Assembly: GCF_000233715.2 (NCBI RefSeq)
Contig: NC_021184.1
Span: 2,318,001 to 2,382,000 of the forward strand
Reading direction: 5' to 3'
DNA from: Desulfoscipio gibsoniae DSM 7213
GTDB taxonomy: Bacteria; Bacillota; Desulfotomaculia; Desulfotomaculales; Desulfallaceae
DNA length: 64,000 bases
This document shows, one piece after another, positions 1 through 64,000 of this stretch. Position 1 is the stretch's first letter, and each line of letters begins with the position of its first letter. The notes under the pieces were generated by a model that ran no database searches, was not told where the DNA came from, and saw nothing but the letters and a program-made list of their open reading frames with translations. A program made the position numbers and the translations under genes.

Positions 1-1748
1 ATGGACTTTTTACCGTCTACAGTACTAATGGTTTTTCCATCATAGGTGGTTTCTTCAGGGGGCACTGCTAAAAAACCTGCCCCGTTTTGCATAATTTGCT
101 GTTTTAAATCTTCCGCCGCTTTAACTACGGCCATACCCGTGACATAAGTGGTGCTGGAAGCGTAGGAACCGGGGTCATAGGGAGAAACATCGGTATCCGC
201 GGCATGAACAATAATATTTTCCACTGATGTTTCTAAAACCTCGGCAGCTATTTGGGTCAGTATGGTATCGCTGCCCGTGCCCATGTCGGTGGAACCGATG
301 AGCAGGGTAAAGCTGCCGTCATCATTAAGTCTTATTTCAGCGGAGGCCGTATCCACTCCGGCAATTCCCGATCCCTGCATGGTTACCGCCATGCCCACCG
401 CTCTTATTTTATTGTTGCCTGTATCTATCCCGGGATACTTTTGGTCCCATCCGATCATTTCTTTACCCTTTTCTATGCACCTGTGCAGAGACGAACTGCC
501 CAGAGAATGATCTTTATGGACCAGAGATGTTTCCCCTTCCCTGATTAAATTCTTAAGCCGGATTTCCGCCGGGTCTAGGTTCAGTTTTTCAGCCAGCTTA
601 TTGACAGTTGACTCAAGGGCAAAGGTTCCCTGGGTGGCCCCATATCCCCGTAAAGCTCCCGCCGGCATTTTATTTGTATAAACAGCCTGGCCCATATACC
701 GTACACCTTTTGCCTTATTATAAAGGGGAAGGGTTTTTTCCCCCACCACCGCAAATACCGTGGGCGCATGTTCCCCGTAGGCGCCAGTATCGGATAAACC
801 CTGGATGTCGATCGCTTTGATGTAACCTTCCCGGTCGGCCCCCAGTCTGACTTTTAACTTCATGGCATGGCGGCTGTTAGTGTAGGTAAAGGTTTCCTTT
901 CTGTCATAGACAATTTTAGCCGGCTTCCCTGTTTTTAAAGTAACAATGGCCGGGAACAATTCCGCCACAGCTGTCTGTTTTCCTCCGAATCCTCCGCCTA
1001 TTCTCGGTTTAATAACCCTGATCATGTTAGCAGGCATTTGTAATGCCCTGGCCAGTATTCTTCGCACATGAAAGGGAATCTGGGTGGAGCTTACCACCAC
1101 AAGCCTGCCTGTATGATCAAAATAACTGAAAGTACGGTACGTTTCCATCATAGCCTGGGCCTGGGCTTGAGTATAATAGGTTTCTTCCACTACCACGGCA
1201 CATTTTTTAAATTCTTCCTCAACATTGCCAGCTTCCACTTTGTGTGCAGAAGCAATATTCCGTTCCCGCTGCATGCCGATATCAAAATTGCAATGCAAGT
1301 CATCTTCGGGGTGAACGATGGATGCATGACCTGCCGCCTTTTCAAAGTCCAAAACAGGTTCCCATACCTCGTATTCAACCTTAATCAGGCTCATGGCCAT
1401 GAGAGCAGTTTTTTCATCCGCGGCAGCGATGATGGCCACCTCATCTCCTACATATCTGACTACTTCGTCCAATATTAGGCGGTCATACGGTGATGGTTCC
1501 GGATAGGATTGACCTGCTGTTGTATATCTGATTTGGGGAACATCCTTATAAGTAAGAATGCACTCTACACCATCCAGTTTTTTCGCCCCGGATATATCAA
1601 TGGAGGTTATTTTAGCGAAGGCGTGCGGGCTCCGGAGTATTTTTACCACCAGAGCATTGGGCACCACCAAATCATCCGTATAAACAGGTTTGCCTGTGGC
1701 GATGGCTATCCCATCCAATTTGGCCATACCCTTGCCGACGATATGCAT
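1..1748 (-). CDS. Molybdenum hydroxylase large (Mo-binding) subunit, partial
   Basis: This is the molybdopterin-cytosine-dinucleotide subunit of a xanthine dehydrogenase/CO dehydrogenase-type hydroxylase; it would carry out substrate hydroxylation in the cytoplasm and pass electrons to the Fe-S and FAD subunits encoded upstream. The frame stays open for 582 codons from an ATG two bases after the Fe-S gene's stop and runs off the left edge, so the C-terminal fifth or more is missing. Visible family motifs are GGGFGGK near residue 252, GALRGYG near 364 and GSTDMGTG near 488 (the usual Gly-rich site preceding the active region). The transcription order FAD, Fe-S, Mo is the CoxMSL order. The substrate cannot be deduced from what is visible. 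Confidence 0.93.
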   Translation of the reverse strand, partial: MHIVGKGMAKLDGIAIATGKPVYTDDLVVPNALVVKILRSPHAFAKITSIDISGAKKLDGVECILTYKDVPQIRYTTAGQSYPEPSPYDRLILDEVVRYVGDEVAIIAAADEKTALMAMSLIKVEYEVWEPVLDFEKAAGHASIVHPEDDLHCNFDIGMQRERNIASAHKVEAGNVEEEFKKCAVVVEETYYTQAQAQAMMETYRTFSYFDHTGRLVVVSSTQIPFHVRRILARALQMPANMIRVIKPRIGGGFGGKQTAVAELFPAIVTLKTGKPAKIVYDRKETFTYTNSRHAMKLKVRLGADREGYIKAIDIQGLSDTGAYGEHAPTVFAVVGEKTLPLYNKAKGVRYMGQAVYTNKMPAGALRGYGATQGTFALESTVNKLAEKLNLDPAEIRLKNLIREGETSLVHKDHSLGSSSLHRCIEKGKEMIGWDQKYPGIDTGNNKIRAVGMAVTMQGSGIAGVDTASAEIRLNDDGSFTLLIGSTDMGTGSDTILTQIAAEVLETSVENIIVHAADTDVSPYDPGSYASSTTYVTGMAVVKAAEDLKQQIMQNGAGFLAVPPEETTYDGKTISTVDGKKS

Positions 1749-1750
1749 AT

Positions 1751-2200
1751 TTATGCCACCCCCAGATACTTTTTAATTGCCCGGAGCTGTCCCATGTAGC
1801 CTGTGCAACGGCATAAATTACCGTTTAGATAATGTTTGATTGCTTCTTCCGTAGGATTTTTCAATTCGTTTTTCATGGCCAGCACGGTCATGATGAAACC
1901 GGGACTGCAGAAGCCGCACTGGTCCGCGCCATCAGCCGCAAGGAACCGGGCAAATTCCCCGGCCTCTTTTGGGACTCCCTCAATGGTGGTAATAGATTTG
2001 CCGTCAGCTCGAAAAGAAAGTGTAGAACAGGACAGGGTTGGTTTTCCGTCTATCCATACGGTACACAACCCGCAGCCCGAAGTGTCGCAGCCCTGTCTGA
2101 TACTGAACATTCCGTAAGCCCTTAAAGTATCCGCCAACATTTCATCATTTGCTACCTCCAGGGTAGCTTTTTTATTATTGATGGTAACTTCTATCTGCAT
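1751..2200 (-). CDS. Molybdenum hydroxylase (2Fe-2S) subunit
   Basis: Small iron-sulfur subunit of the same hydroxylase, carrying two [2Fe-2S] clusters that relay electrons from the molybdenum centre to FAD. The 149-residue length is standard. The N-terminal plant-ferredoxin-like domain has the C-x4-C-x2-C set (SGCGLC) plus a fourth Cys near residue 58; the C-terminal four-helix domain has CGFCSPG and CRCTGY. Its ATG lies inside the end of the FAD-subunit gene (10-base overlap) and its stop is two bases before the Mo-subunit ATG, which indicates translational coupling. All eight cluster cysteines are present, so the subunit looks functional. Confidence 0.95.
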   Translation of the reverse strand: MQIEVTINNKKATLEVANDEMLADTLRAYGMFSIRQGCDTSGCGLCTVWIDGKPTLSCSTLSFRADGKSITTIEGVPKEAGEFARFLAADGADQCGFCSPGFIMTVLAMKNELKNPTEEAIKHYLNGNLCRCTGYMGQLRAIKKYLGVA

Positions 2201-2988
2201 GGCAATACCTCCATTATGGCCCGTTTAACCAGCACCCTGCACATTGCTTTGCGATATTCTTCCGTGCCCCTCATATTAGTCCCGAAGGATAACTCTTCCG
2301 CCGCCAGATTAGCTGCATGATCAATAGTTTCCATGCTTACATTCCCTCCGGAAAGCTCAGCCGAAGCTTTGGTAGCGACTTTAGCCCTTTGTGGCCTGGC
2401 CCCAACTACAATTCGCCACTGGTCATTTAATTTGGAAACAGCTGCATTTAAAATTGGATAATCTGTAGCAGAGTTTCTCAAATTTTGATAAACGGCCTTT
2501 CGTTCATTTTTTTTAATAAATATTCTGGTTAGGATATCCTTGGAGTAGGAATTATCCAGGAATTTTTCCAATGACATTCTGCCGCCTTGATACAGTTCCA
2601 CTTCGGTATCCAATGCCAACAGTGGAGTTATTAAATCAGAAAAACCGTATTTGGCATAAACAGTAGCCCCTACAGTGATAATGTTTCTAAATTGTACACC
2701 CATTACATAACTAACTGACCTGGGTAAAACGCCATTAAAAATTTGCATTAAAACAGGGTTGGTTTCCACATCCCTAAAAGTGGCCATTGCACCTATTTCT
2801 ATATAAGCAGGCTGTTCCTTTATATAATCCAGATTTAGCTTGGACAAATCAATGGCCGTACCTATTTTTTGGGAGCCCAGGCGCAAAAAAGCGCACCCCC
2901 CAAGCAAAGTGCTGCTGCTGTTGCCCACCAATGCCTGGTATGCTTCTTCAATTGTACGCGGCTGTACTAAATCACGTATGGTAAACAC
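2191..2988 (-). CDS. Molybdenum hydroxylase FAD-binding subunit
   Basis: Medium subunit (265 residues) of the CoxM/XdhB family, which binds FAD and passes electrons to an external acceptor. The N-terminal domain contains a Gly-rich LLGGCAF segment near residue 28 and the hydrophobic DLITPLLALDTEV stretch typical of the second FAD-contact region; the C-terminal CO_deh_flav_C domain follows. The usual TIGGN loop reads TVGAT here, so one classical FAD contact is altered. First gene of the three-gene operon; the upstream 290 bases hold its promoter but I could not point to a clear one. Family is certain; flavin occupancy is less so. Confidence 0.9.
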   Translation of the reverse strand: MFTIRDLVQPRTIEEAYQALVGNSSSTLLGGCAFLRLGSQKIGTAIDLSKLNLDYIKEQPAYIEIGAMATFRDVETNPVLMQIFNGVLPRSVSYVMGVQFRNIITVGATVYAKYGFSDLITPLLALDTEVELYQGGRMSLEKFLDNSYSKDILTRIFIKKNERKAVYQNLRNSATDYPILNAAVSKLNDQWRIVVGARPQRAKVATKASAELSGGNVSMETIDHAANLAAEELSFGTNMRGTEEYRKAMCRVLVKRAIMEVLPCR

Positions 2989-3102
2989 TTATACCCCCCC
3001 TTGTAAAATGGGAAAAAGTAAAAATTAAAGCTATATCAAAGTTTTAACCGAGTTTAGTTTAGTTTACCTTGTCTTACCCGCCACCTCAAGTATAAAAGCA
3101 AG

Positions 3103-3165
3103 AAGCAAGGGAACGGTTCTCTTGCTTTCAAGTGAGGCAGGGAAATGTTCTCTTGCTCCCAGGGC
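3103..3165. repeat. REP-like short repeat
   Basis: A stretch holding two related units, GGGAACGGTTCTCTTGCTT and GGGAAATGTTCTCTTGCTC, separated by about 20 bases. The same vocabulary recurs near the cadA 3' end (minus-strand GGGGACGGTTCTTGTCTTG). It occupies most of the otherwise empty 3001-3277 gap between the hydroxylase operon and pabC. No coding potential was seen. Confidence 0.4.
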
Positions 3166-3198
3166 AGCAAAAAAGATGAAGGCTTTGTCGCCTTGATA

Positions 3199-3220
3199 GG
3201 TGCCAGGTGTTGAAAATTGA
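3199..3220. repeat. Half copy of GGTGCC palindromic repeat
   Basis: Left arm only (GGTGCCAGGTGTTGAAAA...) of the palindromic repeat found complete at 31626, 33788 and 59173. The matching right arm is absent, so this copy is decayed or truncated. Confidence 0.5.
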
Positions 3221-3277
3221 CTATCTTTAAACGCTTAGAAAGAAAGGCCCTTTTGTTTTTGTGAGCCAGATCGAACA

Positions 3278-4114
3278 CTACTGATTTTCTATAAAAAATT
3301 TATAGAACTTCATTATTTGCCTGGTTACCCCACCGGGTAATCCTGTTCCAATAATTGCAGAGTCTACTTTAGTTACCGGCATAATTCCCATCAAGGAATT
3401 TGTCACAAAACATTCCTTGGTCTGCAAAAGGTCAAAACGGGTAAAGTTTGCTTCTATACATGTCAAACCTAATTCCTTCGTATACTCTATAACCCAACGG
3501 CGTACTATGCCCGGTAATAACCCTGCCTCTGCCGGGGGAGTTATTAGTTTACCTTTGTTAACTATGAATATATTACTAACCGTTCCCTCCGCCACCATGC
3601 CTTGTGTATTAATAAACAGTCCTTCATCACATCCCCTGCGGTTTGCTTCTTGGCGCCCCAGAAAATTTTCAAGATAATTGGCTGTTTTATGCCTGACTAT
3701 GGGAGATTTTTCATTACGGGGAAAGTCTAAAGTAATTAGTTTAAACCCCTTCGAATAATGTTCTTCCTTATAAGGTACCCCTTCTTTTACAAAAACTATA
3801 GCGTTGCCATCGTCACAACTACCGTTACCGGCAGTAACAGTCAACCGCAATAACCCGTCCTTGATTCCAGATAAAATGACTGCTTTGCGGCACAAAGACA
3901 TAAGTTCATTGTGTCCGTCACAAACTCCCATGCCCAGTTCAGCGCTCGAACTGATCAACCTTTTTAAATGCTGTTTCAAGAAAACAGGCTCTGCTTTTTT
4001 AATAAGCATAGTTTCAAATAGGCTGTAGCCATATAATAAGCCCATATCTTTCACATTAATATCTATTTTCCCATGGTAAGTATTTTTTTTATTAACAATA
4101 AAGTATTCTTGCAA
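3278..4114 (-). CDS. pabC: Aminodeoxychorismate lyase (class IV PLP aminotransferase fold)
   Basis: Converts 4-amino-4-deoxychorismate to p-aminobenzoate plus pyruvate for folate synthesis. The fold-type IV signature is visible: GLLYGYSLFET near the N terminus, the lysine-bearing HKTANYLENFLGRQEA segment around the middle, and EGTVSNIFIV. Family resemblance to D-amino-acid and branched-chain aminotransferases means a transaminase role is not excluded, but the position directly after pabB and pabA decides the call. A TTG start at 4114 is chosen because GGGGAG lies eight bases before it; an earlier TTG at 4153 lacks a ribosome site. Product about 278 residues, the normal length. Confidence 0.85.
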   Translation of the reverse strand: MQEYFIVNKKNTYHGKIDINVKDMGLLYGYSLFETMLIKKAEPVFLKQHLKRLISSSAELGMGVCDGHNELMSLCRKAVILSGIKDGLLRLTVTAGNGSCDDGNAIVFVKEGVPYKEEHYSKGFKLITLDFPRNEKSPIVRHKTANYLENFLGRQEANRRGCDEGLFINTQGMVAEGTVSNIFIVNKGKLITPPAEAGLLPGIVRRWVIEYTKELGLTCIEANFTRFDLLQTKECFVTNSLMGIMPVTKVDSAIIGTGLPGGVTRQIMKFYKFFIENQ

Positions 4115-4156
4115 ATGTTTTTCTCCCCTATCATGTAAACATATTATGAACAAGTT

Positions 4157-5590
4157 CTAACACCCTAAAGAGGCTTCCAACCCCAGGGACCTGGCTAGCG
4201 CCCTTGCCTTGTCCAAAGTCTCTAAGTATTCTTTATGCGGGTCAGAATCTGCTGTAATTCCCCCGCCCACTTGAAAATATAAATTACCTTTAGTAGCTAT
4301 TATAGTTCGGATTACTATATTCAGATCTACCCTGCCGTCAAAACCAATATACCCGATGGATCCCGTGTAAACCCCACGGCGTACCGGTTCAAGTTCCTCT
4401 ATGATTTCCATGGCTCTTATTTTAGGCGCCCCGGTGATTGATCCACCAGGAAAGGATACCGTAAGTAAATCAGTAATATCTTTATCTGGCAATAACCTAC
4501 CCTCTACCGTGGATACCAAGTGAAAAACGGTAGCATATTCCTCTAGCCTGAAGAGTTCAGGTACTTTTATTGAGCCTATTTCACAGACTCGCCCCAGGTC
4601 ATTCCGCTCCAGGTCTACTATCATCATTAGCTCAGCCTGGTCTTTTTCGCTGCCCCACAACTCCCGCCGCAAATGGTCGTCTTCTTCCGGTGTACAACCA
4701 CGTGGCCTGGTTCCTTTAATAGGGCATGTTTCTACCCGTCTCCCATCAACTTTAATAAAGCGTTCCGGTGAAGCAGAAATAATATCCATGCTGCCAAAGG
4801 ATAAAAACGCAGCAAATGGAGCAGGATTAATTTTTTTGAGCTTTTTGTATATTTCCCAGGAGTCAACCGTTTGAGTTGTACAGAATCGCTGGGTCATATT
4901 TACCTGAAAGATGTCACCTGCATAAATATAATCTATAGCTCGCTGCACTGTTCTCCTGTATTCATCGGGTGTAAAATTTGCAATCAGTTCGGGCTGTTTA
5001 TCGGGGTTGTAATTGAATAATTTATTACCAATAGAATTATTTGGTCCAGTTAGCAATTTATTTTCCATATTTTTAAGCCGTGTGCGAGCTCGCTCCAAAG
5101 CAGCTTCCCCTCGTTCCGGTAATCCTGTAGAAATTATTGTAGCTTCACCTGTACGCACATCAACCGCTATCACAGTGTCATAAAACCCCAGTAATAGGTC
5201 AGGGGTATTTAGATCGTCTACACTCTTTTGAGGAATTTTTTCAAAGTGCCTTCCCAGGTCATAACTAAAAAAGCCAACAGCCCCCCCATTAAAAGGGAAT
5301 ATACCATTTTGAGGCGGCATTGAGAACCTTATCAGCATTTCCTTTAGTTTTTCCAAAGGTAACCCGGATAAAGTGGTAGCTTTATCAGCTTCTATCAAAG
5401 TGATATGCTTCCCTTTGCTACTCATAACCAAAAAAGGGTCTGCACCTATAAACGAATGACTCCCCAGATTATTAACCAGCATACCCGTATCCAGTAAAAA
5501 AGGGTACGGTAAATCTTTTATATTTTCAAAAATATGTAAGGATTCGAACTGAGCAGGTAGTTTTTTATATAAGGGTAAATTAACCGGCAT
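4157..5590 (-). CDS. pabB: Aminodeoxychorismate synthase component I
   Basis: Chorismate-utilising enzyme that aminates chorismate to 4-amino-4-deoxychorismate with ammonia from the PabA subunit. The 477-residue protein has the N-terminal anthranilate-synthase-I domain and the C-terminal chorismate-binding domain with PIKGTRPRG, VDLERNDLGRVCEIG and SFPGGSITGAPK. PIKGTRPRG carries the lysine used by PabB rather than the alanine of anthranilate synthase, which supports PabB over TrpE. Its ATG overlaps the last 11 bases of pabA and is preceded by GGAGG, so the two subunits are translationally coupled. Confidence 0.92.
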   Translation of the reverse strand: MPVNLPLYKKLPAQFESLHIFENIKDLPYPFLLDTGMLVNNLGSHSFIGADPFLVMSSKGKHITLIEADKATTLSGLPLEKLKEMLIRFSMPPQNGIFPFNGGAVGFFSYDLGRHFEKIPQKSVDDLNTPDLLLGFYDTVIAVDVRTGEATIISTGLPERGEAALERARTRLKNMENKLLTGPNNSIGNKLFNYNPDKQPELIANFTPDEYRRTVQRAIDYIYAGDIFQVNMTQRFCTTQTVDSWEIYKKLKKINPAPFAAFLSFGSMDIISASPERFIKVDGRRVETCPIKGTRPRGCTPEEDDHLRRELWGSEKDQAELMMIVDLERNDLGRVCEIGSIKVPELFRLEEYATVFHLVSTVEGRLLPDKDITDLLTVSFPGGSITGAPKIRAMEIIEELEPVRRGVYTGSIGYIGFDGRVDLNIVIRTIIATKGNLYFQVGGGITADSDPHKEYLETLDKARALARSLGLEASLGC

Positions 5591-6170
5591 AATGTATGCC
5601 TCCTTTAATCATTTGCAGGTAATTGCATAATAGTTTTTTGCCATAAGTAGTTAAGATAGACTCGGGATGAAACTGCACTCCCTCTACCGGCAAATACCGG
5701 TGCCGTATCCCCATGATTTCCCCACTAGTGGTATGGGCAGTAACTTCCAAACACCCCGGAAGGCTATCTTTTTCTATAATCAAAGAATGATACCGTGCTA
5801 CAGGCATGGGGTTGGGTAACCCAGAGTAGATGCCCCTTGCATCATGTATAACTGTAGATTTTTTACCATGTATTGGTCTATACGCCCGTATGACTTTACC
5901 GCCAAATACCTGTCCAATGGTCTGGTGCCCTAAACATACCCCCAAAATCGGATACTTTCCCGCGAGACGTTTTACTATTTCAAGGGATATCCCGGCCTCG
6001 TCGGGAGTACAAGGCCCAGGAGAAAGGACAATGCATTTCGGCTTAATCTCTTTTATATCATCTATTGTTATTTGATCATTTCGCCAAACACCTACCTCGC
6101 TCCCCAGCTCTGAGAAGTATTGATACAGGTTGTATACAAATGAATCATAATTATCAATCAATAGAATCAT
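5580..6170 (-). CDS. pabA: Aminodeoxychorismate/anthranilate synthase glutamine amidotransferase
   Basis: Class-I glutaminase (196 residues) that feeds ammonia to PabB and possibly also to TrpE. The catalytic Cys is in GVCLGHQTIGQ and the His/Glu pair in GVQFHPES; the N terminus MILLIDNYDSFVYN is the canonical start of the family. The frame extends upstream to 6248, but the ATG at 6170 has AAGGAGG seven bases away and matches family starts, so the longer form is rejected. In Bacillus this gene serves both folate and tryptophan synthesis; no trp genes are visible here. An intrinsic terminator sits just upstream, so expression is probably attenuated. Confidence 0.93.
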   Translation of the reverse strand: MILLIDNYDSFVYNLYQYFSELGSEVGVWRNDQITIDDIKEIKPKCIVLSPGPCTPDEAGISLEIVKRLAGKYPILGVCLGHQTIGQVFGGKVIRAYRPIHGKKSTVIHDARGIYSGLPNPMPVARYHSLIIEKDSLPGCLEVTAHTTSGEIMGIRHRYLPVEGVQFHPESILTTYGKKLLCNYLQMIKGGIHYAG

Positions 6171-6189
6171 TTGAATATCCTCCTTAAAA

Positions 6190-6219
6190 ATAAAAAAAAC
6201 CAGCAAAAAGAAGCTGGTT
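6190..6219 (-). terminator. Leader terminator (attenuator) upstream of pabA
   Basis: On the minus strand AACCAGC, an 8-base loop and GCTGGTT are followed by a run of eight T. It ends about 20 bases before the pabA ATG, hence inside the leader and not at the end of another gene, which implies transcription attenuation. The hairpin is directly visible; the control mechanism is inference. Confidence 0.7.
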
Positions 6220-6282
6220 CTCACCCCAAAAACTCCGAGTCGTCTCAACTGGTAAATTTTCTCATCTCACTCAACTATACTA
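6220..6282 (-). promoter_or_regulatory. Cluster of GAG/TAG triplets in the pabA leader (TRAP-like?)
   Basis: Reading the minus strand: TAG-2-TAG-2-GAG-1-GAG-2-GAG, then further GAG triplets at 6246, 6235 and 6222 before the terminator hairpin. Closely spaced (G/U)AG triplets preceding an attenuator are how the TRAP protein recognises trp leader RNA in Bacillus. Only the first five triplets have near-TRAP spacing, so this is suggestive only. Confidence 0.3.
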
Positions 6283-6302
6283 AGCATTCAATTGTCAAAA
6301 AC

Positions 6303-6331
6303 ATGTTAATACAAGCAATTCATCATGTCAA
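6303..6331 (-). promoter_or_regulatory. Candidate pabA promoter
   Basis: Minus strand TTGACA (6331-6326), 17-base spacer, TAACAT (6308-6303). A start near 6296 would give a leader of about 125 bases containing the triplet cluster and the attenuator hairpin. The -35 is perfect and the -10 is mediocre. Confidence 0.45.
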
Positions 6332-6475
6332 TACCAACACTAGTAATCAACCTACCGGTTTAATTGTTTTCACATGTACCATCCTTTCTTTCAAGTATAC
6401 CCATAAGCATATCGGCATATTGATTTCTAAATTTATTCATTTGCCACATCTTCCTGTCGCAACCCCATTGCTTTC

Positions 6476-7210
6476 TTATCCAGCCACAACATCCCTTTTT
6501 TTAAGCCATAAGACAGCAAACACAATGCAGACAGCCAGATAGAAAAGACTACTGAGAGCAAATTGCTCAATACTGCACTGCATCGGGCCTCCGGGACTGT
6601 TTGCCCGCATGCCGAGACATAAAAGCGAATATGGATACAGCGCTCCATAGCCCTTGGAGAGCGCCGCTATCCCTGCGACGCCGCCGATCAGTGCAATACC
6701 CACCGGCACGGCAAAGCTGCGGATCACAAGCGAGATGCAAAGCTGAAGAGCGCAGATGACGATCCCGCCGACAACGCCGTATAAAAGCCATTCCGGAAGC
6801 TCGGGCGGAATCGGAGCGGCCAGGCCTGAAAACTTGCCGGAAATCACAAACAGCGCGCCGATCCAGGCCTGCGTGAAAATCACCATGACGGAGGCCACGA
6901 AAAGCTTTGAAAGATAGATGTGTGAAACCGGTACGGGAACCGTCATGACGGCATTCCAGTTCTGGTTCGTATGCTCCAGACGGCACAGGTAGGAGCAGTA
7001 AACGCCTATGATAGCGGGAAGAAAGAAATAGCAGGTAAACAGGGTGTGCTGCGTCCACAGGCTGTACCACTGATCCTGCAGGATGCCGGTGTTTTGAAGA
7101 TAGTTGAAGGTGCCCATAACGGCGGGCAGAACCGGAAGGATGAGAAAAGCGAGCCAGACCGGGCTGTGCCGCAGCTTCATCCTCTCGGCGCGAAGTGTTC
7201 GAAAAAACAT
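6476..7210 (-). CDS. ABC-2 type permease, lantibiotic-immunity type
   Basis: A 244-residue polytopic membrane protein with about six hydrophobic segments, resembling the MutE/EpiE/SpaE permeases that work with a BcrA-type ATPase to expel lantibiotics or bacitracin from the membrane. Starts with MFFRTLRAERMKLRHSP, the typical amphipathic N terminus of this family. It follows the other permease gene by three bases, and the ATPase gene before that. The stretch 6.5-11.1 kb is visibly GC-richer than the flanking pab and toxin-antitoxin regions, hinting at acquisition as a unit. No lanthipeptide biosynthesis genes are present, so immunity to external peptides is the likely role. Confidence 0.8.
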   Translation of the reverse strand: MFFRTLRAERMKLRHSPVWLAFLILPVLPAVMGTFNYLQNTGILQDQWYSLWTQHTLFTCYFFLPAIIGVYCSYLCRLEHTNQNWNAVMTVPVPVSHIYLSKLFVASVMVIFTQAWIGALFVISGKFSGLAAPIPPELPEWLLYGVVGGIVICALQLCISLVIRSFAVPVGIALIGGVAGIAALSKGYGALYPYSLLCLGMRANSPGGPMQCSIEQFALSSLFYLAVCIVFAVLWLKKRDVVAG

Positions 7211-7213
7211 GGC

Positions 7214-7963
7214 TCACATCTCCTTTCTCACAAACAGCGTGCGACCAATCATATAGATCGCGCAGAACATAACGGCTAAAGTTATAAAGCCAAGCCAGTC
7301 AATCGGAACATAGTAAAAATCGATGATGCGCGTTGTCTTGTCCCAGTCCATTCGGACGAACATCAGCACACCGTAATATCCCCAGAGAAAAAGCCTTTCC
7401 AGGCTTTGAGGAAAGAACAAGATAAAAAGACCGGCAAACCCACCGATCAGTCCCACGGTAAGAGGTACCATCTGGTTGACAAAAAGGAGGGACAGCACCT
7501 GCTGCAGGAGCAGAACAGTCAGATTTACAGCCGTGGTGAAGAGCAGGTAATAGAATAGCTTGTCAAGTGGCGCATCTCCTTCAAATCCTTTGGTATATCC
7601 GGAGATCACAATAAAAATAACCTGCAAAACCACCGTCACGAGCATATACAAAGCCCCGCACTGAAATTTAGCGTCAAAAAGTTTTCCTGCCGGCATTACT
7701 GTTTCGAGGAGTTTAAGCGTCTGCCCCTTATGTTCCACATCGCAAAGCCGGGACGCCACCACGGCTGCAATAACCGGCATCATGATGGAGTTGAGCATTG
7801 GAAACTGGTACAGGCAATACATCCAGCCCTGGGATAGGTCGCGCGCATCCATATTTCGAAACGCCCATAGCGCCCAAAGGATCTGCACGAAAATCAGAGC
7901 GGCGACGATCAGCCATACTTTCCTGCGGCGCGTTTTCTGAAATTCCATAGCAAGCGCTTTCAT
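7214..7963 (-). CDS. ABC-2 type permease, lantibiotic-immunity type
   Basis: Second permease (249 residues), about six membrane spans, N terminus MKALAMEFQKTRRRKVWLI with a charged amphipathic start then a first span. Two different permeases plus one ATPase is the usual LanFEG/CprABC arrangement. Its start overlaps the ATPase stop by one base and its stop lies three bases before the next gene's start, so the three genes form one operon. The immunity role is inferred from family and from the adjacent divergent two-component system. Confidence 0.8.
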   Translation of the reverse strand: MKALAMEFQKTRRRKVWLIVAALIFVQILWALWAFRNMDARDLSQGWMYCLYQFPMLNSIMMPVIAAVVASRLCDVEHKGQTLKLLETVMPAGKLFDAKFQCGALYMLVTVVLQVIFIVISGYTKGFEGDAPLDKLFYYLLFTTAVNLTVLLLQQVLSLLFVNQMVPLTVGLIGGFAGLFILFFPQSLERLFLWGYYGVLMFVRMDWDKTTRIIDFYYVPIDWLGFITLAVMFCAIYMIGRTLFVRKEM

Positions 7964-8877
7964 TACAAACTCACCGCCGTTCCGGTCAGTTCGAGGAATA
8001 TATCCTCAAGGGTTTTGCGCCGCTCTTCAATGCGCACGACGCCGATATGTCTGTCAAAAAGCCGTGAAATATACCTTGCAAGCTCGTTATCGGTAAGCTC
8101 CGGCAGCAGCAGATAATCTTCCTGCGCGTGACAGGAAATTCCCTGCTCGCCAAGTATTTTGGCTGCCGCCTCGTTATTTAGAGTGCGGACGGCGATGCTG
8201 TGCCTGCTCCTTTCATGAAGTGTGGACAGGCTATTCTGAAAAACAAGCTCGCCTTTACTGATGATTCCAACATTGGTGGCGATCTGCTCGATCTCGCTGA
8301 GCAGATGACTCGAGACCATAACCGTCATTCCGCACTGCTGAGGCAGGGAGCAGATCAGCTCGCGCATTTCCTGGATACCCGCTGGGTCAAGGCCGTTTGT
8401 CGGCTCGTCGAGAATCAAAAGCTTCGGATTTCCCAGAAGCGCGCAGGCGAGGCCAAGGCGCTGCTTCATGCCCATCGAATACTGCCCCACCTTTTTCTCT
8501 TTCTGATTTTCCAGGCGGACGATTTGCAGTACCCTGCCGATGTCCTTATCCGGTACGCCCTTAAGCGTGCCGATAATCCGCAGGTTTTCCGCTCCGGTCA
8601 GGTGCCCGTAATAGCTGGGCGATTCGATCAAAGACCCGACATCCTTCAGGATTTCGAGCCTGTTCCGGTTGTTAACCTGTCTGCCAAACACGGTAATGGT
8701 TCCGGCTGTTGGCCTTGCAAGCCCTAGTATCATTTTCATTGTGGTGGATTTACCCGCGCCGTTCGGCCCGAGAAAACCGTAGACAACGCCCTCCGGCACC
8801 GAGAGATCCAGATCTTTAACCCGCAGAACCTTTCCGTACTGCTTGCAAAGGCCGGTTGTTGTGATAATATCAGACAT
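7963..8877 (-). CDS. ABC transporter ATPase, BcrA/LanF family
   Basis: Energises export of membrane-active peptides by the two downstream permeases. The 304-residue protein shows Walker A GPNGAGKST near residue 39, a family signature SMGMKQRLG near 134, Walker B LLILDEP, and a D-loop GLDPAG. Beyond the nucleotide-binding domain lies a C-terminal extension of about 80 residues, as in BcrA-type ATPases. First gene of the operon, with a GGGGGC ribosome-site-like stretch before the ATG. The promoter lies in the 171-base region shared with the divergent regulator, implying induction by that system. Confidence 0.88.
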   Translation of the reverse strand: MSDIITTTGLCKQYGKVLRVKDLDLSVPEGVVYGFLGPNGAGKSTTMKMILGLARPTAGTITVFGRQVNNRNRLEILKDVGSLIESPSYYGHLTGAENLRIIGTLKGVPDKDIGRVLQIVRLENQKEKKVGQYSMGMKQRLGLACALLGNPKLLILDEPTNGLDPAGIQEMRELICSLPQQCGMTVMVSSHLLSEIEQIATNVGIISKGELVFQNSLSTLHERSRHSIAVRTLNNEAAAKILGEQGISCHAQEDYLLLPELTDNELARYISRLFDRHIGVVRIEERRKTLEDIFLELTGTAVSL

Positions 8878-9048
8878 TTTGATGCCCCCTTTTACGCTAG
8901 ACTGGAAACATCATAACAGAGCCTCCTTACATGAGCCTGTACTTAAGCTTACATTTACCTTAAACTTGAGGGTAAGCACTCAATTTGTCCTGTATTTACG
9001 CTATAATGATCGTTGTAGTGTTGAGTATGGAGAAAGGAATAGCAATTA
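8878..9048. promoter_or_regulatory. Divergent control region between exporter and regulator genes
   Basis: Contains an imperfect inverted repeat TTACC...GGTAA at 8955-8974 and, on the plus strand, TATAAT at 9002-9007 without a good -35 at normal spacing. Such a weak -35 with an adjacent inverted repeat is compatible with activation by the OmpR-type regulator encoded to the right. Specific site boundaries are not certain. Confidence 0.4.
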
Positions 9049-9768
9049 ATGAACGATATTTTTGACTGCAAGTTGCTGATCGTGGACGACGAGCCTGAGC
9101 TGCGCAAGATGGTAAGTGAAATACTGCGGCGGGAAGGTTTTATGAAGGTCATTTCCGCCGCCGACTGCAAAGAGGCACGTCAGCTATTTGCATCGGAGAA
9201 GCCGGACGGCGTGATTTTGGATGTCTCCCTGCCGGACGGAGACGGTTTTTCACTGATGCGCGAATTTCGCGCCATGTCGGATGCTCCGGTGTTGTTTCTT
9301 TCCGCACGCGACGAGGATGAAAACCGCCTGCTCGGCCTGGGACTTGGCGCGGACGATTATATTACGAAGCCATTTCTGCCGCGCGAACTGACTCTGAGAC
9401 TCCGTGCAGTACTGAGCCGCGCCTATTTCCCGGTCATTCTCAGACGAACGGAAAAGCCGGTCTTCCGCCTGGGCGAAACGGAAATAGACTTAAACAGCGG
9501 AACGGTATCAGCAAAAGCCGGCCTGTTTACATTTACCGCTAAGGAATTTACTTTGCTTGAGAAACTATATGAGAACCGGGGAAAAATCGTAACCGGTGAC
9601 AGCTTATGCCGCGCGGCGTGGGGGAACAACCTCTATGGTTATGAGAATACATTGATGGTACACATCCGCCGCCTGCGCGAGAAGATCGAACCGGAGCCCT
9701 CGGCTCCGCGTTATCTAGTCACCGTGCGCGGCCTCGGCTATAAGCTGACAGGGGTAGAAGACAAATGA
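9049..9768 (+). CDS. OmpR-family response regulator
   Basis: DNA-binding regulator (239 residues) probably controlling the divergent ABC exporter. The receiver domain has the acidic pair in IVDDEP, the phospho-acceptor Asp in VILDVSLPDGDG near residue 58 and the conserved Lys in DDYITKPF; the C-terminal winged helix ends with VRGLGYKL. AAAGGA stands nine bases before the ATG. Its stop overlaps the sensor kinase start by four bases. Similar to SpaR/CprR-type regulators of lantibiotic immunity; the target is inferred from gene arrangement. Confidence 0.9.
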   Translation: MNDIFDCKLLIVDDEPELRKMVSEILRREGFMKVISAADCKEARQLFASEKPDGVILDVSLPDGDGFSLMREFRAMSDAPVLFLSARDEDENRLLGLGLGADDYITKPFLPRELTLRLRAVLSRAYFPVILRRTEKPVFRLGETEIDLNSGTVSAKAGLFTFTAKEFTLLEKLYENRGKIVTGDSLCRAAWGNNLYGYENTLMVHIRRLREKIEPEPSAPRYLVTVRGLGYKLTGVEDK

Positions 9769-11141
9769 AAAGCATGATGAAAATCCTGTCCCGCTATGTG
9801 CTCTCGGCCGCCGTAATTGCAATTATTCTACTTATCATCAATTTCGCGTTGCTGACAGCATGGATAGTTCAGGCGAGCAAAATAGCACAGAAGGACTACA
9901 GCGTTTCACAGCTTGCTGATGGCCTGACCAAGTCTGACGGCATTTACACGCTTTCCGAATTCGTAAAAAATGAGATTGAAAGACAATATCAATGGGCGAT
10001 GCTGCTGAGCGATGACGGCAATGTGATCTGGAGCGAGAATCTGCCAGGCGACGTACCGTTGAAGTACTCTGTTTCGGATGTGGCCGGTTTTACCCGCTGG
10101 TACTTGAATGACTATCCAGTCCATGTCTGGCGGCATCCGGACGGTCTTTTCGTATTGGGCGGCGCCAGGGACAGTGTTTGGAAGCACAATATCGAAACGC
10201 CGCAGAAGGTAATGGACAAGGCCCTTGTCTGGTTTCCGGCCGTTCTCATCCTAAACGGCGTAGCTGCCGTTCTGCTCGCGCTGCTTTTTGGCCTGCGGCT
10301 GTTCCGTTCCCTGAAACCGCTGGCCAAGGGCATTGAGGACATGGCCGAAAAACGCCTCGTAGAGCTCTCCACCCGTGGCCTTCTTGGCGACCTTGCTGCC
10401 GGAATCAATAAAACTTCGGCCCGGCTGACAAAACAGGAAGCCGCTCTAAATAAGCGGGACAACGCCCGCACGACATGGATTGCCGGTGTGTCCCACGATA
10501 TCCGTACGCCGCTGTCCCTCGTGATGGGCTATTCAAGTCAGCTTGAGGACGACCCCGAGCTGCCGCAATCCAAGCGGGAACAAGCGGGCATCATCCGCAG
10601 GCAGAGCGAACGGATCAAAACGCTGGTAAGCGACTTAAACCTGGCTTCCAAACTCGAATACGACATGCAGCCGCTTCGGCAAGATTCCGTTGCACTGGCA
10701 CCGCTCTTGCGCGTAGTCGCAGCTGATTTTTTAAACAGCGGGCTTTCCGACAGCTATTCTGTCGACATTACGATCAGCGAAAATGCTCAAAACGCGATGG
10801 TCAGCGGCGATGAAGAGCTTTTGAGGCGGACGGTCTACAATTTGATTGCTAACAGTATTCGGCACAACCCAAATGGATGCGATATTAAGGTCACTCTGGA
10901 AAAAGGCTTGGGCAATTGTTCTCTTTCCGTTTCCGACAACGGCGTTGGTTTTACGCAGGAGATGCTTAACAATCTGAATCATCCGAAAAGCTCTGCCCGG
11001 CTGGAAAACCACGGTCTGGGCCTCACCATAGTCCGGCAGATCATCAAGACGCACAGGGGAACCACAGAGTTTCGTAATCTTCCCGAAGGTGGCTGTACAA
11101 TTGTGCTTTACCTGCCCGTAAGCAATGCTGACGTTAATTGA
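9765..11141 (+). CDS. Sensor histidine kinase
   Basis: Membrane sensor of 458 residues paired with the preceding regulator. Two hydrophobic segments (about 12-36 and 155-180) enclose an extracytoplasmic domain of roughly 115 residues; then HAMP-like linker, HisKA with the phospho-accepting His in GVSHDIRTPL near residue 245, and an HATPase domain with SDNGVGF and the HGLGL lid. Likely detects a cell-envelope antibiotic or peptide and phosphorylates the adjacent regulator. Overlaps the regulator gene by four bases, so the two are co-translated. The ligand is unknown. Confidence 0.9.
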   Translation: MKSMMKILSRYVLSAAVIAIILLIINFALLTAWIVQASKIAQKDYSVSQLADGLTKSDGIYTLSEFVKNEIERQYQWAMLLSDDGNVIWSENLPGDVPLKYSVSDVAGFTRWYLNDYPVHVWRHPDGLFVLGGARDSVWKHNIETPQKVMDKALVWFPAVLILNGVAAVLLALLFGLRLFRSLKPLAKGIEDMAEKRLVELSTRGLLGDLAAGINKTSARLTKQEAALNKRDNARTTWIAGVSHDIRTPLSLVMGYSSQLEDDPELPQSKREQAGIIRRQSERIKTLVSDLNLASKLEYDMQPLRQDSVALAPLLRVVAADFLNSGLSDSYSVDITISENAQNAMVSGDEELLRRTVYNLIANSIRHNPNGCDIKVTLEKGLGNCSLSVSDNGVGFTQEMLNNLNHPKSSARLENHGLGLTIVRQIIKTHRGTTEFRNLPEGGCTIVLYLPVSNADVN

Positions 11142-11379
11142 TTATATTCCTTTTTTCCTATATACCCAAGATACTCCAGCCGATACTTGCACAAAGATAG
11201 TGGAACCTTGCGACAGAACATTGAGTCTGGCCATTTTGATCTTGAAGTTGCCATGTTGAACATAACGGCTTATTAATGAACCATTGAATAAATCGAAACC
11301 GGCAGAACAAAAGCTGGTAGTTGTTCCGTTGCTTTTCACTCATTTGCGTGATATACTTAATTATGTGGAGGTGGTAGAA

Positions 11380-11625
11380 GTGGAACACCAGAATATTACT
11401 CTATCCATTCCTAAGGAAATACTGAAAAAAGTCAAGCACATAGCTGTGGAAAAAAACACTTCAGTATCCGGATTATTGTCACGCCATTTAGAAGATATTG
11501 TAGCTAGAGATGATAAGTATAAAAAAGCAAAAGCTAATCAGATGGAGATCATGGAAAAAGGTTTTGACTTAATAGGCGAAGGAAAAGCATCATGGAACAG
11601 GGAGGAACTGCATGAGCGCAGATGA
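11380..11625 (+). CDS. Antitoxin of a PIN-domain toxin-antitoxin pair
   Basis: An 81-residue protein starting MEHQNITLSIPKEILKKVKH, which has the beta-strand/helix pattern of ribbon-helix-helix (DUF6364/VapB-like) DNA-binding antitoxins, followed by a charged tail that would bind the toxin. A GTG start at 11380 is preferred: GGAGG lies eight bases upstream, whereas the frame's earlier start at 11284 has no ribosome site and translates into unrelated residues. The end overlaps the toxin start by 14 bases, the usual antitoxin-first coupling. Autoregulation is expected for the family but no operator was identified. Confidence 0.78.
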   Translation: MEHQNITLSIPKEILKKVKHIAVEKNTSVSGLLSRHLEDIVARDDKYKKAKANQMEIMEKGFDLIGEGKASWNREELHERR

Positions 11626-12067
11626 GGAACGACAATTCGTTGATACTAATGTTTTTGTGTACGCTTACGACAAGGGAAATGGTATTAAACAAAAACTGGC
11701 CCGGAAGTTAATAACCGACCTTTGGGAAAACTACAGGGGATGCGTCAGTATACAAGTTTTGCAAGAGCTTTATGTAACAATGACAAAAAAAGTATCCATA
11801 CCCTTGTCGTCCGGAACAGCGTCACAGATTATCGCTGATCTGAGTGCATGGAACCATCATATTCCAGATGCCGGTGATGTTCTGGAGGCCATTAAGATTC
11901 AACAAAGATACGGGATTTCTTTCTGGGATGCAATGATCGTAAACAGTGCGTGGAAAACCGGCTGTGGTATCATTTGGACGGAGGACTTAAACAGTGGACA
12001 GGTCTATGGGAACGTAACGGTTTATAACCCGTTTGAACGAGAAGAGGATAAGGGCCTTGAAATTTAG
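11612..12067 (+). CDS. PIN-domain ribonuclease toxin (VapC-like)
   Basis: A 151-residue PIN-domain nuclease. The acidic metal-binding set is visible: Asp in FVDTNVF near residue 11, Glu in LQELYV near 50, Asp in FWDAMIV near 112 and Asp in WTEDL near 130. VapC-type toxins cleave tRNA or rRNA and are neutralised by the partner antitoxin encoded just upstream with a 14-base overlap. All catalytic positions are intact. Sits at the left edge of an island of toxin-antitoxin remnants. Confidence 0.85.
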   Translation: MSADEERQFVDTNVFVYAYDKGNGIKQKLARKLITDLWENYRGCVSIQVLQELYVTMTKKVSIPLSSGTASQIIADLSAWNHHIPDAGDVLEAIKIQQRYGISFWDAMIVNSAWKTGCGIIWTEDLNSGQVYGNVTVYNPFEREEDKGLEI

Positions 12068-12100
12068 CACAGCTACAGCCAATTCACCTAACGTCCCAAC

Positions 12101-12285
12101 AATCACGAACTTGCAGAAGGATCGGGCTGGCCGTCCGTTCATTTCAGTCATCATCCCCGGCGACAAGGGCGTTTCTCAATCACGCTCAAAGCTGGGTAAA
12201 CTGAAAAGACCAATAAACTCCAGGAAATTAAGGGGACACCTTACTTAATTATTGACTTTGTATAAATCCTTCGATAGGAATATAA
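12101..12285 (+). repeat. Left copy of 185-bp direct repeat flanking IS1634-family element
   Basis: Identical by eye to 14301-14485 (offset exactly 2200) and lies immediately outside the element's left end. Members of the IS1634/IS1549 group are known for very long target duplications, so this is best read as the duplicated target. The segment includes the promoter region of the MazE-like gene that continues only from the right copy. A frame at 12033-12248 crossing this region has no family resemblance and is not called. Confidence 0.88.
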
Positions 12286-12311
12286 CCTGAGTTTTGCAGT
12301 AATAATATGAT

Positions 12312-12360
12312 AAAAAGCTCTGTCAGTCCAGCATTTATGCGGACTACAGAGCTTTTTTTT
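12312..12360. terminator. Terminator hairpin inside the IS left end
   Basis: AAAAAGCTCTGT...AGTCC, loop, GGACT...ACAGAGCTTTTTTTTT. A-run and T-run on opposite sides make it work in both directions, ending the transposase transcript and blocking read-in. Confidence 0.75.
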
Positions 12361-12389
12361 TTGGCGTATTAGTGTTGTATATTTTGACC

Positions 12390-14159
12390 TTATTTGTAGT
12401 ATTGCAAAATTTTTTTTATTTGGGATGTAGTCATAATTTTATTCCCTAGATCAATGTCGAAAACTCCCTCCAATGACTGCAAGATTTCATTCCTGTAATC
12501 AAACAAATAGTAATTCTGGTCAAGATGGGAACAGGAATAACGTATTAGCGACTCCCGTATTTGCTTAACAGAATGTTTTTTATCCAATTTGTATTCCAGT
12601 ACGCGTAGGATGAGAAGTGCAACAAAACAGATGAGGAAATGGGCCTTGATATGATTCTCGGTTCGGAGATAGACCGGTCTTGCTCTGAATTCACTCTTAA
12701 TAATTTTAAAAGACTCCTCAATTTCCCATAATCCCTTGTATATGTCCCGGATTTCCCTGTCAGATAGCTTCTTTTCGCTTGTCACGATGGAATAATAACC
12801 ATCGTATTTTTCTTCTTCCGTAATCTTTTCAAGATTTAACGACAGGTTGATTCCGTCCGGTATTTCTCCTGTTTCCTTCACAAACTTTATATTTTTAATA
12901 TATCCAGCAGCACCCATACTAGTAGCTCTTGTATACTTTCCGGGATGGGCAATTAAGTCTTTTGCCTTGGCAAGGACAAGTTCCCTTTCTTTTTTCTGTT
13001 TTTCCGCATATTTCTTTGAGTGGTATACCATCTGTTTCTGATAAATCGTCATTCTCAGGGTGCGTTTTCCCTGCTGGTTTTTCAGTTGGATAGTTTTTGC
13101 ATAGACCCTGGATTTGTGAGTAAAAAGGACTTCTTCACCCTCCGTATCTATTTCCTTGGTTTGAATGTATCCCTCTGGATTAAGTACCCATGCCTTGAAT
13201 TCCTTGTCGGCAGACAATACGCTCTGTCCATAGATATAACCGTCATGAGCTTGGGAATGATCATCGTTGATTCCGGCAAGGAAAGCGGTGTTATCACTTG
13301 TATTGAGTCCCCTGTCCGCAACCGTAATAATCCGTTCCATACCATAATCCCTTTTTACCCTGCGGATGATAGGGAGTAGAGAGGTTTTTTCGCTTTCGCC
13401 TCCGGAAAAGGTATTGAATGCCATTGGAATGCCGTTTGAGTCCATCAAAAGACCCATCTGGACGATAGGATCAGGACGGTGTTCCTTCGAAGGGCCTTTC
13501 TTTCGGAAGCCCTTTTTTACCAGAACTCCGTTATCATCATATTTATCCTCATCATTGTAAGGAATTTCGAAATAATAATTGGTGACATCATAGTATCCCA
13601 GTTTTCCATCACGGCCAATGATTTCACAGACTTTCTCGTGCAGATATTTCTGAAGAGGTTCAGAGTATCGTGCAAAGTAATCAAGAGAGCGGTACAGATC
13701 ATCAATTGAAAAATCATAGGATTCAAAGAAAAAGTCGCGGTTATCAAAAGCCTTCTTTTTGGAAGAAGGGAAAAGAAACCTGTTATAGATGAGGAGGCTG
13801 AAAATACTGTTTAGGTTGTATTCGATGCTTAGGTGTTTCTGCTTATTCTGAAGAAAAGTATGGATGGCAAGGAGGGAATAAATGCGCTTTGGAATGGCAT
13901 ATCCCAGATTCTTTCTGGACGATGTATTATCTGTAAGGCGCTGGTTAACAGCAATTTTTATTGTCTCGGCAGGGGCAGATTGGTTTCGTTCTTCTGCAAC
14001 AGACTTAAAGTAGGCAATGGGATCGTCATAAACTTTTTCTAATTCATCAAGATAACCGATTTTTTCTATGGTTTTATGCTTAACCTTACCATTAATGCGG
14101 TAACCCTGTACGAAGGACAGGAATACTCTTCCGTTACTAACACTCTTCTTAAGAAACAT
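12390..14159 (-). CDS. IS1634-family DDE transposase
   Basis: A 589-residue transposase of the IS1634 group (IS4 superfamily). Visible features: N-terminal domain with LSFVQGYRINGKVKHK, the central DDE core with YYDVTNYYFE near residue 205, VADRGLN near 290, and the C-terminal Y-2-E-type segment GLWEIEESFKIIKSEF carrying the catalytic Glu. The ATG at 14159 is chosen because AAGGTG sits seven bases upstream; an ATG at 14174 is also possible. It catalyses cut or copy of the element that surrounds it. No frameshift or stop is present, so it looks active. Confidence 0.92.
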   Translation of the reverse strand: MFLKKSVSNGRVFLSFVQGYRINGKVKHKTIEKIGYLDELEKVYDDPIAYFKSVAEERNQSAPAETIKIAVNQRLTDNTSSRKNLGYAIPKRIYSLLAIHTFLQNKQKHLSIEYNLNSIFSLLIYNRFLFPSSKKKAFDNRDFFFESYDFSIDDLYRSLDYFARYSEPLQKYLHEKVCEIIGRDGKLGYYDVTNYYFEIPYNDEDKYDDNGVLVKKGFRKKGPSKEHRPDPIVQMGLLMDSNGIPMAFNTFSGGESEKTSLLPIIRRVKRDYGMERIITVADRGLNTSDNTAFLAGINDDHSQAHDGYIYGQSVLSADKEFKAWVLNPEGYIQTKEIDTEGEEVLFTHKSRVYAKTIQLKNQQGKRTLRMTIYQKQMVYHSKKYAEKQKKERELVLAKAKDLIAHPGKYTRATSMGAAGYIKNIKFVKETGEIPDGINLSLNLEKITEEEKYDGYYSIVTSEKKLSDREIRDIYKGLWEIEESFKIIKSEFRARPVYLRTENHIKAHFLICFVALLILRVLEYKLDKKHSVKQIRESLIRYSCSHLDQNYYLFDYRNEILQSLEGVFDIDLGNKIMTTSQIKKILQYYK

Positions 14160-14300
14160 AGCAAACACCTTCATTCAAAGGTATTATACCATAATACACA
14201 ACATTATACAACACGATAATCCTAAAAGATTGACATTAAAATAGCCCGCAATGTCGGGCTTAGAGAAGTGTTTTCTATTCATTTAGTTGCAAAACAACGG

Positions 14301-14485
14301 AATCACGAACTTGCAGAAGGATCGGGCTGGCCGTCCGTTCATTTCAGTCATCATCCCCGGCGACAAGGGCGTTTCTCAATCACGCTCAAAGCTGGGTAAA
14401 CTGAAAAGACCAATAAACTCCAGGAAATTAAGGGGACACCTTACTTAATTATTGACTTTGTATAAATCCTTCGATAGGAATATAA
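14301..14485 (+). repeat. Right copy of 185-bp direct repeat
   Basis: Second copy of the sequence at 12101-12285, immediately outside the right end of the insertion sequence. It ends 35 bases before the MazE-like fragment and contains TTGACT at 14451, a plausible -35 for that gene. Confidence 0.88.
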
Positions 14486-14520
14486 TGTAATTACATAGTA
14501 ATCACGAAGGAGAATGTAAA

Positions 14521-14664
14521 ATGGAAGTAGATATCATTGAGATTGGCAATTCCAAAGGAATAAGGCTTCCCCTTGCAATTCTAAAACAATGTGGTATTGA
14601 TTCCAATATAGTAACAGGAACATTTAATTTGTATACCGGTAGCGCGATTGCGGCCTTTGAATAA
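14521..14664 (+). pseudogene. Truncated MazE/AbrB-type antitoxin
   Basis: A 47-codon frame beginning MEVDIIEIGNSKGIRLP, the swapped-hairpin AbrB/MazE DNA-binding N terminus, with GAAGGAG seven bases before its ATG. Homology fades after about residue 29 (QCGIDSNI); the remaining residues read into foreign, GC-rich sequence and the dimer-completing strand and toxin-binding tail are missing. No MazF-like toxin follows. I infer a deletion fused the antitoxin start to the next fragment. Confidence 0.65.
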
Positions 14665-15155
14665 AGATTGCGTCGCTTCTGTCCGGCGTGCTCGCAGTCG
14701 CTATTTCGACGTGGTACTACCGTCGTCATAAACGCCGCCGCACAAAGCTGGATACGCTCATTTGGCTTTTCGGGTTCCGCTTCGATATAGTTGGTATGGA
14801 CTTCTCTCGCGCGCTCAACGAGATCTATATCGTATTCCATGACTCCCCGGCAGTCCCTCGCGTGCTTCAGGATTTCCATCAAGTCACTGTTGCCCGACAG
14901 CGTGAACTCGCCAACGACAGGCTGGTGACGCTTTTGAAGGATATGTGCCGAGACGTTGGCATCGACCCGGCGAGCGTCAATGATTCCTTCTACTTGCAGC
15001 CGTTCAACTCCTCGCCCGTAAAATCAGTACTTTATTGCTCATTATTAAGCCTCTTGAAAAAGCAGATAACAAAACATAACGTTATGTTTCCGTTGTTTCT
15101 AATTACAGGATATGGTATAATATTCGCAAAAACCGGGGTGATTGTATGGCAATAG
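14665..15155 (+). pseudogene. DUF6680-like membrane protein fragment
   Basis: Open frame whose 14668-15030 part reads ASLLSGVLAVAIST (a membrane span), then a basic segment and a helical domain ending LLKDMCRDVGIDPASV and FYLQPF, resembling DUF6680 proteins. There is an in-frame stop at 14658, no ribosome site, and no proper start (a GTG at 14688 lies inside the span). The last 40 codons are AT-rich, unlike the GC-rich body, and do not fit the family. It looks like a middle piece of a transferred gene with junctions on both sides. The family name is from memory of residue patterns and is tentative. Confidence 0.5.
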
Positions 15156-15364
15156 ACCGCTTGGTTGAAGAAATAAGAAAGCTTACTCCAAAACAACAAA
15201 ATGAGTTGTTTCGTAAACTTGGTATTTATAAATCTGGATCAATAAAAATAAAGAAGAGGGGTGGGCCTGATGATCCGCTGGCTGAAATAATTGGTATCGG
15301 TGAAGGCCCGGAAAACGGTTCTGTACGTTACAAGGAAGACCTCTATGGCAAAGATTCCATATAG
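15146..15364 (+). CDS. Antitoxin-like small protein preceding a PIN toxin
   Basis: A 72-residue protein, MAIDRLVEEIRKLTPKQQNEL at the start, with an N-terminal amphipathic helix typical of small antitoxins and a flexible acidic/glycine-rich C-terminal half. GGGGTGA lies before the ATG. Overlaps the PIN toxin start by 20 bases, the arrangement seen in VapBC pairs. I do not recognise a specific antitoxin family from the sequence; the assignment rests on size, coupling and partner. Confidence 0.65.
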   Translation: MAIDRLVEEIRKLTPKQQNELFRKLGIYKSGSIKIKKRGGPDDPLAEIIGIGEGPENGSVRYKEDLYGKDSI

Positions 15365-15779
15365 GAAACTATATATAGATGCCGGCGCATGGATAGCTAT
15401 CACCAACAAGAAAGACAAACACCACGAAGTAGCAAAAGAGTTCTACCTGAACATTCCTGAATACATAGAGTTATATACCAGTTATTTGGTTGTATCTGAA
15501 TCGTTCACTTGGTTGCGCTATCACCTAAGCAGTTACATTGCTTTTCAATTTATTGGAGCCTTGGAAAAAGCTAGCACAATACAATCAGTTAAAATAGTTT
15601 ATCCAGATGCACATGTCGATAATTTAACACGAAAATATCTTCAAAAATTTAAGGACCAAAACCTTTCATATTCCGATGCTGCGGGTTTCGCCATATGTGA
15701 ACAGTTAAAAATTAACAACATTTTTGGGTTCGACAAAGATTTCTATATTGCCCAAAAATCATTATGGCCACTAGGTTAA
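15345..15779 (+). CDS. PIN-domain ribonuclease toxin, second pair
   Basis: A 144-residue PIN-domain protein starting MAKIPYRKLYIDAGAWIAI. Acidic active-site residues: Asp in YIDAGAW, Glu in VVSESFTW, Asp in YSDAAGF and Asp in FGFDKDF, all in the expected order. An ATG at 15345 matches the usual start of the domain; the longer frame from 15291 only extends into antitoxin-coding sequence. Unlike the first toxin in this island it belongs to the subgroup with the DAGAW motif. All catalytic positions are present so it is probably active. Confidence 0.82.
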   Translation: MAKIPYRKLYIDAGAWIAITNKKDKHHEVAKEFYLNIPEYIELYTSYLVVSESFTWLRYHLSSYIAFQFIGALEKASTIQSVKIVYPDAHVDNLTRKYLQKFKDQNLSYSDAAGFAICEQLKINNIFGFDKDFYIAQKSLWPLG

Positions 15780-15822
15780 TGTCACTAATTAAAACTTTCA
15801 AAAACATCCTCATAAAAGGTAA

Positions 15823-15975
15823 TTACAGCATTTCTACGTAGCCCTTCCGTATGGTTACAAAACTATTGTTCATGATAACTATCCCAGTCATGGCGAGCCT
15901 CGGGGTCAGAAAACCTACGATGGCAATCACAATTATATATACCATTGGATATGCAATCGTAAACTTTAATTCCAT
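15823..15975 (-). CDS. Small membrane protein, 50 residues, unrecognised
   Basis: A 50-codon frame with an ATG preceded by GGGGGGAG at good spacing. Translation begins MELKFTIAYPMVYIIVIAIV and has one hydrophobic segment of about 22 residues (9-24 and following), then a polar C-terminal tail ending RKGYVEML. I do not recognise a family. It lies alone between the second PIN toxin and an amidase remnant, both on the other strand. Reality is supported by the ribosome site and membrane-like composition; chance is not excluded at this length. Confidence 0.42.
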   Translation of the reverse strand: MELKFTIAYPMVYIIVIAIVGFLTPRLAMTGIVIMNNSFVTIRKGYVEML

Positions 15976-16012
15976 ATGGGCTCCCCCCGGTATTAATACA
16001 CCTCACTTATGA

Positions 16013-16264
16013 ACAAACAATTTAATATACGGGCAGACAAACAATCCTTATGATCTTTCGTGTTCTCCAGGTGGAAGCAGCGGTGGGCCAGCGGCCATTG
16101 TTGCTGCCGGTGGATCTGCATTTGACATCGGAAGTGATTACAGAGGGAGTCTTCGATTCCCATCACATTGCTGTGGTATTTCTGCATTCAAACCTACTTC
16201 GGGCCGTGTACCAGAAACAGGCCATATTTTTCCTTTTGGTGGCAAAATACTACTCGTCCCTTGA
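16013..16264 (+). pseudogene. Amidase-signature enzyme remnant
   Basis: An 83-codon stretch without a start codon reads YGQTNNPYDLSCSPGGSSGG and continues with DIGSDYRGSLRFPSHCCG and ISAFKPTSGRVPETG. This is the core of the amidase-signature family: the GGSSGG loop with one catalytic Ser and the following glycine-rich block. The N-terminal catalytic Lys region and everything after about 80 residues are absent, and stops bracket the fragment. Clearly a decayed internal piece of a gene that in full would be about 450-500 residues. Confidence 0.8.
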
Positions 16265-16369
16265 CTGGCTGGATAGGCATAGTGGCCTAATTTTTAAGCA
16301 ATCTTGTTAACAAATTTGAATAACATTATCGAACCATTGTTGAACGATACATTAACGCTTGAAATGCAC

Positions 16370-17074
16370 TTATATCAATGCTTGAAGGGATTTGAAAAAA
16401 TAATTCCCTGAAATATCCGAACTTAATATTTCAATTTTCGGCACTGCATTTGAGGTAAACTGTAAATATTTGATTTGAGCTATTTCGTTCAACCGTTTTT
16501 CTTCTGCCCGCTTTTTCGCTTTAGCTTCATCTTCCTCTTTCATGGCTTTTTCAAGACGAGCTTTTTCTTCTGGCGTATAATCACTAGAGGAATAATAGGT
16601 TACTTCTCCATTGGGGTGTATAATTACACCACTAGAAACGATTCGCCTACCATGCATTGCCATAAAAGCATTTGCTTCTCCAATTGTATCAAAATGAGCT
16701 TGTATCTTTCGTTCGTAGTGTTGTCTTGTTTGTGGGTCAGAAGCCATTTTTTCAAGAATGTTAGAAGCTATAATAACATTTCCAGTTCCAGATGTTGAAC
16801 TCCCGATATGGTTTATATTTGCTTTACTGTATTCCATGTTCTGTACAGATATTTTAGTCCCGAATTTAGACTGTAACTGTAATAGATAGGAATTAGTATC
16901 AGTTGCGCCGCTTGATAAAACTGTTGCAGAAGTGGCAGACGCTGATATTTCACCTAATGCAGCCTGCGATAATGTATCCTTAAAGCTAACATTAGAAGTA
17001 TCAGTACGATTTTTGCTGCTTATATCATTTTGTTGTAAAGCGTATGATATTGGTCTGGTTATAGAAGATAACAT
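16370..17074 (-). CDS. DUF6033-like protein
   Basis: A 234-residue soluble protein with a Ser/Thr/Ala-rich N-terminal third, a middle segment ILEKMASDPQTRQHYERKI followed by AFMAMHGRRIVSSGVIIHPNGEV, and a Lys/Glu/Ala-rich helical stretch (about 165-195) likely to form a coiled coil. The middle section fits DUF6033 proteins common in clostridia, of unknown function; the assignment is by pattern memory. No signal peptide. It stands alone, with a GGAGGAATAAGCACG ribosome site before the ATG. Confidence 0.55.
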   Translation of the reverse strand: MLSSITRPISYALQQNDISSKNRTDTSNVSFKDTLSQAALGEISASATSATVLSSGATDTNSYLLQLQSKFGTKISVQNMEYSKANINHIGSSTSGTGNVIIASNILEKMASDPQTRQHYERKIQAHFDTIGEANAFMAMHGRRIVSSGVIIHPNGEVTYYSSSDYTPEEKARLEKAMKEEDEAKAKKRAEEKRLNEIAQIKYLQFTSNAVPKIEILSSDISGNYFFKSLQALI

Positions 17075-17327
17075 CGTGCTTATTCCTCCTAATTTCTGTA
17101 TTTTTTCATTTATATCTGCATTTTATCAGACAAGTTGCTAGCAAAATAGTAGCTGTAATAAATCTCTAACTCTATATTATATCGGCAAAATTCTTTAAAA
17201 GTTTAGAGATTGTCAGACAAGTTAAAATAATCTGCTCTTCAAGTTCCTGTTTATTCTCGTGCTCATTTTACCATATAAAAAACTTGCCCCTCATAAACGT
17301 CCAGGGAAAAATCCTATATATATATAA

Positions 17328-17368
17328 AGAGAGGATATTCGTCTCATTTTGAACGAACAATCCTCTCT
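17328..17368 (-). terminator. Terminator downstream of tRNA-Gly/tRNA-Asp
   Basis: AGAGAGGAtATTCGT pairs with ACGAAC-aATCCTCTCT around a short loop; on the minus strand it is followed by a T/A-rich run. It ends transcription of the two minus-strand tRNA genes. The rest of 17075-17438 appears empty. Confidence 0.65.
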
Positions 17369-17438
17369 TCATAATACTCTAATTACATATTTTTGTGATA
17401 AAACGCAGTAGCTATACGGTAAACTCCTATAAATAAAA

Positions 17439-17513
17439 TGGAGCGGAAGACGGGATTCGAACCCGCGACCCTCGCCTTGGCAAGGCGATGCTCTACCACT
17501 GAGCTACTTCCGC
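17439..17513 (-). tRNA. tRNA-Gly (GCC)
   Basis: Cloverleaf on the minus strand: acceptor GCGGAAG/CTTCCGC, D-arm with GCTCAGTGGTAGAGC, anticodon stem CGCCT-TGCCA-AGGCG giving anticodon GCC, T-arm GCGGGTTCGAATCCCGT, and an encoded CCA end. Sits with tRNA-Asp in one short transcript. Confidence 0.96.
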
Positions 17514-17537
17514 ATGGTTAAAAATTATTAAGTTATT

Positions 17538-17615
17538 GGCGGAGCTGACGGGAATCGAACCCGCGATCTTCGGCGTGACAGGCCGACATGTTAGACCGCT
17601 ACACCACAGCTCCGC
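17538..17615 (-). tRNA. tRNA-Asp (GTC)
   Basis: Acceptor GCGGAGC/GCTCCGC, anticodon stem TCGGC/GCCGA around loop CTGTCAC giving anticodon GTC, T-arm GCGGGTTCGATTCCCGT. CCA is not encoded. The base after the acceptor stem reads C rather than the usual discriminator G. Confidence 0.92.
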
Positions 17616-17765
17616 AAATTTATAATCGCATCAGCGACAATAATTATTATAGCTGGTTAATAGTAATATGTCAAAGGTTTTTCGAAAAAAGGTTTTGGCA
17701 GTTGGTATTTCACTTGGTGGTATTGGTATAGCCTAAAGCAAGAAACGTATCCATTGGTTGCCCAT

Positions 17766-17862
17766 GTAGGGGCGGGGCAAGTCAAGAAGTGTCCCCGTAT
17801 GTCTTGCTGTTTTAATACCCCTTTAGTGGGGTGGCCAAGACAAGAACCGTCCCCGCTTGCCC
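17766..17862. repeat. REP-like inverted GGGGACGGTTCTTGTCTTG element
   Basis: Two arms containing CAAGTCAAGAAGTGTCCCC and CAAGACAAGAACCGTCCCC flank a small CCCCTTTAGTGGGG hairpin, just past the cadA stop. The wording matches the short repeat near 3103. Probably a REP-type element; it could also serve as the cadA terminator. Confidence 0.5.
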
Positions 17863-17882
17863 GCTCGCTCACTGCTTGTTCT

Positions 17883-20141
17883 CTATGCTGTCAGCCGGTC
17901 CTCCTGCACCCGCATCAGGCGCATGCCGTTGGCTATTACAATCATGGCAGCGCCAGTATCGGCGAAAACCGCCATCCAGAGGTTGGTGAATCCCAAAAAT
18001 GTACCCACAATAAACAGTGCTTTTACCAGCAGGGCAAAGGTGATATTCTGTTTAATTATCCCCAGTGTCCGTCGGCCCAGTTTTATGGTATAGGGCAGCT
18101 TGCCCAGGTCGTCAGCCATTAAAGCAATATCTGCTGTCTCCAATGCAGTGTCGGTACCCGCGCCGCCCATGGCGATGCCAATGTCGGCAGCAGCCAGCGC
18201 CGGTGTGTCGTTGACCCCGTCCCCCACCATAGCCACCTTGCCGTAACGTGACTGCAGTTCCTTGATGGTGGACAGTTTATCTTGGGGCAGCAATTCCGCT
18301 TTATATTCCAGACCACCCAGGTGATCGGCAATAGCGCCGGCGGTGGCGGTATTATCCCCGGTGAGCATCACCAGCCTTTTTATACCGGCTGAGCGCAATC
18401 CCTGCAGAGCAGCCGCGCTATTGGAACGCACCCGATCAGCTACGGCGATAATGCCCATTGGCTGATCCGCTGTGCCTACCAGCATGGCTGTTTTGCCCTG
18501 ACTTTGCAGTACATCCAGCTGTTGTTGCACCCCGGTCAGGTCGGTACCCAATCTTTGGAATAATCTTTCGTTTCCTATATAATAGTCTTTACCATCAACT
18601 ACGGCCATGGCCCCCTGGCCGGTAAAAGATTGGAATTGTTCGCCGGGGGGTACTGCCGCTTCATGGCTTTCGGTATAACGGAGAATGGCCCGAGCCACCG
18701 GATGCTGGGAACGGCCTTCTACCGCCGCGGCTATATCCAGCAGAAACTGCTTTTGAAAGCCGGGCATAACTACTACATCAGTAACTTCAGGGCGTCCCCT
18801 GGTGAGGGTGCCGGTTTTATCAAAGGCCACCGCCGTTAAAGCACCCGCCTTTTCCAGGTAGGCTCCGCCTTTTATCAGTACTCCACGCCGGGCAGCGCTG
18901 CCGATGGCCGATACAATGGCCACCGGGGTGGATATCACCAGCGCGCAGGGACAGGCGATCACCAGCAGAATCAGTGCCTTTTCCAGCCAGGGGATAAAGG
19001 GCTGCCCCAGAGCAAGGGTGGGGACCGTGGCAATGGCTAGCGCCACGGCGATTACTACCGGAGTGTAGTACTTGGCGAATACGTCCACAAACTGCTGGGA
19101 GGGTGCCCGCTGAGCCTGGGCTTCCTCCACCAGGTCAATAATTTTAGCCAGCGTAGTATCCTGCGCCAGCCTGGTAACTGTTACTTCCAGAGATCCCTCT
19201 TCATTGATGGTACCAGCAAACACATCTGCCCCGGGGGATTTTTCTACAGGCAGTGATTCGCCGGTAATAGGGGCCTGGTTTACCTGGGAGTTGCCCTTGA
19301 TAACCGTGCCGTCCATCGCTATGCGTTCTCCAGGCTTGACGATAATTATATCGCCCACTAAAATTTGTTCTACGGGCAGCATGGCTTCTCTGCCATCGCG
19401 TCGTACCAGCGCTTCTCGAGGAGAAAGTTCCATCAGTGCCCGAATGGACGACCTTGTTTTAGCCATGCTGTAGGCCTGCAGGGTATTACCCAGGGAGAAA
19501 AGGAACACCACCGTGGCTCCCTCAAACCACTCACCGATGGCAACGGCCCCTATGGCAGCCACGCTCATCAGCACATTCATGTCCAAGCTTAACGCCTTGA
19601 TAGAGTATAGGTCGTTTTTGACCACAAAGTAACCGCCTGACAACATGGCAGCCAGCAATAGGTCTATGACCAGCCGGTCCCCCAAGTTAAATAATGACGC
19701 TGTCATTCCTCCGGCTAAAAACAAGCCGGATATAACCGTCAATATTAACTTAGGGTCATGCCAGAGCGGTTGATTGGTTTGTGTCGCTGCGGCATGGTCA
19801 GACTCTGCCGCGTAACCCGCCTCCTTGATGGCACGCAGAATTTGCGGCACACCGGTGGTGTGCCGGACGCTCATTTTGGAGGCCCCAAAATTAATTGTGG
19901 CCTCCTCCACTCCTGACAGCCCGGCAATTCTTTTTTCCAGTTTAGCAGCGCAGTCAGCACAATCTAAACCATGTAAAACGAAAACGGATTTTTGCATACC
20001 ATTTAGATGTGGGGCTGAATTATTTATTGCCTTCTCCTCCGGCTTTGTCACTTTCATCGGTTGTTGCAATCCTTCCGACGTCAATTCCTCCATGATATTA
20101 TTTTTTACACAACTGCAATTATGTCCTGAACATTGTGTCAT
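17883..20141 (-). CDS. cadA: Cadmium/zinc/lead-exporting P1B-type ATPase
   Basis: Membrane pump (752 residues) expelling Cd2+, Zn2+ or Pb2+. In order: a Cys-rich N-terminal tag (MTQCSGHNCSC), one heavy-metal-associated domain with GLDCADC near residue 65, paired membrane spans, the actuator TGES loop, the CPC metal site in VIACPCALV, phosphorylation motif DKTGTLT, hinge GDGVND and final two spans. The single CPC and the adjacent CadC regulator favour Cd/Zn/Pb over copper. The ATG at 20141 has GGAGG seven bases before it; the frame's earlier GTG at 20156 overlaps that site. Transcribed after cadC with a 66-base gap. Confidence 0.94.
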   Translation of the reverse strand: MTQCSGHNCSCVKNNIMEELTSEGLQQPMKVTKPEEKAINNSAPHLNGMQKSVFVLHGLDCADCAAKLEKRIAGLSGVEEATINFGASKMSVRHTTGVPQILRAIKEAGYAAESDHAAATQTNQPLWHDPKLILTVISGLFLAGGMTASLFNLGDRLVIDLLLAAMLSGGYFVVKNDLYSIKALSLDMNVLMSVAAIGAVAIGEWFEGATVVFLFSLGNTLQAYSMAKTRSSIRALMELSPREALVRRDGREAMLPVEQILVGDIIIVKPGERIAMDGTVIKGNSQVNQAPITGESLPVEKSPGADVFAGTINEEGSLEVTVTRLAQDTTLAKIIDLVEEAQAQRAPSQQFVDVFAKYYTPVVIAVALAIATVPTLALGQPFIPWLEKALILLVIACPCALVISTPVAIVSAIGSAARRGVLIKGGAYLEKAGALTAVAFDKTGTLTRGRPEVTDVVVMPGFQKQFLLDIAAAVEGRSQHPVARAILRYTESHEAAVPPGEQFQSFTGQGAMAVVDGKDYYIGNERLFQRLGTDLTGVQQQLDVLQSQGKTAMLVGTADQPMGIIAVADRVRSNSAAALQGLRSAGIKRLVMLTGDNTATAGAIADHLGGLEYKAELLPQDKLSTIKELQSRYGKVAMVGDGVNDTPALAAADIGIAMGGAGTDTALETADIALMADDLGKLPYTIKLGRRTLGIIKQNITFALLVKALFIVGTFLGFTNLWMAVFADTGAAMIVIANGMRLMRVQEDRLTA

Positions 20142-20207
20142 GATAAAAACCTCCACATGCGTTAAGAGTATTTTGTGTCATGGTAGCTGCATTTATTGGT
20201 AATATTG

Positions 20208-20573
20208 CTATTTCTTTTGGTAATGATTGTAATGCTTTAGAGCTACATCGATAATTGTTTTTACACACGAATCAGTTAAATAATAAAACATCATCTTACC
20301 TTGTTTTCTGCTCCGGGCCAGACCCATATTTTTCAGCAGCCGTAAATGGTGGGAAGCCGCCGCCACACTGGAGTCAATTATCTGAGCGATATCACAGACG
20401 CACAATTCCTCCCGGGCCAGGGCGTAAACTATTTTTATCCTGGTTTCGTCAGCCAGCGCCTTAAATATTTGACTTAAGCCCTCGGTATTAGACACTTGTT
20501 GTTTCATACGGCGCACTTTTTCCTCATCATAACAAAATATGTCGCAAACCTGGTTTTGTTCCGAATTACACAT
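20208..20573 (-). CDS. cadC: Cadmium-responsive ArsR/SmtB repressor
   Basis: A 121-residue winged-helix metal sensor. The N-terminal CDIFCYDEEKV segment closely matches the plasmid pI258 CadC start with its two metal-binding Cys, and ELCVCDIA carries the second Cys pair in the alpha-3 region; HHLRLLKNMGL is the recognition helix. These four Cys define the CadC Cd/Pb site. It should release the promoter when metal binds and so induce itself and cadA. A matching operator is visible just upstream of the gene. Confidence 0.93.
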   Translation of the reverse strand: MCNSEQNQVCDIFCYDEEKVRRMKQQVSNTEGLSQIFKALADETRIKIVYALAREELCVCDIAQIIDSSVAAASHHLRLLKNMGLARSRKQGKMMFYYLTDSCVKTIIDVALKHYNHYQKK

Positions 20574-20603
20574 TTCCTATACCACCTTTATTCATACATC
20601 GCC

Positions 20604-20629
20604 ATTAAAACATTTACTTGATTATTATA
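20604..20629 (-). promoter_or_regulatory. Candidate cadC operator and -10 box
   Basis: Minus strand TATAAT (20629-20624) followed by TCAAGTAAATGTTTTAAT (20621-20604). The latter agrees at 15 of 18 places, by memory, with the staphylococcal cad operator TCAAATAAATATTTGAAT. Position at the transcription start fits repression by CadC. Confidence 0.6.
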
Positions 20630-20696
20630 TTAAGACAGCCAAATGGTTTTGTAAATGTTTTTTTATGATTAACAAAAGTAACTGCTCATATTGCAA

Positions 20697-20730
20697 GTGC
20701 CGCTTTTTCGGCTAAGTCGAAAAGCGGCAC
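20697..20730. repeat. Inverted repeat with 13-bp stem
   Basis: GTGCCGCTTTTTCG and CGAAAAGCGGCAC around a 7-base loop with one bulge. No T-run on either side, so a classical terminator is unlikely; it may still help end the AOR-family transcript. The rest of the 20640-20900 gap holds nothing recognisable. Confidence 0.5.
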
Positions 20731-20903
20731 GCTGTTAACTTTTATGCAATTAAAATTGAAACATAAAAAGAAACCCTTATTGTTGGTGTAACCCCCAAAG
20801 GCATTTTCATTTCCCGTGGGATCTTTTAAAATTTTTGAACTTTTAATTTTTAACACCTGGCATCACGGCATTGCTTGGCGGAAAAGCCGGTCAGCTGGCT
20901 ATC

Positions 20904-22625
20904 TTAAGCATTAAATACCTGCTGCAGTTCCTCCGTGGTGAAATCCCAGGTTGTGTTGTGGGGCGGAATTTGCTCGTTAAAGAATTCAGGCAATTGGTCA
21001 TCCTTGGCAGTGAATCCGGCTGCTTTGTTGAATTCAAGCTCGTTATGCAGTACAGATTGTCCCATAGTGGTCATGTCGTTTTCGGTCAAGTTTAAATTGT
21101 ACTGAGCGTTGACCAGTTCAACGATGGCCTGATAAGCATCCGGGTTATCCAATATACTAAAGGCTACAAAGAGACACAGGCCCAAAGCATCCAGCGCGGC
21201 AGTGGCAATTTGCAGGTTTCTGGACAAGTCAACGTTGCCCTCTTTGGCCAGCGGGTTAACATGACCGCCTACCTGCAATATATTGGTGGCCACGGCATAT
21301 CCGGCGGTGTGGTCGGCACCCATTGGAGTAGTGGCGTAGGTTACCCCGACGCCTTTCACGGCCCGGGGATCGTAGGCCGGAATGGCCTGGTTTTTAACTA
21401 CAGCCACCCGGGTTACCCCGAAGGCTTTACCTGTGAAGCCTGCACCATTGCCGATGATCCGACCTAAAGGACTGCCCTTTTCAATTTCCCTGAGCAAATT
21501 CAGCATACCTTGGCCGTCCCCGAAGGGTATGAGACCGCCTTCCATAGCAGTAGCAATAGCCACAGCGGTTTCTATGGTGTCAATGCCTATATCGTCACAA
21601 ATACGGTCGGCCTGGGCTATGATGTCCAGGTCATCCACATAGCAAACAGCACCAAAGCCCCAGATGGTTTCATATTCAAAGCCCGCTGTCACAAATTTTC
21701 CCTCTGCGTCATGATAAACCTGGGAGCAGCTGATTACGCAGCCGGCATGGCAGTTGTGGGTGGGTTTGCCTTTACGGTTGAGAATGGTTTCATACATGGC
21801 TTCGCCGCTGATTTTGTTAGCCCCTGCAAAGCGGCCCATCCTGAAATTGCGGGTGGGCAAACCGCCCGCTTCATTTAATATATTCACCAGTATGTTGGTA
21901 CCGTAAGTGGGCAGACCCTGACCGGTCACCGGATGCTCCTTCAATGATTTGGCCAATAGGCGGGATGCTTCCTTGAATTTTTCCGGATTGGCCACTGTTA
22001 CGCCGGGTGCGCCGGTATCATCAATGGTTATGTATTTAATTTTTTTGCTTGACATCACTGCACCCAGGCCGCCCCGGCCTGCGCTGCGGATATTGCCGTG
22101 GTAATCTTTAACGGATATATTGGCCGAGCATAACTTGTATTCACCGGCCTGGCCAATGGTAATTACCCCAATCTTGTCCCCATATTTTTTTGATAGACGG
22201 TCGATTACCTCGTAGTTGCCTTTACCCAGCAGCTCGGTTTCTTGCTCAATTTTAATACCGTTATTATCGATATGCAGATTGTAGAATTTATCCTCTGCGG
22301 GCAGCCCTTCGATAATCACTGCTTTGACGCCAAGCTTGGCCAGTTTTTGGGAAGCCGAGCCGCCGGAGTTGCTTTCTTTAATGCCTCCGGTTAAAGGACT
22401 TTTGGCCCCGAATGACATGCGGCCCGAGTTGGGAGCACTGGTGCCCGTTAACAGACCCGGGGCAAAGACCAGCTTGTTTTTGGCGCCCAGCGGATGACAG
22501 GTAGGATCCACCTCTTTGGCCACAATGGCTGAAGTTAAAGCCCGGCCGCCCAGGTGGTTCCATTCCCGGGGCACTTCTTCAGTTTTTATGCTGAGGTCGT
22601 TCATATTAATGCGGTAAATTTTCAT
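20904..22625 (-). CDS. Aldehyde:ferredoxin oxidoreductase family protein
   Basis: Tungsten- or molybdenum-pterin enzyme family that oxidises aldehydes to acids with ferredoxin. The 573-residue protein has the N-terminal pterin-binding domain (LTGTSAPNSGRMSFGAKSPLTG), an Arg/Gly-rich stretch AGRGGLGAVMSSKK, and the [4Fe-4S] Cys set CHAGCVISC with the fourth Cys in DALGLCLF. It is at the short end of the family (about 600). AGGAGG precedes the ATG at 22625 by nine bases; the longer frame from 22649 is unnecessary. A lone gene: no tungsten transport or pterin genes adjoin it, and the aldehyde substrate is unknown. Confidence 0.92.
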   Translation of the reverse strand: MKIYRINMNDLSIKTEEVPREWNHLGGRALTSAIVAKEVDPTCHPLGAKNKLVFAPGLLTGTSAPNSGRMSFGAKSPLTGGIKESNSGGSASQKLAKLGVKAVIIEGLPAEDKFYNLHIDNNGIKIEQETELLGKGNYEVIDRLSKKYGDKIGVITIGQAGEYKLCSANISVKDYHGNIRSAGRGGLGAVMSSKKIKYITIDDTGAPGVTVANPEKFKEASRLLAKSLKEHPVTGQGLPTYGTNILVNILNEAGGLPTRNFRMGRFAGANKISGEAMYETILNRKGKPTHNCHAGCVISCSQVYHDAEGKFVTAGFEYETIWGFGAVCYVDDLDIIAQADRICDDIGIDTIETAVAIATAMEGGLIPFGDGQGMLNLLREIEKGSPLGRIIGNGAGFTGKAFGVTRVAVVKNQAIPAYDPRAVKGVGVTYATTPMGADHTAGYAVATNILQVGGHVNPLAKEGNVDLSRNLQIATAALDALGLCLFVAFSILDNPDAYQAIVELVNAQYNLNLTENDMTTMGQSVLHNELEFNKAAGFTAKDDQLPEFFNEQIPPHNTTWDFTTEELQQVFNA

Positions 22626-22854
22626 GGCTTGCCGCCTCCTGACAAACAATATTTACTATATTATTACCATCCTCAGCCAAATTATGTTTTCTGTCCGATC
22701 TAATGTGACTAATACTGTTGATTTAACCAGGCATACGTGTTTAAAATTAATTAAGCCTCGGTGGTGGCAAAATTTCCGGTGGCAGAAAAGCCGGGTTTTC
22801 TAATATGGGCTGACCTTGAGATTTAAGTAGGAAATAAAGAAAGGAATTATATTG

Positions 22855-23337
22855 ATGGCTAAAAATAAAACTCCCATGACTCCCGCCATACGTGTACTGC
22901 GCAATGAAAAGGTTAAATTTGAGGATTTTACATACGCCTATGAGGAGAAAGGCGGCACTGCCGTTTCATCCAGAGAGTTGGGTGTTGATGAACACTGCAT
23001 GGTTAAAACACTGGTTATGGAAGATGAAAATAAAAACCCTATAATTGTTTTAATGCACGGTGACAGGCAGGTCTCAACCAAAAAATTGGCCCGTCTGATT
23101 GGTGTCAAAAGCATTTCCCCCTGTTCCCCGGAAACAGCCAACAAACATACGGGATACCTGGTAGGAGGGACTTCCCCTTTTGGCACTCGCCGTACTATGC
23201 CGGTTTATATGGAACAAACCATTATGGAACTGCCTAAAATATATATCAACGGAGGCAAGCGTGGTTTTTTGGTCAGCCTTGAACCTCAGGATGTAATGCG
23301 TATATTAAAACCCACCCTTGTGCAGGTGGGCATTTAG
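22855..23337 (+). CDS. ybaK: Cys-tRNA(Pro)/aminoacyl-tRNA deacylase, YbaK/EbsC family
   Basis: A 160-residue editing hydrolase that removes wrongly attached amino acids from tRNA. The catalytic Lys lies in MVKTLVM near residue 46 and the glycine-rich GTSPFGTR block near 105 matches the YbaK/ProX family. AAAGGA lies ten bases before the ATG; the TTG three bases upstream is an alternative. It is a single-gene unit between minus-strand neighbours. The gap upstream (22650-22850) shows no clear riboswitch or promoter. Confidence 0.88.
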   Translation: MAKNKTPMTPAIRVLRNEKVKFEDFTYAYEEKGGTAVSSRELGVDEHCMVKTLVMEDENKNPIIVLMHGDRQVSTKKLARLIGVKSISPCSPETANKHTGYLVGGTSPFGTRRTMPVYMEQTIMELPKIYINGGKRGFLVSLEPQDVMRILKPTLVQVGI

Positions 23338-23371
23338 AGTGCGCATAGTCACCAGTAATTGCTCAGTAAAA

Positions 23372-24895
23372 TCAATTTTTTTGGCCAAAGGGCGGTTCAA
23401 CATCTTCGTCTGTATAAAAAAGGGGCAGCAGCACTGTAAAAACGCTGCCTCCTTCCGGCAGGTTAGCGGCACTAATTAAGCCTCCATGCCGATCCACAAT
23501 CCAGTGAGCAATGGATAGCCCTAAGCCCGAGCCTTCCTGTCCCCGGGTGCTTTCACTGCGATAAAAACGGTCGAAAATGCGATCCTCTTCCCCCGGCATC
23601 AGCCCCGGTCCCTGATCTGTCACGGCTATCTCCACCCAACCTTGTTTTGAACCGGAGGCGGCAAGCTGTTCCGGGCACCGCCTGGTGTTGTCCCCGCTGC
23701 CGGGCATTGAACAACCCTGTGGCGGCACACTGACCGTTAACCCCACTGTACTGCCCGGAGGCGAGTATTTAAAAGCGTTATCCAGCAGTATGAACATTAA
23801 CTGGCTAAAACTATCGCTATTTACCTGTACCCGGGCCCGGGGTGGATAGTATTCCTGAAAAACAAACTCCCGGTCATCTGCCAAAAAACGCGCTTTTCTA
23901 ACCACTCCCTGCAGTAGTTCCGCCAGATCAACAAATTCCTTTTCCGGCATAAAGCCGGCATCGGCCCTGGCCAGTACCAGTAGATCTTCCACCAGACGAG
24001 TTAGGCGGCGGGCTTCATCGGCAATATCCTTTAGTGCCTCTGATACCAGAACAGGGTCACCATCCTGCATTTTCAGCAGCAGCTCGGCATTGCCCCGGAT
24101 GGTGGTCAGCGGAGTACGTAACTCGTGGGAGGCGTCGGAGACAAACCTGCGCTGCAGGTCATAGCTTTGCTGCAGGCGGTGGTACATGGTTTCCAGCCGT
24201 CCAAACATAGCGTTTAAAGTAATCACCAGCCGTCCCAGCTCGTCCGCCGGGCCGCTATACTCGATGCGCCTGCTCAAATCGCTGTTGCTTTCTATGGATG
24301 CAGCTGTGCCGGTGATTTTCTCCAGAGGCTTTAAGGCTGTTCGGGCCAATAACCACCCCAGCAGTGCAGCAAGTATTATTGATGCTGTACCTACCAGGGC
24401 AATAAAAAAGCGCAACTGGTTCAGCAGTATGTGCACTGTGGACAGGGCCCTTCCCACTTGCAACAGGCCAACCAACTGCCCATCAACCACCAGCGGTACA
24501 TTATAGACCCGTATTTGCTGCCCGCCGGCCTGCACAGTTTCGTAAAAACCTTCCCCCTGCAGGGCGTTTTTTAGCGTATACTCCCCCAGGGGCAGGTATT
24601 GTCCGCCCAGGTTGTTGGAGCGGGATACCACCCGCCCCCGGGCATCCACCACCTGCAGGTAGGTATCAGGCGCTGCAAACACGTCCACGTCGGGCAGCAC
24701 CACTTCGCGCAGTGAAAAGGGATTTCCGGTAACTCTAATTGACTTGACCAGTGATGCAGCTTTGGCGGCAATGCCCTCATCCACTTCTTTATATAAAGTA
24801 TGGGAGGTGGCTAAAAGCAGTGCCGTGGTTAATATTAAGAGTACCAGAACGAGCACCCCGGTGTACAGCAGGGTAAGTTTAGTACGCAGGTGCAT
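23372..24895 (-). CDS. Sensor histidine kinase of an htrA-linked system
   Basis: A 507-residue membrane kinase. Two spans (about 8-30 and 163-187) enclose an extracytoplasmic sensor of about 130 residues; HAMP follows, then HisKA with SDASHELRTPLT near residue 258 and an HATPase domain with DQGPGLMP and GSGLGLSI. The ATPase domain carries a roughly 25-residue insertion rich in Cys, Ser and Gly (CSMPGSGDNTRRC) between the N and G1 boxes, which is unusual. Third gene of the operon htrA, regulator, kinase; a seven-base gap separates it from the regulator. Likely senses envelope protein stress, as CssS does, though that is inferred from the htrA linkage. Confidence 0.9.
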   Translation of the reverse strand: MHLRTKLTLLYTGVLVLVLLILTTALLLATSHTLYKEVDEGIAAKAASLVKSIRVTGNPFSLREVVLPDVDVFAAPDTYLQVVDARGRVVSRSNNLGGQYLPLGEYTLKNALQGEGFYETVQAGGQQIRVYNVPLVVDGQLVGLLQVGRALSTVHILLNQLRFFIALVGTASIILAALLGWLLARTALKPLEKITGTAASIESNSDLSRRIEYSGPADELGRLVITLNAMFGRLETMYHRLQQSYDLQRRFVSDASHELRTPLTTIRGNAELLLKMQDGDPVLVSEALKDIADEARRLTRLVEDLLVLARADAGFMPEKEFVDLAELLQGVVRKARFLADDREFVFQEYYPPRARVQVNSDSFSQLMFILLDNAFKYSPPGSTVGLTVSVPPQGCSMPGSGDNTRRCPEQLAASGSKQGWVEIAVTDQGPGLMPGEEDRIFDRFYRSESTRGQEGSGLGLSIAHWIVDRHGGLISAANLPEGGSVFTVLLPLFYTDEDVEPPFGQKN

Positions 24896-24901
24896 TTATC
24901 A

Positions 24902-25579
24902 TCACTGCTCCCTCAAAGTATAACCTACACCCCGCACGGTATGGAGCAGCTTGGGTGCTTGCGGGTGCTCCAGCTTCTGGCGCAGGCTGCCGATGTAAAC
25001 CTCCAGCACGTTGGATTCCCCGGAAAAATCATAGCCCCAGATTTGTTCCATGATCTGGTTCCGGGTAAGTACCTGGCGGGGGTGTTGCATAAAAAGCTTG
25101 AGCAGCTCATATTCCCGGGTGGTCAGGGATATTACCTCGCCGCCCCGCCGGGCCTCCCTTATTTCTAGATCCAGCGTTAAATCCGCAAAGTTCAGCACTA
25201 GCCCGTTACCCTGGCCAAGCCGGCGCACCCGGCGCAATAATGCCCTGACCCGGGCCAGCAGTTCCTCCAGCGCAAATGGTTTCACCAGGTAGTCATCGGC
25301 ACCTACGTCCAAACCCCGCACCCGGTCCGCCACCTCGTCCCGAGCGGTGAGCATCAAAATGGGCACATCACTGTGCATCCGTAACCTCCGGCACACCTCC
25401 CAGCCGTCCATACCCGGCATCATAATGTCCAGTATTACCAGGTCCGGCTTACATTCATCAGCCTGGTGCAGCCCTTCTTCACCGTTATACGCAATAAACG
25501 CTTCATGACCTTCAAAGGTAAGCACCCTTTGCATCATGCTGGTAATTTTTTTATCATCGTCGATAACCAGTATTTTCAA
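24902..25579 (-). CDS. OmpR-family response regulator of an htrA-linked system
   Basis: Two-domain regulator of about 225 residues: receiver with ILVIDDD, phospho-acceptor Asp in VILDIMMPGMDG and Lys in DDYLVKPF; winged-helix ending HTVRGVGYTLR. A TTG start at 25579 is preferred since GGGAG lies eight bases ahead; a GTG three codons earlier is possible. Encoded 12-20 bases after htrA and just before its kinase. By arrangement it probably adjusts htrA and other envelope genes. Confidence 0.9.
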   Translation of the reverse strand: MKILVIDDDKKITSMMQRVLTFEGHEAFIAYNGEEGLHQADECKPDLVILDIMMPGMDGWEVCRRLRMHSDVPILMLTARDEVADRVRGLDVGADDYLVKPFALEELLARVRALLRRVRRLGQGNGLVLNFADLTLDLEIREARRGGEVISLTTREYELLKLFMQHPRQVLTRNQIMEQIWGYDFSGESNVLEVYIGSLRQKLEHPQAPKLLHTVRGVGYTLREQ

Positions 25580-25600
25580 TACACCCACTCCCGCGCCGGG

Positions 25601-26752
25601 CTACTTTTCCGCCAGGGTGACGGTTATGTTTTTCTGGGAACCGTCTCTTTCCACCAACAGAGTAATTTTATCGCCCACTTTGCTTTTTTCAATAACATTG
25701 GTTATGTCACCAGCGTCGGCAATCTTTTCCTTGTTGATGGCCAAAATGACATCTCCCTGCTTTAAACCCGCTTTATCTGCCGGGGATCCCGCCACCACCC
25801 CGGACAGCACAGCGCCCTGGCTGCTTTGCAGGCCCAGCCGTCTGGCCAGATCATCATTTAAAGTCTGAATATAAACACCCATCCAGGGGCGGGATACCTT
25901 GCCATTTTCAATCAATGTTTCCAGCACTGATTTAACGGTATTGGCGGGAATAGCAAAGCCAATTCCCTGGGCACTGGCGTTTACTGCCGTGTTGATACCG
26001 ATTACCTCCCCCTCCAGGTTTAAAAGCGGGCCCCCACTGTTGCCAGGGTTAATGGACGCGTCAGTTTGCAGCAAATTTTTGTACTGCCGGTCCTCTACCT
26101 GCACCGGCCGGCCTTTGGCACTGATCACACCGGCTGTAACGGTATGATCGAGCCCGTACGGGTTGCCGATGGCGATAACCCATTCACCCACCAGGGTATC
26201 ATCATCGTTGCCCAACTGCAGATAAGGCAGTTTTTCATCCGAACTGATCTTAAGCACTGCCAAGTCAAGTTCTTCATCTGCGCCAATCACTTTGGCAGTC
26301 AGCGGCTTTTCCTGGTCAGTTAGATATACATTAATTTGATCGGCGCTGCTGATTACGTGTTCATTGGTTAATACGTAACCGTCTTCACTGATAATAAATC
26401 CTGAGCCCATTCCCTGGCTCACATCCGGCTGCGCATTGTAAGGGCGCTGTGAACCAAAAAATTCACGGAAAAAGGGATCGTTAAAAAAAGGGTCATTGCG
26501 ATAGGTACTTTTTTGTATAGTTTCAATTTTAACCACTGCCGGGCTGGTTTTAGTTACAGTGTCGGCAATTATATCCGTGCCCACCGGTGCCACAGCGCTT
26601 TTTACATTTTGTGTTCCGCTGGTCGCCGCCATTGCCGGGTTAAAATTCTCCCTCGGTAAATACAAGAATAGTCCCCCCAGCAGGGCGGCCTCCAGCACCA
26701 GTGCCGCCAAAATGCCAATAACCGTTGTCCGTAAAGATTTGTCCCTGATCAT
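25601..26752 (-). CDS. HtrA/DegP-like serine protease with PDZ domain
   Basis: Membrane-anchored quality-control protease of 383 residues. One N-terminal span (about 10-32), a trypsin-like domain with His in LTNEHVIS, Asp in ELDLAVLKI and Ser in NPGNSGGPL, and one C-terminal PDZ domain beginning near residue 285 (RRLGLQSSQGAVLSG). All three catalytic residues are present. The ATG at 26752 has GGAGGG seven bases upstream; the earlier TTG overlaps that site. Forms an operon with the downstream regulator and kinase, similar in logic to CssRS/HtrA in Bacillus. Confidence 0.93.
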   Translation of the reverse strand: MIRDKSLRTTVIGILAALVLEAALLGGLFLYLPRENFNPAMAATSGTQNVKSAVAPVGTDIIADTVTKTSPAVVKIETIQKSTYRNDPFFNDPFFREFFGSQRPYNAQPDVSQGMGSGFIISEDGYVLTNEHVISSADQINVYLTDQEKPLTAKVIGADEELDLAVLKISSDEKLPYLQLGNDDDTLVGEWVIAIGNPYGLDHTVTAGVISAKGRPVQVEDRQYKNLLQTDASINPGNSGGPLLNLEGEVIGINTAVNASAQGIGFAIPANTVKSVLETLIENGKVSRPWMGVYIQTLNDDLARRLGLQSSQGAVLSGVVAGSPADKAGLKQGDVILAINKEKIADAGDITNVIEKSKVGDKITLLVERDGSQKNITVTLAEK

Positions 26753-26877
26753 AATCAAGCCCTCCAAGTTATTTTTCTTATGGCTTAATTCTGACAGGTC
26801 AATATGAAAACCACCTGAAGGAAATATTAAAATTTATTAAGGTAATTTAACTTGCTCGTCGAAACTACCCATGGGCA

Positions 26878-27486
26878 CTAAACCTCTTGAATCAGCAAAT
26901 CCTCCATAGGCAGACGGGGTCTCGGTGCCGGGTCCTGATCTGCATACCCCACCGGTACTAATGCCACCACTTGGATACTTTCACCCAGTTTCAATACTTC
27001 CTTAACACCGTTTTGTTTAAACATCATTACCCAGCAAGTACCCAAACCCAGGTCGGTGGCGCGTAAAATCAAGTGTTCAATGCTAATGGCACAGTTAAGG
27101 GAAGCATACGCCCGGAGCGCATTTTCATCCATCGCCTGACGTTTTTTCATATATTCATCGCCACCGAAGGCTCCCATATCTATACCGGTAAAAGCTCCGG
27201 CATCGGTCAACTCCTTAATTCGCTGCGGGGTATACTTATAGGCGGTAATGTCTATGCAGCAGGCCACTACCACGGGTGCGGTGGCGACAAATTCCAAGGT
27301 GTGCTGGGCCAGCTCCCTGCGTTTTTCCGCGCTTTTGACCACCACGAACCGCCAGGGCTGCAGGTTGGTTCCCGATGGGGCAAGCCGGGCCGCCTCCATT
27401 ATTTTTCTAATGTACTCATCAGGCACCGGGTCGGGCTTATATTTTCGGATACTTCTGCGCTTGCGAATTACTTCGATTAACTCCAC
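26878..27486 (-). CDS. Nitroreductase-family flavoprotein
   Basis: FMN-dependent NAD(P)H oxidoreductase family, 202 residues. The N-terminal RKRRSIRKYKPDPVP motif binds FMN phosphate, APSGTNLQPWRFVVV is the second flavin contact and GLGTCWV the C-terminal one. A GTG start has AAAGGAGG six bases before it. The physiological substrate is not deducible; in anaerobes these often reduce quinones or nitro compounds. Followed by no partner on the same transcript, but the NUDIX gene ends 21 bases upstream, so they may be cotranscribed. Confidence 0.9.
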   Translation of the reverse strand: MELIEVIRKRRSIRKYKPDPVPDEYIRKIMEAARLAPSGTNLQPWRFVVVKSAEKRRELAQHTLEFVATAPVVVACCIDITAYKYTPQRIKELTDAGAFTGIDMGAFGGDEYMKKRQAMDENALRAYASLNCAISIEHLILRATDLGLGTCWVMMFKQNGVKEVLKLGESIQVVALVPVGYADQDPAPRPRLPMEDLLIQEV

Positions 27487-27507
27487 AGTTAACCTCCTTT
27501 GGTGAAA

Positions 27508-27897
27508 TTATTTCCTTTTTTGCAGATTGCTCACTACTGGCAAGTCCGCTTCGGCAAAATCATAAAAGTACAGCTCATTAATTTCCACCCATCTGAAATC
27601 GTGACAGTCCCGGGTTTGGGCACTACCTCCGATTAACCTGCAAAGATAGCAAAGCAAAATAATGTGCCGTTCCCCATAGATATGAGATACCACCTCAAAG
27701 ATTTTCTGTACATTAATGGTAAGCCCCAATTCCTCACGTATTTCTCTGACCAGGCATTGCTCCGGAGATTCGCCGGCCTCCAGTTTACCGCCGGGAAATT
27801 CCCACTTCAGCGCCTGGTGCACATTTTCCTTGCGCTGGGCGATTAACACCCGATCCCTGTGTTTTATTATGGCCGCTGTAACCACAATGGTTTGCAT
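27508..27897 (-). CDS. NUDIX hydrolase, MutT-like 8-oxo-dGTP diphosphatase
   Basis: A 129-residue NUDIX protein that likely cleanses oxidised nucleotides. The NUDIX box GGKLEAGESPEQCLVREIREELG (residues about 36-58) has all consensus positions, including the GxxxxxEx7REUxEExGU pattern. N terminus IVVTAAIIKHRDRVLIAQR is that of MutT-type enzymes. No strong ribosome site (AAAGGA lies about 15 bases away). Located near nitroreductase, rubrerythrin and PerR, so an oxidative-damage theme is plausible. Confidence 0.88.
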   Translation of the reverse strand: MQTIVVTAAIIKHRDRVLIAQRKENVHQALKWEFPGGKLEAGESPEQCLVREIREELGLTINVQKIFEVVSHIYGERHIILLCYLCRLIGGSAQTRDCHDFRWVEINELYFYDFAEADLPVVSNLQKRK

Positions 27898-28081
27898 GGA
27901 ATTTATTGTACGATCCTTTCACTAAAACTAAGTTATATAATAAATTGTGCCCATGTGTACAGATAAGGTAACGTAAAAATTAAAGCTATGCGATGGCATA
28001 AGTACCTAGAATCTTTTATGTTTTGTATGATTATATTATTTTACCAGGGATTTGCCATATTTTATCCACTAATAACCGAAG

Positions 28082-28115
28082 AGCTGCTGCCTCCTTAATA
28101 AGGTTGACAGCAGCT
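28082..28115. repeat. Hairpin in intergenic region
   Basis: AGCTGCTG and CAGCAGCT around an inner palindrome CCTTAATAAGG. It lies within the 27898-28238 gap between the rubrerythrin 3' end and the NUDIX 5' end, and may end the rubrerythrin transcript, although a T-run is missing. Nothing else is visible in this gap. Confidence 0.45.
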
Positions 28116-28238
28116 TTAAACCGCATCTATGGCATTTAGCGATGATTAAAATTAGCCACGGGCAAATACTGTTAAAAAGGTAGGCCACTCGCAAAACATT
28201 AATGGTTTATTAGAGCACTTTAGTCGTAGCATTAATTT

Positions 28239-28742
28239 TTAATATGCCTTAAAAGATTTAGCCGGTGCATTGCAAATGGGACACCGCTCAGGAGGATGAT
28301 TTTCAGCAACATAGCCGCATACCGGGCAGAGATGGAATGAATCAACCTGCATGTCTCCGTTTTCCTCCAGTTCCTTAAATGCCTTTTGATACAGCTGGGC
28401 ATGTACTTTTTCGGCCTCGTTGGCCAAATTAAAACTCTTGGTGGCTGCGGCCTGACCTTCTTGCTTGGCATCTTCAATAAACTCAGGATACATAGTGCTG
28501 AACTCATAGGTTTCGCCCTCAATGGCCGCTTTAAGGTTATCCAGTGTAGAACCTACTTTACCGGCTGTTTCAAGATGTTTAAGGGCATGGATGGTTTCTG
28601 CTTCGGCTATTACATGAAATAGACGGGCAATCTTATCTTTGCCTTCTTTCTCCGCCTTCTTTGCATAGGCCAGATACTTACGGTTGGCCTGGGATTCGCC
28701 AGCAAAAGAAGCCATTAAATTATCATTGGTTTTTGTTGTCAT
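28239..28742 (-). CDS. rbr: Rubrerythrin
   Basis: A 167-residue peroxide-reducing diiron protein of anaerobes. N-terminal ferritin-like domain with the E-E-H ligand pattern (FAGESQANRKY; VIAEAETIHALKH; FANEAEKVHAQLY-like segment LANEAEKVHAQ) and a C-terminal rubredoxin-type zinc/iron site CPVCG-x-CPIC. GGAGG precedes the ATG at 28742 by seven bases; an upstream GTG-type extension to 28757 is discarded. The PerR-type regulator gene lies immediately upstream, as in many clostridia, and is expected to control it. Confidence 0.95.
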   Translation of the reverse strand: MTTKTNDNLMASFAGESQANRKYLAYAKKAEKEGKDKIARLFHVIAEAETIHALKHLETAGKVGSTLDNLKAAIEGETYEFSTMYPEFIEDAKQEGQAAATKSFNLANEAEKVHAQLYQKAFKELEENGDMQVDSFHLCPVCGYVAENHPPERCPICNAPAKSFKAY

Positions 28743-28848
28743 TGGTATCCTCCTCATTTGAACTTATGGTTAATATCCCTCTTTTACTGCTCTGTAATAA
28801 CTACCCATAAAAATATTATTACACTGCCAGGTAAACGCTAAATCTGTT

Positions 28849-29268
28849 TTATGATTTAAAGCTACCATTTTTGATGCCGCTGCATTGGTCACACTCCCCG
28901 TAAAGATACAGTGAAAAACTATGAATATTAAAACTGCCCACCTGTTTTGGCACAGGTATATCCTCCAGGGCGACAGCCAAATCGAAAACCCTCTGACAAC
29001 GGTAACAAAGGAAGTGACAATGTGGCCGGGGATTGGGGTCAAATCGGCGCCGCTGTGGGTCAATACTTATCTCTTGAATTTCACCGGCCCTGGCCAGTGC
29101 TTCCAACGTATTATATACGGTGGCCGGAGATAGTGATGGATATGCCGGTTTTAACTCCCTGTATATCTCCTCCGCCGAAGGGTGATTGGTATTACCTTCC
29201 AGTAATTGCATGATCGCCATGCGCTGGGGCGTAGCCCTCAGGCCAAGTTTCTTTAGTTTATTGATCAT
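28849..29268 (-). CDS. perR: Fur-family peroxide-responsive regulator (PerR-like)
   Basis: A 139-residue Fur-family repressor. The winged helix (GLRATPQRMAIMQLLEGN; SPATVYNTLEAL) is followed by the metal domain with DPQRRRFDPNPRPHCHF (His and Asp ligands) and the structural zinc Cys pairs CYRC and CDQC. The Asp in RRFDPN, at the place of PerR Asp85, and the rubrerythrin neighbour favour PerR over Fur or Zur. PerR senses peroxide by metal-catalysed His oxidation. GAGG precedes the ATG. Gap of 106 bases to rubrerythrin. Confidence 0.85.
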   Translation of the reverse strand: MINKLKKLGLRATPQRMAIMQLLEGNTNHPSAEEIYRELKPAYPSLSPATVYNTLEALARAGEIQEISIDPQRRRFDPNPRPHCHFLCYRCQRVFDLAVALEDIPVPKQVGSFNIHSFSLYLYGECDQCSGIKNGSFKS

Positions 29269-29382
29269 GATTAATACCTCAATATTGTAAATATTGTTTA
29301 AGATATTATGGCGAATACAGCATAAATATCTAATTGCATCGCCATTTACCTTTTTGATAAATCATATTAGTTTAAAGTTAAT

Positions 29383-29398
29383 ATAATATAAATATTAT
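29383..29398. promoter_or_regulatory. Candidate PerR/Fur-type operator
   Basis: ATAATAT-AA-ATATTAT, a 7-2-7 palindrome about 115 bases upstream of perR. AT-rich palindromes of this form resemble Per boxes. The surroundings are AT-rich, so chance palindromes are possible; the rest of 29270-29600 shows no gene. Confidence 0.35.
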
Positions 29399-29633
29399 TG
29401 TCTGTCAATAACACAGCTATGAATTATAATATATCGATACATCGTCGGCGGCAGTCCAGAATGCAAATACGACATTTTAATATCTGATTGGCCAAGCAAC
29501 AAACCTATAATGGAACTAAAGTTAGAGCGGCGTAGCCACTTTAACTTAACTTAACCTCAGGGAACTTTTTTACTTTCGCCTTAGTCTATTAATCACTAAC
29601 GTTTCAAAATATATAATAATGAAGGTGAAAGCA

Positions 29634-30710
29634 TTGAAAAAGTTCTGGCTGGCTTTATTGATTGCCCTATTGTTTATTTCCGGGTGTGTTAAAAGCAGCC
29701 CCCCCAATCCTAATGGCCTTCCTAAAGCCGATGCTCCGCCTAACAAGGTACATACCGCCACGATAACTGAAACGAACGCACCAAAGTACTTCATTCCCAG
29801 TACAGTCATACCTGATGGTTCACTATTCGGTATGTCCGGTAATAATTTAACATACTGGAATCCAAGGAACAGTGAATTAAAAAGCACTGGCAGCGCCTGG
29901 TCCGGGATGCTATCCCCGGATGCCACTAAGATAGCATTTATCAATGAGCAAGGACTGAATGTACTTGACGTAAACACAGGCTCTATTACTTCCGTGGTTC
30001 AAAATTCGTCTCAGGATGATTCATCACTAGCCCTCGGGTTGTGGTCCCCGAATTCGGGTGAATTTCTGTATATGTACGTGCGTGAGTGGTCCTCGGATTA
30101 CTTCATTTATAACATAGAGACAGAGGAAAAGACCGCATATAAGTTTCAAAATATCCCCAATTTTCTTTCCAGTCCGGTTGACTGGTATAACGATGGCTTG
30201 CTTTTTATCGTACATGCCAATAGATCTAAATCTGGGGAACAGGAATACAGGGAAAGTGGTTACCGCTCCGACTTAATGCTGGCAGATATGGATGGCAATT
30301 GTACACCGTTAACCCGTTTGGATGACGGTCAGTTTGCCTTATATGGGGGCACAAGCAGTAATCACCAACACATACTGGTGGTGATATGGGAAAGCGAATC
30401 CAAATCATCTGCCGGAGTGCTCAATAACAGTGACGGTATTATAGATTACCTGCCCGGACAAGAAAATACCGTTGGAGGCAGCATCAGCCCGGATGGCCAA
30501 TTTGCTATTTTAATATCAGCAACTTCGGAAGACGGCCGGTATAACGCCCGGTTATTCGACATGACAAGCAATACAGTTATTTTACAAAAAGAATTGGCCG
30601 GACCTGAACCACCCCGTCACTTTATGTGGAGTAAAGACAGTTGCAACGTATCCTTTGGCATACTGGGTAGCGATGACAACAGTACTCTTTACACTGTAAA
30701 TATAAAATAA
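29634..30710 (+). CDS. Lipoprotein with TolB/WD40-like beta-propeller
   Basis: A 358-residue exported lipoprotein. Start MKKFWLALLIALLFISGC gives a signal peptide with lipobox FISGC, so the mature protein begins at Cys18 and is membrane-anchored. The body contains repeated segments such as SPDATKIAFINEQ, SPNSGEFLYMY and SPDGQFAILIS, typical of WD40-like/TolB beta-propeller blades. A TTG start at 29634 has AAGGTGA six bases before it, better than the ATG at 29619, which lacks a site. Function unknown; family members bind ligands or partner proteins at the cell surface. Confidence 0.8.
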   Translation: MKKFWLALLIALLFISGCVKSSPPNPNGLPKADAPPNKVHTATITETNAPKYFIPSTVIPDGSLFGMSGNNLTYWNPRNSELKSTGSAWSGMLSPDATKIAFINEQGLNVLDVNTGSITSVVQNSSQDDSSLALGLWSPNSGEFLYMYVREWSSDYFIYNIETEEKTAYKFQNIPNFLSSPVDWYNDGLLFIVHANRSKSGEQEYRESGYRSDLMLADMDGNCTPLTRLDDGQFALYGGTSSNHQHILVVIWESESKSSAGVLNNSDGIIDYLPGQENTVGGSISPDGQFAILISATSEDGRYNARLFDMTSNTVILQKELAGPEPPRHFMWSKDSCNVSFGILGSDDNSTLYTVNIK

Positions 30711-30909
30711 ACTAAAGATGATATAAAAGCCGGTTTCTGTACCAAGTAGAAAAAACTATATTTCATGCTGGTTCTGGAATGATAACCCCGGCAAAAATAA
30801 GTAGTATTTTGTTTGGAAAAGGGTAAAACATATGACTAGGACCATGATTTCATCAAACAAGATACGATACTATGTACTATTACAATGAACAACAAAGAGG
30901 TGCAGAGAA

Positions 30910-31248
30910 ATGCGTATAATTGCTAGGGTACCAGATCAAAAGCAGGTTGGGTTTCTGGTGGATACCCTGCGCAACGGCGGCTTTGATCGTAAGGACATGA
31001 TTATTTCTGATTTGGCCAAAGCCGACGATGAGCGCAAGACCTCATCCGAAGAAATGGCGGATGAGGTGGCTTTCGTAAAAACCGAACGAGAGGGACTGTG
31101 GGAAGCAGGGCCCTATGCCGATGGTATAAAGGGCCTGGAACATGGCAAAAGGGGATTTATTGTTGCTGTGGAAACATCCAAACACGAGGCTAGCCGGGTA
31201 AGAGCAATGATGGAACAATCCGGCGCGGTGGAGATTATCCAGGATTAA
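30910..31248 (+). CDS. Hypothetical protein, 112 residues
   Basis: Soluble protein with an alternating beta/alpha pattern: MRIIARVPDQKQVGFLVDTL at the start, a charged middle (KTSSEEMADEVAFVKTE), then GFIVAVETSKHEASRVRAMM. The fold looks like a ferredoxin-like or general-stress-17M-type alpha/beta domain with a vestibule for helix after strand, but I do not recognise the family. GAGGTG precedes the ATG by seven bases. Stands alone with about 200 bases of upstream DNA. Confidence 0.7.
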   Translation: MRIIARVPDQKQVGFLVDTLRNGGFDRKDMIISDLAKADDERKTSSEEMADEVAFVKTEREGLWEAGPYADGIKGLEHGKRGFIVAVETSKHEASRVRAMMEQSGAVEIIQD

Positions 31249-31379
31249 ATGCTTAACTTTAACCATAATAAAGATGCCGGCAAAACATTACCCGCATCTT
31301 ACGTAATAAGAGCCCTGATGTATATATTTTCAACATATATTTCCAGCCGCTGAGGGAACCTTGAAGCGATTTGACTTGA

Positions 31380-31562
31380 CTAGTCTGGTATCGGATATGT
31401 GATAATTGTTACCAGCAAGGCTGCTGTTGTTATTAGAAAACCAATAAGCCATTTTTTCCAAACCGGGTCTTTTCTGACCAAAAAAATTATAGTTGCAATT
31501 AACGTTAAAGGAAATGCCGATAGGCAAATTAGCATCATGTAAAACCAAAAAATTTCCCACAC
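31380..31562 (-). CDS. Small membrane protein, 60 residues
   Basis: Two hydrophobic spans (about 4-28 and 38-56) joined by a basic loop VRKDPVWKKW, so inside-positive orientation is likely with both ends outside. A GTG start has AAAGG five bases before it. No family recognised. The composition strongly favours a real membrane protein over a chance frame. Located next to a palindromic repeat. Confidence 0.55.
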   Translation of the reverse strand: MWEIFWFYMMLICLSAFPLTLIATIIFLVRKDPVWKKWLIGFLITTAALLVTIITYPIPD

Positions 31563-31625
31563 TCACCTTTCTTAAATAATATTTTAACATGGCACATTAA
31601 TAAAACCATTATAACCCAAATCTTT

Positions 31626-31684
31626 GGTGCCGGGTGTTGAAAGGTTGAAAATCTTTGATTTTCAACCTTTCAACACCCGGCACC
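31626..31684. repeat. Palindromic GGTGCC repeat, copy 1
   Basis: Near-perfect 59-bp palindrome: GGTGCCGGGTGTTGAAAGG... through TTGAAAATC, three-base loop, and the mirrored arm to GGCACC. Same core at 33788-33844 and 59173-59232, and half copies at 3199 and 20852. As RNA it would fold into a single long hairpin. Confidence 0.9.
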
Positions 31685-31700
31685 CTGGGAGGTAATTGCA

Positions 31701-31835
31701 GTGGTGCATAAATCTGATATAAGGGAGAAGAAAGTAAAAATTCCCAAAACAGATACCCATCCGGGCACCGGATTACATAGCTTGGACGGTAAAGTACAAG
31801 ATGTAGACCCCCGGGAATTGTTGGGGGAGGAATAA
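31701..31835 (+). CDS. Small hydrophilic protein, 44 residues
   Basis: GTG-started frame preceded by GGGAGG at eight bases. Sequence begins MVHKSDIREKKVKIPKTDTH and ends with VDPRELLGEE; rich in Lys, Asp and Gly with no membrane segment. No family recognised. The ribosome site overlaps the tail of the palindromic repeat, so the hairpin at 31626-31684 may be in its leader. Termination follows shortly at 31847-31894. Confidence 0.5.
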   Translation: MVHKSDIREKKVKIPKTDTHPGTGLHSLDGKVQDVDPRELLGEE

Positions 31836-31846
31836 ATAAAAAAAAT

Positions 31847-31894
31847 TATAAATCAAGGAGTTATCGCCTGAATAAGATAACTCCTTGATTTATA
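31847..31894 (-). terminator. Strong terminator after the acyl-CoA ligase operon
   Basis: A perfect 19-bp stem, TATAAATCAAGGAGTTATC and its mirror, around a 10-base loop. On the minus strand it is followed by AATTTTTTTTATTTATT, so it ends the operon that finishes at 31943. It may also stop the small plus-strand gene. Confidence 0.85.
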
Positions 31895-31942
31895 AAAAAT
31901 GTTCAGCTTTAATAATTCATTGTTAATTAATCAAATTATATT

Positions 31943-33577
31943 TTATACCTCCGTTTGAGCCGCCACTAAACGTATTGCGCCGTATTTTTCCCTTAAACTC
32001 GGTTTTTCAATTTTGCCGGTGGGATTACGCGGTACTTTATCAAAAATAATTTTTCGCGGGCGTTTATAACGTGGCATTGGAATACAGAATGTCTTAATTT
32101 CATCTTCAGTGCACTTGCAGCCCGGTTTTAGCTCTATGATAGCAGCAGCTATTTCACCAAGACGCTTATCAGGCAAGCCAATGACTGCTACATCCTTTAT
32201 TGCATTATGCGCCCTGAGAAAATCTTCAATTTGTACCGGATATATATTCTCTCCGCCGCTGATAATTACATCCTTTTTCCGGTCAACCAAATAAATAAAA
32301 CCGTCCTCATCCATCCTGGCCATATCGCCAGTAAATAACCAGCCATCCTTAATTACCGCCGCAGTAGCTTCCGGGTCGTTGTAGTAGCATTTCATTACAC
32401 CCGGTCCTTTGACAACCAACTCCCCAACCTCTCCCCGGGCTACAGGGCATCCACTCTCGTCGGCAATTTTAACTTCCCAATTATAACCAGGTACTCCGAT
32501 AGCGCCGACTTTATGAATATTCTCCGTACCCAAATGGACACATCCGGGACCGATAGACTCGCTGAGACCATAGTTCGTATCATAAAGATGCTTGGGAAAA
32601 TATTTTTTCCAGCGACGAATCAAACTGGGTGGAACTGGCTGCGCACCGATATGCATCAGTCTCCACTGGGAAAGATCATAATCTTCCAGCTGCACATCTC
32701 CTCTTTCAATGGCATCCAGAATATCCTGTGCCCAGGGAACCAAAAGCCAAACAATGGTAATTTTTTCTTCAGAGACTGTTTTAAGAATCCATTCGGGCTT
32801 AACTCCGCGGAGCAATACGGCTTTGCTCCCCGACAGCAAACTTCCGAACCAATGCATCTTGGCGCCGGTATGGTAAAGCGGCGGAATGCATAAGAAATTA
32901 TCTTCACGCCTTTGACCGTGGTGTTTAATTTCCGTATAACATGCCGACATCAAACTCCGGTGCGTATGCAGAATTGCTTTGGGGAAACCCGTGGTCCCCG
33001 AGGAATAATATATTACTGCATCATCTTCGTCCGTTAGTTTAATCTGCGGTGCTTCAGAGGAACAATTGGCAGTAAGGCGGTCATAGTTTTCAGCAAAAGT
33101 AGGGCGGTTTTCTCCAGCAAAAAAAAGTGTTTTTACTTGGGGTATCTGATCATAAATTGTTTCTACCCGGCCGATAAATTCAGGACCGAAAATCAAGGCA
33201 GTGGTTTCGGATAAATCTAAACAGTATTTAATTTCCTCAGCTGTATAGCGAAAATTTAATGGTACTGCGATAGCGCCGGTTTTTAATATTCCAAAATAAA
33301 TCGGCAGCCACTCCAGGCAATTCATTAAAAGGATAGCCACCTTATCCCCTTTTTTTATCCCCCTCTTTAGTAATAGATTGGCCAGCCGATTTGCTTTCTC
33401 GTCAAAAACACGCCAGGTCATTTCCCTTCGGTATTCACCTGCCGGGCTGTTCTCAATAAGTTCATACTCACGCCAGGTGACATTATGTTTCTCCTGAAGA
33501 TCCAAATTAATCTCGGTCAGGCATATTTCCTGACCATACATTTCGGCATTGCGCGATAGTATTTCCGTAATGGGCAT
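31943..33577 (-). CDS. AMP-forming acyl-CoA synthetase/ligase
   Basis: Activates a fatty or other organic acid to its CoA thioester through an acyl-AMP. The 544-residue protein has the P-loop-like YYSSGTTGFPKA (A3) near residue 188, the A5 segment NYGLSES, TGDMARMDEDGFIYLVDRKKD (split here by domain boundary) and the C-terminal GGENIYP and PTGKIEKP lysine. Length and GGENIYP fit medium/long-chain or crotonobetaine-type ligases. Operon position after a crotonase and a 3-hydroxyacyl-CoA dehydrogenase suggests acid degradation or a butyrate-type pathway; the true substrate cannot be read from the sequence. Confidence 0.9.
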   Translation of the reverse strand: MPITEILSRNAEMYGQEICLTEINLDLQEKHNVTWREYELIENSPAGEYRREMTWRVFDEKANRLANLLLKRGIKKGDKVAILLMNCLEWLPIYFGILKTGAIAVPLNFRYTAEEIKYCLDLSETTALIFGPEFIGRVETIYDQIPQVKTLFFAGENRPTFAENYDRLTANCSSEAPQIKLTDEDDAVIYYSSGTTGFPKAILHTHRSLMSACYTEIKHHGQRREDNFLCIPPLYHTGAKMHWFGSLLSGSKAVLLRGVKPEWILKTVSEEKITIVWLLVPWAQDILDAIERGDVQLEDYDLSQWRLMHIGAQPVPPSLIRRWKKYFPKHLYDTNYGLSESIGPGCVHLGTENIHKVGAIGVPGYNWEVKIADESGCPVARGEVGELVVKGPGVMKCYYNDPEATAAVIKDGWLFTGDMARMDEDGFIYLVDRKKDVIISGGENIYPVQIEDFLRAHNAIKDVAVIGLPDKRLGEIAAAIIELKPGCKCTEDEIKTFCIPMPRYKRPRKIIFDKVPRNPTGKIEKPSLREKYGAIRLVAAQTEV

Positions 33578-33787
33578 TTACACTTTCCTCCCGTTCTACC
33601 TACACCACAATAGATATTGTATATTTAAAATAAAAAGGCCGTACTTCATAAAATACAGCAAAATACTACACTAAATTATAAAGCGATATAAGTAGTTAAT
33701 CAACAGTTTCTTAAAACCTACCATAATTGACTTAATAAAGTATGAACATTTCTATATGTAGAGCTCGTTCGAAAGGGGTAGGCTTTG

Positions 33788-33844
33788 GTGCCGGGTGTTG
33801 AAAGGTTGAAAGTCTTTGACTTTCAACCTTTCAACACCCGGCAC
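33788..33844. repeat. Palindromic GGTGCC repeat, copy 2
   Basis: 57-bp palindrome with the same arms as copy 1 and a compensatory change: AAAATC/GATTTT there is AAAGTC/GACTTT here, so pairing is kept. Just outside lies AAATTCGAAGTGGATCTTGTG, whose reverse complement flanks copy 3. Occupies the centre of the 33578-33887 gap. Confidence 0.9.
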
Positions 33845-33887
33845 TTATCATGTAGAAATTCGAAGTGGATCTTGTGATTCAGACTAA

Positions 33888-34667
33888 TTATTTACCTTTA
33901 AAATCGGCCTTGCGTTTTTCCAAAAAGGCCGTAGTTCCTTCGATACGATCTTCAGTGGAAAAGGCAATGGTCTGGGCAAATTTTTCAAATAACAGACCCG
34001 AATTAATATCGGTATTGGTTCCCACATTGATAGCCACTTTGGCTAAACTGATCGCCATGGGGCCCTTGGCAATAATTTTTTGCGCCATTTCTTTGGCGAC
34101 AGCCAGCAAATCCTCCGGCTGCTCCACCACTTTATTCACCAGGCCGATTTCTTTGGCTTCCTGGGCACTGATAATATCGCCGGTAAAAATTAATTCCTTG
34201 GCCTTGCCAATGCCTACTACCCGCTGTAATCTCTGGGTGCCGCCCGCACCTGGGATAAGACCCAGGTTTACTTCTGGCTGTCCCAGTTTGGAGCGGCTGG
34301 TGGCTATCCGGATATCACAGGCCAGGGCCAGCTCACATCCACCGCCCAGGGCAAAGCCGTCAATGGCTGCGATAACGGGCTTGTCCAGGTTTTCCACGTC
34401 GTTTAACGACTCCTGGGCTTCACTTTTTAATGCTTCCAGAGCTTCGCGCTCCCTTAGTGAACGGATATCCGCCCCGGAAGCAAATGCTTTGCCACCCGCA
34501 CCAGTGATGATAACCACTCGCACATCTTTATCAAAACGGCATTGTCGTGCAGCACCGCGAATTTCTGCCCAGGTGCGCGGGTCCAAGGCATTACGCACTT
34601 CCGGTCGATTCAACGTTACTATTGCAATATGGCCGTCTTTTTCAATTAACAAATTTTGAAATTCCAT
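33888..34667 (-). CDS. Enoyl-CoA hydratase (crotonase family)
   Basis: Hydrates trans-2-enoyl-CoA (for example crotonyl-CoA) to 3-hydroxyacyl-CoA. The 259-residue protein has the oxyanion-hole segments GGKAFASGADIRSL (about 59-72) and DGFALGGGCELAL (about 105-117), and the two catalytic Glu candidates in the GCELAL and PEVNLGLIPGAGG blocks. Lies between the ligase and the thiolase remnant. A paired function with the downstream-encoded dehydrogenase, converting crotonyl-CoA to acetoacetyl-CoA, is likely. Confidence 0.92.
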   Translation of the reverse strand: MEFQNLLIEKDGHIAIVTLNRPEVRNALDPRTWAEIRGAARQCRFDKDVRVVIITGAGGKAFASGADIRSLREREALEALKSEAQESLNDVENLDKPVIAAIDGFALGGGCELALACDIRIATSRSKLGQPEVNLGLIPGAGGTQRLQRVVGIGKAKELIFTGDIISAQEAKEIGLVNKVVEQPEDLLAVAKEMAQKIIAKGPMAISLAKVAINVGTNTDINSGLLFEKFAQTIAFSTEDRIEGTTAFLEKRKADFKGK

Positions 34668-34683
34668 ATTGGTCCCTTCCTTA

Positions 34684-34872
34684 TTAATTCATATTTCTAA
34701 TACCTAATTCTTCAGTGCAGTATATGGCCTGGGAGGCGAATGCTTCGTTGATTTCCCACAGGTCAATTTGATCAATGGTCATACCGGCCTGCTTTAGAAC
34801 TTTAGGAATGGCCACAGCGGGTCCAATACCCATGACTACAGGATCTACGTTAACTATATAAACTTCTCTCAT
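34684..34872 (-). pseudogene. Thiolase remnant with internal deletion
   Basis: A 62-codon frame with a good start (GGGGGC upstream) that begins MREVYIVN, the usual N terminus of acetyl-CoA acetyltransferase, and jumps directly to [19 protein letters not shown] and [14 protein letters not shown], which in intact thiolases lie some 280 residues later. The tail stops after EELGIRN, before the GGAIALGHP and CxGGG active-site blocks. The nucleophilic Cys region and both later active-site motifs are gone, so no thiolase activity is possible. An in-frame internal deletion plus a C-terminal truncation best explains it. Confidence 0.85.
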
Positions 34873-34934
34873 TTAATAATTAGCCCCCTTCTTTGAGCTT
34901 GTCTGTAATGTATTAAAAGACTTGTAGTGTTTTT

Positions 34935-35804
34935 TTACTTGCAGTACTCGTAGAATCCCTTACCAGTTTTACGACCCCATTCTTTTTTCACAAATTTCTC
35001 CACAATAATGGGAGAGGGCTTGAATTTTGGATCTCCAGTTTCCTGGTAACGCTCTGTACTGATATAGTAGCTCAGGTCGATTCCGGTAAGGTCCATTAGT
35101 CTAAATGGTCCCATTGGGTGTCCCAAAGCATTTACCACTGCGGTGTCAATATCTTCGGGATTGGCCACTCCCATGTCATAGATATACAAAGCCTCGTTTT
35201 TAATGGCTGAAACTATTCTGTTAACTAAAAAGCCATATATTTCTTTCTTCAACATAACTGGTATTTTACCCATTTTTTTGCACGTTGCCATTACTATCTC
35301 TACAGTATCATCCGAAACATGAGCTCCTTTAACTACTTCCACAAGTTTCATTACCAAAGCCGGGTTGAAAAAGTGCATATTGCATACCTTGGACGGACGG
35401 CTGGTTGCATCAGCAATCTTGGAACTAACGATGTAAGAACTGTTAGTGGCTAAAATAGCATGTGGAGGACAAATTTTATCCAGATCGGCAAATATTTTAC
35501 GTTTAAGTTCCAGTTTTTCGATAGCCGCCTCAATTACAAGGTCGGCATCCTTGGCTGCTTCTGTCATATCGCCGGTAAATGAGAGCCTGGCCCGGGCCGC
35601 CTTAGCCTCATCCTCAGTAAGTTTACCTTTGGTTACCCGCTCCGGGAGGTAAGTATCAGCAAAACTTTCAGCTTTCTTTAAAATTTCTGGATTAATATCA
35701 GTGCATGACACTTTATAGCCCGCCAGGACAGCGGAGATAGATATCTGGTGTCCCATGTTCCCCGCGCCAATAACACAAAGATTCTTCACTTCAAAACTAG
35801 CCAT
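34935..35804 (-). CDS. hbd: 3-hydroxybutyryl-CoA dehydrogenase
   Basis: NAD(P)H-dependent interconversion of acetoacetyl-CoA and 3-hydroxybutyryl-CoA. The 289-residue protein opens with the Rossmann motif VIGAGNMGHQI near residue 13 (GxGxMG), has MHFFNPALVMKLVEVVKG carrying the catalytic His and Pro, and the C-terminal helical domain with NALGHPMGPFRLMDLTGID. Standard length. First gene of the operon hbd, thiolase remnant, crotonase, ligase, all on the minus strand. AGAGGTG precedes the ATG. Loss of the thiolase means acetoacetyl-CoA cleavage must come from elsewhere. Confidence 0.95.
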   Translation of the reverse strand: MASFEVKNLCVIGAGNMGHQISISAVLAGYKVSCTDINPEILKKAESFADTYLPERVTKGKLTEDEAKAARARLSFTGDMTEAAKDADLVIEAAIEKLELKRKIFADLDKICPPHAILATNSSYIVSSKIADATSRPSKVCNMHFFNPALVMKLVEVVKGAHVSDDTVEIVMATCKKMGKIPVMLKKEIYGFLVNRIVSAIKNEALYIYDMGVANPEDIDTAVVNALGHPMGPFRLMDLTGIDLSYYISTERYQETGDPKFKPSPIIVEKFVKKEWGRKTGKGFYEYCK

Positions 35805-35850
35805 ATATTTTACACCTCTTTTAAATTATTTAGTACATTCGAAAAATCCC

Positions 35851-35882
35851 AAAGCCTTGCAAATACAGGCTTTATTTTTTTG
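35851..35882 (+). terminator. Terminator-like hairpin upstream of hbd
   Basis: AAAGCCT, 9-base loop, AGGCTTT, then ATTTTTTT on the plus strand. No plus-strand gene precedes it. It lies within the likely hbd leader on the other strand, where no T-run follows, so it probably protects hbd from opposing transcription. Confidence 0.45.
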
Positions 35883-36084
35883 CCTTTTGAGGCTTCACCT
35901 CAAAAAACAATTAATTTTATGTCCCATCGTAATTATTAGGTATGGCTATTATTAAAAAGATATCTGGGTTTAAATGAATTAAATAGTGATTCACGGTCAT
36001 TTTACCTGCTTGACAATTCTAAAATCGCTCCAAAATTGAATTGGAAGCTATTTCCAATATATCGGTTTGAAAGGAGTAGATTTT

Positions 36085-37620
36085 ATGTTAGTTGTCAAGT
36101 ATTCTCATGAGCAGTATCAAGATTTCGTTTGTGATTTTTTAACTCGCTATTATATTTCGACCGGCCAGCAGATTACTATCGTAACTAAAGCTTCTTTAGT
36201 TGTTAAACTTTGGGGTGCCGATCTTACCGGCATTGTTAAGCTTATTAAAAACCGGTATTCAAGGGCTAATCGGGGCATCCCACCCAAAGATGCGGTGGCC
36301 TTGCTTCGCTCGCTTATCCTTATGACTTTTACTGGTGAAACCAGCATCCCCAAGTGGGTGGATTCTTTAAGGTCTGATCCTTTTCTTGCTGTTTTATCTG
36401 GTTTTTTGCCCGCCTGCTTTTCTACTGTTAAAGTTGATGATGTTCCGGCAGATCCTATCCCGGGCGTGGGTACTTTTTATAATTATATGGATAGGCTGAT
36501 TCGTAAGAATCGGATCCTTTACAAATCGAAGCTGCGCAAGCTCAAGCGTAAGCCTAAAAAGAAGCAGAAGAAAAATCAGAAACTGGATTCATCCAAGCCC
36601 GGCGTAGTGGAACGCCTGGTTAATAGGGTGCTAAAATACAATAATGCCAAGCTCCCTGGTAATCTGGAATCTACTTTAAACCAGATTCTAAAAGATGTTT
36701 TTGTTATGCCATCCTTAGCCAGGGGTATCCTTGGCGACCCTAATAAATTGAATGTCGCCGCTGATGGCACTTGCATGCCTACTCATGCCTCTTACTACGG
36801 CAAAAAGGTTTGCAATTGTAAGTTAAAGCCCGGCGAACGTTGCGATTGCCTCCGCTTATTCGCTGACCCCTCTGCCTCTTGGGGTTGGGATAGTTACAAT
36901 GAGCGTTACTTTTATGGCCATACTTTTCATGGCTTCACTGCTTGTGACTCTTTCTACAGCTTACCTATCCATATAAAATGTGTTTCTGGTGAACGTCATG
37001 ATTCGGTAACTAGTGTTTATGAACTTAAAGAGCTTGTGGATTTGTACCCAGGGATTAATTTTAATGCTGCTGTTTACGATTCGGCTTATGACGCTAATCC
37101 ATTCTATCTTCTCAATATGCATTATGGCATCAAGCCCGTTATTGATCTTAACGCTCGGGCTTCTAAGCCTGATGCAGTGAGTGATTTTATTGAATTTGAT
37201 AAAAAAGGGATCCCTCACTGCAAATGTTTAGGACACCAATTACGTAACTGGGGCCTAATGTCCAAGTCCTTCAGACGAAAGTGGCTTTTCCCTGTGCAAT
37301 GTAATTCCTGTGATAAGTGCCATTTATATAGCGAAAAAACGTTTTATACAAAAACAAGTGATAACCCCAGGTTCTTTACGCCTATTTTAAGGGGCTCGGA
37401 TGAGTGGAAGCAGCTTTACAAAAGACGCTCTACCACCGAAAGGGCCTGGGACAGAATCAATAATGATTTTAACGCTGAATCTGCCGTTGTTTTTACCCGA
37501 GAACGTAGGATAGTTAGAGTATTTCTTGGTGCTTTCTGTTGTTATGTTGATGCATGGGCTGGCGAGAGCACCATTTCAATCACTGATATATTTCCTGTCC
37601 TTTCAAGGTTCGCTGCCTAA
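36085..37620 (+). CDS. IS4/IS5-type DDE transposase
   Basis: A 511-residue transposase with the acidic triad visible as AADGTC near residue 236, VYDSAYD near 340 and TTERAWDRI near 462. A lysine/arginine-rich segment (about 150-185) likely binds DNA, and Cys-rich clusters (CNCKLKPGERCDC; CNSCDKC) may bind zinc. ATG at 36085 follows AAAGGAG by eight bases. I could not define terminal inverted repeats or a target duplication around it, so the element boundaries are unknown. The exact IS family is uncertain. Confidence 0.8.
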   Translation: MLVVKYSHEQYQDFVCDFLTRYYISTGQQITIVTKASLVVKLWGADLTGIVKLIKNRYSRANRGIPPKDAVALLRSLILMTFTGETSIPKWVDSLRSDPFLAVLSGFLPACFSTVKVDDVPADPIPGVGTFYNYMDRLIRKNRILYKSKLRKLKRKPKKKQKKNQKLDSSKPGVVERLVNRVLKYNNAKLPGNLESTLNQILKDVFVMPSLARGILGDPNKLNVAADGTCMPTHASYYGKKVCNCKLKPGERCDCLRLFADPSASWGWDSYNERYFYGHTFHGFTACDSFYSLPIHIKCVSGERHDSVTSVYELKELVDLYPGINFNAAVYDSAYDANPFYLLNMHYGIKPVIDLNARASKPDAVSDFIEFDKKGIPHCKCLGHQLRNWGLMSKSFRRKWLFPVQCNSCDKCHLYSEKTFYTKTSDNPRFFTPILRGSDEWKQLYKRRSTTERAWDRINNDFNAESAVVFTRERRIVRVFLGAFCCYVDAWAGESTISITDIFPVLSRFAA

Positions 37621-37815
37621 TCTGGGTTATGCTTTAAGTTATATTCAAATTGTTTTTAGGCTTTTTTTAAATCAATTCAAAAAGGCCTATTTGGTATGCG
37701 CATTTTTATTCTCTTACTTACCCAGTTTGCTTATATTTTTCTAATCATCCTTTATATGGTATTTGGGATTTTATGTTTTTCGATTATACTCATTATTATT
37801 ATAGATTATAGACGG

Positions 37816-38022
37816 TTAAAAACGCTTATTAGTTCTGGTCCAAATCTTCATTTTTTCAGTTTCTTTGATTAGATCGTCCCGGTAATCGGGGTGGGCAAGA
37901 ATAATCAGCATCTCTGTCCGCTGCCAGGTCGGTTTTCCCTTCAAGTTAGCCTTACCATACTCAGATCTAGAATAAGGGTCAGATCTTTTTATTTTGTCTG
38001 ATATGTTAAAATAATCAGTCAT
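37816..38022 (-). pseudogene. CoA-transferase/acetyl-CoA hydrolase C-terminal remnant
   Basis: A 68-codon frame whose second half, [20 protein letters not shown] followed by [12 protein letters not shown], fits the extreme C terminus of acetyl-CoA hydrolase/4-hydroxybutyrate CoA-transferase proteins (the IAHPDFRDEL motif). The first 20 codons do not fit and only a weak ribosome site exists. A full enzyme would be about 430 residues. Lies beside the transposase, so insertion or deletion by that element may have removed the rest. Confidence 0.5.
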
Positions 38023-38170
38023 TAGATATCATTCAGACCTTTCTACTCTCGATTACTTTCCCTTTTTACACCAGTGAATTATGTATACAAATTTTTCTCC
38101 AATTAGCAGGAGTGAGCATTCAAGTGCAGAATTTCAATAAGATACATTTAACATCGAGGTGAGTTCATAA

Positions 38171-39709
38171 GTGAATTTTTCAAGGAGACCTGTAGAAGCC
38201 GCCAAAATGATTATTAACCCAAGCCATGAAGAGCTTAAAATTTTGGCCCAAGAAGGTAACAAAACCACTATTTACAACAGTGCCAGTTTTATATCCTCCG
38301 TGCGCAACCGGAGTGCTAAGAAAACCTATATTGTTGAGGACGGGGTGCCACTGGGCGTGGACCAGCAGGGTATCTCCATTGCCGAAGCAAATCGCATCGC
38401 TGACGAAGTACATGAGTATTTAAAACAGCAAGAGGTCATCAGGCTGGACCGCCGTATGGGATTACATCCCGATTTTAGCCTGCACTGCCGTCTATTTATT
38501 ACTACAAGGTTTGCACGCATTCCGTTAAAATGGAATATCATGCTCTTCCCATCAGTTGAACCTGAAGCTGAACCCGATTTACTCAGTATTTATGTGCCAG
38601 AATGGCCTGAAAGAGTTATCTTTTGCCATCCCCTCTCCTATACAACTTACATCCTGGGAACCGATTATTTCGGTGAAGCTAAAAAATCTTTTCTGCGCAT
38701 GGCCATGTTTCGCACAAAAACAGAAGGCGGGCTCGGTTTTCATGCAGGCAGCAAGGTACTGCGGATAAAATTACCGGGTGGTGAGTTAAAAGATGCCGGT
38801 TTCCTCCTTTTCGGCCTTAGTGGAACAGGAAAAACTACGCTGACCATGCATGACCATAATTTGACTCCACCGGAACAGGCCATCATCAGACAAGACGACG
38901 TGGTAATGATGAATCCCCAGGGATACTGCTATGGCACGGAAAACGGTTTCTATATAAAGACCGAAGGTCTTGATGAGTCACAAAAGGTTTTATACCACGC
39001 CGCACAAAGCCCTGAGGCAATTTTTGAAAACGTCAAGGTAAATGACGACGGCTCAATCGACTTTAATAATACTGAACTCACCTCCAACGGCCGGGGCGTT
39101 ATCCGCAGGGAGGATGTTTTGGGGGTTGACAGCAATATCGACCTGGATAAAGCCCATCGCATGATCTTCATCACTCGTCATGACAAAATGGTCCCTCCGG
39201 TGGCTAAATTGAACCCCCACCAGGCGGCTGCCTTTTTCATGCTGGGTGAATCAGTCGAAACCTCGGCCGGTGATCCCACCAAAGCAGGGCAATCCAAACG
39301 GGAAGTGGGCACCAATCCGTTTATCGTAGGTTTGGAGGGGGAAGAAGGAAACCGGCTGCTGGAAATCCTGGAGGCCAATCCCGATATGGAATGTTACCTG
39401 CTTAACACAGGCAGCATTGGTATGGGCGGTAACCGGCCGGGGGTGAAAATCAGTATCCATGCTTCCACCACTATTCTAAAATATATTGCCACCGGGGAAA
39501 TAAAATGGCAAACAGACCCTGATTGGGGCTATCAGATACCTGAGCATATACCGGAACTGGACATGACCGTTTACGACCCCCGGTCTTACTATACTAAAGA
39601 GGAATATCTATCAATGGTACAACAGCTTAGAGAGGAAAGGATCCGCTGGCTGGATAAATACCCGGAATTAAAACTCGAAATTAAAAACACCATCAAGCAA
39701 CCGAAATAA
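38171..39709 (+). CDS. pckA: Phosphoenolpyruvate carboxykinase (ATP)
   Basis: Converts oxaloacetate and ATP to phosphoenolpyruvate, CO2 and ADP. The 512-residue protein has the kinase-1 P-loop GLSGTGKTTL near residue 220, kinase-2 RQDDVVMMNP near 250, and later GNRPGVKIS. These are the ATP-dependent PEPCK signatures, not the GTP form. A GTG start at 38171 has GAGGTGA nine bases upstream. Single-gene unit closed by a terminator. Role may be gluconeogenic or anaplerotic. Confidence 0.92.
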   Translation: MNFSRRPVEAAKMIINPSHEELKILAQEGNKTTIYNSASFISSVRNRSAKKTYIVEDGVPLGVDQQGISIAEANRIADEVHEYLKQQEVIRLDRRMGLHPDFSLHCRLFITTRFARIPLKWNIMLFPSVEPEAEPDLLSIYVPEWPERVIFCHPLSYTTYILGTDYFGEAKKSFLRMAMFRTKTEGGLGFHAGSKVLRIKLPGGELKDAGFLLFGLSGTGKTTLTMHDHNLTPPEQAIIRQDDVVMMNPQGYCYGTENGFYIKTEGLDESQKVLYHAAQSPEAIFENVKVNDDGSIDFNNTELTSNGRGVIRREDVLGVDSNIDLDKAHRMIFITRHDKMVPPVAKLNPHQAAAFFMLGESVETSAGDPTKAGQSKREVGTNPFIVGLEGEEGNRLLEILEANPDMECYLLNTGSIGMGGNRPGVKISIHASTTILKYIATGEIKWQTDPDWGYQIPEHIPELDMTVYDPRSYYTKEEYLSMVQQLREERIRWLDKYPELKLEIKNTIKQPK

Positions 39710-39728
39710 GATTACAATCAAAAGAAAA

Positions 39729-39768
39729 GCCCTGCCGACACACTAATCATAAGATCGGCAGGGCCTTT
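39729..39768 (+). terminator. pckA terminator
   Basis: GCCCTGCCGA, 16-base loop, TCGGCAGGGC, then CTTTATACTTT. Lies 20 bases after the pckA stop. Confidence 0.85.
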
Positions 39769-39927
39769 ATACTTTGGTTTAATCCTCATGTAATACATAT
39801 GACCAGGAATTTGACCCCCCTAAGGTATAAATGGAAGCCAGTATCTGCTACTCATTGGGGAATGTGAAATATTACGTGTAAATGGTTTTTCCTCTTAACA
39901 CAAAACTATCTTAGTTAGAATCAACTA

Positions 39928-40050
39928 GGTAGCCCTTTATATGGAGAGGGGCCTGTGTTAGCCTGTTGCGGCGGGAGACCAAAGCGTAGCGTGGACTCCC
40001 CGGTGGGCTCCCAGAAACACAGGCCCAGAGGCTCCATGTCAAGGGCTACC
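39928..40050. other. Large nested hairpin in the IS256 left end (possible structured RNA)
   Basis: Three co-axial perfect helices: GGTAGCCCTT (39928) with AAGGGCTACC (40041); ATGGAG (39941) with CTCCAT (40032); GGCCTGTGTT (39950) with AACACAGGCC (40016). A GC-rich 55-base apical region follows, with its own pairing potential. There is no coding frame. It lies after the transposase stop, so it may be the end of the transposase mRNA or a separate RNA. Confidence 0.6.
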
Positions 40051-40075
40051 GGTCGGTTTGTTGGCCGGCTAACTT

Positions 40076-41293
40076 TTATATGGCCATCTCTGATTCTATC
40101 CTATCACCAAAGTATATGACAAATTGGGAGATGCAATTTTTCCAATCTTTAACTGGCATAGTCCATTTTTTTGCTGCTTCAACGGTGGCCAGGTAAATAA
40201 TTTTCTTCAGTGAATCGTCTGTTGGATAGGCAGTTTTAGTTTTGGTTACTTTCCGTAGTTGCCGGTGGTAACCCTCGATGATATTAGTAGTATAAATCAT
40301 TTTACGGATTTCATATGGGTATTTAAAATAAGCTGTTAACTCAAGCCAATTCTTTTCCCAGGAACGAATTATAATGGGATGTCTTTTACCCCAGTTTTCT
40401 TTGAATATTTCAAAGGCTAACTCAGCCTCTTCCAGGGTTAATGCCTGGTACACTTGCTTAAGATCAGCCATCAACTCCTTTTGTTCTTTGTATGGCACAT
40501 ACTTCAGGGAATTACGGATTTGATGGATTATGCAAAGCTGAATTTCGGTATGGGGGAAAACAGTGTTTATGGCCTCAGAAAACCCGGAAAGCCCGTCTTT
40601 ACAGGTAATCAGGATATCTTGCACCCCCCTGTTTTTGAGGTCATTACATACACCAAGCCAAAAGCTGGCACTTTCATTTTCCCCAATCCAGATGCCAAGT
40701 ATTTCTTTTTGGCCTGCCATATTTAGGGCCAACACACTGTAGGCCGCCTTGTTTATTATCCGGTTATCTTTACGTACCTTGAAATGGATAGCATCAAGGA
40801 AAACAATAGGGTATATACGGTCAAGTGTCCGGGACTGCCACTCTGCAATCAGTGGTAGTATTTTGTCTGTTATCTTGCTGACCATGGTAGGGGATACGTC
40901 GATACCGTAGATATCCCTCATGTGGTCCTCAATATCACGTGTAGACATACCCTTGGCGTACATGGCTATAATTTGGTCTTCAAGCTGGTTGGATGTCTTT
41001 TCATATTTACCGATAAGCCTTGGTTCAAATTCACCATTACGATCCCGTGGGATTTCCACTTCTGTCTTGCCGAACTTAGTCTGGATAGTTTTCTTATTGT
41101 AACCGTTGCGACTGTTGCCAGTATTATTGCCTTCAATGCTGTGTTTTTTATACCCGAGGTGCTCTTCAATTTCAGCCTCGAATATCTGCTGCAAGGTGTC
41201 CTTGAATAGATTCTTGAGCATCTCATGTACGTCTTCTACGGTGCGGCAATCCTTTGCTAATTCCTTGATCGTTTTGTCTTGCATGGCTTGCAT
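40076..41293 (-). CDS. IS256-family transposase
   Basis: A 405-residue Mutator-type transposase. DDE core: Asp in YPIVFLDAIHFKVR near residue 168, Asp in ITCKDGLSGF near 235 and Glu in TNIIEGYHRQLRK near 342; C/D(2)H-type CIIHQIRNSLKY is the family signature. GGAGATG precedes the ATG. Uninterrupted, so likely able to move the element it sits in. Confidence 0.95.
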   Translation of the reverse strand: MQAMQDKTIKELAKDCRTVEDVHEMLKNLFKDTLQQIFEAEIEEHLGYKKHSIEGNNTGNSRNGYNKKTIQTKFGKTEVEIPRDRNGEFEPRLIGKYEKTSNQLEDQIIAMYAKGMSTRDIEDHMRDIYGIDVSPTMVSKITDKILPLIAEWQSRTLDRIYPIVFLDAIHFKVRKDNRIINKAAYSVLALNMAGQKEILGIWIGENESASFWLGVCNDLKNRGVQDILITCKDGLSGFSEAINTVFPHTEIQLCIIHQIRNSLKYVPYKEQKELMADLKQVYQALTLEEAELAFEIFKENWGKRHPIIIRSWEKNWLELTAYFKYPYEIRKMIYTTNIIEGYHRQLRKVTKTKTAYPTDDSLKKIIYLATVEAAKKWTMPVKDWKNCISQFVIYFGDRIESEMAI

Positions 41294-41350
41294 AAATGGT
41301 CATCTCCTTTATTGGTAGTTATAACCATTTACACTAAATTAATTACGTTC

Positions 41351-43351
41351 TCACTCATTGATTTTTTCATATCGTCTTGCTCCAACATATCGTGGACTCC
41401 AATAACTATCTGAGATATTAAGATCACGAATTGCTACACCTTCAGATTCTGTTACGATGATAAACTGCTCATTTCCAATATGTAATCCTGGTAGTAGTAC
41501 CTTGCTGGATCCCTCAAAGAATAGAACATCTCCAATATTTAAATCTTCCCTTTCTATTTCTTTTCCTAAAGCCCATTGTTGGGATGAATATCTTGGTAGA
41601 TCAATATCTAAACCTGCTTTCATAACGTATTGTATAAACCCGGAGTGATTAAAGCCTTCTTTGGTATTTCCTCCTGCTAAGTAACGTACACCCAGGGTTT
41701 TATATGCTTCTTCAACGACTTTAGAATCCAGCCTCAAACTAAGCGAGTCAAAGCGTTTTACTACTGCAAGGCGATCCAGCAAATTTTGTCCTAAATAGCT
41801 GATTGTATTCATACCTTCGTCGCCAGATGCATGAATTATATAATTATTTCCTAGATAAATTGCAGCATGTGATATCCCTTCCCGCCATTTTCCTGTAAAA
41901 TAAATCACGTCTCCAGGACGCTTGTTTTCAAAATCGATAGTTTCGCCTACTTCACATTGTTTATAAGTTATGCGAGGCAAATAAATGTTTTTAGCATCTC
42001 TAAAGACTGTCTGAACTAAATAAGAACAGTCAAAACCATCTATTGTATCGCCACCTAACAAATAAGGAGTTCCTATATATTTCATTGCTTCTCGAATAAC
42101 TAAATTCTCATGTTCCTTATAATTTTCAGGCTGAGAATAATATATATCAGCCTCCGTTAGTCGTTTTGCACCTACATATATATCTGACCAATACTCACTC
42201 TCAATATCCCTTTCCGCAACTCCTTCTGTAGTCTGAACTATAAACATACCATTTCCTTTATAAATACCAGGTATAAGACCGCTTCCCTGGAAAAACACTA
42301 AGTCTCCTGCTTGAAGCTCTTCTTTAGAAATGGATTCGCCTATTTCATAGATCCTATCGGAAAAGACAGATAGTTGTATATTGAGGGTATCTTTAAAAAC
42401 ATAACGTACAAAATTAGTCGTATTAAAGCCTTCGGTTGGTGAATTCCCTTCTGGATTATAGGGTGTTCCAAGCAAAGCCATAGCCTTTTCCACAATTGGA
42501 TTGCTTACGATGCCTTCCTCAATAATATTGTTAGTAAACCGTCTTGCTCCCAGCAACCTGGATTTCCAATAATCACTTGTTTCGAGATCTACTACAGCAA
42601 CCCCATTAGTTGTAACAATAACAAAAATACCATTGTCTATGTATATTCCTGGTAGTCGCACACTGCTGCCTTGAAAGAATAGTACATCACCAGATTTAAT
42701 ATCAACCGCATCTACTTCCATACCTACTCTCCATTGTTCGTTCGATGTTCTGGGAAAATCCAGTTTGTTTACTTCATTAAAAACGTATTGTACAAAGCCT
42801 GAATGATCAAAGCCATTTGGATCATTACCTCCAAGTTCATAAGGAGATCCTACTAATTCAAGGGCTTTTACAGCTACAGGATTTAATTCATTAGCTATAT
42901 TTGTGTAGCGCCTTGCACCTTTATACCGATCCCTCCAATAGGAATCTTCTACTATATTCCGTTTTACTACTCCTTCATTAGTCGCTACAACGATAATGAT
43001 ATCATCGCCTTTATATATTGCCGGTATTAGGTTGTCGCTTCCAGTAAAGTAAAGAACATCTCCAGGCTGTATTTCACTACGTTCTATAGGTTTACCCAGT
43101 TTCCATAACTGTGAAGGCGATCCAGGGAGGACTATACCCTCTCCCTCTCTGAATGCATACTGAATAAACCCGGTGCTATTAAATCCTTCCTCCGGTGTAT
43201 TTCCTCCTTGTTTAAAAGGCTTGCCTATTAAACTTTCTGCAAGTAAAACCGTTTGAATTTCTGTCTCATTATTATAACCATAGGATGGGCTAGCAGTTAA
43301 CAGGATCAATAGGATTAACCATATGACATTTAGTTTTTTAAATTGGTTCAT
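41351..43351 (-). CDS. Secreted protein with five NlpC/P60-type modules, one catalytic
   Basis: A 666-residue exported protein with a signal peptide (VIWLILLILLTASPSYG) and five tandem modules of about 120 residues, at approximately 30-150, 155-275, 285-410, 425-540 and 545-662. Each opens with a G-x-PY-like segment and a GF-x-x-x-x-F motif and contains a GDVLFF-like strand. Only module 4 keeps the NlpC/P60 catalytic Cys (GFDCSYLVQ) and His (GISHAAIYLG). The others read GFNSTGF, GFDHSGF, GFNTTNF and GFNHSGF, and have Pro instead of the catalytic His. One peptidoglycan endopeptidase plus four non-catalytic, probably binding, repeats is inferred. AGGTGG precedes the ATG. Confidence 0.85.
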   Translation of the reverse strand: MNQFKKLNVIWLILLILLTASPSYGYNNETEIQTVLLAESLIGKPFKQGGNTPEEGFNSTGFIQYAFREGEGIVLPGSPSQLWKLGKPIERSEIQPGDVLYFTGSDNLIPAIYKGDDIIIVVATNEGVVKRNIVEDSYWRDRYKGARRYTNIANELNPVAVKALELVGSPYELGGNDPNGFDHSGFVQYVFNEVNKLDFPRTSNEQWRVGMEVDAVDIKSGDVLFFQGSSVRLPGIYIDNGIFVIVTTNGVAVVDLETSDYWKSRLLGARRFTNNIIEEGIVSNPIVEKAMALLGTPYNPEGNSPTEGFNTTNFVRYVFKDTLNIQLSVFSDRIYEIGESISKEELQAGDLVFFQGSGLIPGIYKGNGMFIVQTTEGVAERDIESEYWSDIYVGAKRLTEADIYYSQPENYKEHENLVIREAMKYIGTPYLLGGDTIDGFDCSYLVQTVFRDAKNIYLPRITYKQCEVGETIDFENKRPGDVIYFTGKWREGISHAAIYLGNNYIIHASGDEGMNTISYLGQNLLDRLAVVKRFDSLSLRLDSKVVEEAYKTLGVRYLAGGNTKEGFNHSGFIQYVMKAGLDIDLPRYSSQQWALGKEIEREDLNIGDVLFFEGSSKVLLPGLHIGNEQFIIVTESEGVAIRDLNISDSYWSPRYVGARRYEKINE

Positions 43352-43632
43352 TTTAAAATCCACCTACTTTATCTCGCTTGTCGCCTTTAAGACTCCCGCA
43401 TCAAACTTTACTTGGGCTGCAAGATCTTGTTGGTTTGGCATTTTATTGGTGTTTTTCATATTTAAAGCATTCGCGATTTCATTATTGAATTCCTCCTGTA
43501 AAACTTCCTGTATAAGCAATTTTCAACGCATGATAATGCTTCCATACCGACGCAATGCAGCCATTGCACTTGGGGCTCGCTATCTCAAAAGTAAGCTATA
43601 CCTCCGGCTTGATCTCGTTAACCGCCGCTAAG

Positions 43633-43922
43633 ACTCCCGCCTCGTATAAGGAAAGGGGACACACCTGCTGAAGGGAATCGGTCAGGGGACACACCTTCTC
43701 TTTCGGGTAAAGCTATTAGGGTCGAAGGTATGTCCCCAATTGATATTTCTCTGGGGACAGGAATGTCCCCAACTAATGGAGTTAAGCGGCGATAAACTCG
43801 AAATAAGTGCGACTAAGGTTTAGCGGTCAGGGGACACACCTCTGCTTATGGGTCAAACTTTTGGGTCGAGGAATGTCCCAACGTATGGGTCAAAACCCCA
43901 CCTGAACCAAGTCTTCTTTATT
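43633..43922. repeat. Long direct repeat, left copy (flanks two-component operon)
   Basis: Starts CCCGCC-CGTATAAGG and contains repeated GGGGACACACC units and the mirrored GTATGTCCCC/GGAATGTCCCC units, ending GTCTTCTTTATTA. Near-identical to 46271-46502, apart from about 60 extra bases inside. It fills most of the 43352-43934 gap. No gene is visible there. Confidence 0.85.
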
Positions 43923-43934
43923 AGCCGGATACAA

Positions 43935-45515
43935 TCAATATTTCCGGTTATAGGATGGGAAATTTATGTTAAAAGTCGTTCCCTTCCCCAATTGACTCGT
44001 GACATCTATGCTGCCGCCTTGTAACTGAACCAGCTTTTTCACAATCACCAGCCCCAGGCCGCTCCCTTTTTCCTGCAGGTAACCGCCGCGCCGGTTCTTC
44101 ACCTGGTAAAACCTGTCCCAAATGTGCGGCAGGTCTTCGGGGGCTATACCAATACCATCATCCTCAATGGTCAGTACCACTTCACCCTGGTGGACCTCCA
44201 CCCCAACCCTGACGGTACCGTTCTCGGTGGCCCGGACAGCATTCTTCAGCAAGTTCCTGATAATCTGTTCCATTCGGTCAACATCACCGAGCACGACCGC
44301 GTTTTCTGTTTTCTTCTCGAACAGAATCGCGGTATTCTTGCTGCCGGCCATTGCCTCCATGGATGTGACCACACCCTGGGCCAGGGTGATCAAGTCCATC
44401 GGCAGTTTTTCCACGGTGACATTGCCGCTTTCCAGGCGGCTTAACACCAATATGTCATCTACCAGCCTGGCGATATGAATCGTTTGAGTATAAATCGTAT
44501 CCAAGTACCTGTTCAGCAAAGCTTCATCCTGGACCATACCGTCGCGGATAGCCTCTACAAATCCCTGAACAGCAGTCAGAGGGGTACGTAACTCATGCGA
44601 TATCTCCGCAAACAACTGGGCTTTTTCTTCTTCCATCCTGCGGCTTTCGGCATGCATCTCCCGCAGTCTCACCGCCAAGTGGCTAAGCTGGCCGGCAAGG
44701 GCTTTAATTTCCTCCGGAGGCCGCTCCCCGGCGCTTAAAACATAATTCCCCCGGTTAAACTCCGCCACGGTGGTAGCCAAATGGGAAATCGGCCTGGATA
44801 TTGATAGGGCCAGATAAGCGGAAATAAACATAAAAATCACCAATATGGCCATGCCTCCGATAACCAGATACAAACGCATTTTGTTTAAAGCATGGTTTAG
44901 ATTAACTGGATTCGTTTCCAGCAGGATGCCGTTTTCAATGACATCTTTGTTGTCGTTGTTACCCATGGGGACAACGACAACAAAAATGATCTGACCCGTT
45001 TCCTGATCAACCGCCCGGGCAATCGCGGTTTCACCCTTGTTGAGCAATTTGACGAATTTTGCATCCACCTGGTTACCGGGCACCACTTCCTGCTGCGCTG
45101 AGGTGTCCAGAATATTTCTTTGCCTGTCAAAGACCGTAATCCTGGTATCGAAGATATCGGCCAAAAATTGCAACATTTGCTGTCTACCCTGAGCCTGATC
45201 ATTTGTTTGCCCGGCAGGCGGCACCCCCCATGCCTGGTCATTTTGCTGGAGCAAGGCAAAGTTTACCCGCTTGGCCTTGCGTAACAGATCCTGTTGGACC
45301 TGATCATAGGCTATTTGTTTCACTACATAGCCGGAAAACATCGTCAGGGCAATCAGACCGAAAACAAAGGTTATCATATTGGTAAACAGTATCCTGGTGT
45401 GAATATTTTTATTGAATTGCTCCCGCAGCAAGTGCTTGAGCATAAGGAAGAGCCTGCCTGCAGCGTGGATTACCAAATGAAGTCTTTCTTTGCCCTGTTG
45501 GAGATAAGAATTCAC
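43935..45515 (-). CDS. Sensor histidine kinase
   Basis: A 526-residue membrane kinase. A span near 45-70, an extracytoplasmic domain of about 125 residues, a second span near 205-228, HAMP, HisKA with EISHELRTPLTAV near residue 307, and HATPase with EDDGIGIAPEDLP and GSGLGLVI. Overlaps the regulator gene by four bases. Stimulus unknown; PhoR/ResE-like architecture. Bracketed with its regulator by long direct repeats. Confidence 0.9.
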   Translation of the reverse strand: MNSYLQQGKERLHLVIHAAGRLFLMLKHLLREQFNKNIHTRILFTNMITFVFGLIALTMFSGYVVKQIAYDQVQQDLLRKAKRVNFALLQQNDQAWGVPPAGQTNDQAQGRQQMLQFLADIFDTRITVFDRQRNILDTSAQQEVVPGNQVDAKFVKLLNKGETAIARAVDQETGQIIFVVVVPMGNNDNKDVIENGILLETNPVNLNHALNKMRLYLVIGGMAILVIFMFISAYLALSISRPISHLATTVAEFNRGNYVLSAGERPPEEIKALAGQLSHLAVRLREMHAESRRMEEEKAQLFAEISHELRTPLTAVQGFVEAIRDGMVQDEALLNRYLDTIYTQTIHIARLVDDILVLSRLESGNVTVEKLPMDLITLAQGVVTSMEAMAGSKNTAILFEKKTENAVVLGDVDRMEQIIRNLLKNAVRATENGTVRVGVEVHQGEVVLTIEDDGIGIAPEDLPHIWDRFYQVKNRRGGYLQEKGSGLGLVIVKKLVQLQGGSIDVTSQLGKGTTFNINFPSYNRKY

Positions 45516-46222
45516 AATGTGGTCTCTCCCTCCTTAACAGGAGGTGTAAACTGGTATCCCACACCCCAGACAGTTGTCAGGTATTCATAGGGCAAGGGTG
45601 CCAGCTTTGTCCTCAGCCTGCGAATATGTACATCCACCGTACGCTGGTCACCGAAGTAATCATACCCCCAGACAGCCGTTAACAGTTCTTGCCTGGTGAA
45701 AACCCGCCGGGGATTCTGAGCCAGGTAATAGAGCAAATCGAATTCTCTGGGAGTAACTTCTGTTTCTTTACCGTCAACCAAAACACTCCTGATATCGGCC
45801 TGAATTTCCAGTCCCGGGTATTTCATTTTCCAGTTCGTTGACGTATCAACCGGTTGGGTACGGCGCAGTACCGCTTTTATTCTGGCTACCAGCTCCCTGG
45901 GGCTGAAAGGCTTGGCAACATAGTCATCAGCTCCCATTTCCAGTCCCAGAACACGGTCCGCTTCTTCTCCTTTGGCTGTAAGCATGATGATGGGAATCAT
46001 GCGGATCTCCCTTAAATTGCGACATAGCATAAGCCCGTCCTTACCCGGAAGCATGATGTCCAGTATTACCACATCAGGATTCTCCCGGTCGAATGCGGGC
46101 AGGACCAGATCACCGTTGTTTATCCCGATGATTTCAAAACCTTCCCTTTCACCGTACAACTTGATAAGTTCCAGTACGGTTTGGTCGTCATCAACTACCA
46201 AAACCTTGCCCAAATACGGCAT
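45512..46222 (-). CDS. OmpR-family response regulator
   Basis: A 236-residue regulator: receiver with VVDDDQ, phospho-acceptor Asp in VVILDIMLPGKDG and Lys in DDYVAKPF; winged helix ending TTVWGVGYQF. An ATG at 46222 follows GGGGGG by about six bases; the longer frame from 46237 is a TTG that overlaps this site. Partner of the kinase encoded downstream. Confidence 0.9.
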   Translation of the reverse strand: MPYLGKVLVVDDDQTVLELIKLYGEREGFEIIGINNGDLVLPAFDRENPDVVILDIMLPGKDGLMLCRNLREIRMIPIIMLTAKGEEADRVLGLEMGADDYVAKPFSPRELVARIKAVLRRTQPVDTSTNWKMKYPGLEIQADIRSVLVDGKETEVTPREFDLLYYLAQNPRRVFTRQELLTAVWGYDYFGDQRTVDVHIRRLRTKLAPLPYEYLTTVWGVGYQFTPPVKEGETTL

Positions 46223-46270
46223 TATTTCCCCCCTCAACGATCTTTCAATTTATCTTCGCACAGCCTGTAA

Positions 46271-46502
46271 AATCCCGCCCCGCATAAGGAAAGGGGGACA
46301 CACCTGCTGAAGGAAATCGGTCAGGGGACACACCTTCTCTTTCGGGTAAAGCTATTAGGGTCGAAGGTATGTCCCCAATTGATATTTCTTTGGGGACAGG
46401 AATGTCCCCAACTAATGGGGATTAACAGGCTGTAAGCTCGAAATAAGTGCGACTAAGGTTCAGATGGGGTCAAAACCCCACCTGAACCAAGTCTTCTTTA
46501 TT
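46271..46502. repeat. Long direct repeat, right copy
   Basis: Same sequence and orientation as 43633-43922, shorter by about 60 bases near its end. Here GGTTCAG-A-TGGGGT and ACCCCA-C-CTGAACC form a strong hairpin (46459-46492 region) which the left copy lacks because of the extra bases. Confidence 0.85.
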
Positions 46503-46506
46503 ATTC

Positions 46507-46545
46507 GATGCCGGGTGAACAAGCCCACATTGCTCACCCGGCATC
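46507..46545. terminator. GC-rich hairpin with 12-bp stem
   Basis: GATGCCGGGTGA, 15-base loop, TCACCCGGCATC, followed by TTCTTGATTT. It resembles the palindromic GGTGCC family only loosely. Could act as a terminator, but no plus-strand gene precedes it. Confidence 0.5.
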
Positions 46546-47401
46546 TTCTTGATTTCTCGTACCCATATGCAAAGTTAGCCCGGCCCCATTAAAAATGAGT
46601 AGGCTAAACAACAAACAACCCGCCAGAGAAGCGGGTATGTTGGACAGCAGCCGGTTAAACAATCGATGGAGGAGTTATATTCAGCATATCATCCAGCAAC
46701 CTAATTTAACATATAAAATTGATGGTTGTAATGGATATATCATGCCAAACTGCCAAGAGCAACTGTTACTTTTTTGAGCTTCAGGCTTGTTACTCATGCC
46801 CGGAAATTTCAAAAAACCTTCCTTATTATAGGCAATTATACCGGAGGAATATTAACTGGTTTTTAACAAACCTCTATAATACATTACGAAAATATTACTA
46901 ATTATTAATGGGTACTTTGGGAAATTTTAATTCTTGTAACATTTATTAATATTCTCGAAAAATATTTTAAGTATCGCAAAAGTTGGCTAATAAATGTCTG
47001 AATGGTTAGATGATTAAAGACGTTTTCAGGTATATGTGCTTGGTTTTAGTATAGGGGCAACAAATCTTCTTTTATTAATCTGAACTTTTAACTATGCAAT
47101 TTTAGACATGATTTTACCTGAATTAGACACGTTATTGTATGAAGTCAACAAAAGTTATGGATCATAAAACTCAGGTATGCTAATTTTTTAACACATAGAC
47201 CAGGGCTATTCTATAACTGTAGAGAAGCCCCTAACTTTGTGTCCTTTTATTTGACAATCAGCACATGAAACCAATCGAAAAGGCAAATCCATCGAAAATG
47301 TTCTTAATTAAATGGGCTTGAAAGGAGGGAATATATTAGGCCTTTAAAAATAAATATAGCACAAGAAGTATATTTCTAATTATTGCAAGGAGGCTGAGGA
47401 A
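46546..47401. promoter_or_regulatory. 856-base non-coding region with repeat-type control element
   Basis: No convincing gene. At 46934-47000 TTGTAACATTTATTAATATT begins a sequence resembling the elements before pgsB (50871 and 51058). At 47280-47303 two direct ATCGAAAA octamers occur 18 bases apart. At 47314 GGGCTTGAAAGGAGG matches GGCTTGAATGGAGG at 51135; each sits 88-90 bases before a start codon. A short frame at 46595-46777 is not supported. Confidence 0.45.
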
Positions 47402-48358
47402 TTGAGAAAAGAACGTTTACTTATTATTGTTTACTTTTTGTTTGCGCTTCTTTTTATTGCCGCCATACCAGCGCACGCCGCTGCCCCGTCGATAGTGTTA
47501 AATGGACAAATACTGCAATGCGATACTCCACCAATGGTTGAGGACGGCAACACTCTGGTGCCGATGCGGGCTGTTTTCGAAGGCCTGGGGGCACAGATAA
47601 ACTGGGACAACCCTACTAAGACAGTTACGGCTGCCACCTATAATACCAATACCACTGTGCAACTGGTTATCGGTGGAGATGTTAAGGTTAACGGCCAAAA
47701 ATTGAATACTACCGCTCAGGCCAAGATTTACAACAGCATCACCATGATCCCCCTGCCTTTGGTGAGTGAAGCACTGGGAGCTGCAGCTAATTGGAACCCG
47801 GATAACCAGGTTGTCACCATTACCGCTGCTGAAACAACAACACCGGTTTACCCCCCGATTGTAATCGAAACCCCAGGCGACACAGCAGTGGAAGAACAGG
47901 AAGGCATTGAAGAGGACCCAACTGCAGATGAGCAGGAAGGCACCGAAGAGGACTTAACTGCAGATGAACAGGAAGGCACCGAAGAGGACTTAGCTGCAGA
48001 TGAAGATGAGGATGAAAACGGCGAAGACGAATCAGCTAACAACACTTCCTTTTCATCATACCTGAATGAATTGGAAAACAGGTTTATACCTGAAAAAGCG
48101 GCAGGCTTCTCCGCTACCTATCAGTTTGCGCTCACCGGAGATAATGAAGCAAATTATTACATTATCATCGATGACGGCAAGCTTATGACAGGAGAAGGAA
48201 CTGCCGGTAACCCGGACGTTACCGTTACGATAAACGAACAGCTCTGGCTGGATATAGTATCCGGTGAGGAAAACGCCATGGATGCTTACTTAGAGAATAA
48301 ATTCACCGTGAACGGCGACCCGTCTCTTATTATGAAACTTAAAGAATACATTAAATAG
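47402..48358 (+). CDS. Secreted copper-amine-oxidase-stalk / SCP2 sterol-carrier fusion
   Basis: A 318-residue exported protein. Signal peptide to about residue 26 (AHAAAP), then a copper amine oxidase N-terminal-like (stalk) domain with PPMVEDGNTLVPMRAVFEGLG and MIPLPLVSEALGA (about 30-145). An acidic linker follows, with three 12-residue copies of EQEGTEEDLTAD. The C-terminal domain (about 217-318) fits the SCP2 lipid-carrier fold, with ADYTFALTGD-like and NPDVTVTINEQLWLDIVSGE segments. The TTG start follows AAGGAGG by eight bases. SCP2 domains usually act inside cells, so an exported one is odd. Function unknown; lipid binding near the wall is inferred. Confidence 0.75.
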   Translation: MRKERLLIIVYFLFALLFIAAIPAHAAAPSIVLNGQILQCDTPPMVEDGNTLVPMRAVFEGLGAQINWDNPTKTVTAATYNTNTTVQLVIGGDVKVNGQKLNTTAQAKIYNSITMIPLPLVSEALGAAANWNPDNQVVTITAAETTTPVYPPIVIETPGDTAVEEQEGIEEDPTADEQEGTEEDLTADEQEGTEEDLAADEDEDENGEDESANNTSFSSYLNELENRFIPEKAAGFSATYQFALTGDNEANYYIIIDDGKLMTGEGTAGNPDVTVTINEQLWLDIVSGEENAMDAYLENKFTVNGDPSLIMKLKEYIK

Positions 48359-48403
48359 TTGGTGATTAAATTAAACACAGCTCATAACGGTATAAAACAT
48401 TTT

Positions 48404-48443
48404 AAAAAAAATCCCGAACTATAAACAGGTTTGGGATTTTTTA
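48404..48443 (+). terminator. Terminator after the stalk/SCP2 gene
   Basis: ATCCCGAAC and GTTTGGGAT around a short loop, with an A-run before and TTTTTTATT after. Confidence 0.85.
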
Positions 48444-48701
48444 TTGTTAAGCGTATTGTATGTCAAGCACTTTTTTTACAAAAGCCAACAACACTAATCG
48501 CTTTTTGTGTGTTCTTATTTTTGATCTAGTTGTGCTAAGTATGAGTTTTGGTCTACGAAAGGATCTGTTTTACAAAATAGATTTAAATATTAATATATTT
48601 TTACACATAATTAATAGAAAAATGGTCGTATTTTAAACTATCTATGGTATCATTTGGTTTGCCCGGGCAAAAAAACTACATTTGAGGGGAGCGGTTTTTC
48701 C

Positions 48702-49802
48702 GTGTTTTTTAACAGAAATGTTAAACACATAGCTGCGGCAATTGCAACATTTGCCATTTCTGCAACTATATTTTGCAGCCCTGCCCTGGCTATGACAAAT
48801 AACAATGTACAGTTAAAGTTCAACTCTAACGGCAAGTTCAAAATAGTGCAGTTCACCGATATTCAACAAGATAAGGATATAGACCAAAGGACTATACAGC
48901 TTATGGAAAAAGTGCTTGACGAAGAAAAACCTGATCTTGTTATGGTCACAGGGGATAACTTAACCAGCGACTGTAGTACGCCTGAGTCAGTCAGTCAGGC
49001 CGTCTATAATATCGCCCAGCCGATGGAAAAGAGAGCCATAAACTGGGCCGTTACTTTCGGGAACCACGACGAGGAAGCAGCCGAGAAGACCGGGCTAAAT
49101 GAGGAGGACATGCTTAAAATATACATGTCTTATAACCACAATGTTAATCAGCCCGGGGTGAAAAACATCACCGGAACCGGCAACATGAATCTTCTTATAA
49201 GGGATTCAAAAAACAAGAAGGCTGCCTTCAACCTCTGGCTACTTGACTCCGGAAGATACGCGCCTGAAGAAATCGCCGGCCAGGACTTCAAGAGCTATCC
49301 TAATTGGGATTGGCTTCGCTTTGACCAGGTAAGGTGGTATTATGAAACTTCAGAGAAGTTAGAGCAACAATACGGCTACAAAGTTCCTTCAATCATGTTC
49401 ATGCATATCCCTCTCTGGGAGTACAGGTTTATGTGGTATGCCAGTGTCGACGGTAGAAGTGCTGATAACCATAGCCATGCCGTTACTAAACACAGTATAA
49501 TTGGAGAGAGAAACGAAGACGAGTGCCCCGGCCCGTTCAATAGCGGCATGTTTGCGGCCATGCTGGAGAGGGGAGACGTCAAAGGCGTGTTTGTGGGCCA
49601 TGACCATGTGAATGACTATATGGGCAATTATTACGGCATATTGCTTGGCTATTCAGCCAGCACCGGGTTTGACACTTATGGGCTTGATGGTAATGAAAAG
49701 GATAGGTTGCGTGGCGCCCGGATATTCAACCTCGACGAAAATGTAAACGGTGCCTTAGTTGAAACCCACATGGTTTTTGCTAAAGACTATGGTATCCAAT
49801 GA
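48702..49802 (+). CDS. Secreted calcineurin-like metallophosphoesterase
   Basis: A 366-residue exported phosphoesterase of the purple acid/Dcr2-like group. GTG start at 48702 with GAGGGGAG ten bases upstream gives a clean signal peptide MFFNRNVKHIAAAIATFAIS ending at ALA; the longer frame from 48654 lacks this. Metal-binding motifs in order: QFTDIQ (Asp), VTGDN, FGNHDE, FMHIPLWEY (His) and VGHDHVNDYMG (His-x-His). All five blocks are intact. Likely hydrolyses a phosphate ester outside the membrane; the substrate is unknown. Next to the SCP2 fusion and closed by a terminator. Confidence 0.88.
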   Translation: MFFNRNVKHIAAAIATFAISATIFCSPALAMTNNNVQLKFNSNGKFKIVQFTDIQQDKDIDQRTIQLMEKVLDEEKPDLVMVTGDNLTSDCSTPESVSQAVYNIAQPMEKRAINWAVTFGNHDEEAAEKTGLNEEDMLKIYMSYNHNVNQPGVKNITGTGNMNLLIRDSKNKKAAFNLWLLDSGRYAPEEIAGQDFKSYPNWDWLRFDQVRWYYETSEKLEQQYGYKVPSIMFMHIPLWEYRFMWYASVDGRSADNHSHAVTKHSIIGERNEDECPGPFNSGMFAAMLERGDVKGVFVGHDHVNDYMGNYYGILLGYSASTGFDTYGLDGNEKDRLRGARIFNLDENVNGALVETHMVFAKDYGIQ

Positions 49803-49874
49803 GATATTTTATATCGTCTAAATATAAAAATTGAAGGCCGTATTCAAAAAATAAGCTAATCGATATAGACGCAG

Positions 49875-49900
49875 AAAAACCCGGGGATTCCCGGGTTTTT
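49875..49900 (+). terminator. Terminator after the metallophosphoesterase gene
   Basis: AAAAACCCGGG, GATT, CCCGGGTTTTT. It works in either direction. Confidence 0.9.
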
Positions 49901-50100
49901 CATCATAAGGTGTGCCCGGCATGGGCGACAGCTTGGTGGTGAAAGTCAACCTTTGTCATAATTCTTAAAAATCGGGAGTGTTGTTGCCATAAAAATTTGA
50001 ATTATTTCAAACCGGGATAAGCATAATAAGTCTAAATTTTTTGGCCGTTGGAAGATAAGATGGCAGCGGGTGGCCAAAATTTACAGATACAGAGGTTGCT

Positions 50101-50748
50101 ATGCCAATATCCGTTAAAGACTTACCCCAAAACTTAGACATTACCCTGAAACATAACTTTAAAGACCTGTGCGAGTTGGCCTGGGAAACGCAGGGGGTAA
50201 TTGAAGCCAACAAGCCCTGTGAGGAAATATTTGAACAGTTCACCAAAATTAAAAATACAATAGATTACATAGAAAGCTTAATTCTCACAAGCCAATTAAA
50301 AAACTGCTTTTTGCCCGATATTCCTTACATGAAGGAGCTGTTTAAAGCTATACAACATTTGAGCATAAAAGGCTATGGTGCCTTAATTGCCATTCAGCGA
50401 GAAGACGACATAAAAGAAGTAATAGATGTAACCCACATTGGGGTGCAGCTTGATGCCAAATTATCCAACCGTTTGCTGGAAAGTATCTTTTATCCCGGCT
50501 CCCCCTTACATGATGGCGCAGTGGTGATTAAAGGGGACAGAATTTTTTCCGCCGGATGTGTTTTGCCGCTTTCTAAAAAGGTAGTTCCCGAAAAAAAACT
50601 AGGCACCAGGCACATGGCTGCGCTTGGTCTCAGTGAAATATGCGATGCGGTTATCTTTGTGGTTTCTGAAGAAACAAGAAAAATCACAATAGCTTTTAAA
50701 GGAGAGCTATTTACTAATATTCATCAAGGCATGCATTTGCATTTTTGA
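50101..50748 (+). CDS. cdaS: Diadenylate cyclase, CdaS-like
   Basis: Makes cyclic di-AMP from two ATP. The 215-residue protein has no membrane span. An N-terminal helical region of about 65 residues, as in the sporulation-associated CdaS, is followed by the DAC domain (about 75-205) with the active-site motifs HDGAVVI and GTRHMAALGLSE. CdaA-type enzymes have three membrane spans and DisA has a DNA-binding end; neither is present. CdaS acts in spore development and germination in Bacillus. GAGGTTGCT is a weak ribosome site before the ATG. Confidence 0.88.
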   Translation: MPISVKDLPQNLDITLKHNFKDLCELAWETQGVIEANKPCEEIFEQFTKIKNTIDYIESLILTSQLKNCFLPDIPYMKELFKAIQHLSIKGYGALIAIQREDDIKEVIDVTHIGVQLDAKLSNRLLESIFYPGSPLHDGAVVIKGDRIFSAGCVLPLSKKVVPEKKLGTRHMAALGLSEICDAVIFVVSEETRKITIAFKGELFTNIHQGMHLHF

Positions 50749-50814
50749 GGAAAAGTACTTATTAATAGTAATGATCTAACTGCAGCAGAATCGATTGTAT
50801 TAATGCTTAAAAGA

Positions 50815-50866
50815 AATACCAACGGTTACCGGCTATTGCTGTCCGGAAACCGTTGGTATTTTTTTA
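50815..50866 (+). terminator. Terminator after the diadenylate cyclase gene
   Basis: AATACCAACGGTT-AC-CGG, loop, CCG-GA-AACCGTTGGTATT, then TTTTTATT. Strong intrinsic terminator. Confidence 0.9.
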
Positions 50867-50870
50867 TTGC

Positions 50871-51140
50871 TTGTAACAATTATTAATATTTCTGCAACAC
50901 ATGATTAAGATTTGGCAACAGCAGATTCATATCCCTTCGGCATAATTAAGCCTGATAATCAAGTTAGACAAATGATTCTGACCTATCCTTTTTGAAATAA
51001 TTTTTACTTGCACAACTGGATTCTGACATAGAACTGGCTGCCGTTAAGAAACCTATCTTGTAACAATTGTTCATAATTTCGTAAAACATGTTCATCTTTC
51101 AGCAAACATTGGTTCATATTCTTTCAGTATAATTGGCTTG
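50871..51140 (+). promoter_or_regulatory. Duplicated tandem-repeat control region upstream of pgsB
   Basis: Two related 80-base elements start at 50871 and 51058, each TTGTAACAATT followed by three 21-22 base units. In the second the units begin GTTCATAATTTC, GTTCATCTTTC and GTTCATATTC, each carrying GYAAAACAT or GCAAACATT. The first copy has ATTAATATTTC, GATTAAGATTT and GATTCATATCC. The second ends at TATAAT (51129-51134), a good -10 with no consensus -35, so activation by a repeat-binding regulator is inferred. Nothing else is seen in 50749-51224. Confidence 0.55.
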
Positions 51141-51224
51141 AATGGAGGTGCAAAAGCTAGGCATATTTCATGATAGTAACACAAAAGTGGACAAGCTTTC
51201 TTTTAAAGAAAGGATAGGATAAAT

Positions 51225-52442
51225 GTGCAGTTTGCTATAGCGCTTATTATTTTTGTTTTTATCTTAGGTATTTATGAACAAATAAGACATAATAAAAACT
51301 TAAACCAGATCAATCTTAGAATCAATATAAACGGCACAAGAGGTAAATCAACTGCAACAAGATTAATTACCGGTATTTTAAAGGAAGCAGGAGTTGAGGT
51401 TGTTGGAAAAACGACGGGGACCAGTGCGAGAATTATTTATTGGAACAAGGAAGAAGAGGAACCAATCAAACGAGGCCCTTTAGGTCCAAATATTATAGAA
51501 CAAAAAGCTGTCGTTAAAAAAGCAGTCAAGCTTGGCGCATCTGCATTTGTAACAGAGTGTATGGCTGTAAATCCCGATTACCAGATTATTTTTCAGGAAA
51601 AGCTTGTTAAAGCAAATATAGGCGTTATTGTTAATGTTCGTGAAGACCATATGGATGTGTGCGGCCCGACTTTGGATTTTATTGCAGAGTCCTTTACGGC
51701 TACAATACCAAAAAACGGCACCCTTATTATTGATGATAGCAGATATAATGACTATTTTACTAAAGAAGCAAAGAAAAGAAACTGCCGGGTATTAATTGCA
51801 AATGAAAAAGAAATCCCGGATGGTTATCTGGAAAATTTCGGATATGTGATTTTCCCGGAAAATGTTGCTCTTGCGCTGGCTGTGGCTAAAGCAATAAACA
51901 TTGACAAAAATACTGCGTTAAGGGGAATGTTAAACGCTAATCCTGATCCGGGAGCATTAATGATCCATACCTTAGACAATAAAAGCCCCACATATTTTGT
52001 CAATGGCTTTGCCGCCAATGATCCAAATTCCACACGAATGATTTGGGAGCATATAACAGCTCTTGGTTATCCAACAAAAAATCCTATGGTAATTATAAAT
52101 TGCAGGCCTGATAGGGTTGACAGGACATTACAGTTGGCAGAAGAGGTCTTACCAAATATGGATATTGATATTCTTGTTGCAATGGGTCAGACAGTAAATC
52201 CAATTACCGAAAGAGTTAATAGTAAAAAAATATCTCCTCAGAAATATATAAATGCTGAAGGTTTGTCTCCCCATGAGGTTTATGAAACAATTAAGGATTC
52301 TTTTATAAACAGAGTAATTTATGGCATTGGAAACATTCACGGTGGTGGCGATGAATTGGTTGAGTTGATAATTCACGACTTTCCCAATGAATTAAGAACT
52401 CGCTTCAATCTGGAAACAGATCAAGTGCCACAAGTTATTTAG
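51225..52442 (+). CDS. pgsB: Poly-gamma-glutamate synthase ligase subunit
   Basis: ATP-dependent Mur-ligase-like amide ligase that polymerises glutamate. A 405-residue protein with an N-terminal membrane anchor (about 2-17), the P-loop-like INGTRGKSTATRLI near residue 37, NVREDHMDVCGPT near 143 and NCRPDRVDR near 293, all PgsB/CapB hallmarks. The GTG start has AAAGGATAGG upstream. First gene of a four-gene operon with pgsC, a small membrane protein and a hydrolase-family protein. The usual third subunit gene, pgsA/capA, is not present in the window. Confidence 0.92.
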   Translation: MQFAIALIIFVFILGIYEQIRHNKNLNQINLRININGTRGKSTATRLITGILKEAGVEVVGKTTGTSARIIYWNKEEEEPIKRGPLGPNIIEQKAVVKKAVKLGASAFVTECMAVNPDYQIIFQEKLVKANIGVIVNVREDHMDVCGPTLDFIAESFTATIPKNGTLIIDDSRYNDYFTKEAKKRNCRVLIANEKEIPDGYLENFGYVIFPENVALALAVAKAINIDKNTALRGMLNANPDPGALMIHTLDNKSPTYFVNGFAANDPNSTRMIWEHITALGYPTKNPMVIINCRPDRVDRTLQLAEEVLPNMDIDILVAMGQTVNPITERVNSKKISPQKYINAEGLSPHEVYETIKDSFINRVIYGIGNIHGGGDELVELIIHDFPNELRTRFNLETDQVPQVI

Positions 52443-52463
52443 CTATTAAAGGAGGGTAAACGG

Positions 52464-52916
52464 TTGCTTTTTACGGCTATTGGCACAGTTATAATTTTGG
52501 GTGTAATTTTGAGCTTGTTATTTACGGAAATTACCGGAATCTTACCTGCCGGTCTGATTGTACCAGGATATTTAGTTTTACTTATAGATCTACCCCAGGC
52601 TATATTTTTAACATTCTTTATTAGCATCTTGACTTATTTAATAGTTAATTTCGGAGTGAGCAAAGTTACAATTCTATACGGCAAAAGAAAATTTGTAGCT
52701 ATGATAGCTGTGTCAGTAGTGTTGCAGCTTATTCTGTATACAATATTGCCCTTTGATTATCGTTATCTCTCCGGATTGGCAGCAGTTGGTATTGTTGTGC
52801 CCGGATTATTAGCAAACACAATTCAGCGTCAAGGTATAGCAACAACATTTTTAAGCACTGGATTGCTGTGTGCAATGACTTATGGTTGCACATTACTGTT
52901 AAATGTCAATATATGA
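52464..52916 (+). CDS. pgsC: Poly-gamma-glutamate synthase membrane subunit
   Basis: A 150-residue integral membrane protein with four or five spans and the family motif GILPAGLIVPGYLVLL near residue 24; AAVGIVVPGLLANTIQRQG marks the second conserved loop. Partner of PgsB in the membrane-bound synthase. A TTG start has AAGGAGGG eight bases upstream. Gap of 21 bases from pgsB, so the two are cotranscribed. Confidence 0.92.
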   Translation: MLFTAIGTVIILGVILSLLFTEITGILPAGLIVPGYLVLLIDLPQAIFLTFFISILTYLIVNFGVSKVTILYGKRKFVAMIAVSVVLQLILYTILPFDYRYLSGLAAVGIVVPGLLANTIQRQGIATTFLSTGLLCAMTYGCTLLLNVNI

Positions 52917-52931
52917 GAAAGGAGGTGTAAA

Positions 52932-53165
52932 ATGAACACTTTATACGGGCAAATAAATAGCAAACAATACATGAACACATCAGAACCTATCAAAGAAAAC
53001 AGTAAGCATGAAGCTGTTGCGGTTTTTAATACACTAACATTAAAAGAAAAATGCCTGTATCTCGTTAAGATCAGCAAGAGAAATACCGGTTATCAAGCAC
53101 TTGGGCTAATGGGATTAACTCTGCTGATTATTGCTACAGATTATCTGTTTACTAGAATTGTTTAA
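52932..53165 (+). CDS. Small membrane protein in the pgs operon
   Basis: A 77-residue protein with a polar N-terminal 45 residues and one C-terminal span (about 55-73, LGLMGLTLLIIATDYLF). AAGGAGGTG precedes the ATG. Lies 15 bases after pgsC and 18 before the hydrolase-family gene. It resembles neither PgsA nor clearly PgsE, but PgsE is also a short single-span protein, so it could be a divergent accessory subunit. I do not recognise a family. Confidence 0.65.
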   Translation: MNTLYGQINSKQYMNTSEPIKENSKHEAVAVFNTLTLKEKCLYLVKISKRNTGYQALGLMGLTLLIIATDYLFTRIV

Positions 53166-53183
53166 GAAAGGAGCAAGATAAGT

Positions 53184-54032
53184 ATGAAAAAACAATCTAT
53201 CAAAATTCTGGCTTTAGTTATGTTGTTTACATTTGGAATTGGTATAAGCGCATATGCCTTCACAACAGGCTATCGTAGTTTTGCTGAACTAGCTGCAGCT
53301 GAAGACCCTTCAGACTATACCATTAAAACTAATGATATCGGAAGCGATACAACATTTTTAGCTATACACGGAGGCGGTATTGAAAGAGGCACTTCAGAAT
53401 TAGTTGAGGCATTGAACGGATACGGTAAATATAACACTTATTCATTTGAAGGACTTAAAGCGGCTGATAATGGGAGCCTTTTTATGAAGGCTATCAATTT
53501 TGACGAGCCAACAGCTGTTAGTTTAGTTAATAAATCAGATTACACTGTTTCTGTAATCGGAGCTGCCGGCGATGACGAAGTTACTTATATTGGCGGTCAG
53601 AATAAGTTGCTGGCAGAATTGATCAGATTACATCTTACTACCAAAGGATATAATGTGCAAACTTTAAGTATTCCTGATCGCATTGCCGGGGTTATGGACA
53701 GCAATATAGTGAATAAGAATAAATTATTTAATGACAGTTATCAGCTTGGCGGCGTTCAGATCGCTATTTCCAAAGGTTTAAGAGATAAGCTCGCAACTGA
53801 TTCCGGTACCTTAAACGATTATTCAGGCACCATCAATAACGCGCTAAGCGAAAGCTGGCCAACAATAGTTGAGCTCATGAAGAAGATTGATAATAATAAA
53901 TCTGAAGGGTTTTTAAATAAGTTTAACCCTGAAAAGCGCAACTTCGATAAGAAAATCCAGAAAGTATTAGAAAAAGGCGCAAATAATCCCAAGGAATTAA
54001 TTCAAGACGTTAAAGCAGTATCAGAAGAGTAA
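53184..54032 (+). CDS. Exported PghP-family poly-gamma-glutamate hydrolase homologue, probably inactive
   Basis: A 282-residue protein with a signal peptide (MKKQSIKILALVMLFTFGIG...AYA) and the PghP/DUF867 poly-gamma-glutamate hydrolase domain (about 40-220). It keeps FLAIHGGGIERGT but has LFM for LHV, VSVIGAAG for LSIHGCGG and QIAIS for QLEIS, compared with the homologue at 54141. Two candidate metal His and one Glu are therefore lost. A Lys-rich helical tail of about 60 residues is extra. AAAGGAGCA precedes the ATG. Last gene of the pgs operon; a binding or export role for the polymer is inferred. Confidence 0.82.
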   Translation: MKKQSIKILALVMLFTFGIGISAYAFTTGYRSFAELAAAEDPSDYTIKTNDIGSDTTFLAIHGGGIERGTSELVEALNGYGKYNTYSFEGLKAADNGSLFMKAINFDEPTAVSLVNKSDYTVSVIGAAGDDEVTYIGGQNKLLAELIRLHLTTKGYNVQTLSIPDRIAGVMDSNIVNKNKLFNDSYQLGGVQIAISKGLRDKLATDSGTLNDYSGTINNALSESWPTIVELMKKIDNNKSEGFLNKFNPEKRNFDKKIQKVLEKGANNPKELIQDVKAVSEE

Positions 54033-54054
54033 CCTGAAAAAATACTGTTTATAT

Positions 54055-54104
54055 AGGTAAAAGGCTGACAAGCTACCTTCGGTAGTTTGTCAGCCTTTTT
54101 ACCT
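54055..54104. terminator. Bidirectional terminator between the two hydrolase genes
   Basis: AGGTAAAAGGCTGACAAGC and its mirror around CTTC, with A-run and T-run on opposite sides. It ends the pgs operon and the convergent hydrolase gene. Confidence 0.9.
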
Positions 54105-54140
54105 TTACTATGTCATTTACACGGAATTATTTACACTCCC

Positions 54141-54884
54141 TTACATATTGTTGACTGCCTCACTTATTGCGAGAACATAGCTTTTCAAGCTATCCTTATT
54201 AGTCGACAAAAACTTTGTCCTTAAGCCCTCTGATATTTCTAGCTGTACTCCCCGTTCGTCTATATCTCTATTCACTATGTTATCTGGCGATATACCGGCC
54301 AGATCCTTCGGAGTATCTTTTTTTACAGTAAAACCATACTTAGTCAGAGATTCTTTTATTCTGTTTGCCAATTCAGTGTCCCGGCCTCCTATATATGTGA
54401 ATTCTTCTGCACCGCCACACCCGTGGATTGATAATGTCCTTTTAGATTTAGAAACCATTTCCAGTGCGTATGTTTCAGCGAATTTATCTGAAGGAACATG
54501 TAGTGCAAAATTATCTGTGCTTTTTAAACCCTGAAATGAATAATAGTTGTAATTATTATGGGAAGCTAAGGCATAAGCTAATTCAGTAGTACCTTTTTCA
54601 ATTTTACCTCCATGAATTGCCACAACTGTAACATTAGAATCTGTTTCATTAACTTCAATTTCATAATCAACATCTTTTTGAGAATCCAATAAATTTCTTA
54701 ATTCATCAAGTTCATTTTTTTGTTCTTTTATTTTTTCATTTGCAATATCTAACTGTTTTTCTAGTGTTTTATTTTCATCTTTTAATTTTGCGCCTTCGTA
54801 TTTTACATAACTTGAATAACCTATTAATAAAAAGAATAATAAAGCAAATACATTAATTGTTTTAACATGTTTTCTTATGTTCAT
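54141..54884 (-). CDS. Membrane-anchored PghP-family poly-gamma-glutamate hydrolase
   Basis: A 247-residue protein with an N-terminal membrane anchor (about 11-28), a Lys/Glu-rich coiled coil (about 30-68) and the PghP/DUF867 domain (about 75-240). It keeps VAIHGGKIEKGT, LHV, LSIHGCGGAEE and VQLEISEGLR, the residues missing from its neighbour at 53184, so it is likely an active zinc-dependent hydrolase acting outside the membrane. GAAAGAGATG is the start context. Faces the pgs operon and ends at the shared terminator. Role in trimming or release of the polymer is inferred. Confidence 0.82.
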   Translation of the reverse strand: MNIRKHVKTINVFALLFFLLIGYSSYVKYEGAKLKDENKTLEKQLDIANEKIKEQKNELDELRNLLDSQKDVDYEIEVNETDSNVTVVAIHGGKIEKGTTELAYALASHNNYNYYSFQGLKSTDNFALHVPSDKFAETYALEMVSKSKRTLSIHGCGGAEEFTYIGGRDTELANRIKESLTKYGFTVKKDTPKDLAGISPDNIVNRDIDERGVQLEISEGLRTKFLSTNKDSLKSYVLAISEAVNNM

Positions 54885-55305
54885 CTCTTTCCTCCTCTGG
54901 TAGTGCTTTCTAGCTTTTTTTCTTTAATCTTGCAACCCATATCTGCTTCGCAATCATCCGTCGTTGTCGGGCTTGGGAAGGTCCAAAACGGAAATGACGT
55001 TCATGTTTTTGGTAAAATTATAGCCACAGAAAACATCCTTTCTTGGTTGTGTTTGTGGTGACTACATTGTACCAAAAAAGGCGTGTTTTCTGTTTATTTT
55101 TACGTTAAAAAGTTGCTCTAAACTCTTATTTTATAAGGGGTTAGACTGATTTTTTAAACTGCGAAAATTGAGTAAGGTTAATAAAAAAATTTTTTTGTCC
55201 ATATGACGTCGGTCTATTTGTCCGACAGTTTGTCCGACTAGACACGGAAACTTACGTAAATTTAGGGGTATTTAGAGAACTTTTGCCCAACCTCCTAAAA
55301 TTTAA
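54885..55305. other. Non-coding region between the hydrolase gene and tRNA-Arg
   Basis: No convincing gene. TTTGTCCGACAG and TTTGTCCGACTA form a tandem direct repeat at 55219-55242, and GCCACA...TGTGG forms a loose inverted repeat near 55022-55056. It should hold the promoter of the hydrolase gene, which I could not place. Confidence 0.35.
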
Positions 55306-55344
55306 AAACCCGTAATCCCTTATAATTCAAGGACTCACGGGTTT
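55306..55344 (-). terminator. tRNA-Arg terminator
   Basis: AAACCCGT and ACGGGTTT enclose a second pairing CCTT/AAGG. On the minus strand TTTTTAAATTTT follows. It lies 16 bases past the tRNA 3' end. Confidence 0.75.
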
Positions 55345-55359
55345 ATTGAAATATATTTG

Positions 55360-55434
55360 TGGTGCGCCTGACAGGAATCGAACCTGTGCTTTCGGCTCCG
55401 GAGGCCGACGCTCTATCCCCTGAGCTACAGGCGC
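55360..55434 (-). tRNA. tRNA-Arg (CCG)
   Basis: Acceptor GCGCCTG/CAGGCGC, D-arm GCTCAGGGGATAGAGC, anticodon stem TCGGC-CTCCGGA-GCCGA giving anticodon CCG, T-arm CACAGGTTCGATTCCTGTC, and encoded CCA. Confidence 0.95.
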
Positions 55435-55548
55435 GTGATCTTAAATTTGCTACATAGAGTATTGTATCATAAATTTTTAATAATGCAAGGTTAAAAAAAC
55501 CGGCAGTTAGTATATTTTACGGGAACAGTGGTTTCTTTAACCTCTGCA

Positions 55549-56391
55549 TTAGATGTCCCTTTTACCAAATAAGTACACCGCCAAGCCCGTGAAGAATACC
55601 ACATACAGCACCGCATAGACCACCATCCACACACTGGGTTCGGACATACTGCCAAAGGGACCCATCTGCTGTATAGCCTGCAGTGGGTTACCGGTCGGGC
55701 TTATGAGCAGGTGGACTATCTTGCGGTATAAAGCATCAACGGGCATAATCAAACTGGCCACTATGCCGGTCTGCTGCAACGCAATGTTATTAATCAGCCA
55801 GCCTATTTGCTCCACCACACCACCGATTATCGCTATCGCGTACAGCATAAACATTATCACCCCGTTGGCCATGGTAGACAACACCGTGGATCCGCACAGT
55901 GTCACCGCCAGCAGCACCACGGGCTGCAGGGCAAACAGAGCCAGGGCATGCCACTGCCCGGTTAACTCAAGACCGGTTTTGAGGTGGATAAGCATGGAAA
56001 TCACTATGAAAAATGCCGCCGCGTATAAAGCTAGAAACAAGCCGATACCCAGGAATTTGCCCACCACTATTTCATAGCGTCGCACCGGTTTGGGAACAAT
56101 GGTCTGAATAATACCGCTATCAATTTCCGAGGCTATGGCCCCTGCAGCTGAAAAAATAGATAAAAAAGATATAATAAATCCGCCGAAGTAAAGGCCAAAA
56201 GACAGTAATTGCGGGTAAATCATTTGTTCCAGCATGGGGTTGGGATCCCGGGTTAAATCCTTGGCGACAAAATGCACCCCGGTGCCATAAAGTCCTAAAA
56301 AAGCAGCGGCCAGTAAGAGTGAAATAAGCACTACTTTGCGGCCCAACGCTTCGCGGAAAGTTATTTTAATAATGGCCAGCACTTTTTTCAC
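55549..56391 (-). CDS. ABC-2 type membrane permease
   Basis: A 280-residue integral membrane protein with about six spans, starting MKKVLAIIKITFREALGRKVV, the amphipathic N terminus of ABC-2 permeases. SEIDSGIIQTIVPKPVRRYEIVVGK is the conserved cytoplasmic loop. Its start overlaps the ATPase gene by 26 bases. Last gene of the operon sigma factor, anti-sigma, ATPase, permease. The substrate is unknown; regulation by the linked ECF sigma factor suggests envelope stress. Confidence 0.85.
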   Translation of the reverse strand: MKKVLAIIKITFREALGRKVVLISLLLAAAFLGLYGTGVHFVAKDLTRDPNPMLEQMIYPQLLSFGLYFGGFIISFLSIFSAAGAIASEIDSGIIQTIVPKPVRRYEIVVGKFLGIGLFLALYAAAFFIVISMLIHLKTGLELTGQWHALALFALQPVVLLAVTLCGSTVLSTMANGVIMFMLYAIAIIGGVVEQIGWLINNIALQQTGIVASLIMPVDALYRKIVHLLISPTGNPLQAIQQMGPFGSMSEPSVWMVVYAVLYVVFFTGLAVYLFGKRDI

Positions 56392-57292
56392 CCTCCTGCG
56401 TCATACTGATAAACATTTCCTCTAAAGAAGAACGTTTACGGTTTAATTCATACAGCTTACCGCCACCCTGAATAACAGCCTCAGCCAGCAGTGGAACATC
56501 CTCTTCTTGACCTACTGCTGCTAAAACAGTATCTCCTTTAACGGTTAGTGAACGGGCTATGCCGCCCAGCGCTGCCTTTATATGCTCCGTTATTCCATCA
56601 ATTTTCATTTCCACGTTAATTTCAGCGGATCTCAGTTCATCCAAACTCCCCTGCCGAATGACCTTGCCCTGCCTGATAAATGCTACCATATCGCAGATCA
56701 TCTCCACCTCGCTAAGCAAGTGGCTGTTTAAAAAAATCGTTTTGCCGCTGGCCCGCAGTTCCAACAATATCTCACGCACATCGCGACGTCCTAAAGGGTC
56801 CAGCGCCGATGTGGGTTCGTCCAGAAATAATAAATCGGGATCGGGCAACAAAGCGCAGGCCAGCCCGGCCCTTTGCTGCATACCCTTGCTGTAGGTGCGT
56901 ATCTTTTGATTTTCCCGCCCGGTCAGCCCTACTTTTTCAATCACCTGCGGTATACGGCGGCCTTTGTCGGCATTACTCATGCCGTACAATGAAGCGTGAA
57001 AATCCAGCAACTGCTTGCAGGTAAGCCAGTCGTGGTAACGGAAGTTTTCCGGTAAAAAACCGATTTTTTTCCGCATCCCTATGTCTCCCAATGGCTTACC
57101 CAGTAGCCGGGCCTCTCCGGAAGTGGGGAAAAGCAAACCCATCAATGTTTTAACCAGAGTGCTTTTACCGGCCCCATTGGGTCCCAGGAAGCCGAATATT
57201 TGCCCCCGGGGAACCCGGAGGCAAATATCAACACAGCCCACTTTTTTTCCATAACGTTTGGTTAAATTGATAGTTTCAATGGCCAAATCCAA
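56366..57292 (-). CDS. ABC transporter ATPase
   Basis: A 308-residue ATPase with Walker A GPNGAGKST near residue 38, signature YSKGMQQRAG near 139, Walker B DLLFLDEP and switch His in NSHLLSE. The C-terminal extension of about 90 residues fits the BcrA/CcmA-like drug or multi-substrate exporter group. Starts 13 bases after the anti-sigma gene ends and overlaps the permease gene by 26 bases. Works with the downstream permease. Confidence 0.88.
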   Translation of the reverse strand: MDLAIETINLTKRYGKKVGCVDICLRVPRGQIFGFLGPNGAGKSTLVKTLMGLLFPTSGEARLLGKPLGDIGMRKKIGFLPENFRYHDWLTCKQLLDFHASLYGMSNADKGRRIPQVIEKVGLTGRENQKIRTYSKGMQQRAGLACALLPDPDLLFLDEPTSALDPLGRRDVREILLELRASGKTIFLNSHLLSEVEMICDMVAFIRQGKVIRQGSLDELRSAEINVEMKIDGITEHIKAALGGIARSLTVKGDTVLAAVGQEEDVPLLAEAVIQGGGKLYELNRKRSSLEEMFISMTQEGEKSAGHY

Positions 57293-57305
57293 CTAAAATC
57301 CCACC

Positions 57306-58442
57306 TTATTTCATTTGCCCCGCAATGGCGAGCGCAGATGCTTCATCCAGGTTGGTACCCGATAGAGTATATACCACGCCGTTATTTTGCCAGACTAAAA
57401 AGCTCATTGCCATAGATTTATCCGGCCGAGCATTGCCATCAACAAAAACACCCTGCGTTCCGTTAACAATAACATCTCTGGACGTACCGTCCATATTAGG
57501 AATAAGTATGGTATGCTGCCAGTCATTAATCGCCAGTAGCTGATTACGTAAATTATCCGGCAGAGCAGGTACATTTAAAAGGGCATCTTTAATAGCCAGC
57601 ACATCCACCCCGGACGGGGCTTTCATTTCGGGACTCCTGACCTGGGTTACCGTCAACATATCATCGCCCGAACGGTAATTGGCCAATATGGCAGTGGGCA
57701 TATGCATGGTAAAGGTTTGCCCGTCAAGGCTTTCCGGTAATAATTTGGTGCTTCCCATAGCCTGCAGCAGGCTGTTTATATTAGCTACGTCAAGGGTTAG
57801 GTGCGCAGTACTGCTCGTTATCTTTTGCAGCTGGGGCTCCTCGTAACCATCCGGTTGGGGCAGCTTGACGGTGAAGTCCACAGCATCCGCCGCCTGGGCA
57901 AAAGTTACAGGCACTGCTTCTTGTTTACCGACCACTTCAACTTGGCCAAAGTTATCAATGTTTACATTACCTGCCCCTTCATTAAATGCTCTTTCTATCT
58001 GCTTGATATCCTCTGTACTTATGTTAACAGTCTGTACTTTTTCCATTCTAAACACGGTTAAAAGTTCACCGGCCATACTGCGCACAGCCGGGATACTAAA
58101 GGCAGTGAACAGTACCGCAGCCATCGCCGCGGTAACAACTATTTTTTTATAAAGTTTCATGGCATTTAATCCCCTTTCAAATAGTTTAGATATATTGTAC
58201 CGGAGCCTGGTTGAAAAGCAATTCCTACTGGACCGCGTGTCTTTTATGGTGGAATAAGTTTCTTGTACCCCGGCCAAATACCGCTCCATACACGATTTGG
58301 CAAAAAAATCGTTTGACTGCAATTCCGCTAATGCTCCCCGGCAGCCGGCACATTGCTCCAAATGTCGGGTTATTTCACACGCCTGCTCACTGTCTAGCTC
58401 GCTATCCAAATAGGCTTGAAGGATGCCTTCTTTATAGCACAT
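57306..58442 (-). CDS. Zinc-finger anti-sigma factor with extracytoplasmic domain
   Basis: A 378-residue single-span membrane protein that likely holds the ECF sigma factor inactive. N-terminal anti-sigma zinc finger ITRHLEQCAGC (H-x3-C-x2-C) near residue 27, one membrane span near 100-120 (VVTAAMAAVLFTAFSIP), and an extracytoplasmic part of about 250 residues including a C-terminal DUF4367-like domain. Its ATG overlaps the sigma gene's stop as TAATG. The outer domain would sense a signal or bind a ligand; which is unknown. Confidence 0.85.
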   Translation of the reverse strand: MCYKEGILQAYLDSELDSEQACEITRHLEQCAGCRGALAELQSNDFFAKSCMERYLAGVQETYSTIKDTRSSRNCFSTRLRYNISKLFERGLNAMKLYKKIVVTAAMAAVLFTAFSIPAVRSMAGELLTVFRMEKVQTVNISTEDIKQIERAFNEGAGNVNIDNFGQVEVVGKQEAVPVTFAQAADAVDFTVKLPQPDGYEEPQLQKITSSTAHLTLDVANINSLLQAMGSTKLLPESLDGQTFTMHMPTAILANYRSGDDMLTVTQVRSPEMKAPSGVDVLAIKDALLNVPALPDNLRNQLLAINDWQHTILIPNMDGTSRDVIVNGTQGVFVDGNARPDKSMAMSFLVWQNNGVVYTLSGTNLDEASALAIAGQMK

Positions 58443-58942
58443 TAAGCGTCACATCCTTTCTGTGCCAGATAAACCCTTTTGAACTTGGCCTGGGCCCGGG
58501 CTATGATGGTACCCACCGATGATTTTTTTACCCCGATGGCTTCTGCAATTTCCTCGTAACTAAAACCGGAATGCTTCATTAATAAGCACAATCTGTCCCG
58601 TTCAGGCAAGCTCTGTAATGCATGGCGGACCATGCTTGATTCTTCATTTTGGAGGGCTGACTCCTCGCTGGAAACCACTGTGAATCCATGGCCTTTGATT
58701 TTCTCTTCCCTGCGCAGGCGGCTTTTTTCACTGCGCAGGTAATTATATGCCAAATTGGCTGCCACTTTGGAAAGCCACCCCCCGATATTTTCATATTGCC
58801 GGGGCGGTGTACAGTATAGTCTCAGGAAGGTCTCCTGGGTGATTTCCTCTGCCACCGCCCGGCTGCCCAGCATGAAGGTAAGCTGGCGGCAAACAGCCGG
58901 ATAATAGCGGTTATATGTTTCCTGGTAAAACACTTGGGACAT
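58442..58942 (-). CDS. ECF-type RNA polymerase sigma factor
   Basis: A 166-residue sigma-70 group 4 factor. Region 2 (YYPAVCRQLTFMLGSRAVAEE, then QETFLRLY) and region 4 with LPERDRLCLLMKHSGFSYEE and the helix-turn-helix IAEAIGVKKSSVGTIIARA. The ATG at 58942 is preferred, with AAAGGTG before it, over one at 58957. First gene of the operon with its anti-sigma factor and an ABC exporter, which it probably controls together with itself. Confidence 0.9.
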   Translation of the reverse strand: MSQVFYQETYNRYYPAVCRQLTFMLGSRAVAEEITQETFLRLYCTPPRQYENIGGWLSKVAANLAYNYLRSEKSRLRREEKIKGHGFTVVSSEESALQNEESSMVRHALQSLPERDRLCLLMKHSGFSYEEIAEAIGVKKSSVGTIIARAQAKFKRVYLAQKGCDA

Positions 58943-59172
58943 TGCACCTTTTTCCATTTGAGACGGGAAAATGGCCGGCCACCTCCCCCGTTATCCTTTC
59001 AACTGTATAACACAGCAGAATTTAGTAAAGTGACACTGGAATATTTACTTTTATATTTAAAGAGTCTGTTCGAAAAGTTCCACGAGATCCACTTCGAATT
59101 TCCGCGTTGGCTCGGCTTTTGAGTTGCTTACTTATAAGAGTTCCGTTTCTCAAAGCTTTCGCAGACTTGATA

Positions 59173-59232
59173 GGTGCCAGGTGTTGAAAGGTTGAAAGAT
59201 TAAAATCTTTCAACCTTTCAACACCTGGCACC
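59173..59232. repeat. Palindromic GGTGCC repeat, copy 3
   Basis: 60-bp palindrome, GGTGCCAGGTGTTGAAAGG... with inner arm GAAAGAT/ATCTTTC. Shares the outer arms with copies 1 and 2 but has CAGGTG for CGGGTG with the matching compensatory change on the other arm. The left flank GATCCACTTCGAATTTC is the inverse of that beside copy 2. The 58943-59319 gap otherwise holds only the sigma gene promoter region. Confidence 0.9.
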
Positions 59233-59319
59233 AAAGCCTAAATAAAAATACCGGGAGTGCTCCCGGGTAAATTACTTTTTTATATAATTGCCAATAGCCG
59301 CCCGCGGCTAACATCTTCC

Positions 59320-59463
59320 TCAGGTGGAGCCGGCGGCAAAAAATAAAACTACACCGGCAATACCCATAAGCGTCGGATACGGCCCCGGAAGACCACCCAG
59401 CATGGCCACCCCGATCAAGGCAATGCCGCCAAAGCGTAGTAATAATTTAACTGCCTTTGTCAT
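59320..59463 (-). CDS. Small membrane protein, 47 residues
   Basis: ATG preceded by AAAGGAAG at a good distance. Begins MTKAVKLLLRFGGIALIGVA and has two short hydrophobic stretches split by a Gly/Pro turn (GGLPGPYPT), giving a hairpin or one bent span. Not recognised. It lies 35 bases after the rimI stop on the same strand, so it may be the end of the tsaE-tsaB-rimI operon. Confidence 0.55.
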   Translation of the reverse strand: MTKAVKLLLRFGGIALIGVAMLGGLPGPYPTLMGIAGVVLFFAAGST

Positions 59464-59498
59464 AATCTACTTCCTTTCCCAGTTTATACGTTTATCCA

Positions 59499-59984
59499 TT
59501 ACGGTATTTGGGTTAAGTCGTTCTTCCACATGATGATGGCATCTTCCTTGGTATCTGAATAGTAATTTTTCCTTAGCCCCTGTTCCTTAAAACCCAGGTG
59601 GGCATATAGTGCCCGGGCTGGTGCATTGGAGGGGCGCACTTCCAATGTCATGCGCTGCACCCCCAGCATAATGGCCCTTTTGAACAATTCCAGCATTAAG
59701 GCTATGCCCAGCCCGTGCCCCCGTTGATCTCTGTGCACAGCAATATTAGTAACATGGGCTTCATCTAAAACCACCCACATACCCGCATAACCGGCCACTA
59801 TACGGCCACCTGCCAGAGCGACGATATAATGCGCAAAATCATTTTCACGCAGCTCATATTCGAAAGCATTCTTAGTCCAGGGCGTTGGAAAGGATAGGTT
59901 TTCAATTTGCATTATCTGATCCAGGTGTTTTATCTGCATTTGCTCAAAGGTCACATTTTCCCGGCCTGCTGTTTCCTTATCCAT
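59499..59984 (-). CDS. rimI: Ribosomal protein bS18-alanine N-acetyltransferase
   Basis: A 161-residue GNAT-family enzyme. The acetyl-CoA-binding Q/RxxGxG/A motif reads RDQRGHGLGIAL near residue 92 and the GNAT C-terminal region has RALYAHLGFKEQGLRKNYY, specific to RimI. Overlaps the tsaB gene by eight bases. The tsaE-tsaB-rimI order is conserved in Firmicutes. Confidence 0.92.
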   Translation of the reverse strand: MDKETAGRENVTFEQMQIKHLDQIMQIENLSFPTPWTKNAFEYELRENDFAHYIVALAGGRIVAGYAGMWVVLDEAHVTNIAVHRDQRGHGLGIALMLELFKRAIMLGVQRMTLEVRPSNAPARALYAHLGFKEQGLRKNYYSDTKEDAIIMWKNDLTQIP

Positions 59985-60687
59985 TATTCCGACACCTTTC
60001 CCGCCATTTTATCTCAGCCTCCGATTCCCGCACATAATGGGGCAGCAATGTAAGGGGATCCCGGGTCGCACCTGTCTGCAGTTGCTGTAATCCCAGTTCC
60101 GCCACCGCCGCGCCCCTGGGAAAAGATGCGCAGGCCGGGGCCAGGCGAGCGCGCTCACCCATTTGGGCCTTTAATATGCCGGCATATTCAGCCACTCCAT
60201 CACCTATAAATGTGACTTGTTCCCTGTAGCCTTTAAGTAGTTCCAACAGTTCCGGTATCCCCGTGGCCCGGGCGGGCACCAGGCATTGTTGACAGGTGCC
60301 GGTGCTGCGGTACAGGGCTGCATAGACTTCATTTTTCCGGGCATTAAGTATGGGGCAGACCAATCCGGCATGACCGCTTAGCGGGTAGGCCAGCGCATCT
60401 AAAGTAGGTACATCAGCCAGGGGCAAGCGCAATACCTGGGCCAGTGTGCGGGCAGTGCTCATACCAATGCGCAGTCCGGTAAAGGATCCCGGACCAGAGG
60501 AAACAGCTATGCCCGTCAGCTGCACCTTATTAATACCTGCATCAGTTAATACATCCCTCACCATGGGCAACAGATTTACCGAATGGGTACGGCGGTTGTT
60601 CACCATACGCTCAGCCAATATTTTTTCTTCTGTAGTCACCGCCACAGCAGCCACCGGGGTAGCCGCTTCAATGCCCAGTACGAACAT
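59977..60687 (-). CDS. tsaB: tRNA threonylcarbamoyladenosine synthesis protein TsaB
   Basis: A 236-residue ASKHA-fold protein acting with TsaD and TsaE in making t6A37 of ANN-reading tRNAs. N terminus VLGIEAATPVAAVAV and the GPGSFTGLRIGMSTAR block near residue 68 are family marks. An ATG at 60687 is chosen to match family starts; the frame's extension to 60765 reads through the tsaE end. Overlaps tsaE by 20 bases and rimI by eight. Confidence 0.92.
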   Translation of the reverse strand: MFVLGIEAATPVAAVAVTTEEKILAERMVNNRRTHSVNLLPMVRDVLTDAGINKVQLTGIAVSSGPGSFTGLRIGMSTARTLAQVLRLPLADVPTLDALAYPLSGHAGLVCPILNARKNEVYAALYRSTGTCQQCLVPARATGIPELLELLKGYREQVTFIGDGVAEYAGILKAQMGERARLAPACASFPRGAAVAELGLQQLQTGATRDPLTLLPHYVRESEAEIKWRERCRNNG

Positions 60688-61147
60688 GCTGCAATAACTC
60701 CTCCACCAGTTTATTATATCGAATACCCCGGGGTATGAACTGTAATGCTCTGCGATTATCATCATCTGAATGTTTTTTAATAAATATATCTAACCGCTGA
60801 GCGGGTAAATATTGCTTTACTTGTTCGGCCCACTCAATCATAGTTATTCCGGGGCCGTAAAAGTACTCCTCATACCCCAGATCCTCCAGTTCCTCAGGGT
60901 TTGCCAGCCGGTAAACATCCAGGTGATATAACGGCAGTTCACCGTCATATTCGTTAATCAGTGTAAAGGTAGGGCTGGTGATCCGCTCGGTAATACCCAG
61001 ACCCCTGGCTACACCAGTAGCAAAACAGGTTTTACCGGCTCCCAAATCCCCATTTAGTGTTATAACATCCCCCGCTTGCAGCAGGCCACCCAATGTTGCA
61101 CCCAAACTACCAGTTTCCCCGGCTGACTGTGTTTCGAAATTTACCAA
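60668..61147 (-). CDS. tsaE: tRNA threonylcarbamoyladenosine synthesis ATPase TsaE
   Basis: A 159-residue P-loop ATPase with Walker A LNGDLGAGKTCFATGVARGL near residue 33, SPTFTLINEY near 58 and LYHLDVYRL with the conserved Asp near 72. Required for t6A formation with TsaB and TsaD. First gene of its operon; 140 bases of AT-rich DNA lie upstream. Confidence 0.93.
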   Translation of the reverse strand: MVNFETQSAGETGSLGATLGGLLQAGDVITLNGDLGAGKTCFATGVARGLGITERITSPTFTLINEYDGELPLYHLDVYRLANPEELEDLGYEEYFYGPGITMIEWAEQVKQYLPAQRLDIFIKKHSDDDNRRALQFIPRGIRYNKLVEELLQHVRTGH

Positions 61148-61377
61148 AATATTACCCCCATAAAAACCAGATGTCTTTAGTATTATATATTATACCTTTT
61201 ATAACTACACAAATATAATTATAAACAAAGACTTGATACTTAAAAAGATTAAATAGTTAAATATAGCAACTTATTTTAATGTCTTTAATTTGGTTTGGCC
61301 GCCGGGTTATTTAACAACTCGAATGGGCACCTTGAATTATAGTAAAAAAAAAGCGGCTTACCAGCCCACTTTATAAC

Positions 61378-61785
61378 TTAAACAATTTTTGTACGACACC
61401 TGCTATTTTCTATTTCCAGGAGAGTAAACTCCTCCAAAAATTTTTTTAAACTTTCAACATCGAAGGGTTTGGCCATGCAGCAGAGCGCACCTTGTTTTTG
61501 GGCCTGGTTGATAGTATCGTCAGAGCCGTATGCGGTCATAATTACCACCTGGGTATCAGGAAACATTTTTTTTATTTTACCCAAAGCCTCCAGACCACCC
61601 ATCAGAGGCATACGCACATCCATAAAAACCAGATTCGGCCTTATGGCACGCACCTTCTCCACTGCTTCAAGGCCGTTTTGGGCCGTATGTACCCGGTGGC
61701 CGACCTCCTTAATTACAATATCCAACAAGTAACGAACTCCTGGCTGATCATCAACCACCAGTATATCCATACAATTTGAGCCCAT
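61378..61785 (-). CDS. Single-domain response regulator (Spo0F-like)
   Basis: A 135-residue receiver with no output domain. Phospho-acceptor Asp in NLVFMDVRMPLMGG near residue 60, acidic pair in VVDDQP, and Lys in CMAKPFD near 110. An ATG at 61785 with GGAG five bases upstream is chosen; a second ATG five codons later is the usual domain start. Stand-alone receivers of this type relay phosphate, as Spo0F does in sporulation; Spo0F identity is likely for a spore former but not proved. No kinase is adjacent. Confidence 0.75.
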   Translation of the reverse strand: MGSNCMDILVVDDQPGVRYLLDIVIKEVGHRVHTAQNGLEAVEKVRAIRPNLVFMDVRMPLMGGLEALGKIKKMFPDTQVVIMTAYGSDDTINQAQKQGALCCMAKPFDVESLKKFLEEFTLLEIENSRCRTKIV

Positions 61786-61914
61786 ATATCTCCACGCTCC
61801 CCTTATTTCTGTAAAATATGACATGCGCTTGAATTTCAGCATAATTATGTCATGTATAATATACTTTTCGACAGCTGAGAGAAAAACCCTTCTTCATGAA
61901 ATAATTTTTTTATG

Positions 61915-63072
61915 CTAATTATTTACATCGATTACTTTCCCGCCAACATAAACTCTGTTTACAACGGTACCCAGATAAAATGGATGACCGCTCAATACCA
62001 CCACATCCGCATCCTTCCCCGTTGCGATACTGCCGATTCGGTCTTCCAACCCCAGCACCCTGGCCGCACCAATGGTAATAGCACCCAGCGCCTGCTCCTC
62101 GGACAGTCCCCCGCGGGTAGTTAGCCCGGCAGAGATCGGTAAATATTGTATGGGCACTACCGGATGGTCGGTCATAATAGCAAAGCTTACACCCTGGCGA
62201 GCTAATGCGGCCGCGGTTTTTAGTGATCGGCCCATTAGCTCTACTTTGGACCGGTTAATCAGCACCGGACCAACTACTGCCGGCACACCCGCTGCGGCCA
62301 ACCTATCCGCAACCAGGTGACCCTCAGTGCAGTGTTCAATAACCAGGCGCAGGTTAAACTCATGCCCAATGCGCAGCGCAGTCATAATGTCATCCGCCCG
62401 GTGGGCATGCACCCGCAAGGGTATTTCCCGGCACAGCACGCGCGCCACGGACTCCATCTTTAAATCCCGCTCCGGCGGATCTGCCTCCCCTCGACGAGCC
62501 CGGGCCTGTTTTTCCAGGTACTGCAGGCCGCGTGCCAGTGCATCTCGTAATAAGGCAGCGGAGGCCATTCGGGTAACTGGAGTCTTTTTATTAGGTCCAT
62601 ATACACGCTTGGGGTTTTCCCCCAGCGCAGCCTTTAGGCCTACGGGACAACAAATCACCATATCATCCACAACAGTGCCACAGGTCTTCATAGCCACCAT
62701 TTCTCCGCCCAGTATATTGGCACTGCCGGGACCGGTAACCACGGTGGTTATCCCGGCTGCCAGCGCATCTTGAAAACCCATGTCCATAGGGTTGATAGCA
62801 TCTATAGCCCGCAGGTGCGGCGTAATTGGGTCGGTAGTTTCATTTAAGTCATCCCCTTCTTCGAATATTTCCTCCAGTATGCCCAGGTGGGTGTGCGCAT
62901 CAATAAAACCAGGCATGACTATCATGCCCGCTGCATCATATATATCAGCCCCGGAAGGGACAGCCATATTTTCTCCAACAGCGGCTATTTTTCCATTTTC
63001 AAAAAGCACAGTTCCCCGCGGTACACGTGCACCATGCATGGTCCAAATTTCGCCGTTTACTATGGCTTGCAT
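61915..63072 (-). CDS. Metal-dependent amidohydrolase, imidazolonepropionase-like
   Basis: A 385-residue TIM-barrel hydrolase. Metal ligands: His-x-His in PGFIDAHTHLG near residue 58, His in RVHAHRADD near 222, His in VIEHCTEGH near 244, and Asp in MTDHPVV near 300. Family members open ring amides or remove cyclic peptides; the specific substrate is unknown. It starts with MQAIVNGEIWTMHG, a typical small beta-sandwich beginning. Lies alone on the minus strand, with a GATGATTAAATGCA start context. Confidence 0.85.
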   Translation of the reverse strand: MQAIVNGEIWTMHGARVPRGTVLFENGKIAAVGENMAVPSGADIYDAAGMIVMPGFIDAHTHLGILEEIFEEGDDLNETTDPITPHLRAIDAINPMDMGFQDALAAGITTVVTGPGSANILGGEMVAMKTCGTVVDDMVICCPVGLKAALGENPKRVYGPNKKTPVTRMASAALLRDALARGLQYLEKQARARRGEADPPERDLKMESVARVLCREIPLRVHAHRADDIMTALRIGHEFNLRLVIEHCTEGHLVADRLAAAGVPAVVGPVLINRSKVELMGRSLKTAAALARQGVSFAIMTDHPVVPIQYLPISAGLTTRGGLSEEQALGAITIGAARVLGLEDRIGSIATGKDADVVVLSGHPFYLGTVVNRVYVGGKVIDVNN

Positions 63073-63142
63073 TTAATCATCTCCAAATTCAACTGTTGGT
63101 ATAATGTTTGTAACATATAGTGGTGTTTTTCTACAGCAGCTA

Positions 63143-63886
63143 TTATATATCCTTTAAAAATAAGGACTTTTTGCTCGACAAAAAACGGGTGCATGCTTCA
63201 ATAAAAGCTTTAAAAATACTAAATATATGAGGATATTTAAAATACATGTTTTCAGGATGAAATTGCACCCCCAGCGCAAAAGTTTTATCGTCAGCGCATT
63301 CAATAGCCTCAACAACATTATCCCCGGCTATAGCCGATATTACCAAATTTTTGCCTAAATCATTAATCATTTGGTGATGAAATGAATTTACTCTAACGCT
63401 CTCCCTTTCCATTATGCCGTGCAGCATCGAACCCTTGACCAGTTTTATGTTGTGGGTGGCATACCAGCGCGGTGCCTGCTGCATGTGCTGCAGAGGGCGA
63501 TCAACCCGCAGGTTGAGGTCCTGGCAGACGCTCCCTCCGGCGGCCACATTTAGCACCTGCATACCCCTGCAGATACCTAAAATCGGCATTCCCTTCTTTA
63601 GTGCCAATTTAGTCAGCAATATTTCAAAACCATCCCGCAAAGGATCGATGCAACCATTTACCGGCAAAGGTTCTTCGCCAAAATAATAAGGATCAATATC
63701 ACCCCCGCCTGAGAGCAGTAAACCGTCCAGCCCGGCCAGTAAAGCGGCAACATGTTCCTCGCTATGGTGGGGTATAAAAAGCGGCACCCCACCAGCTGCC
63801 TGGACCGCCCCAGGATAGTCCTCCCCAATAATAAACTTTTTGGCCTCTGCATCATAACTACTTGTAATACCTATCAGTGGGTACAC
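63143..63886 (-). CDS. Gamma-glutamyl-type class I glutamine amidotransferase hydrolase (PuuD-like)
   Basis: A 247-residue peptidase C26 family protein. Nucleophile Cys in LGICRGMQVLNVAAGG near residue 103 and the His/Glu pair in GVQFHPEN near 215; GLLLSGGGDIDPYYFGE is the PuuD/YvdE signature. It would cleave gamma-glutamyl amides such as gamma-glutamyl-GABA. GGGGG precedes the ATG. The operon context does not identify a substrate. The poly-gamma-glutamate genes 9 kb away are not obviously linked. Confidence 0.88.
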   Translation of the reverse strand: MYPLIGITSSYDAEAKKFIIGEDYPGAVQAAGGVPLFIPHHSEEHVAALLAGLDGLLLSGGGDIDPYYFGEEPLPVNGCIDPLRDGFEILLTKLALKKGMPILGICRGMQVLNVAAGGSVCQDLNLRVDRPLQHMQQAPRWYATHNIKLVKGSMLHGIMERESVRVNSFHHQMINDLGKNLVISAIAGDNVVEAIECADDKTFALGVQFHPENMYFKYPHIFSIFKAFIEACTRFLSSKKSLFLKDI

Positions 63887-63950
63887 AAAATAAACCCCCT
63901 TCCCTTAATAAAATATATTTGTATGGGAGCAATTATTGCACATTATGTAA

Positions 63951-63991
63951 TAAATAAAGCCGCCACCCTTTTAAGGCAACGGCTTTATTTA
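63951..63991. terminator. Terminator-like hairpin at right end of window
   Basis: TAAATAAAGCCG and CGGCTTTATTTA around a 17-base loop. Stem of 12 pairs; works in either orientation. It lies upstream of the PuuD-like gene, so it probably ends a gene outside the window. Confidence 0.6.
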
Positions 63992-64000
63992 TAGTATGTA

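Follow-up and report, generated by a model that had tools for sequence, protein, structure and literature searches.

In Desulfoscipio gibsoniae, the genes for poly-γ-glutamate (γ-PGA) synthesis are followed by a gene whose product belongs to the PghP family of γ-PGA hydrolases, and the locus raises the question of what a member of a polymer-degrading family does inside a polymer-making operon. The window analyzed here is the whole stretch of 64,000 nucleotides at positions 2,318,001 to 2,382,000 of NC_021184.1, from a genome assembled as one contig of 4,855,529 bases. A first-pass annotation of this DNA had pointed to two PghP-family genes, one in the operon and one converging on it, and had proposed that the operon copy is a non-catalytic homolog recruited to bind or guide the polymer, beside an active membrane-bound trimmer.

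Organization of the pgs locus

The operon runs from pgsB through pgsC and a small open reading frame (ORF) to the PghP-like gene, on which the second PghP-like gene converges. The features are as follows.

41351..43363, minus strand: NlpC/P60 protein of five domains, PgdS-like (PF00877, 5 stretches; catalytic Cys in domain 4 only)
43935..46237, minus strand: histidine kinase and response regulator (HisKA/HATPase; response-regulator matches; shared DNA blocks)
51225..52442, plus strand: pgsB, ligase of the poly-γ-glutamate synthase (TIGR04012, 535.8 bits, cut-off 222.7)
52464..52916, plus strand: pgsC, membrane subunit (TIGR04011, 138.2 bits, cut-off 96.45; PF14102)
52932..53165, plus strand: small ORF of 77 amino acids between pgsC and the operon hydrolase-family gene, with a hydrophobic stretch at the C-terminus
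53184..54032, plus strand: PghP-family protein, very probably dead (pseudo-hydrolase), with a signal-like N-terminus, PF05908 and a helical C-terminal extension
54141..54884, minus strand: convergent PghP-family protein with intact zinc and catalytic residues and Pro at the Thr79 position

Both ORFs named by the first-pass annotation belong to the PghP family: the operon and convergent proteins match PF05908 with 156.4 and 186.6 bits, respectively (cut-off 22), and are 40% identical (76 of 188 aligned columns). The convergent protein has a membrane segment at its N-terminus and a predicted coiled stretch. The small ORF matched no Pfam or NCBIfam family above cut-off. An inverted repeat was seen by eye between the convergent genes, near 54060-54101, yet the terminator scan returned none. 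A third PghP-family gene of the same genome (G000:C1:1017881-1018417; L001) encodes every zinc and catalytic residue.

The NlpC/P60 gene moves with the cassette, in DNA blocks common to G006, G012, G046 and G048, and together with the kinase-regulator pair it adjoins pgsB in other cassette genomes, within shared DNA. Only one of its five domains carries the Cys motif (GFDCSYL), and a single Cys was likewise found in the proteins of the 5 relatives examined, making this a second set of dead hydrolase domains within the same cassette. A mutator-family transposase gene (40076-41293, minus strand) adjoins it. The stretch between the response regulator and pgsB (46992-50810) varies, from about 3.8 kb here and about 6.9 kb in G006 to short in G046, G048 and G027, and looks like an insertion hotspot. 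A CdaS-like diadenylate cyclase gene lies upstream of pgsB (50101-50748, plus strand; NF038328, 181.8 bits, below the cut-off of 225) and was not detected in the other cassette loci searched with it.

Active-site residues of the two proteins

In the crystallographically characterized hydrolase PghL, whose numbering and residue roles we adopt, the zinc ligands are reported to be His41, Glu46 and His102, and the side chains touching the polymer those of His77, Thr79, Ser80, Asn73, Asn151, Thr168 and Arg171 (PMC6506827). According to the same source, alanine at the PghP equivalents of His41, Glu46, His77, His102 and Glu165 is deleterious, Thr80Ala in PghP nearly eliminates activity, Arg171Ser in PghL abolishes cleavage, and stretches of L-glutamate are the specificity of PghL.

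At these positions, the convergent protein has His41, Glu46, Asn73, His77, Ser80, His102, Asn151, Glu165 and Arg171, with Pro in place of Thr79 and Glu in place of Thr168. The earlier statement that this copy keeps all the residues is therefore right for the zinc and catalytic positions and wrong for these two. The operon protein retains two zinc ligands, His41 and Glu46 (the IHGG motif and the Glu that follows it, as first described), the substrate anchor Arg171, and Asn73 and Asn151, and has lost the zinc ligand His102 (Ile) and the catalytic Glu165 (Ala) expected of an active PghP. The three substitutions by which it had been singled out are real and fall on zinc-ligand, catalytic and substrate positions of PghP/PghL (PMC6506827): LFM for LHV removes His77 (Phe), IGAAG for HGCGG removes His102, and QIAIS for QLEIS removes Glu165. 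Thr79 (Lys), Ser80 (Ala) and Thr168 (Lys) are further losses beyond that list. Misalignment was considered as a source of these differences and set aside, as the pairwise, HMM and multiple alignments all agree. Given the residues at the zinc, catalytic and substrate positions, the operon protein is very probably catalytically dead, and the convergent protein is probably, though not certainly, active.

The operon protein had also been credited with an extra, Lys-rich tail. The C-terminal extension exists, with 60 residues and predicted helices, but it is not net Lys-rich (12 Lys and Arg against 11 Asp and Glu). A role for it as a polymer binder was rejected, its net charge being +1 in the window and ranging from -7 to +8 among copies. 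The domain itself is acidic overall (net -6).

Predicted fold of the operon protein

An AlphaFold2 model of residues 27-282, computed from a 15-row alignment, had a mean pLDDT of 78.3 and a pTM of 0.82. It superimposed on PghL (5onj) with a Z-score of 23.8 and an rmsd of 2.4 Å over 188 aligned residues, and its best structural matches were PghL and two other PghP structures; as modeled, the operon protein has the PghP/PghL fold. The extension past the PF05908 domain is helical in the model, and the active-site loops fall in part below a pLDDT of 50.

Distribution of the dead form and its fixed losses

A scan of named genomes identified the dead form at 7 loci with 69-93% identity, among them those of Desulfotruncus arcticus, Desulfocucumis palustris, a Pelotomaculum MAG, Anaerosolibacter carboniphilus and Alkaliphilus pronyensis. 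In whole-genome searches, it turned up in 8 of the 113 genomes from the window's order, with one copy truncated, and in 6 of 247 from the order that includes A. pronyensis; a phylum-wide sample yielded it in 4 of 398 genomes, the window's own and the truncated one counted. After removal of repeats, 17 genomes remained, with 16 complete dead copies and one truncated copy (G048). In the latter (L026, 10224-11092), a deletion fuses pgsB residues 1-143 to dead-hydrolase residues 135-282; most of pgsB is gone and the cassette is broken, and the intact hydrolase and NlpC genes persist. Phage and plasmid records were considered as a source of the dead form and, judged by overall identity, discarded: all 214 phage and 43 plasmid records matched at less than 60%.

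We aligned the 16 dead copies, which are all open frames, with 16 partners and 27 other family members; the 43 comparison domains are those brought in by the searches and not a random sample of PF05908. His102 is replaced by Ile or Val and Glu165 by Ala in all 16 dead copies, and each is conserved in all 43 other domains, so that both are lost in 16/16 complete pgs-linked homologs and in 0/43 of the others compared. Fourteen of the 16 also lack His77, Thr79 and Ser80; all three remain in the early branches G570 and G618. Glu46 is kept in 13 copies and replaced by Gln, Ser or Ala in G546 (Gln), G618 and G570. Because G570 and G618 keep His77, Thr79 and Ser80 without Glu46, the losses were stepwise, with the catalytic core first. 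His41, Asn73, Asn151 and Arg171 are retained throughout (16/16), a basic residue stands at Thr79 in 14 copies and at Thr168 in all 16, and the SVIGAAG and QNK stretches, new in the dead copies, are strongly conserved. A hydrophobic patch was tried as a partner interface, positions 146 and 149 being Leu in 16/16 dead copies and mostly charged in the partners; Leu at position 146 also occurs in 4 of the 27 other PF05908 members, which leaves the patch just a hint.

Phylogeny, selection and transfer

In a tree of 59 domains, support was 100 for a single clade of dead copies, 95 for a clade of their linked intact partners and 80 for the grouping of the two clades; a duplication within the cassette is therefore likely. 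Pairwise dN/dS by the Nei-Gojobori method had a median of 0.26 for the dead copies of Clostridia (range 0.22-0.42, 15 pairs) and of 0.26 for their intact partners (range 0.14-0.42). For copies from the window's order (21 pairs), the median was 0.42, compared with 0.43 for the partners; both pair sets have low dS and contain single pairs above 1 (1.43 and 2.02).

The housekeeping protein TsaB (TIGR03725) of the window's genome is 57%, 58% and 56% identical to those of G027, G046 and G048. With G027 and G046, respectively, the dead protein shares 88.7% and 96.1% identity, and the DNA of the pgs block 90.8% and 94.5% over 3.7 kb. Because the dead protein and pgs DNA are far more alike than TsaB, we conclude that the cassette has moved recently between families. 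Given these recent transfers with low dS, the similarity of copies within the window's order says little alone. The selection pattern nonetheless supports purifying selection on the dead copy, pointing to recruitment rather than decay, as first proposed. Judged from sequence, the protein has the marks of a pseudoenzyme: lost catalytic residues, purifying selection and a conserved neighborhood.

Three kinds of pgs operon

A suggestion of the first-pass annotation was to ask whether related bacteria share the degenerate copy, and it proved to be a conserved member of pgsB-pgsC operons in both related and distant bacteria. In all but one of the 16 genomes, pgsB and pgsC lie upstream of the dead gene; the exception is G447, with a broken pgsB and no pgsC detected at the locus. 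The small ORF was detected by HMM in 12 further cassette genomes, those with a main-clade copy, and its core of about 44 amino acids was recognized by eye in G393, G618 and G570 (L089, L149 and L150). In 14 of the 16, the intact partner converges on the dead gene from within 500 bp; in G486 the two genes share a strand and are separated by 2.6 kb. Beyond the dead copy beside its pgsB-pgsC genes, the genome of G570 yielded no further PF05908 match to profile A2, so the dead copy is linked more tightly to pgsBC than to its intact relative. Two operons of the CapA type (L092 and L093) likewise have intact PghP genes nearby, so what is special about the cassette is the dead hydrolase and not the presence of an intact one.

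What the earlier annotation missed is that the dead gene occupies the site where other pgs operons have PgsA or a TIGR04332 protein. PgsB scored above cut-off in 33 of the 398 genomes of the phylum sample. The partner gene at these loci was CapA in 6, TIGR04332 in 21 and the dead hydrolase in 3, with two partners together at none; exactly one of the three partner genes was present at 30 of 33 loci, the others being G372, in which no partner was identified, G368, whose contig stops within pgsB, and G268, which has no pgsC. TIGR04332 was assigned by the NCBIfam model at 6 of its 21 loci and at the other 15 by an HMM built from those 6; of the 13 seeds intended for the CapA HMM, 5 went into it, and it recovered CapA in Bacillus-type controls. 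The TIGR04332 proteins, themselves candidates for an alternative third component, follow pgsC at most sampled pgsB loci (L094-L106, L108-L111 and L114-L117), and in G356 CapA precedes pgsB instead of following pgsC.

No CapA-type gene (pgsA) was found in any cassette locus scanned. Of the 13 cassette genomes searched as a whole, namely those other than G621, G546, G618 and G570, 12 have a CapA-family gene elsewhere and G048 has none; that of D. gibsoniae is 36% identical to Bacillus-type PgsA over 291 residues. In a tree of 43 PgsB sequences, those of the dead-hydrolase type (15 sequences, support 100) and the CapA type (6 sequences, support 84) form separate groups, which together are split from the TIGR04332 type (support 100). 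The tree therefore divides by partner type, which is the pattern expected if the partner gene is a working part of the synthase.

Proposed role of the dead hydrolase

From its position and lineage, the dead hydrolase looks like an alternative third synthase component. We consider it probable, if far from settled, that it is the extracytoplasmic third component of the PgsBC synthase, in the place of PgsA (CapA). The sequence evidence behind this reading comprises the fold family, the loss of residues for zinc binding and catalysis, conservation over long times, the tie to pgsB-pgsC, the lack of pgsA at the locus and a separate PgsB lineage. The protein would be exported and retained at the outer face (its signal-like N-terminus ends in AYAF). 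There the old substrate groove, with Arg171, Asn73 and Asn151 kept and basic residues at Thr79 and Thr168, could hold the emerging chain without cutting it and in this way support elongation or export. Release or trimming of the polymer would fall to the convergent, intact family member and to the NlpC/P60 protein.

In Bacillus subtilis, PgsBC is reported to make polymer with a D/L ratio of 5/95 without PgsA and 75/25 with it, and the need for PgsA in γ-PGA synthesis is disputed (PMC6029982); PgsA is also reported to increase the ATPase activity of PgsBC and to have a role in transport (PMC5751247). PghP-type grooves are selective for L-glutamate, and B. subtilis PgsBC forms L-rich polymer when PgsA is missing; on these grounds we predict an L-rich product, and a PghP groove with the anchor Arg but no cutting activity would suit the holding of such a chain as it leaves PgsC. 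Three observations weigh on the other side: PgsA could act in trans from the unlinked CapA-family gene of most cassette genomes; the acidic domain does not favor polyanion binding in general; and the loss of substrate-contacting Thr79 and Ser80 in 14 of 16 copies would argue against chain holding. A larger claim, which we regard as a serious possibility and advance tentatively, is that of a third synthase class, composed of PgsBC, the small membrane protein and a domesticated dead hydrolase instead of PgsA, in which the dead groove would receive and hold the L-γ-glutamyl chain and contribute to determining its stereochemistry and length.

The dead protein might instead be a regulatory pseudoenzyme, an activator, inhibitor or heterodimer partner of the convergent hydrolase and not part of the synthase. 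The proximity of the intact copy and the descent of both from one branch of the family fit this, but the dead gene runs with pgsBC, its presence tracks the PgsB phylogeny, and G570 has it with no other match to A2 in the genome; we think this account unlikely. Retention of some other chemistry, for example γ-glutamyl transfer or chain anchoring at a remodeled site with His41 and Glu46, would agree with the invariance of His41, the presence of Glu46 in 13 of 16 copies and the conserved SVIGAAG and QNK stretches. The replacement of Glu46 in three copies and the invariant Ala at Glu165, for which there is no substitute base, count against it and make it improbable.

Still less credible to us is a decoy or shield that coats or caps the polymer against phage or foreign PghP enzymes. 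Phages use PghP as a weapon (PMC4497714; 214 phage records match), and a dead homolog could fill the same sites; the matched phages, however, are those of Bacillus, Staphylococcus and Listeria, and a one-to-one co-operonic position after pgsC fits a synthase part better. That the gene is a decaying, functionless duplicate would be in keeping with the loss of five active-site residues, the truncation in G048 and the broken pgsB in G447. Against this stand 16 open frames with the same losses fixed, pairwise dN/dS well below 1, purifying selection equal to that on the intact partner, and retention through horizontal transfer and divergence, and we give decay almost no credence. A third synthase component remains the reading that we prefer.

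Relation to known systems and implications

PghP and PghL (YndL) are zinc-dependent γ-PGA endo-hydrolases (PF05908; MEROPS M86). The dead protein shares their domain and fold along with His41, Glu46, Asn73, Asn151 and Arg171, and differs in the absence of His102, Glu165, His77, Thr79 and Ser80, in its helical C-terminal extension and in being fixed in a pgs operon. Like PgsA/CapA (PF09587), the third component of the Bacillus type, it lies beside pgsB-pgsC, has a predicted export signal and occurs once per operon, but it is unrelated by family, with PF05908 the only match and PF09587 unmatched at E up to 0.1. It resembles the TIGR04332 protein in following pgsC, and differs in having no NCBIfam match at E up to 0.1 and in belonging to a different PgsB lineage. 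A precedent for dead hydrolase domains in γ-PGA biology is PgdS (YwtD), in which the second of three NlpC/P60 domains alone is reported to be functional (PMC5880399); the dead domains of PgdS are fused to a live one, whereas the dead protein of this operon stands alone and shares its operon with the synthase genes.

The first-pass annotation knew of no described pseudoenzyme of this kind, and the literature searched, largely outside subscription journals, contained no account of a degenerate PghP protein encoded among pgs genes. A survey of PghP and PgsB genes counts the genomes with both, and its Results and Discussion are silent on lost residues or such operons (PMC4497714).

In some anaerobic bacteria, then, a PghP relative without its cutting residues became fixed in the polymer-making gene set, and others carry an unrelated helper. 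As the role of PgsA in γ-PGA synthesis is disputed (PMC6029982), operons with another protein in its place amount to a natural replacement experiment, and the replacement belongs to a fold whose ligand is known from crystal structures. If a dead hydrolase can replace PgsA, this would suggest that the task of the third component is chain handling, with a possible route to L-rich polymer. If true, the proposal would also offer a clear example of an enzyme of polymer breakdown recast as a component of the machinery that synthesizes what it once cut.
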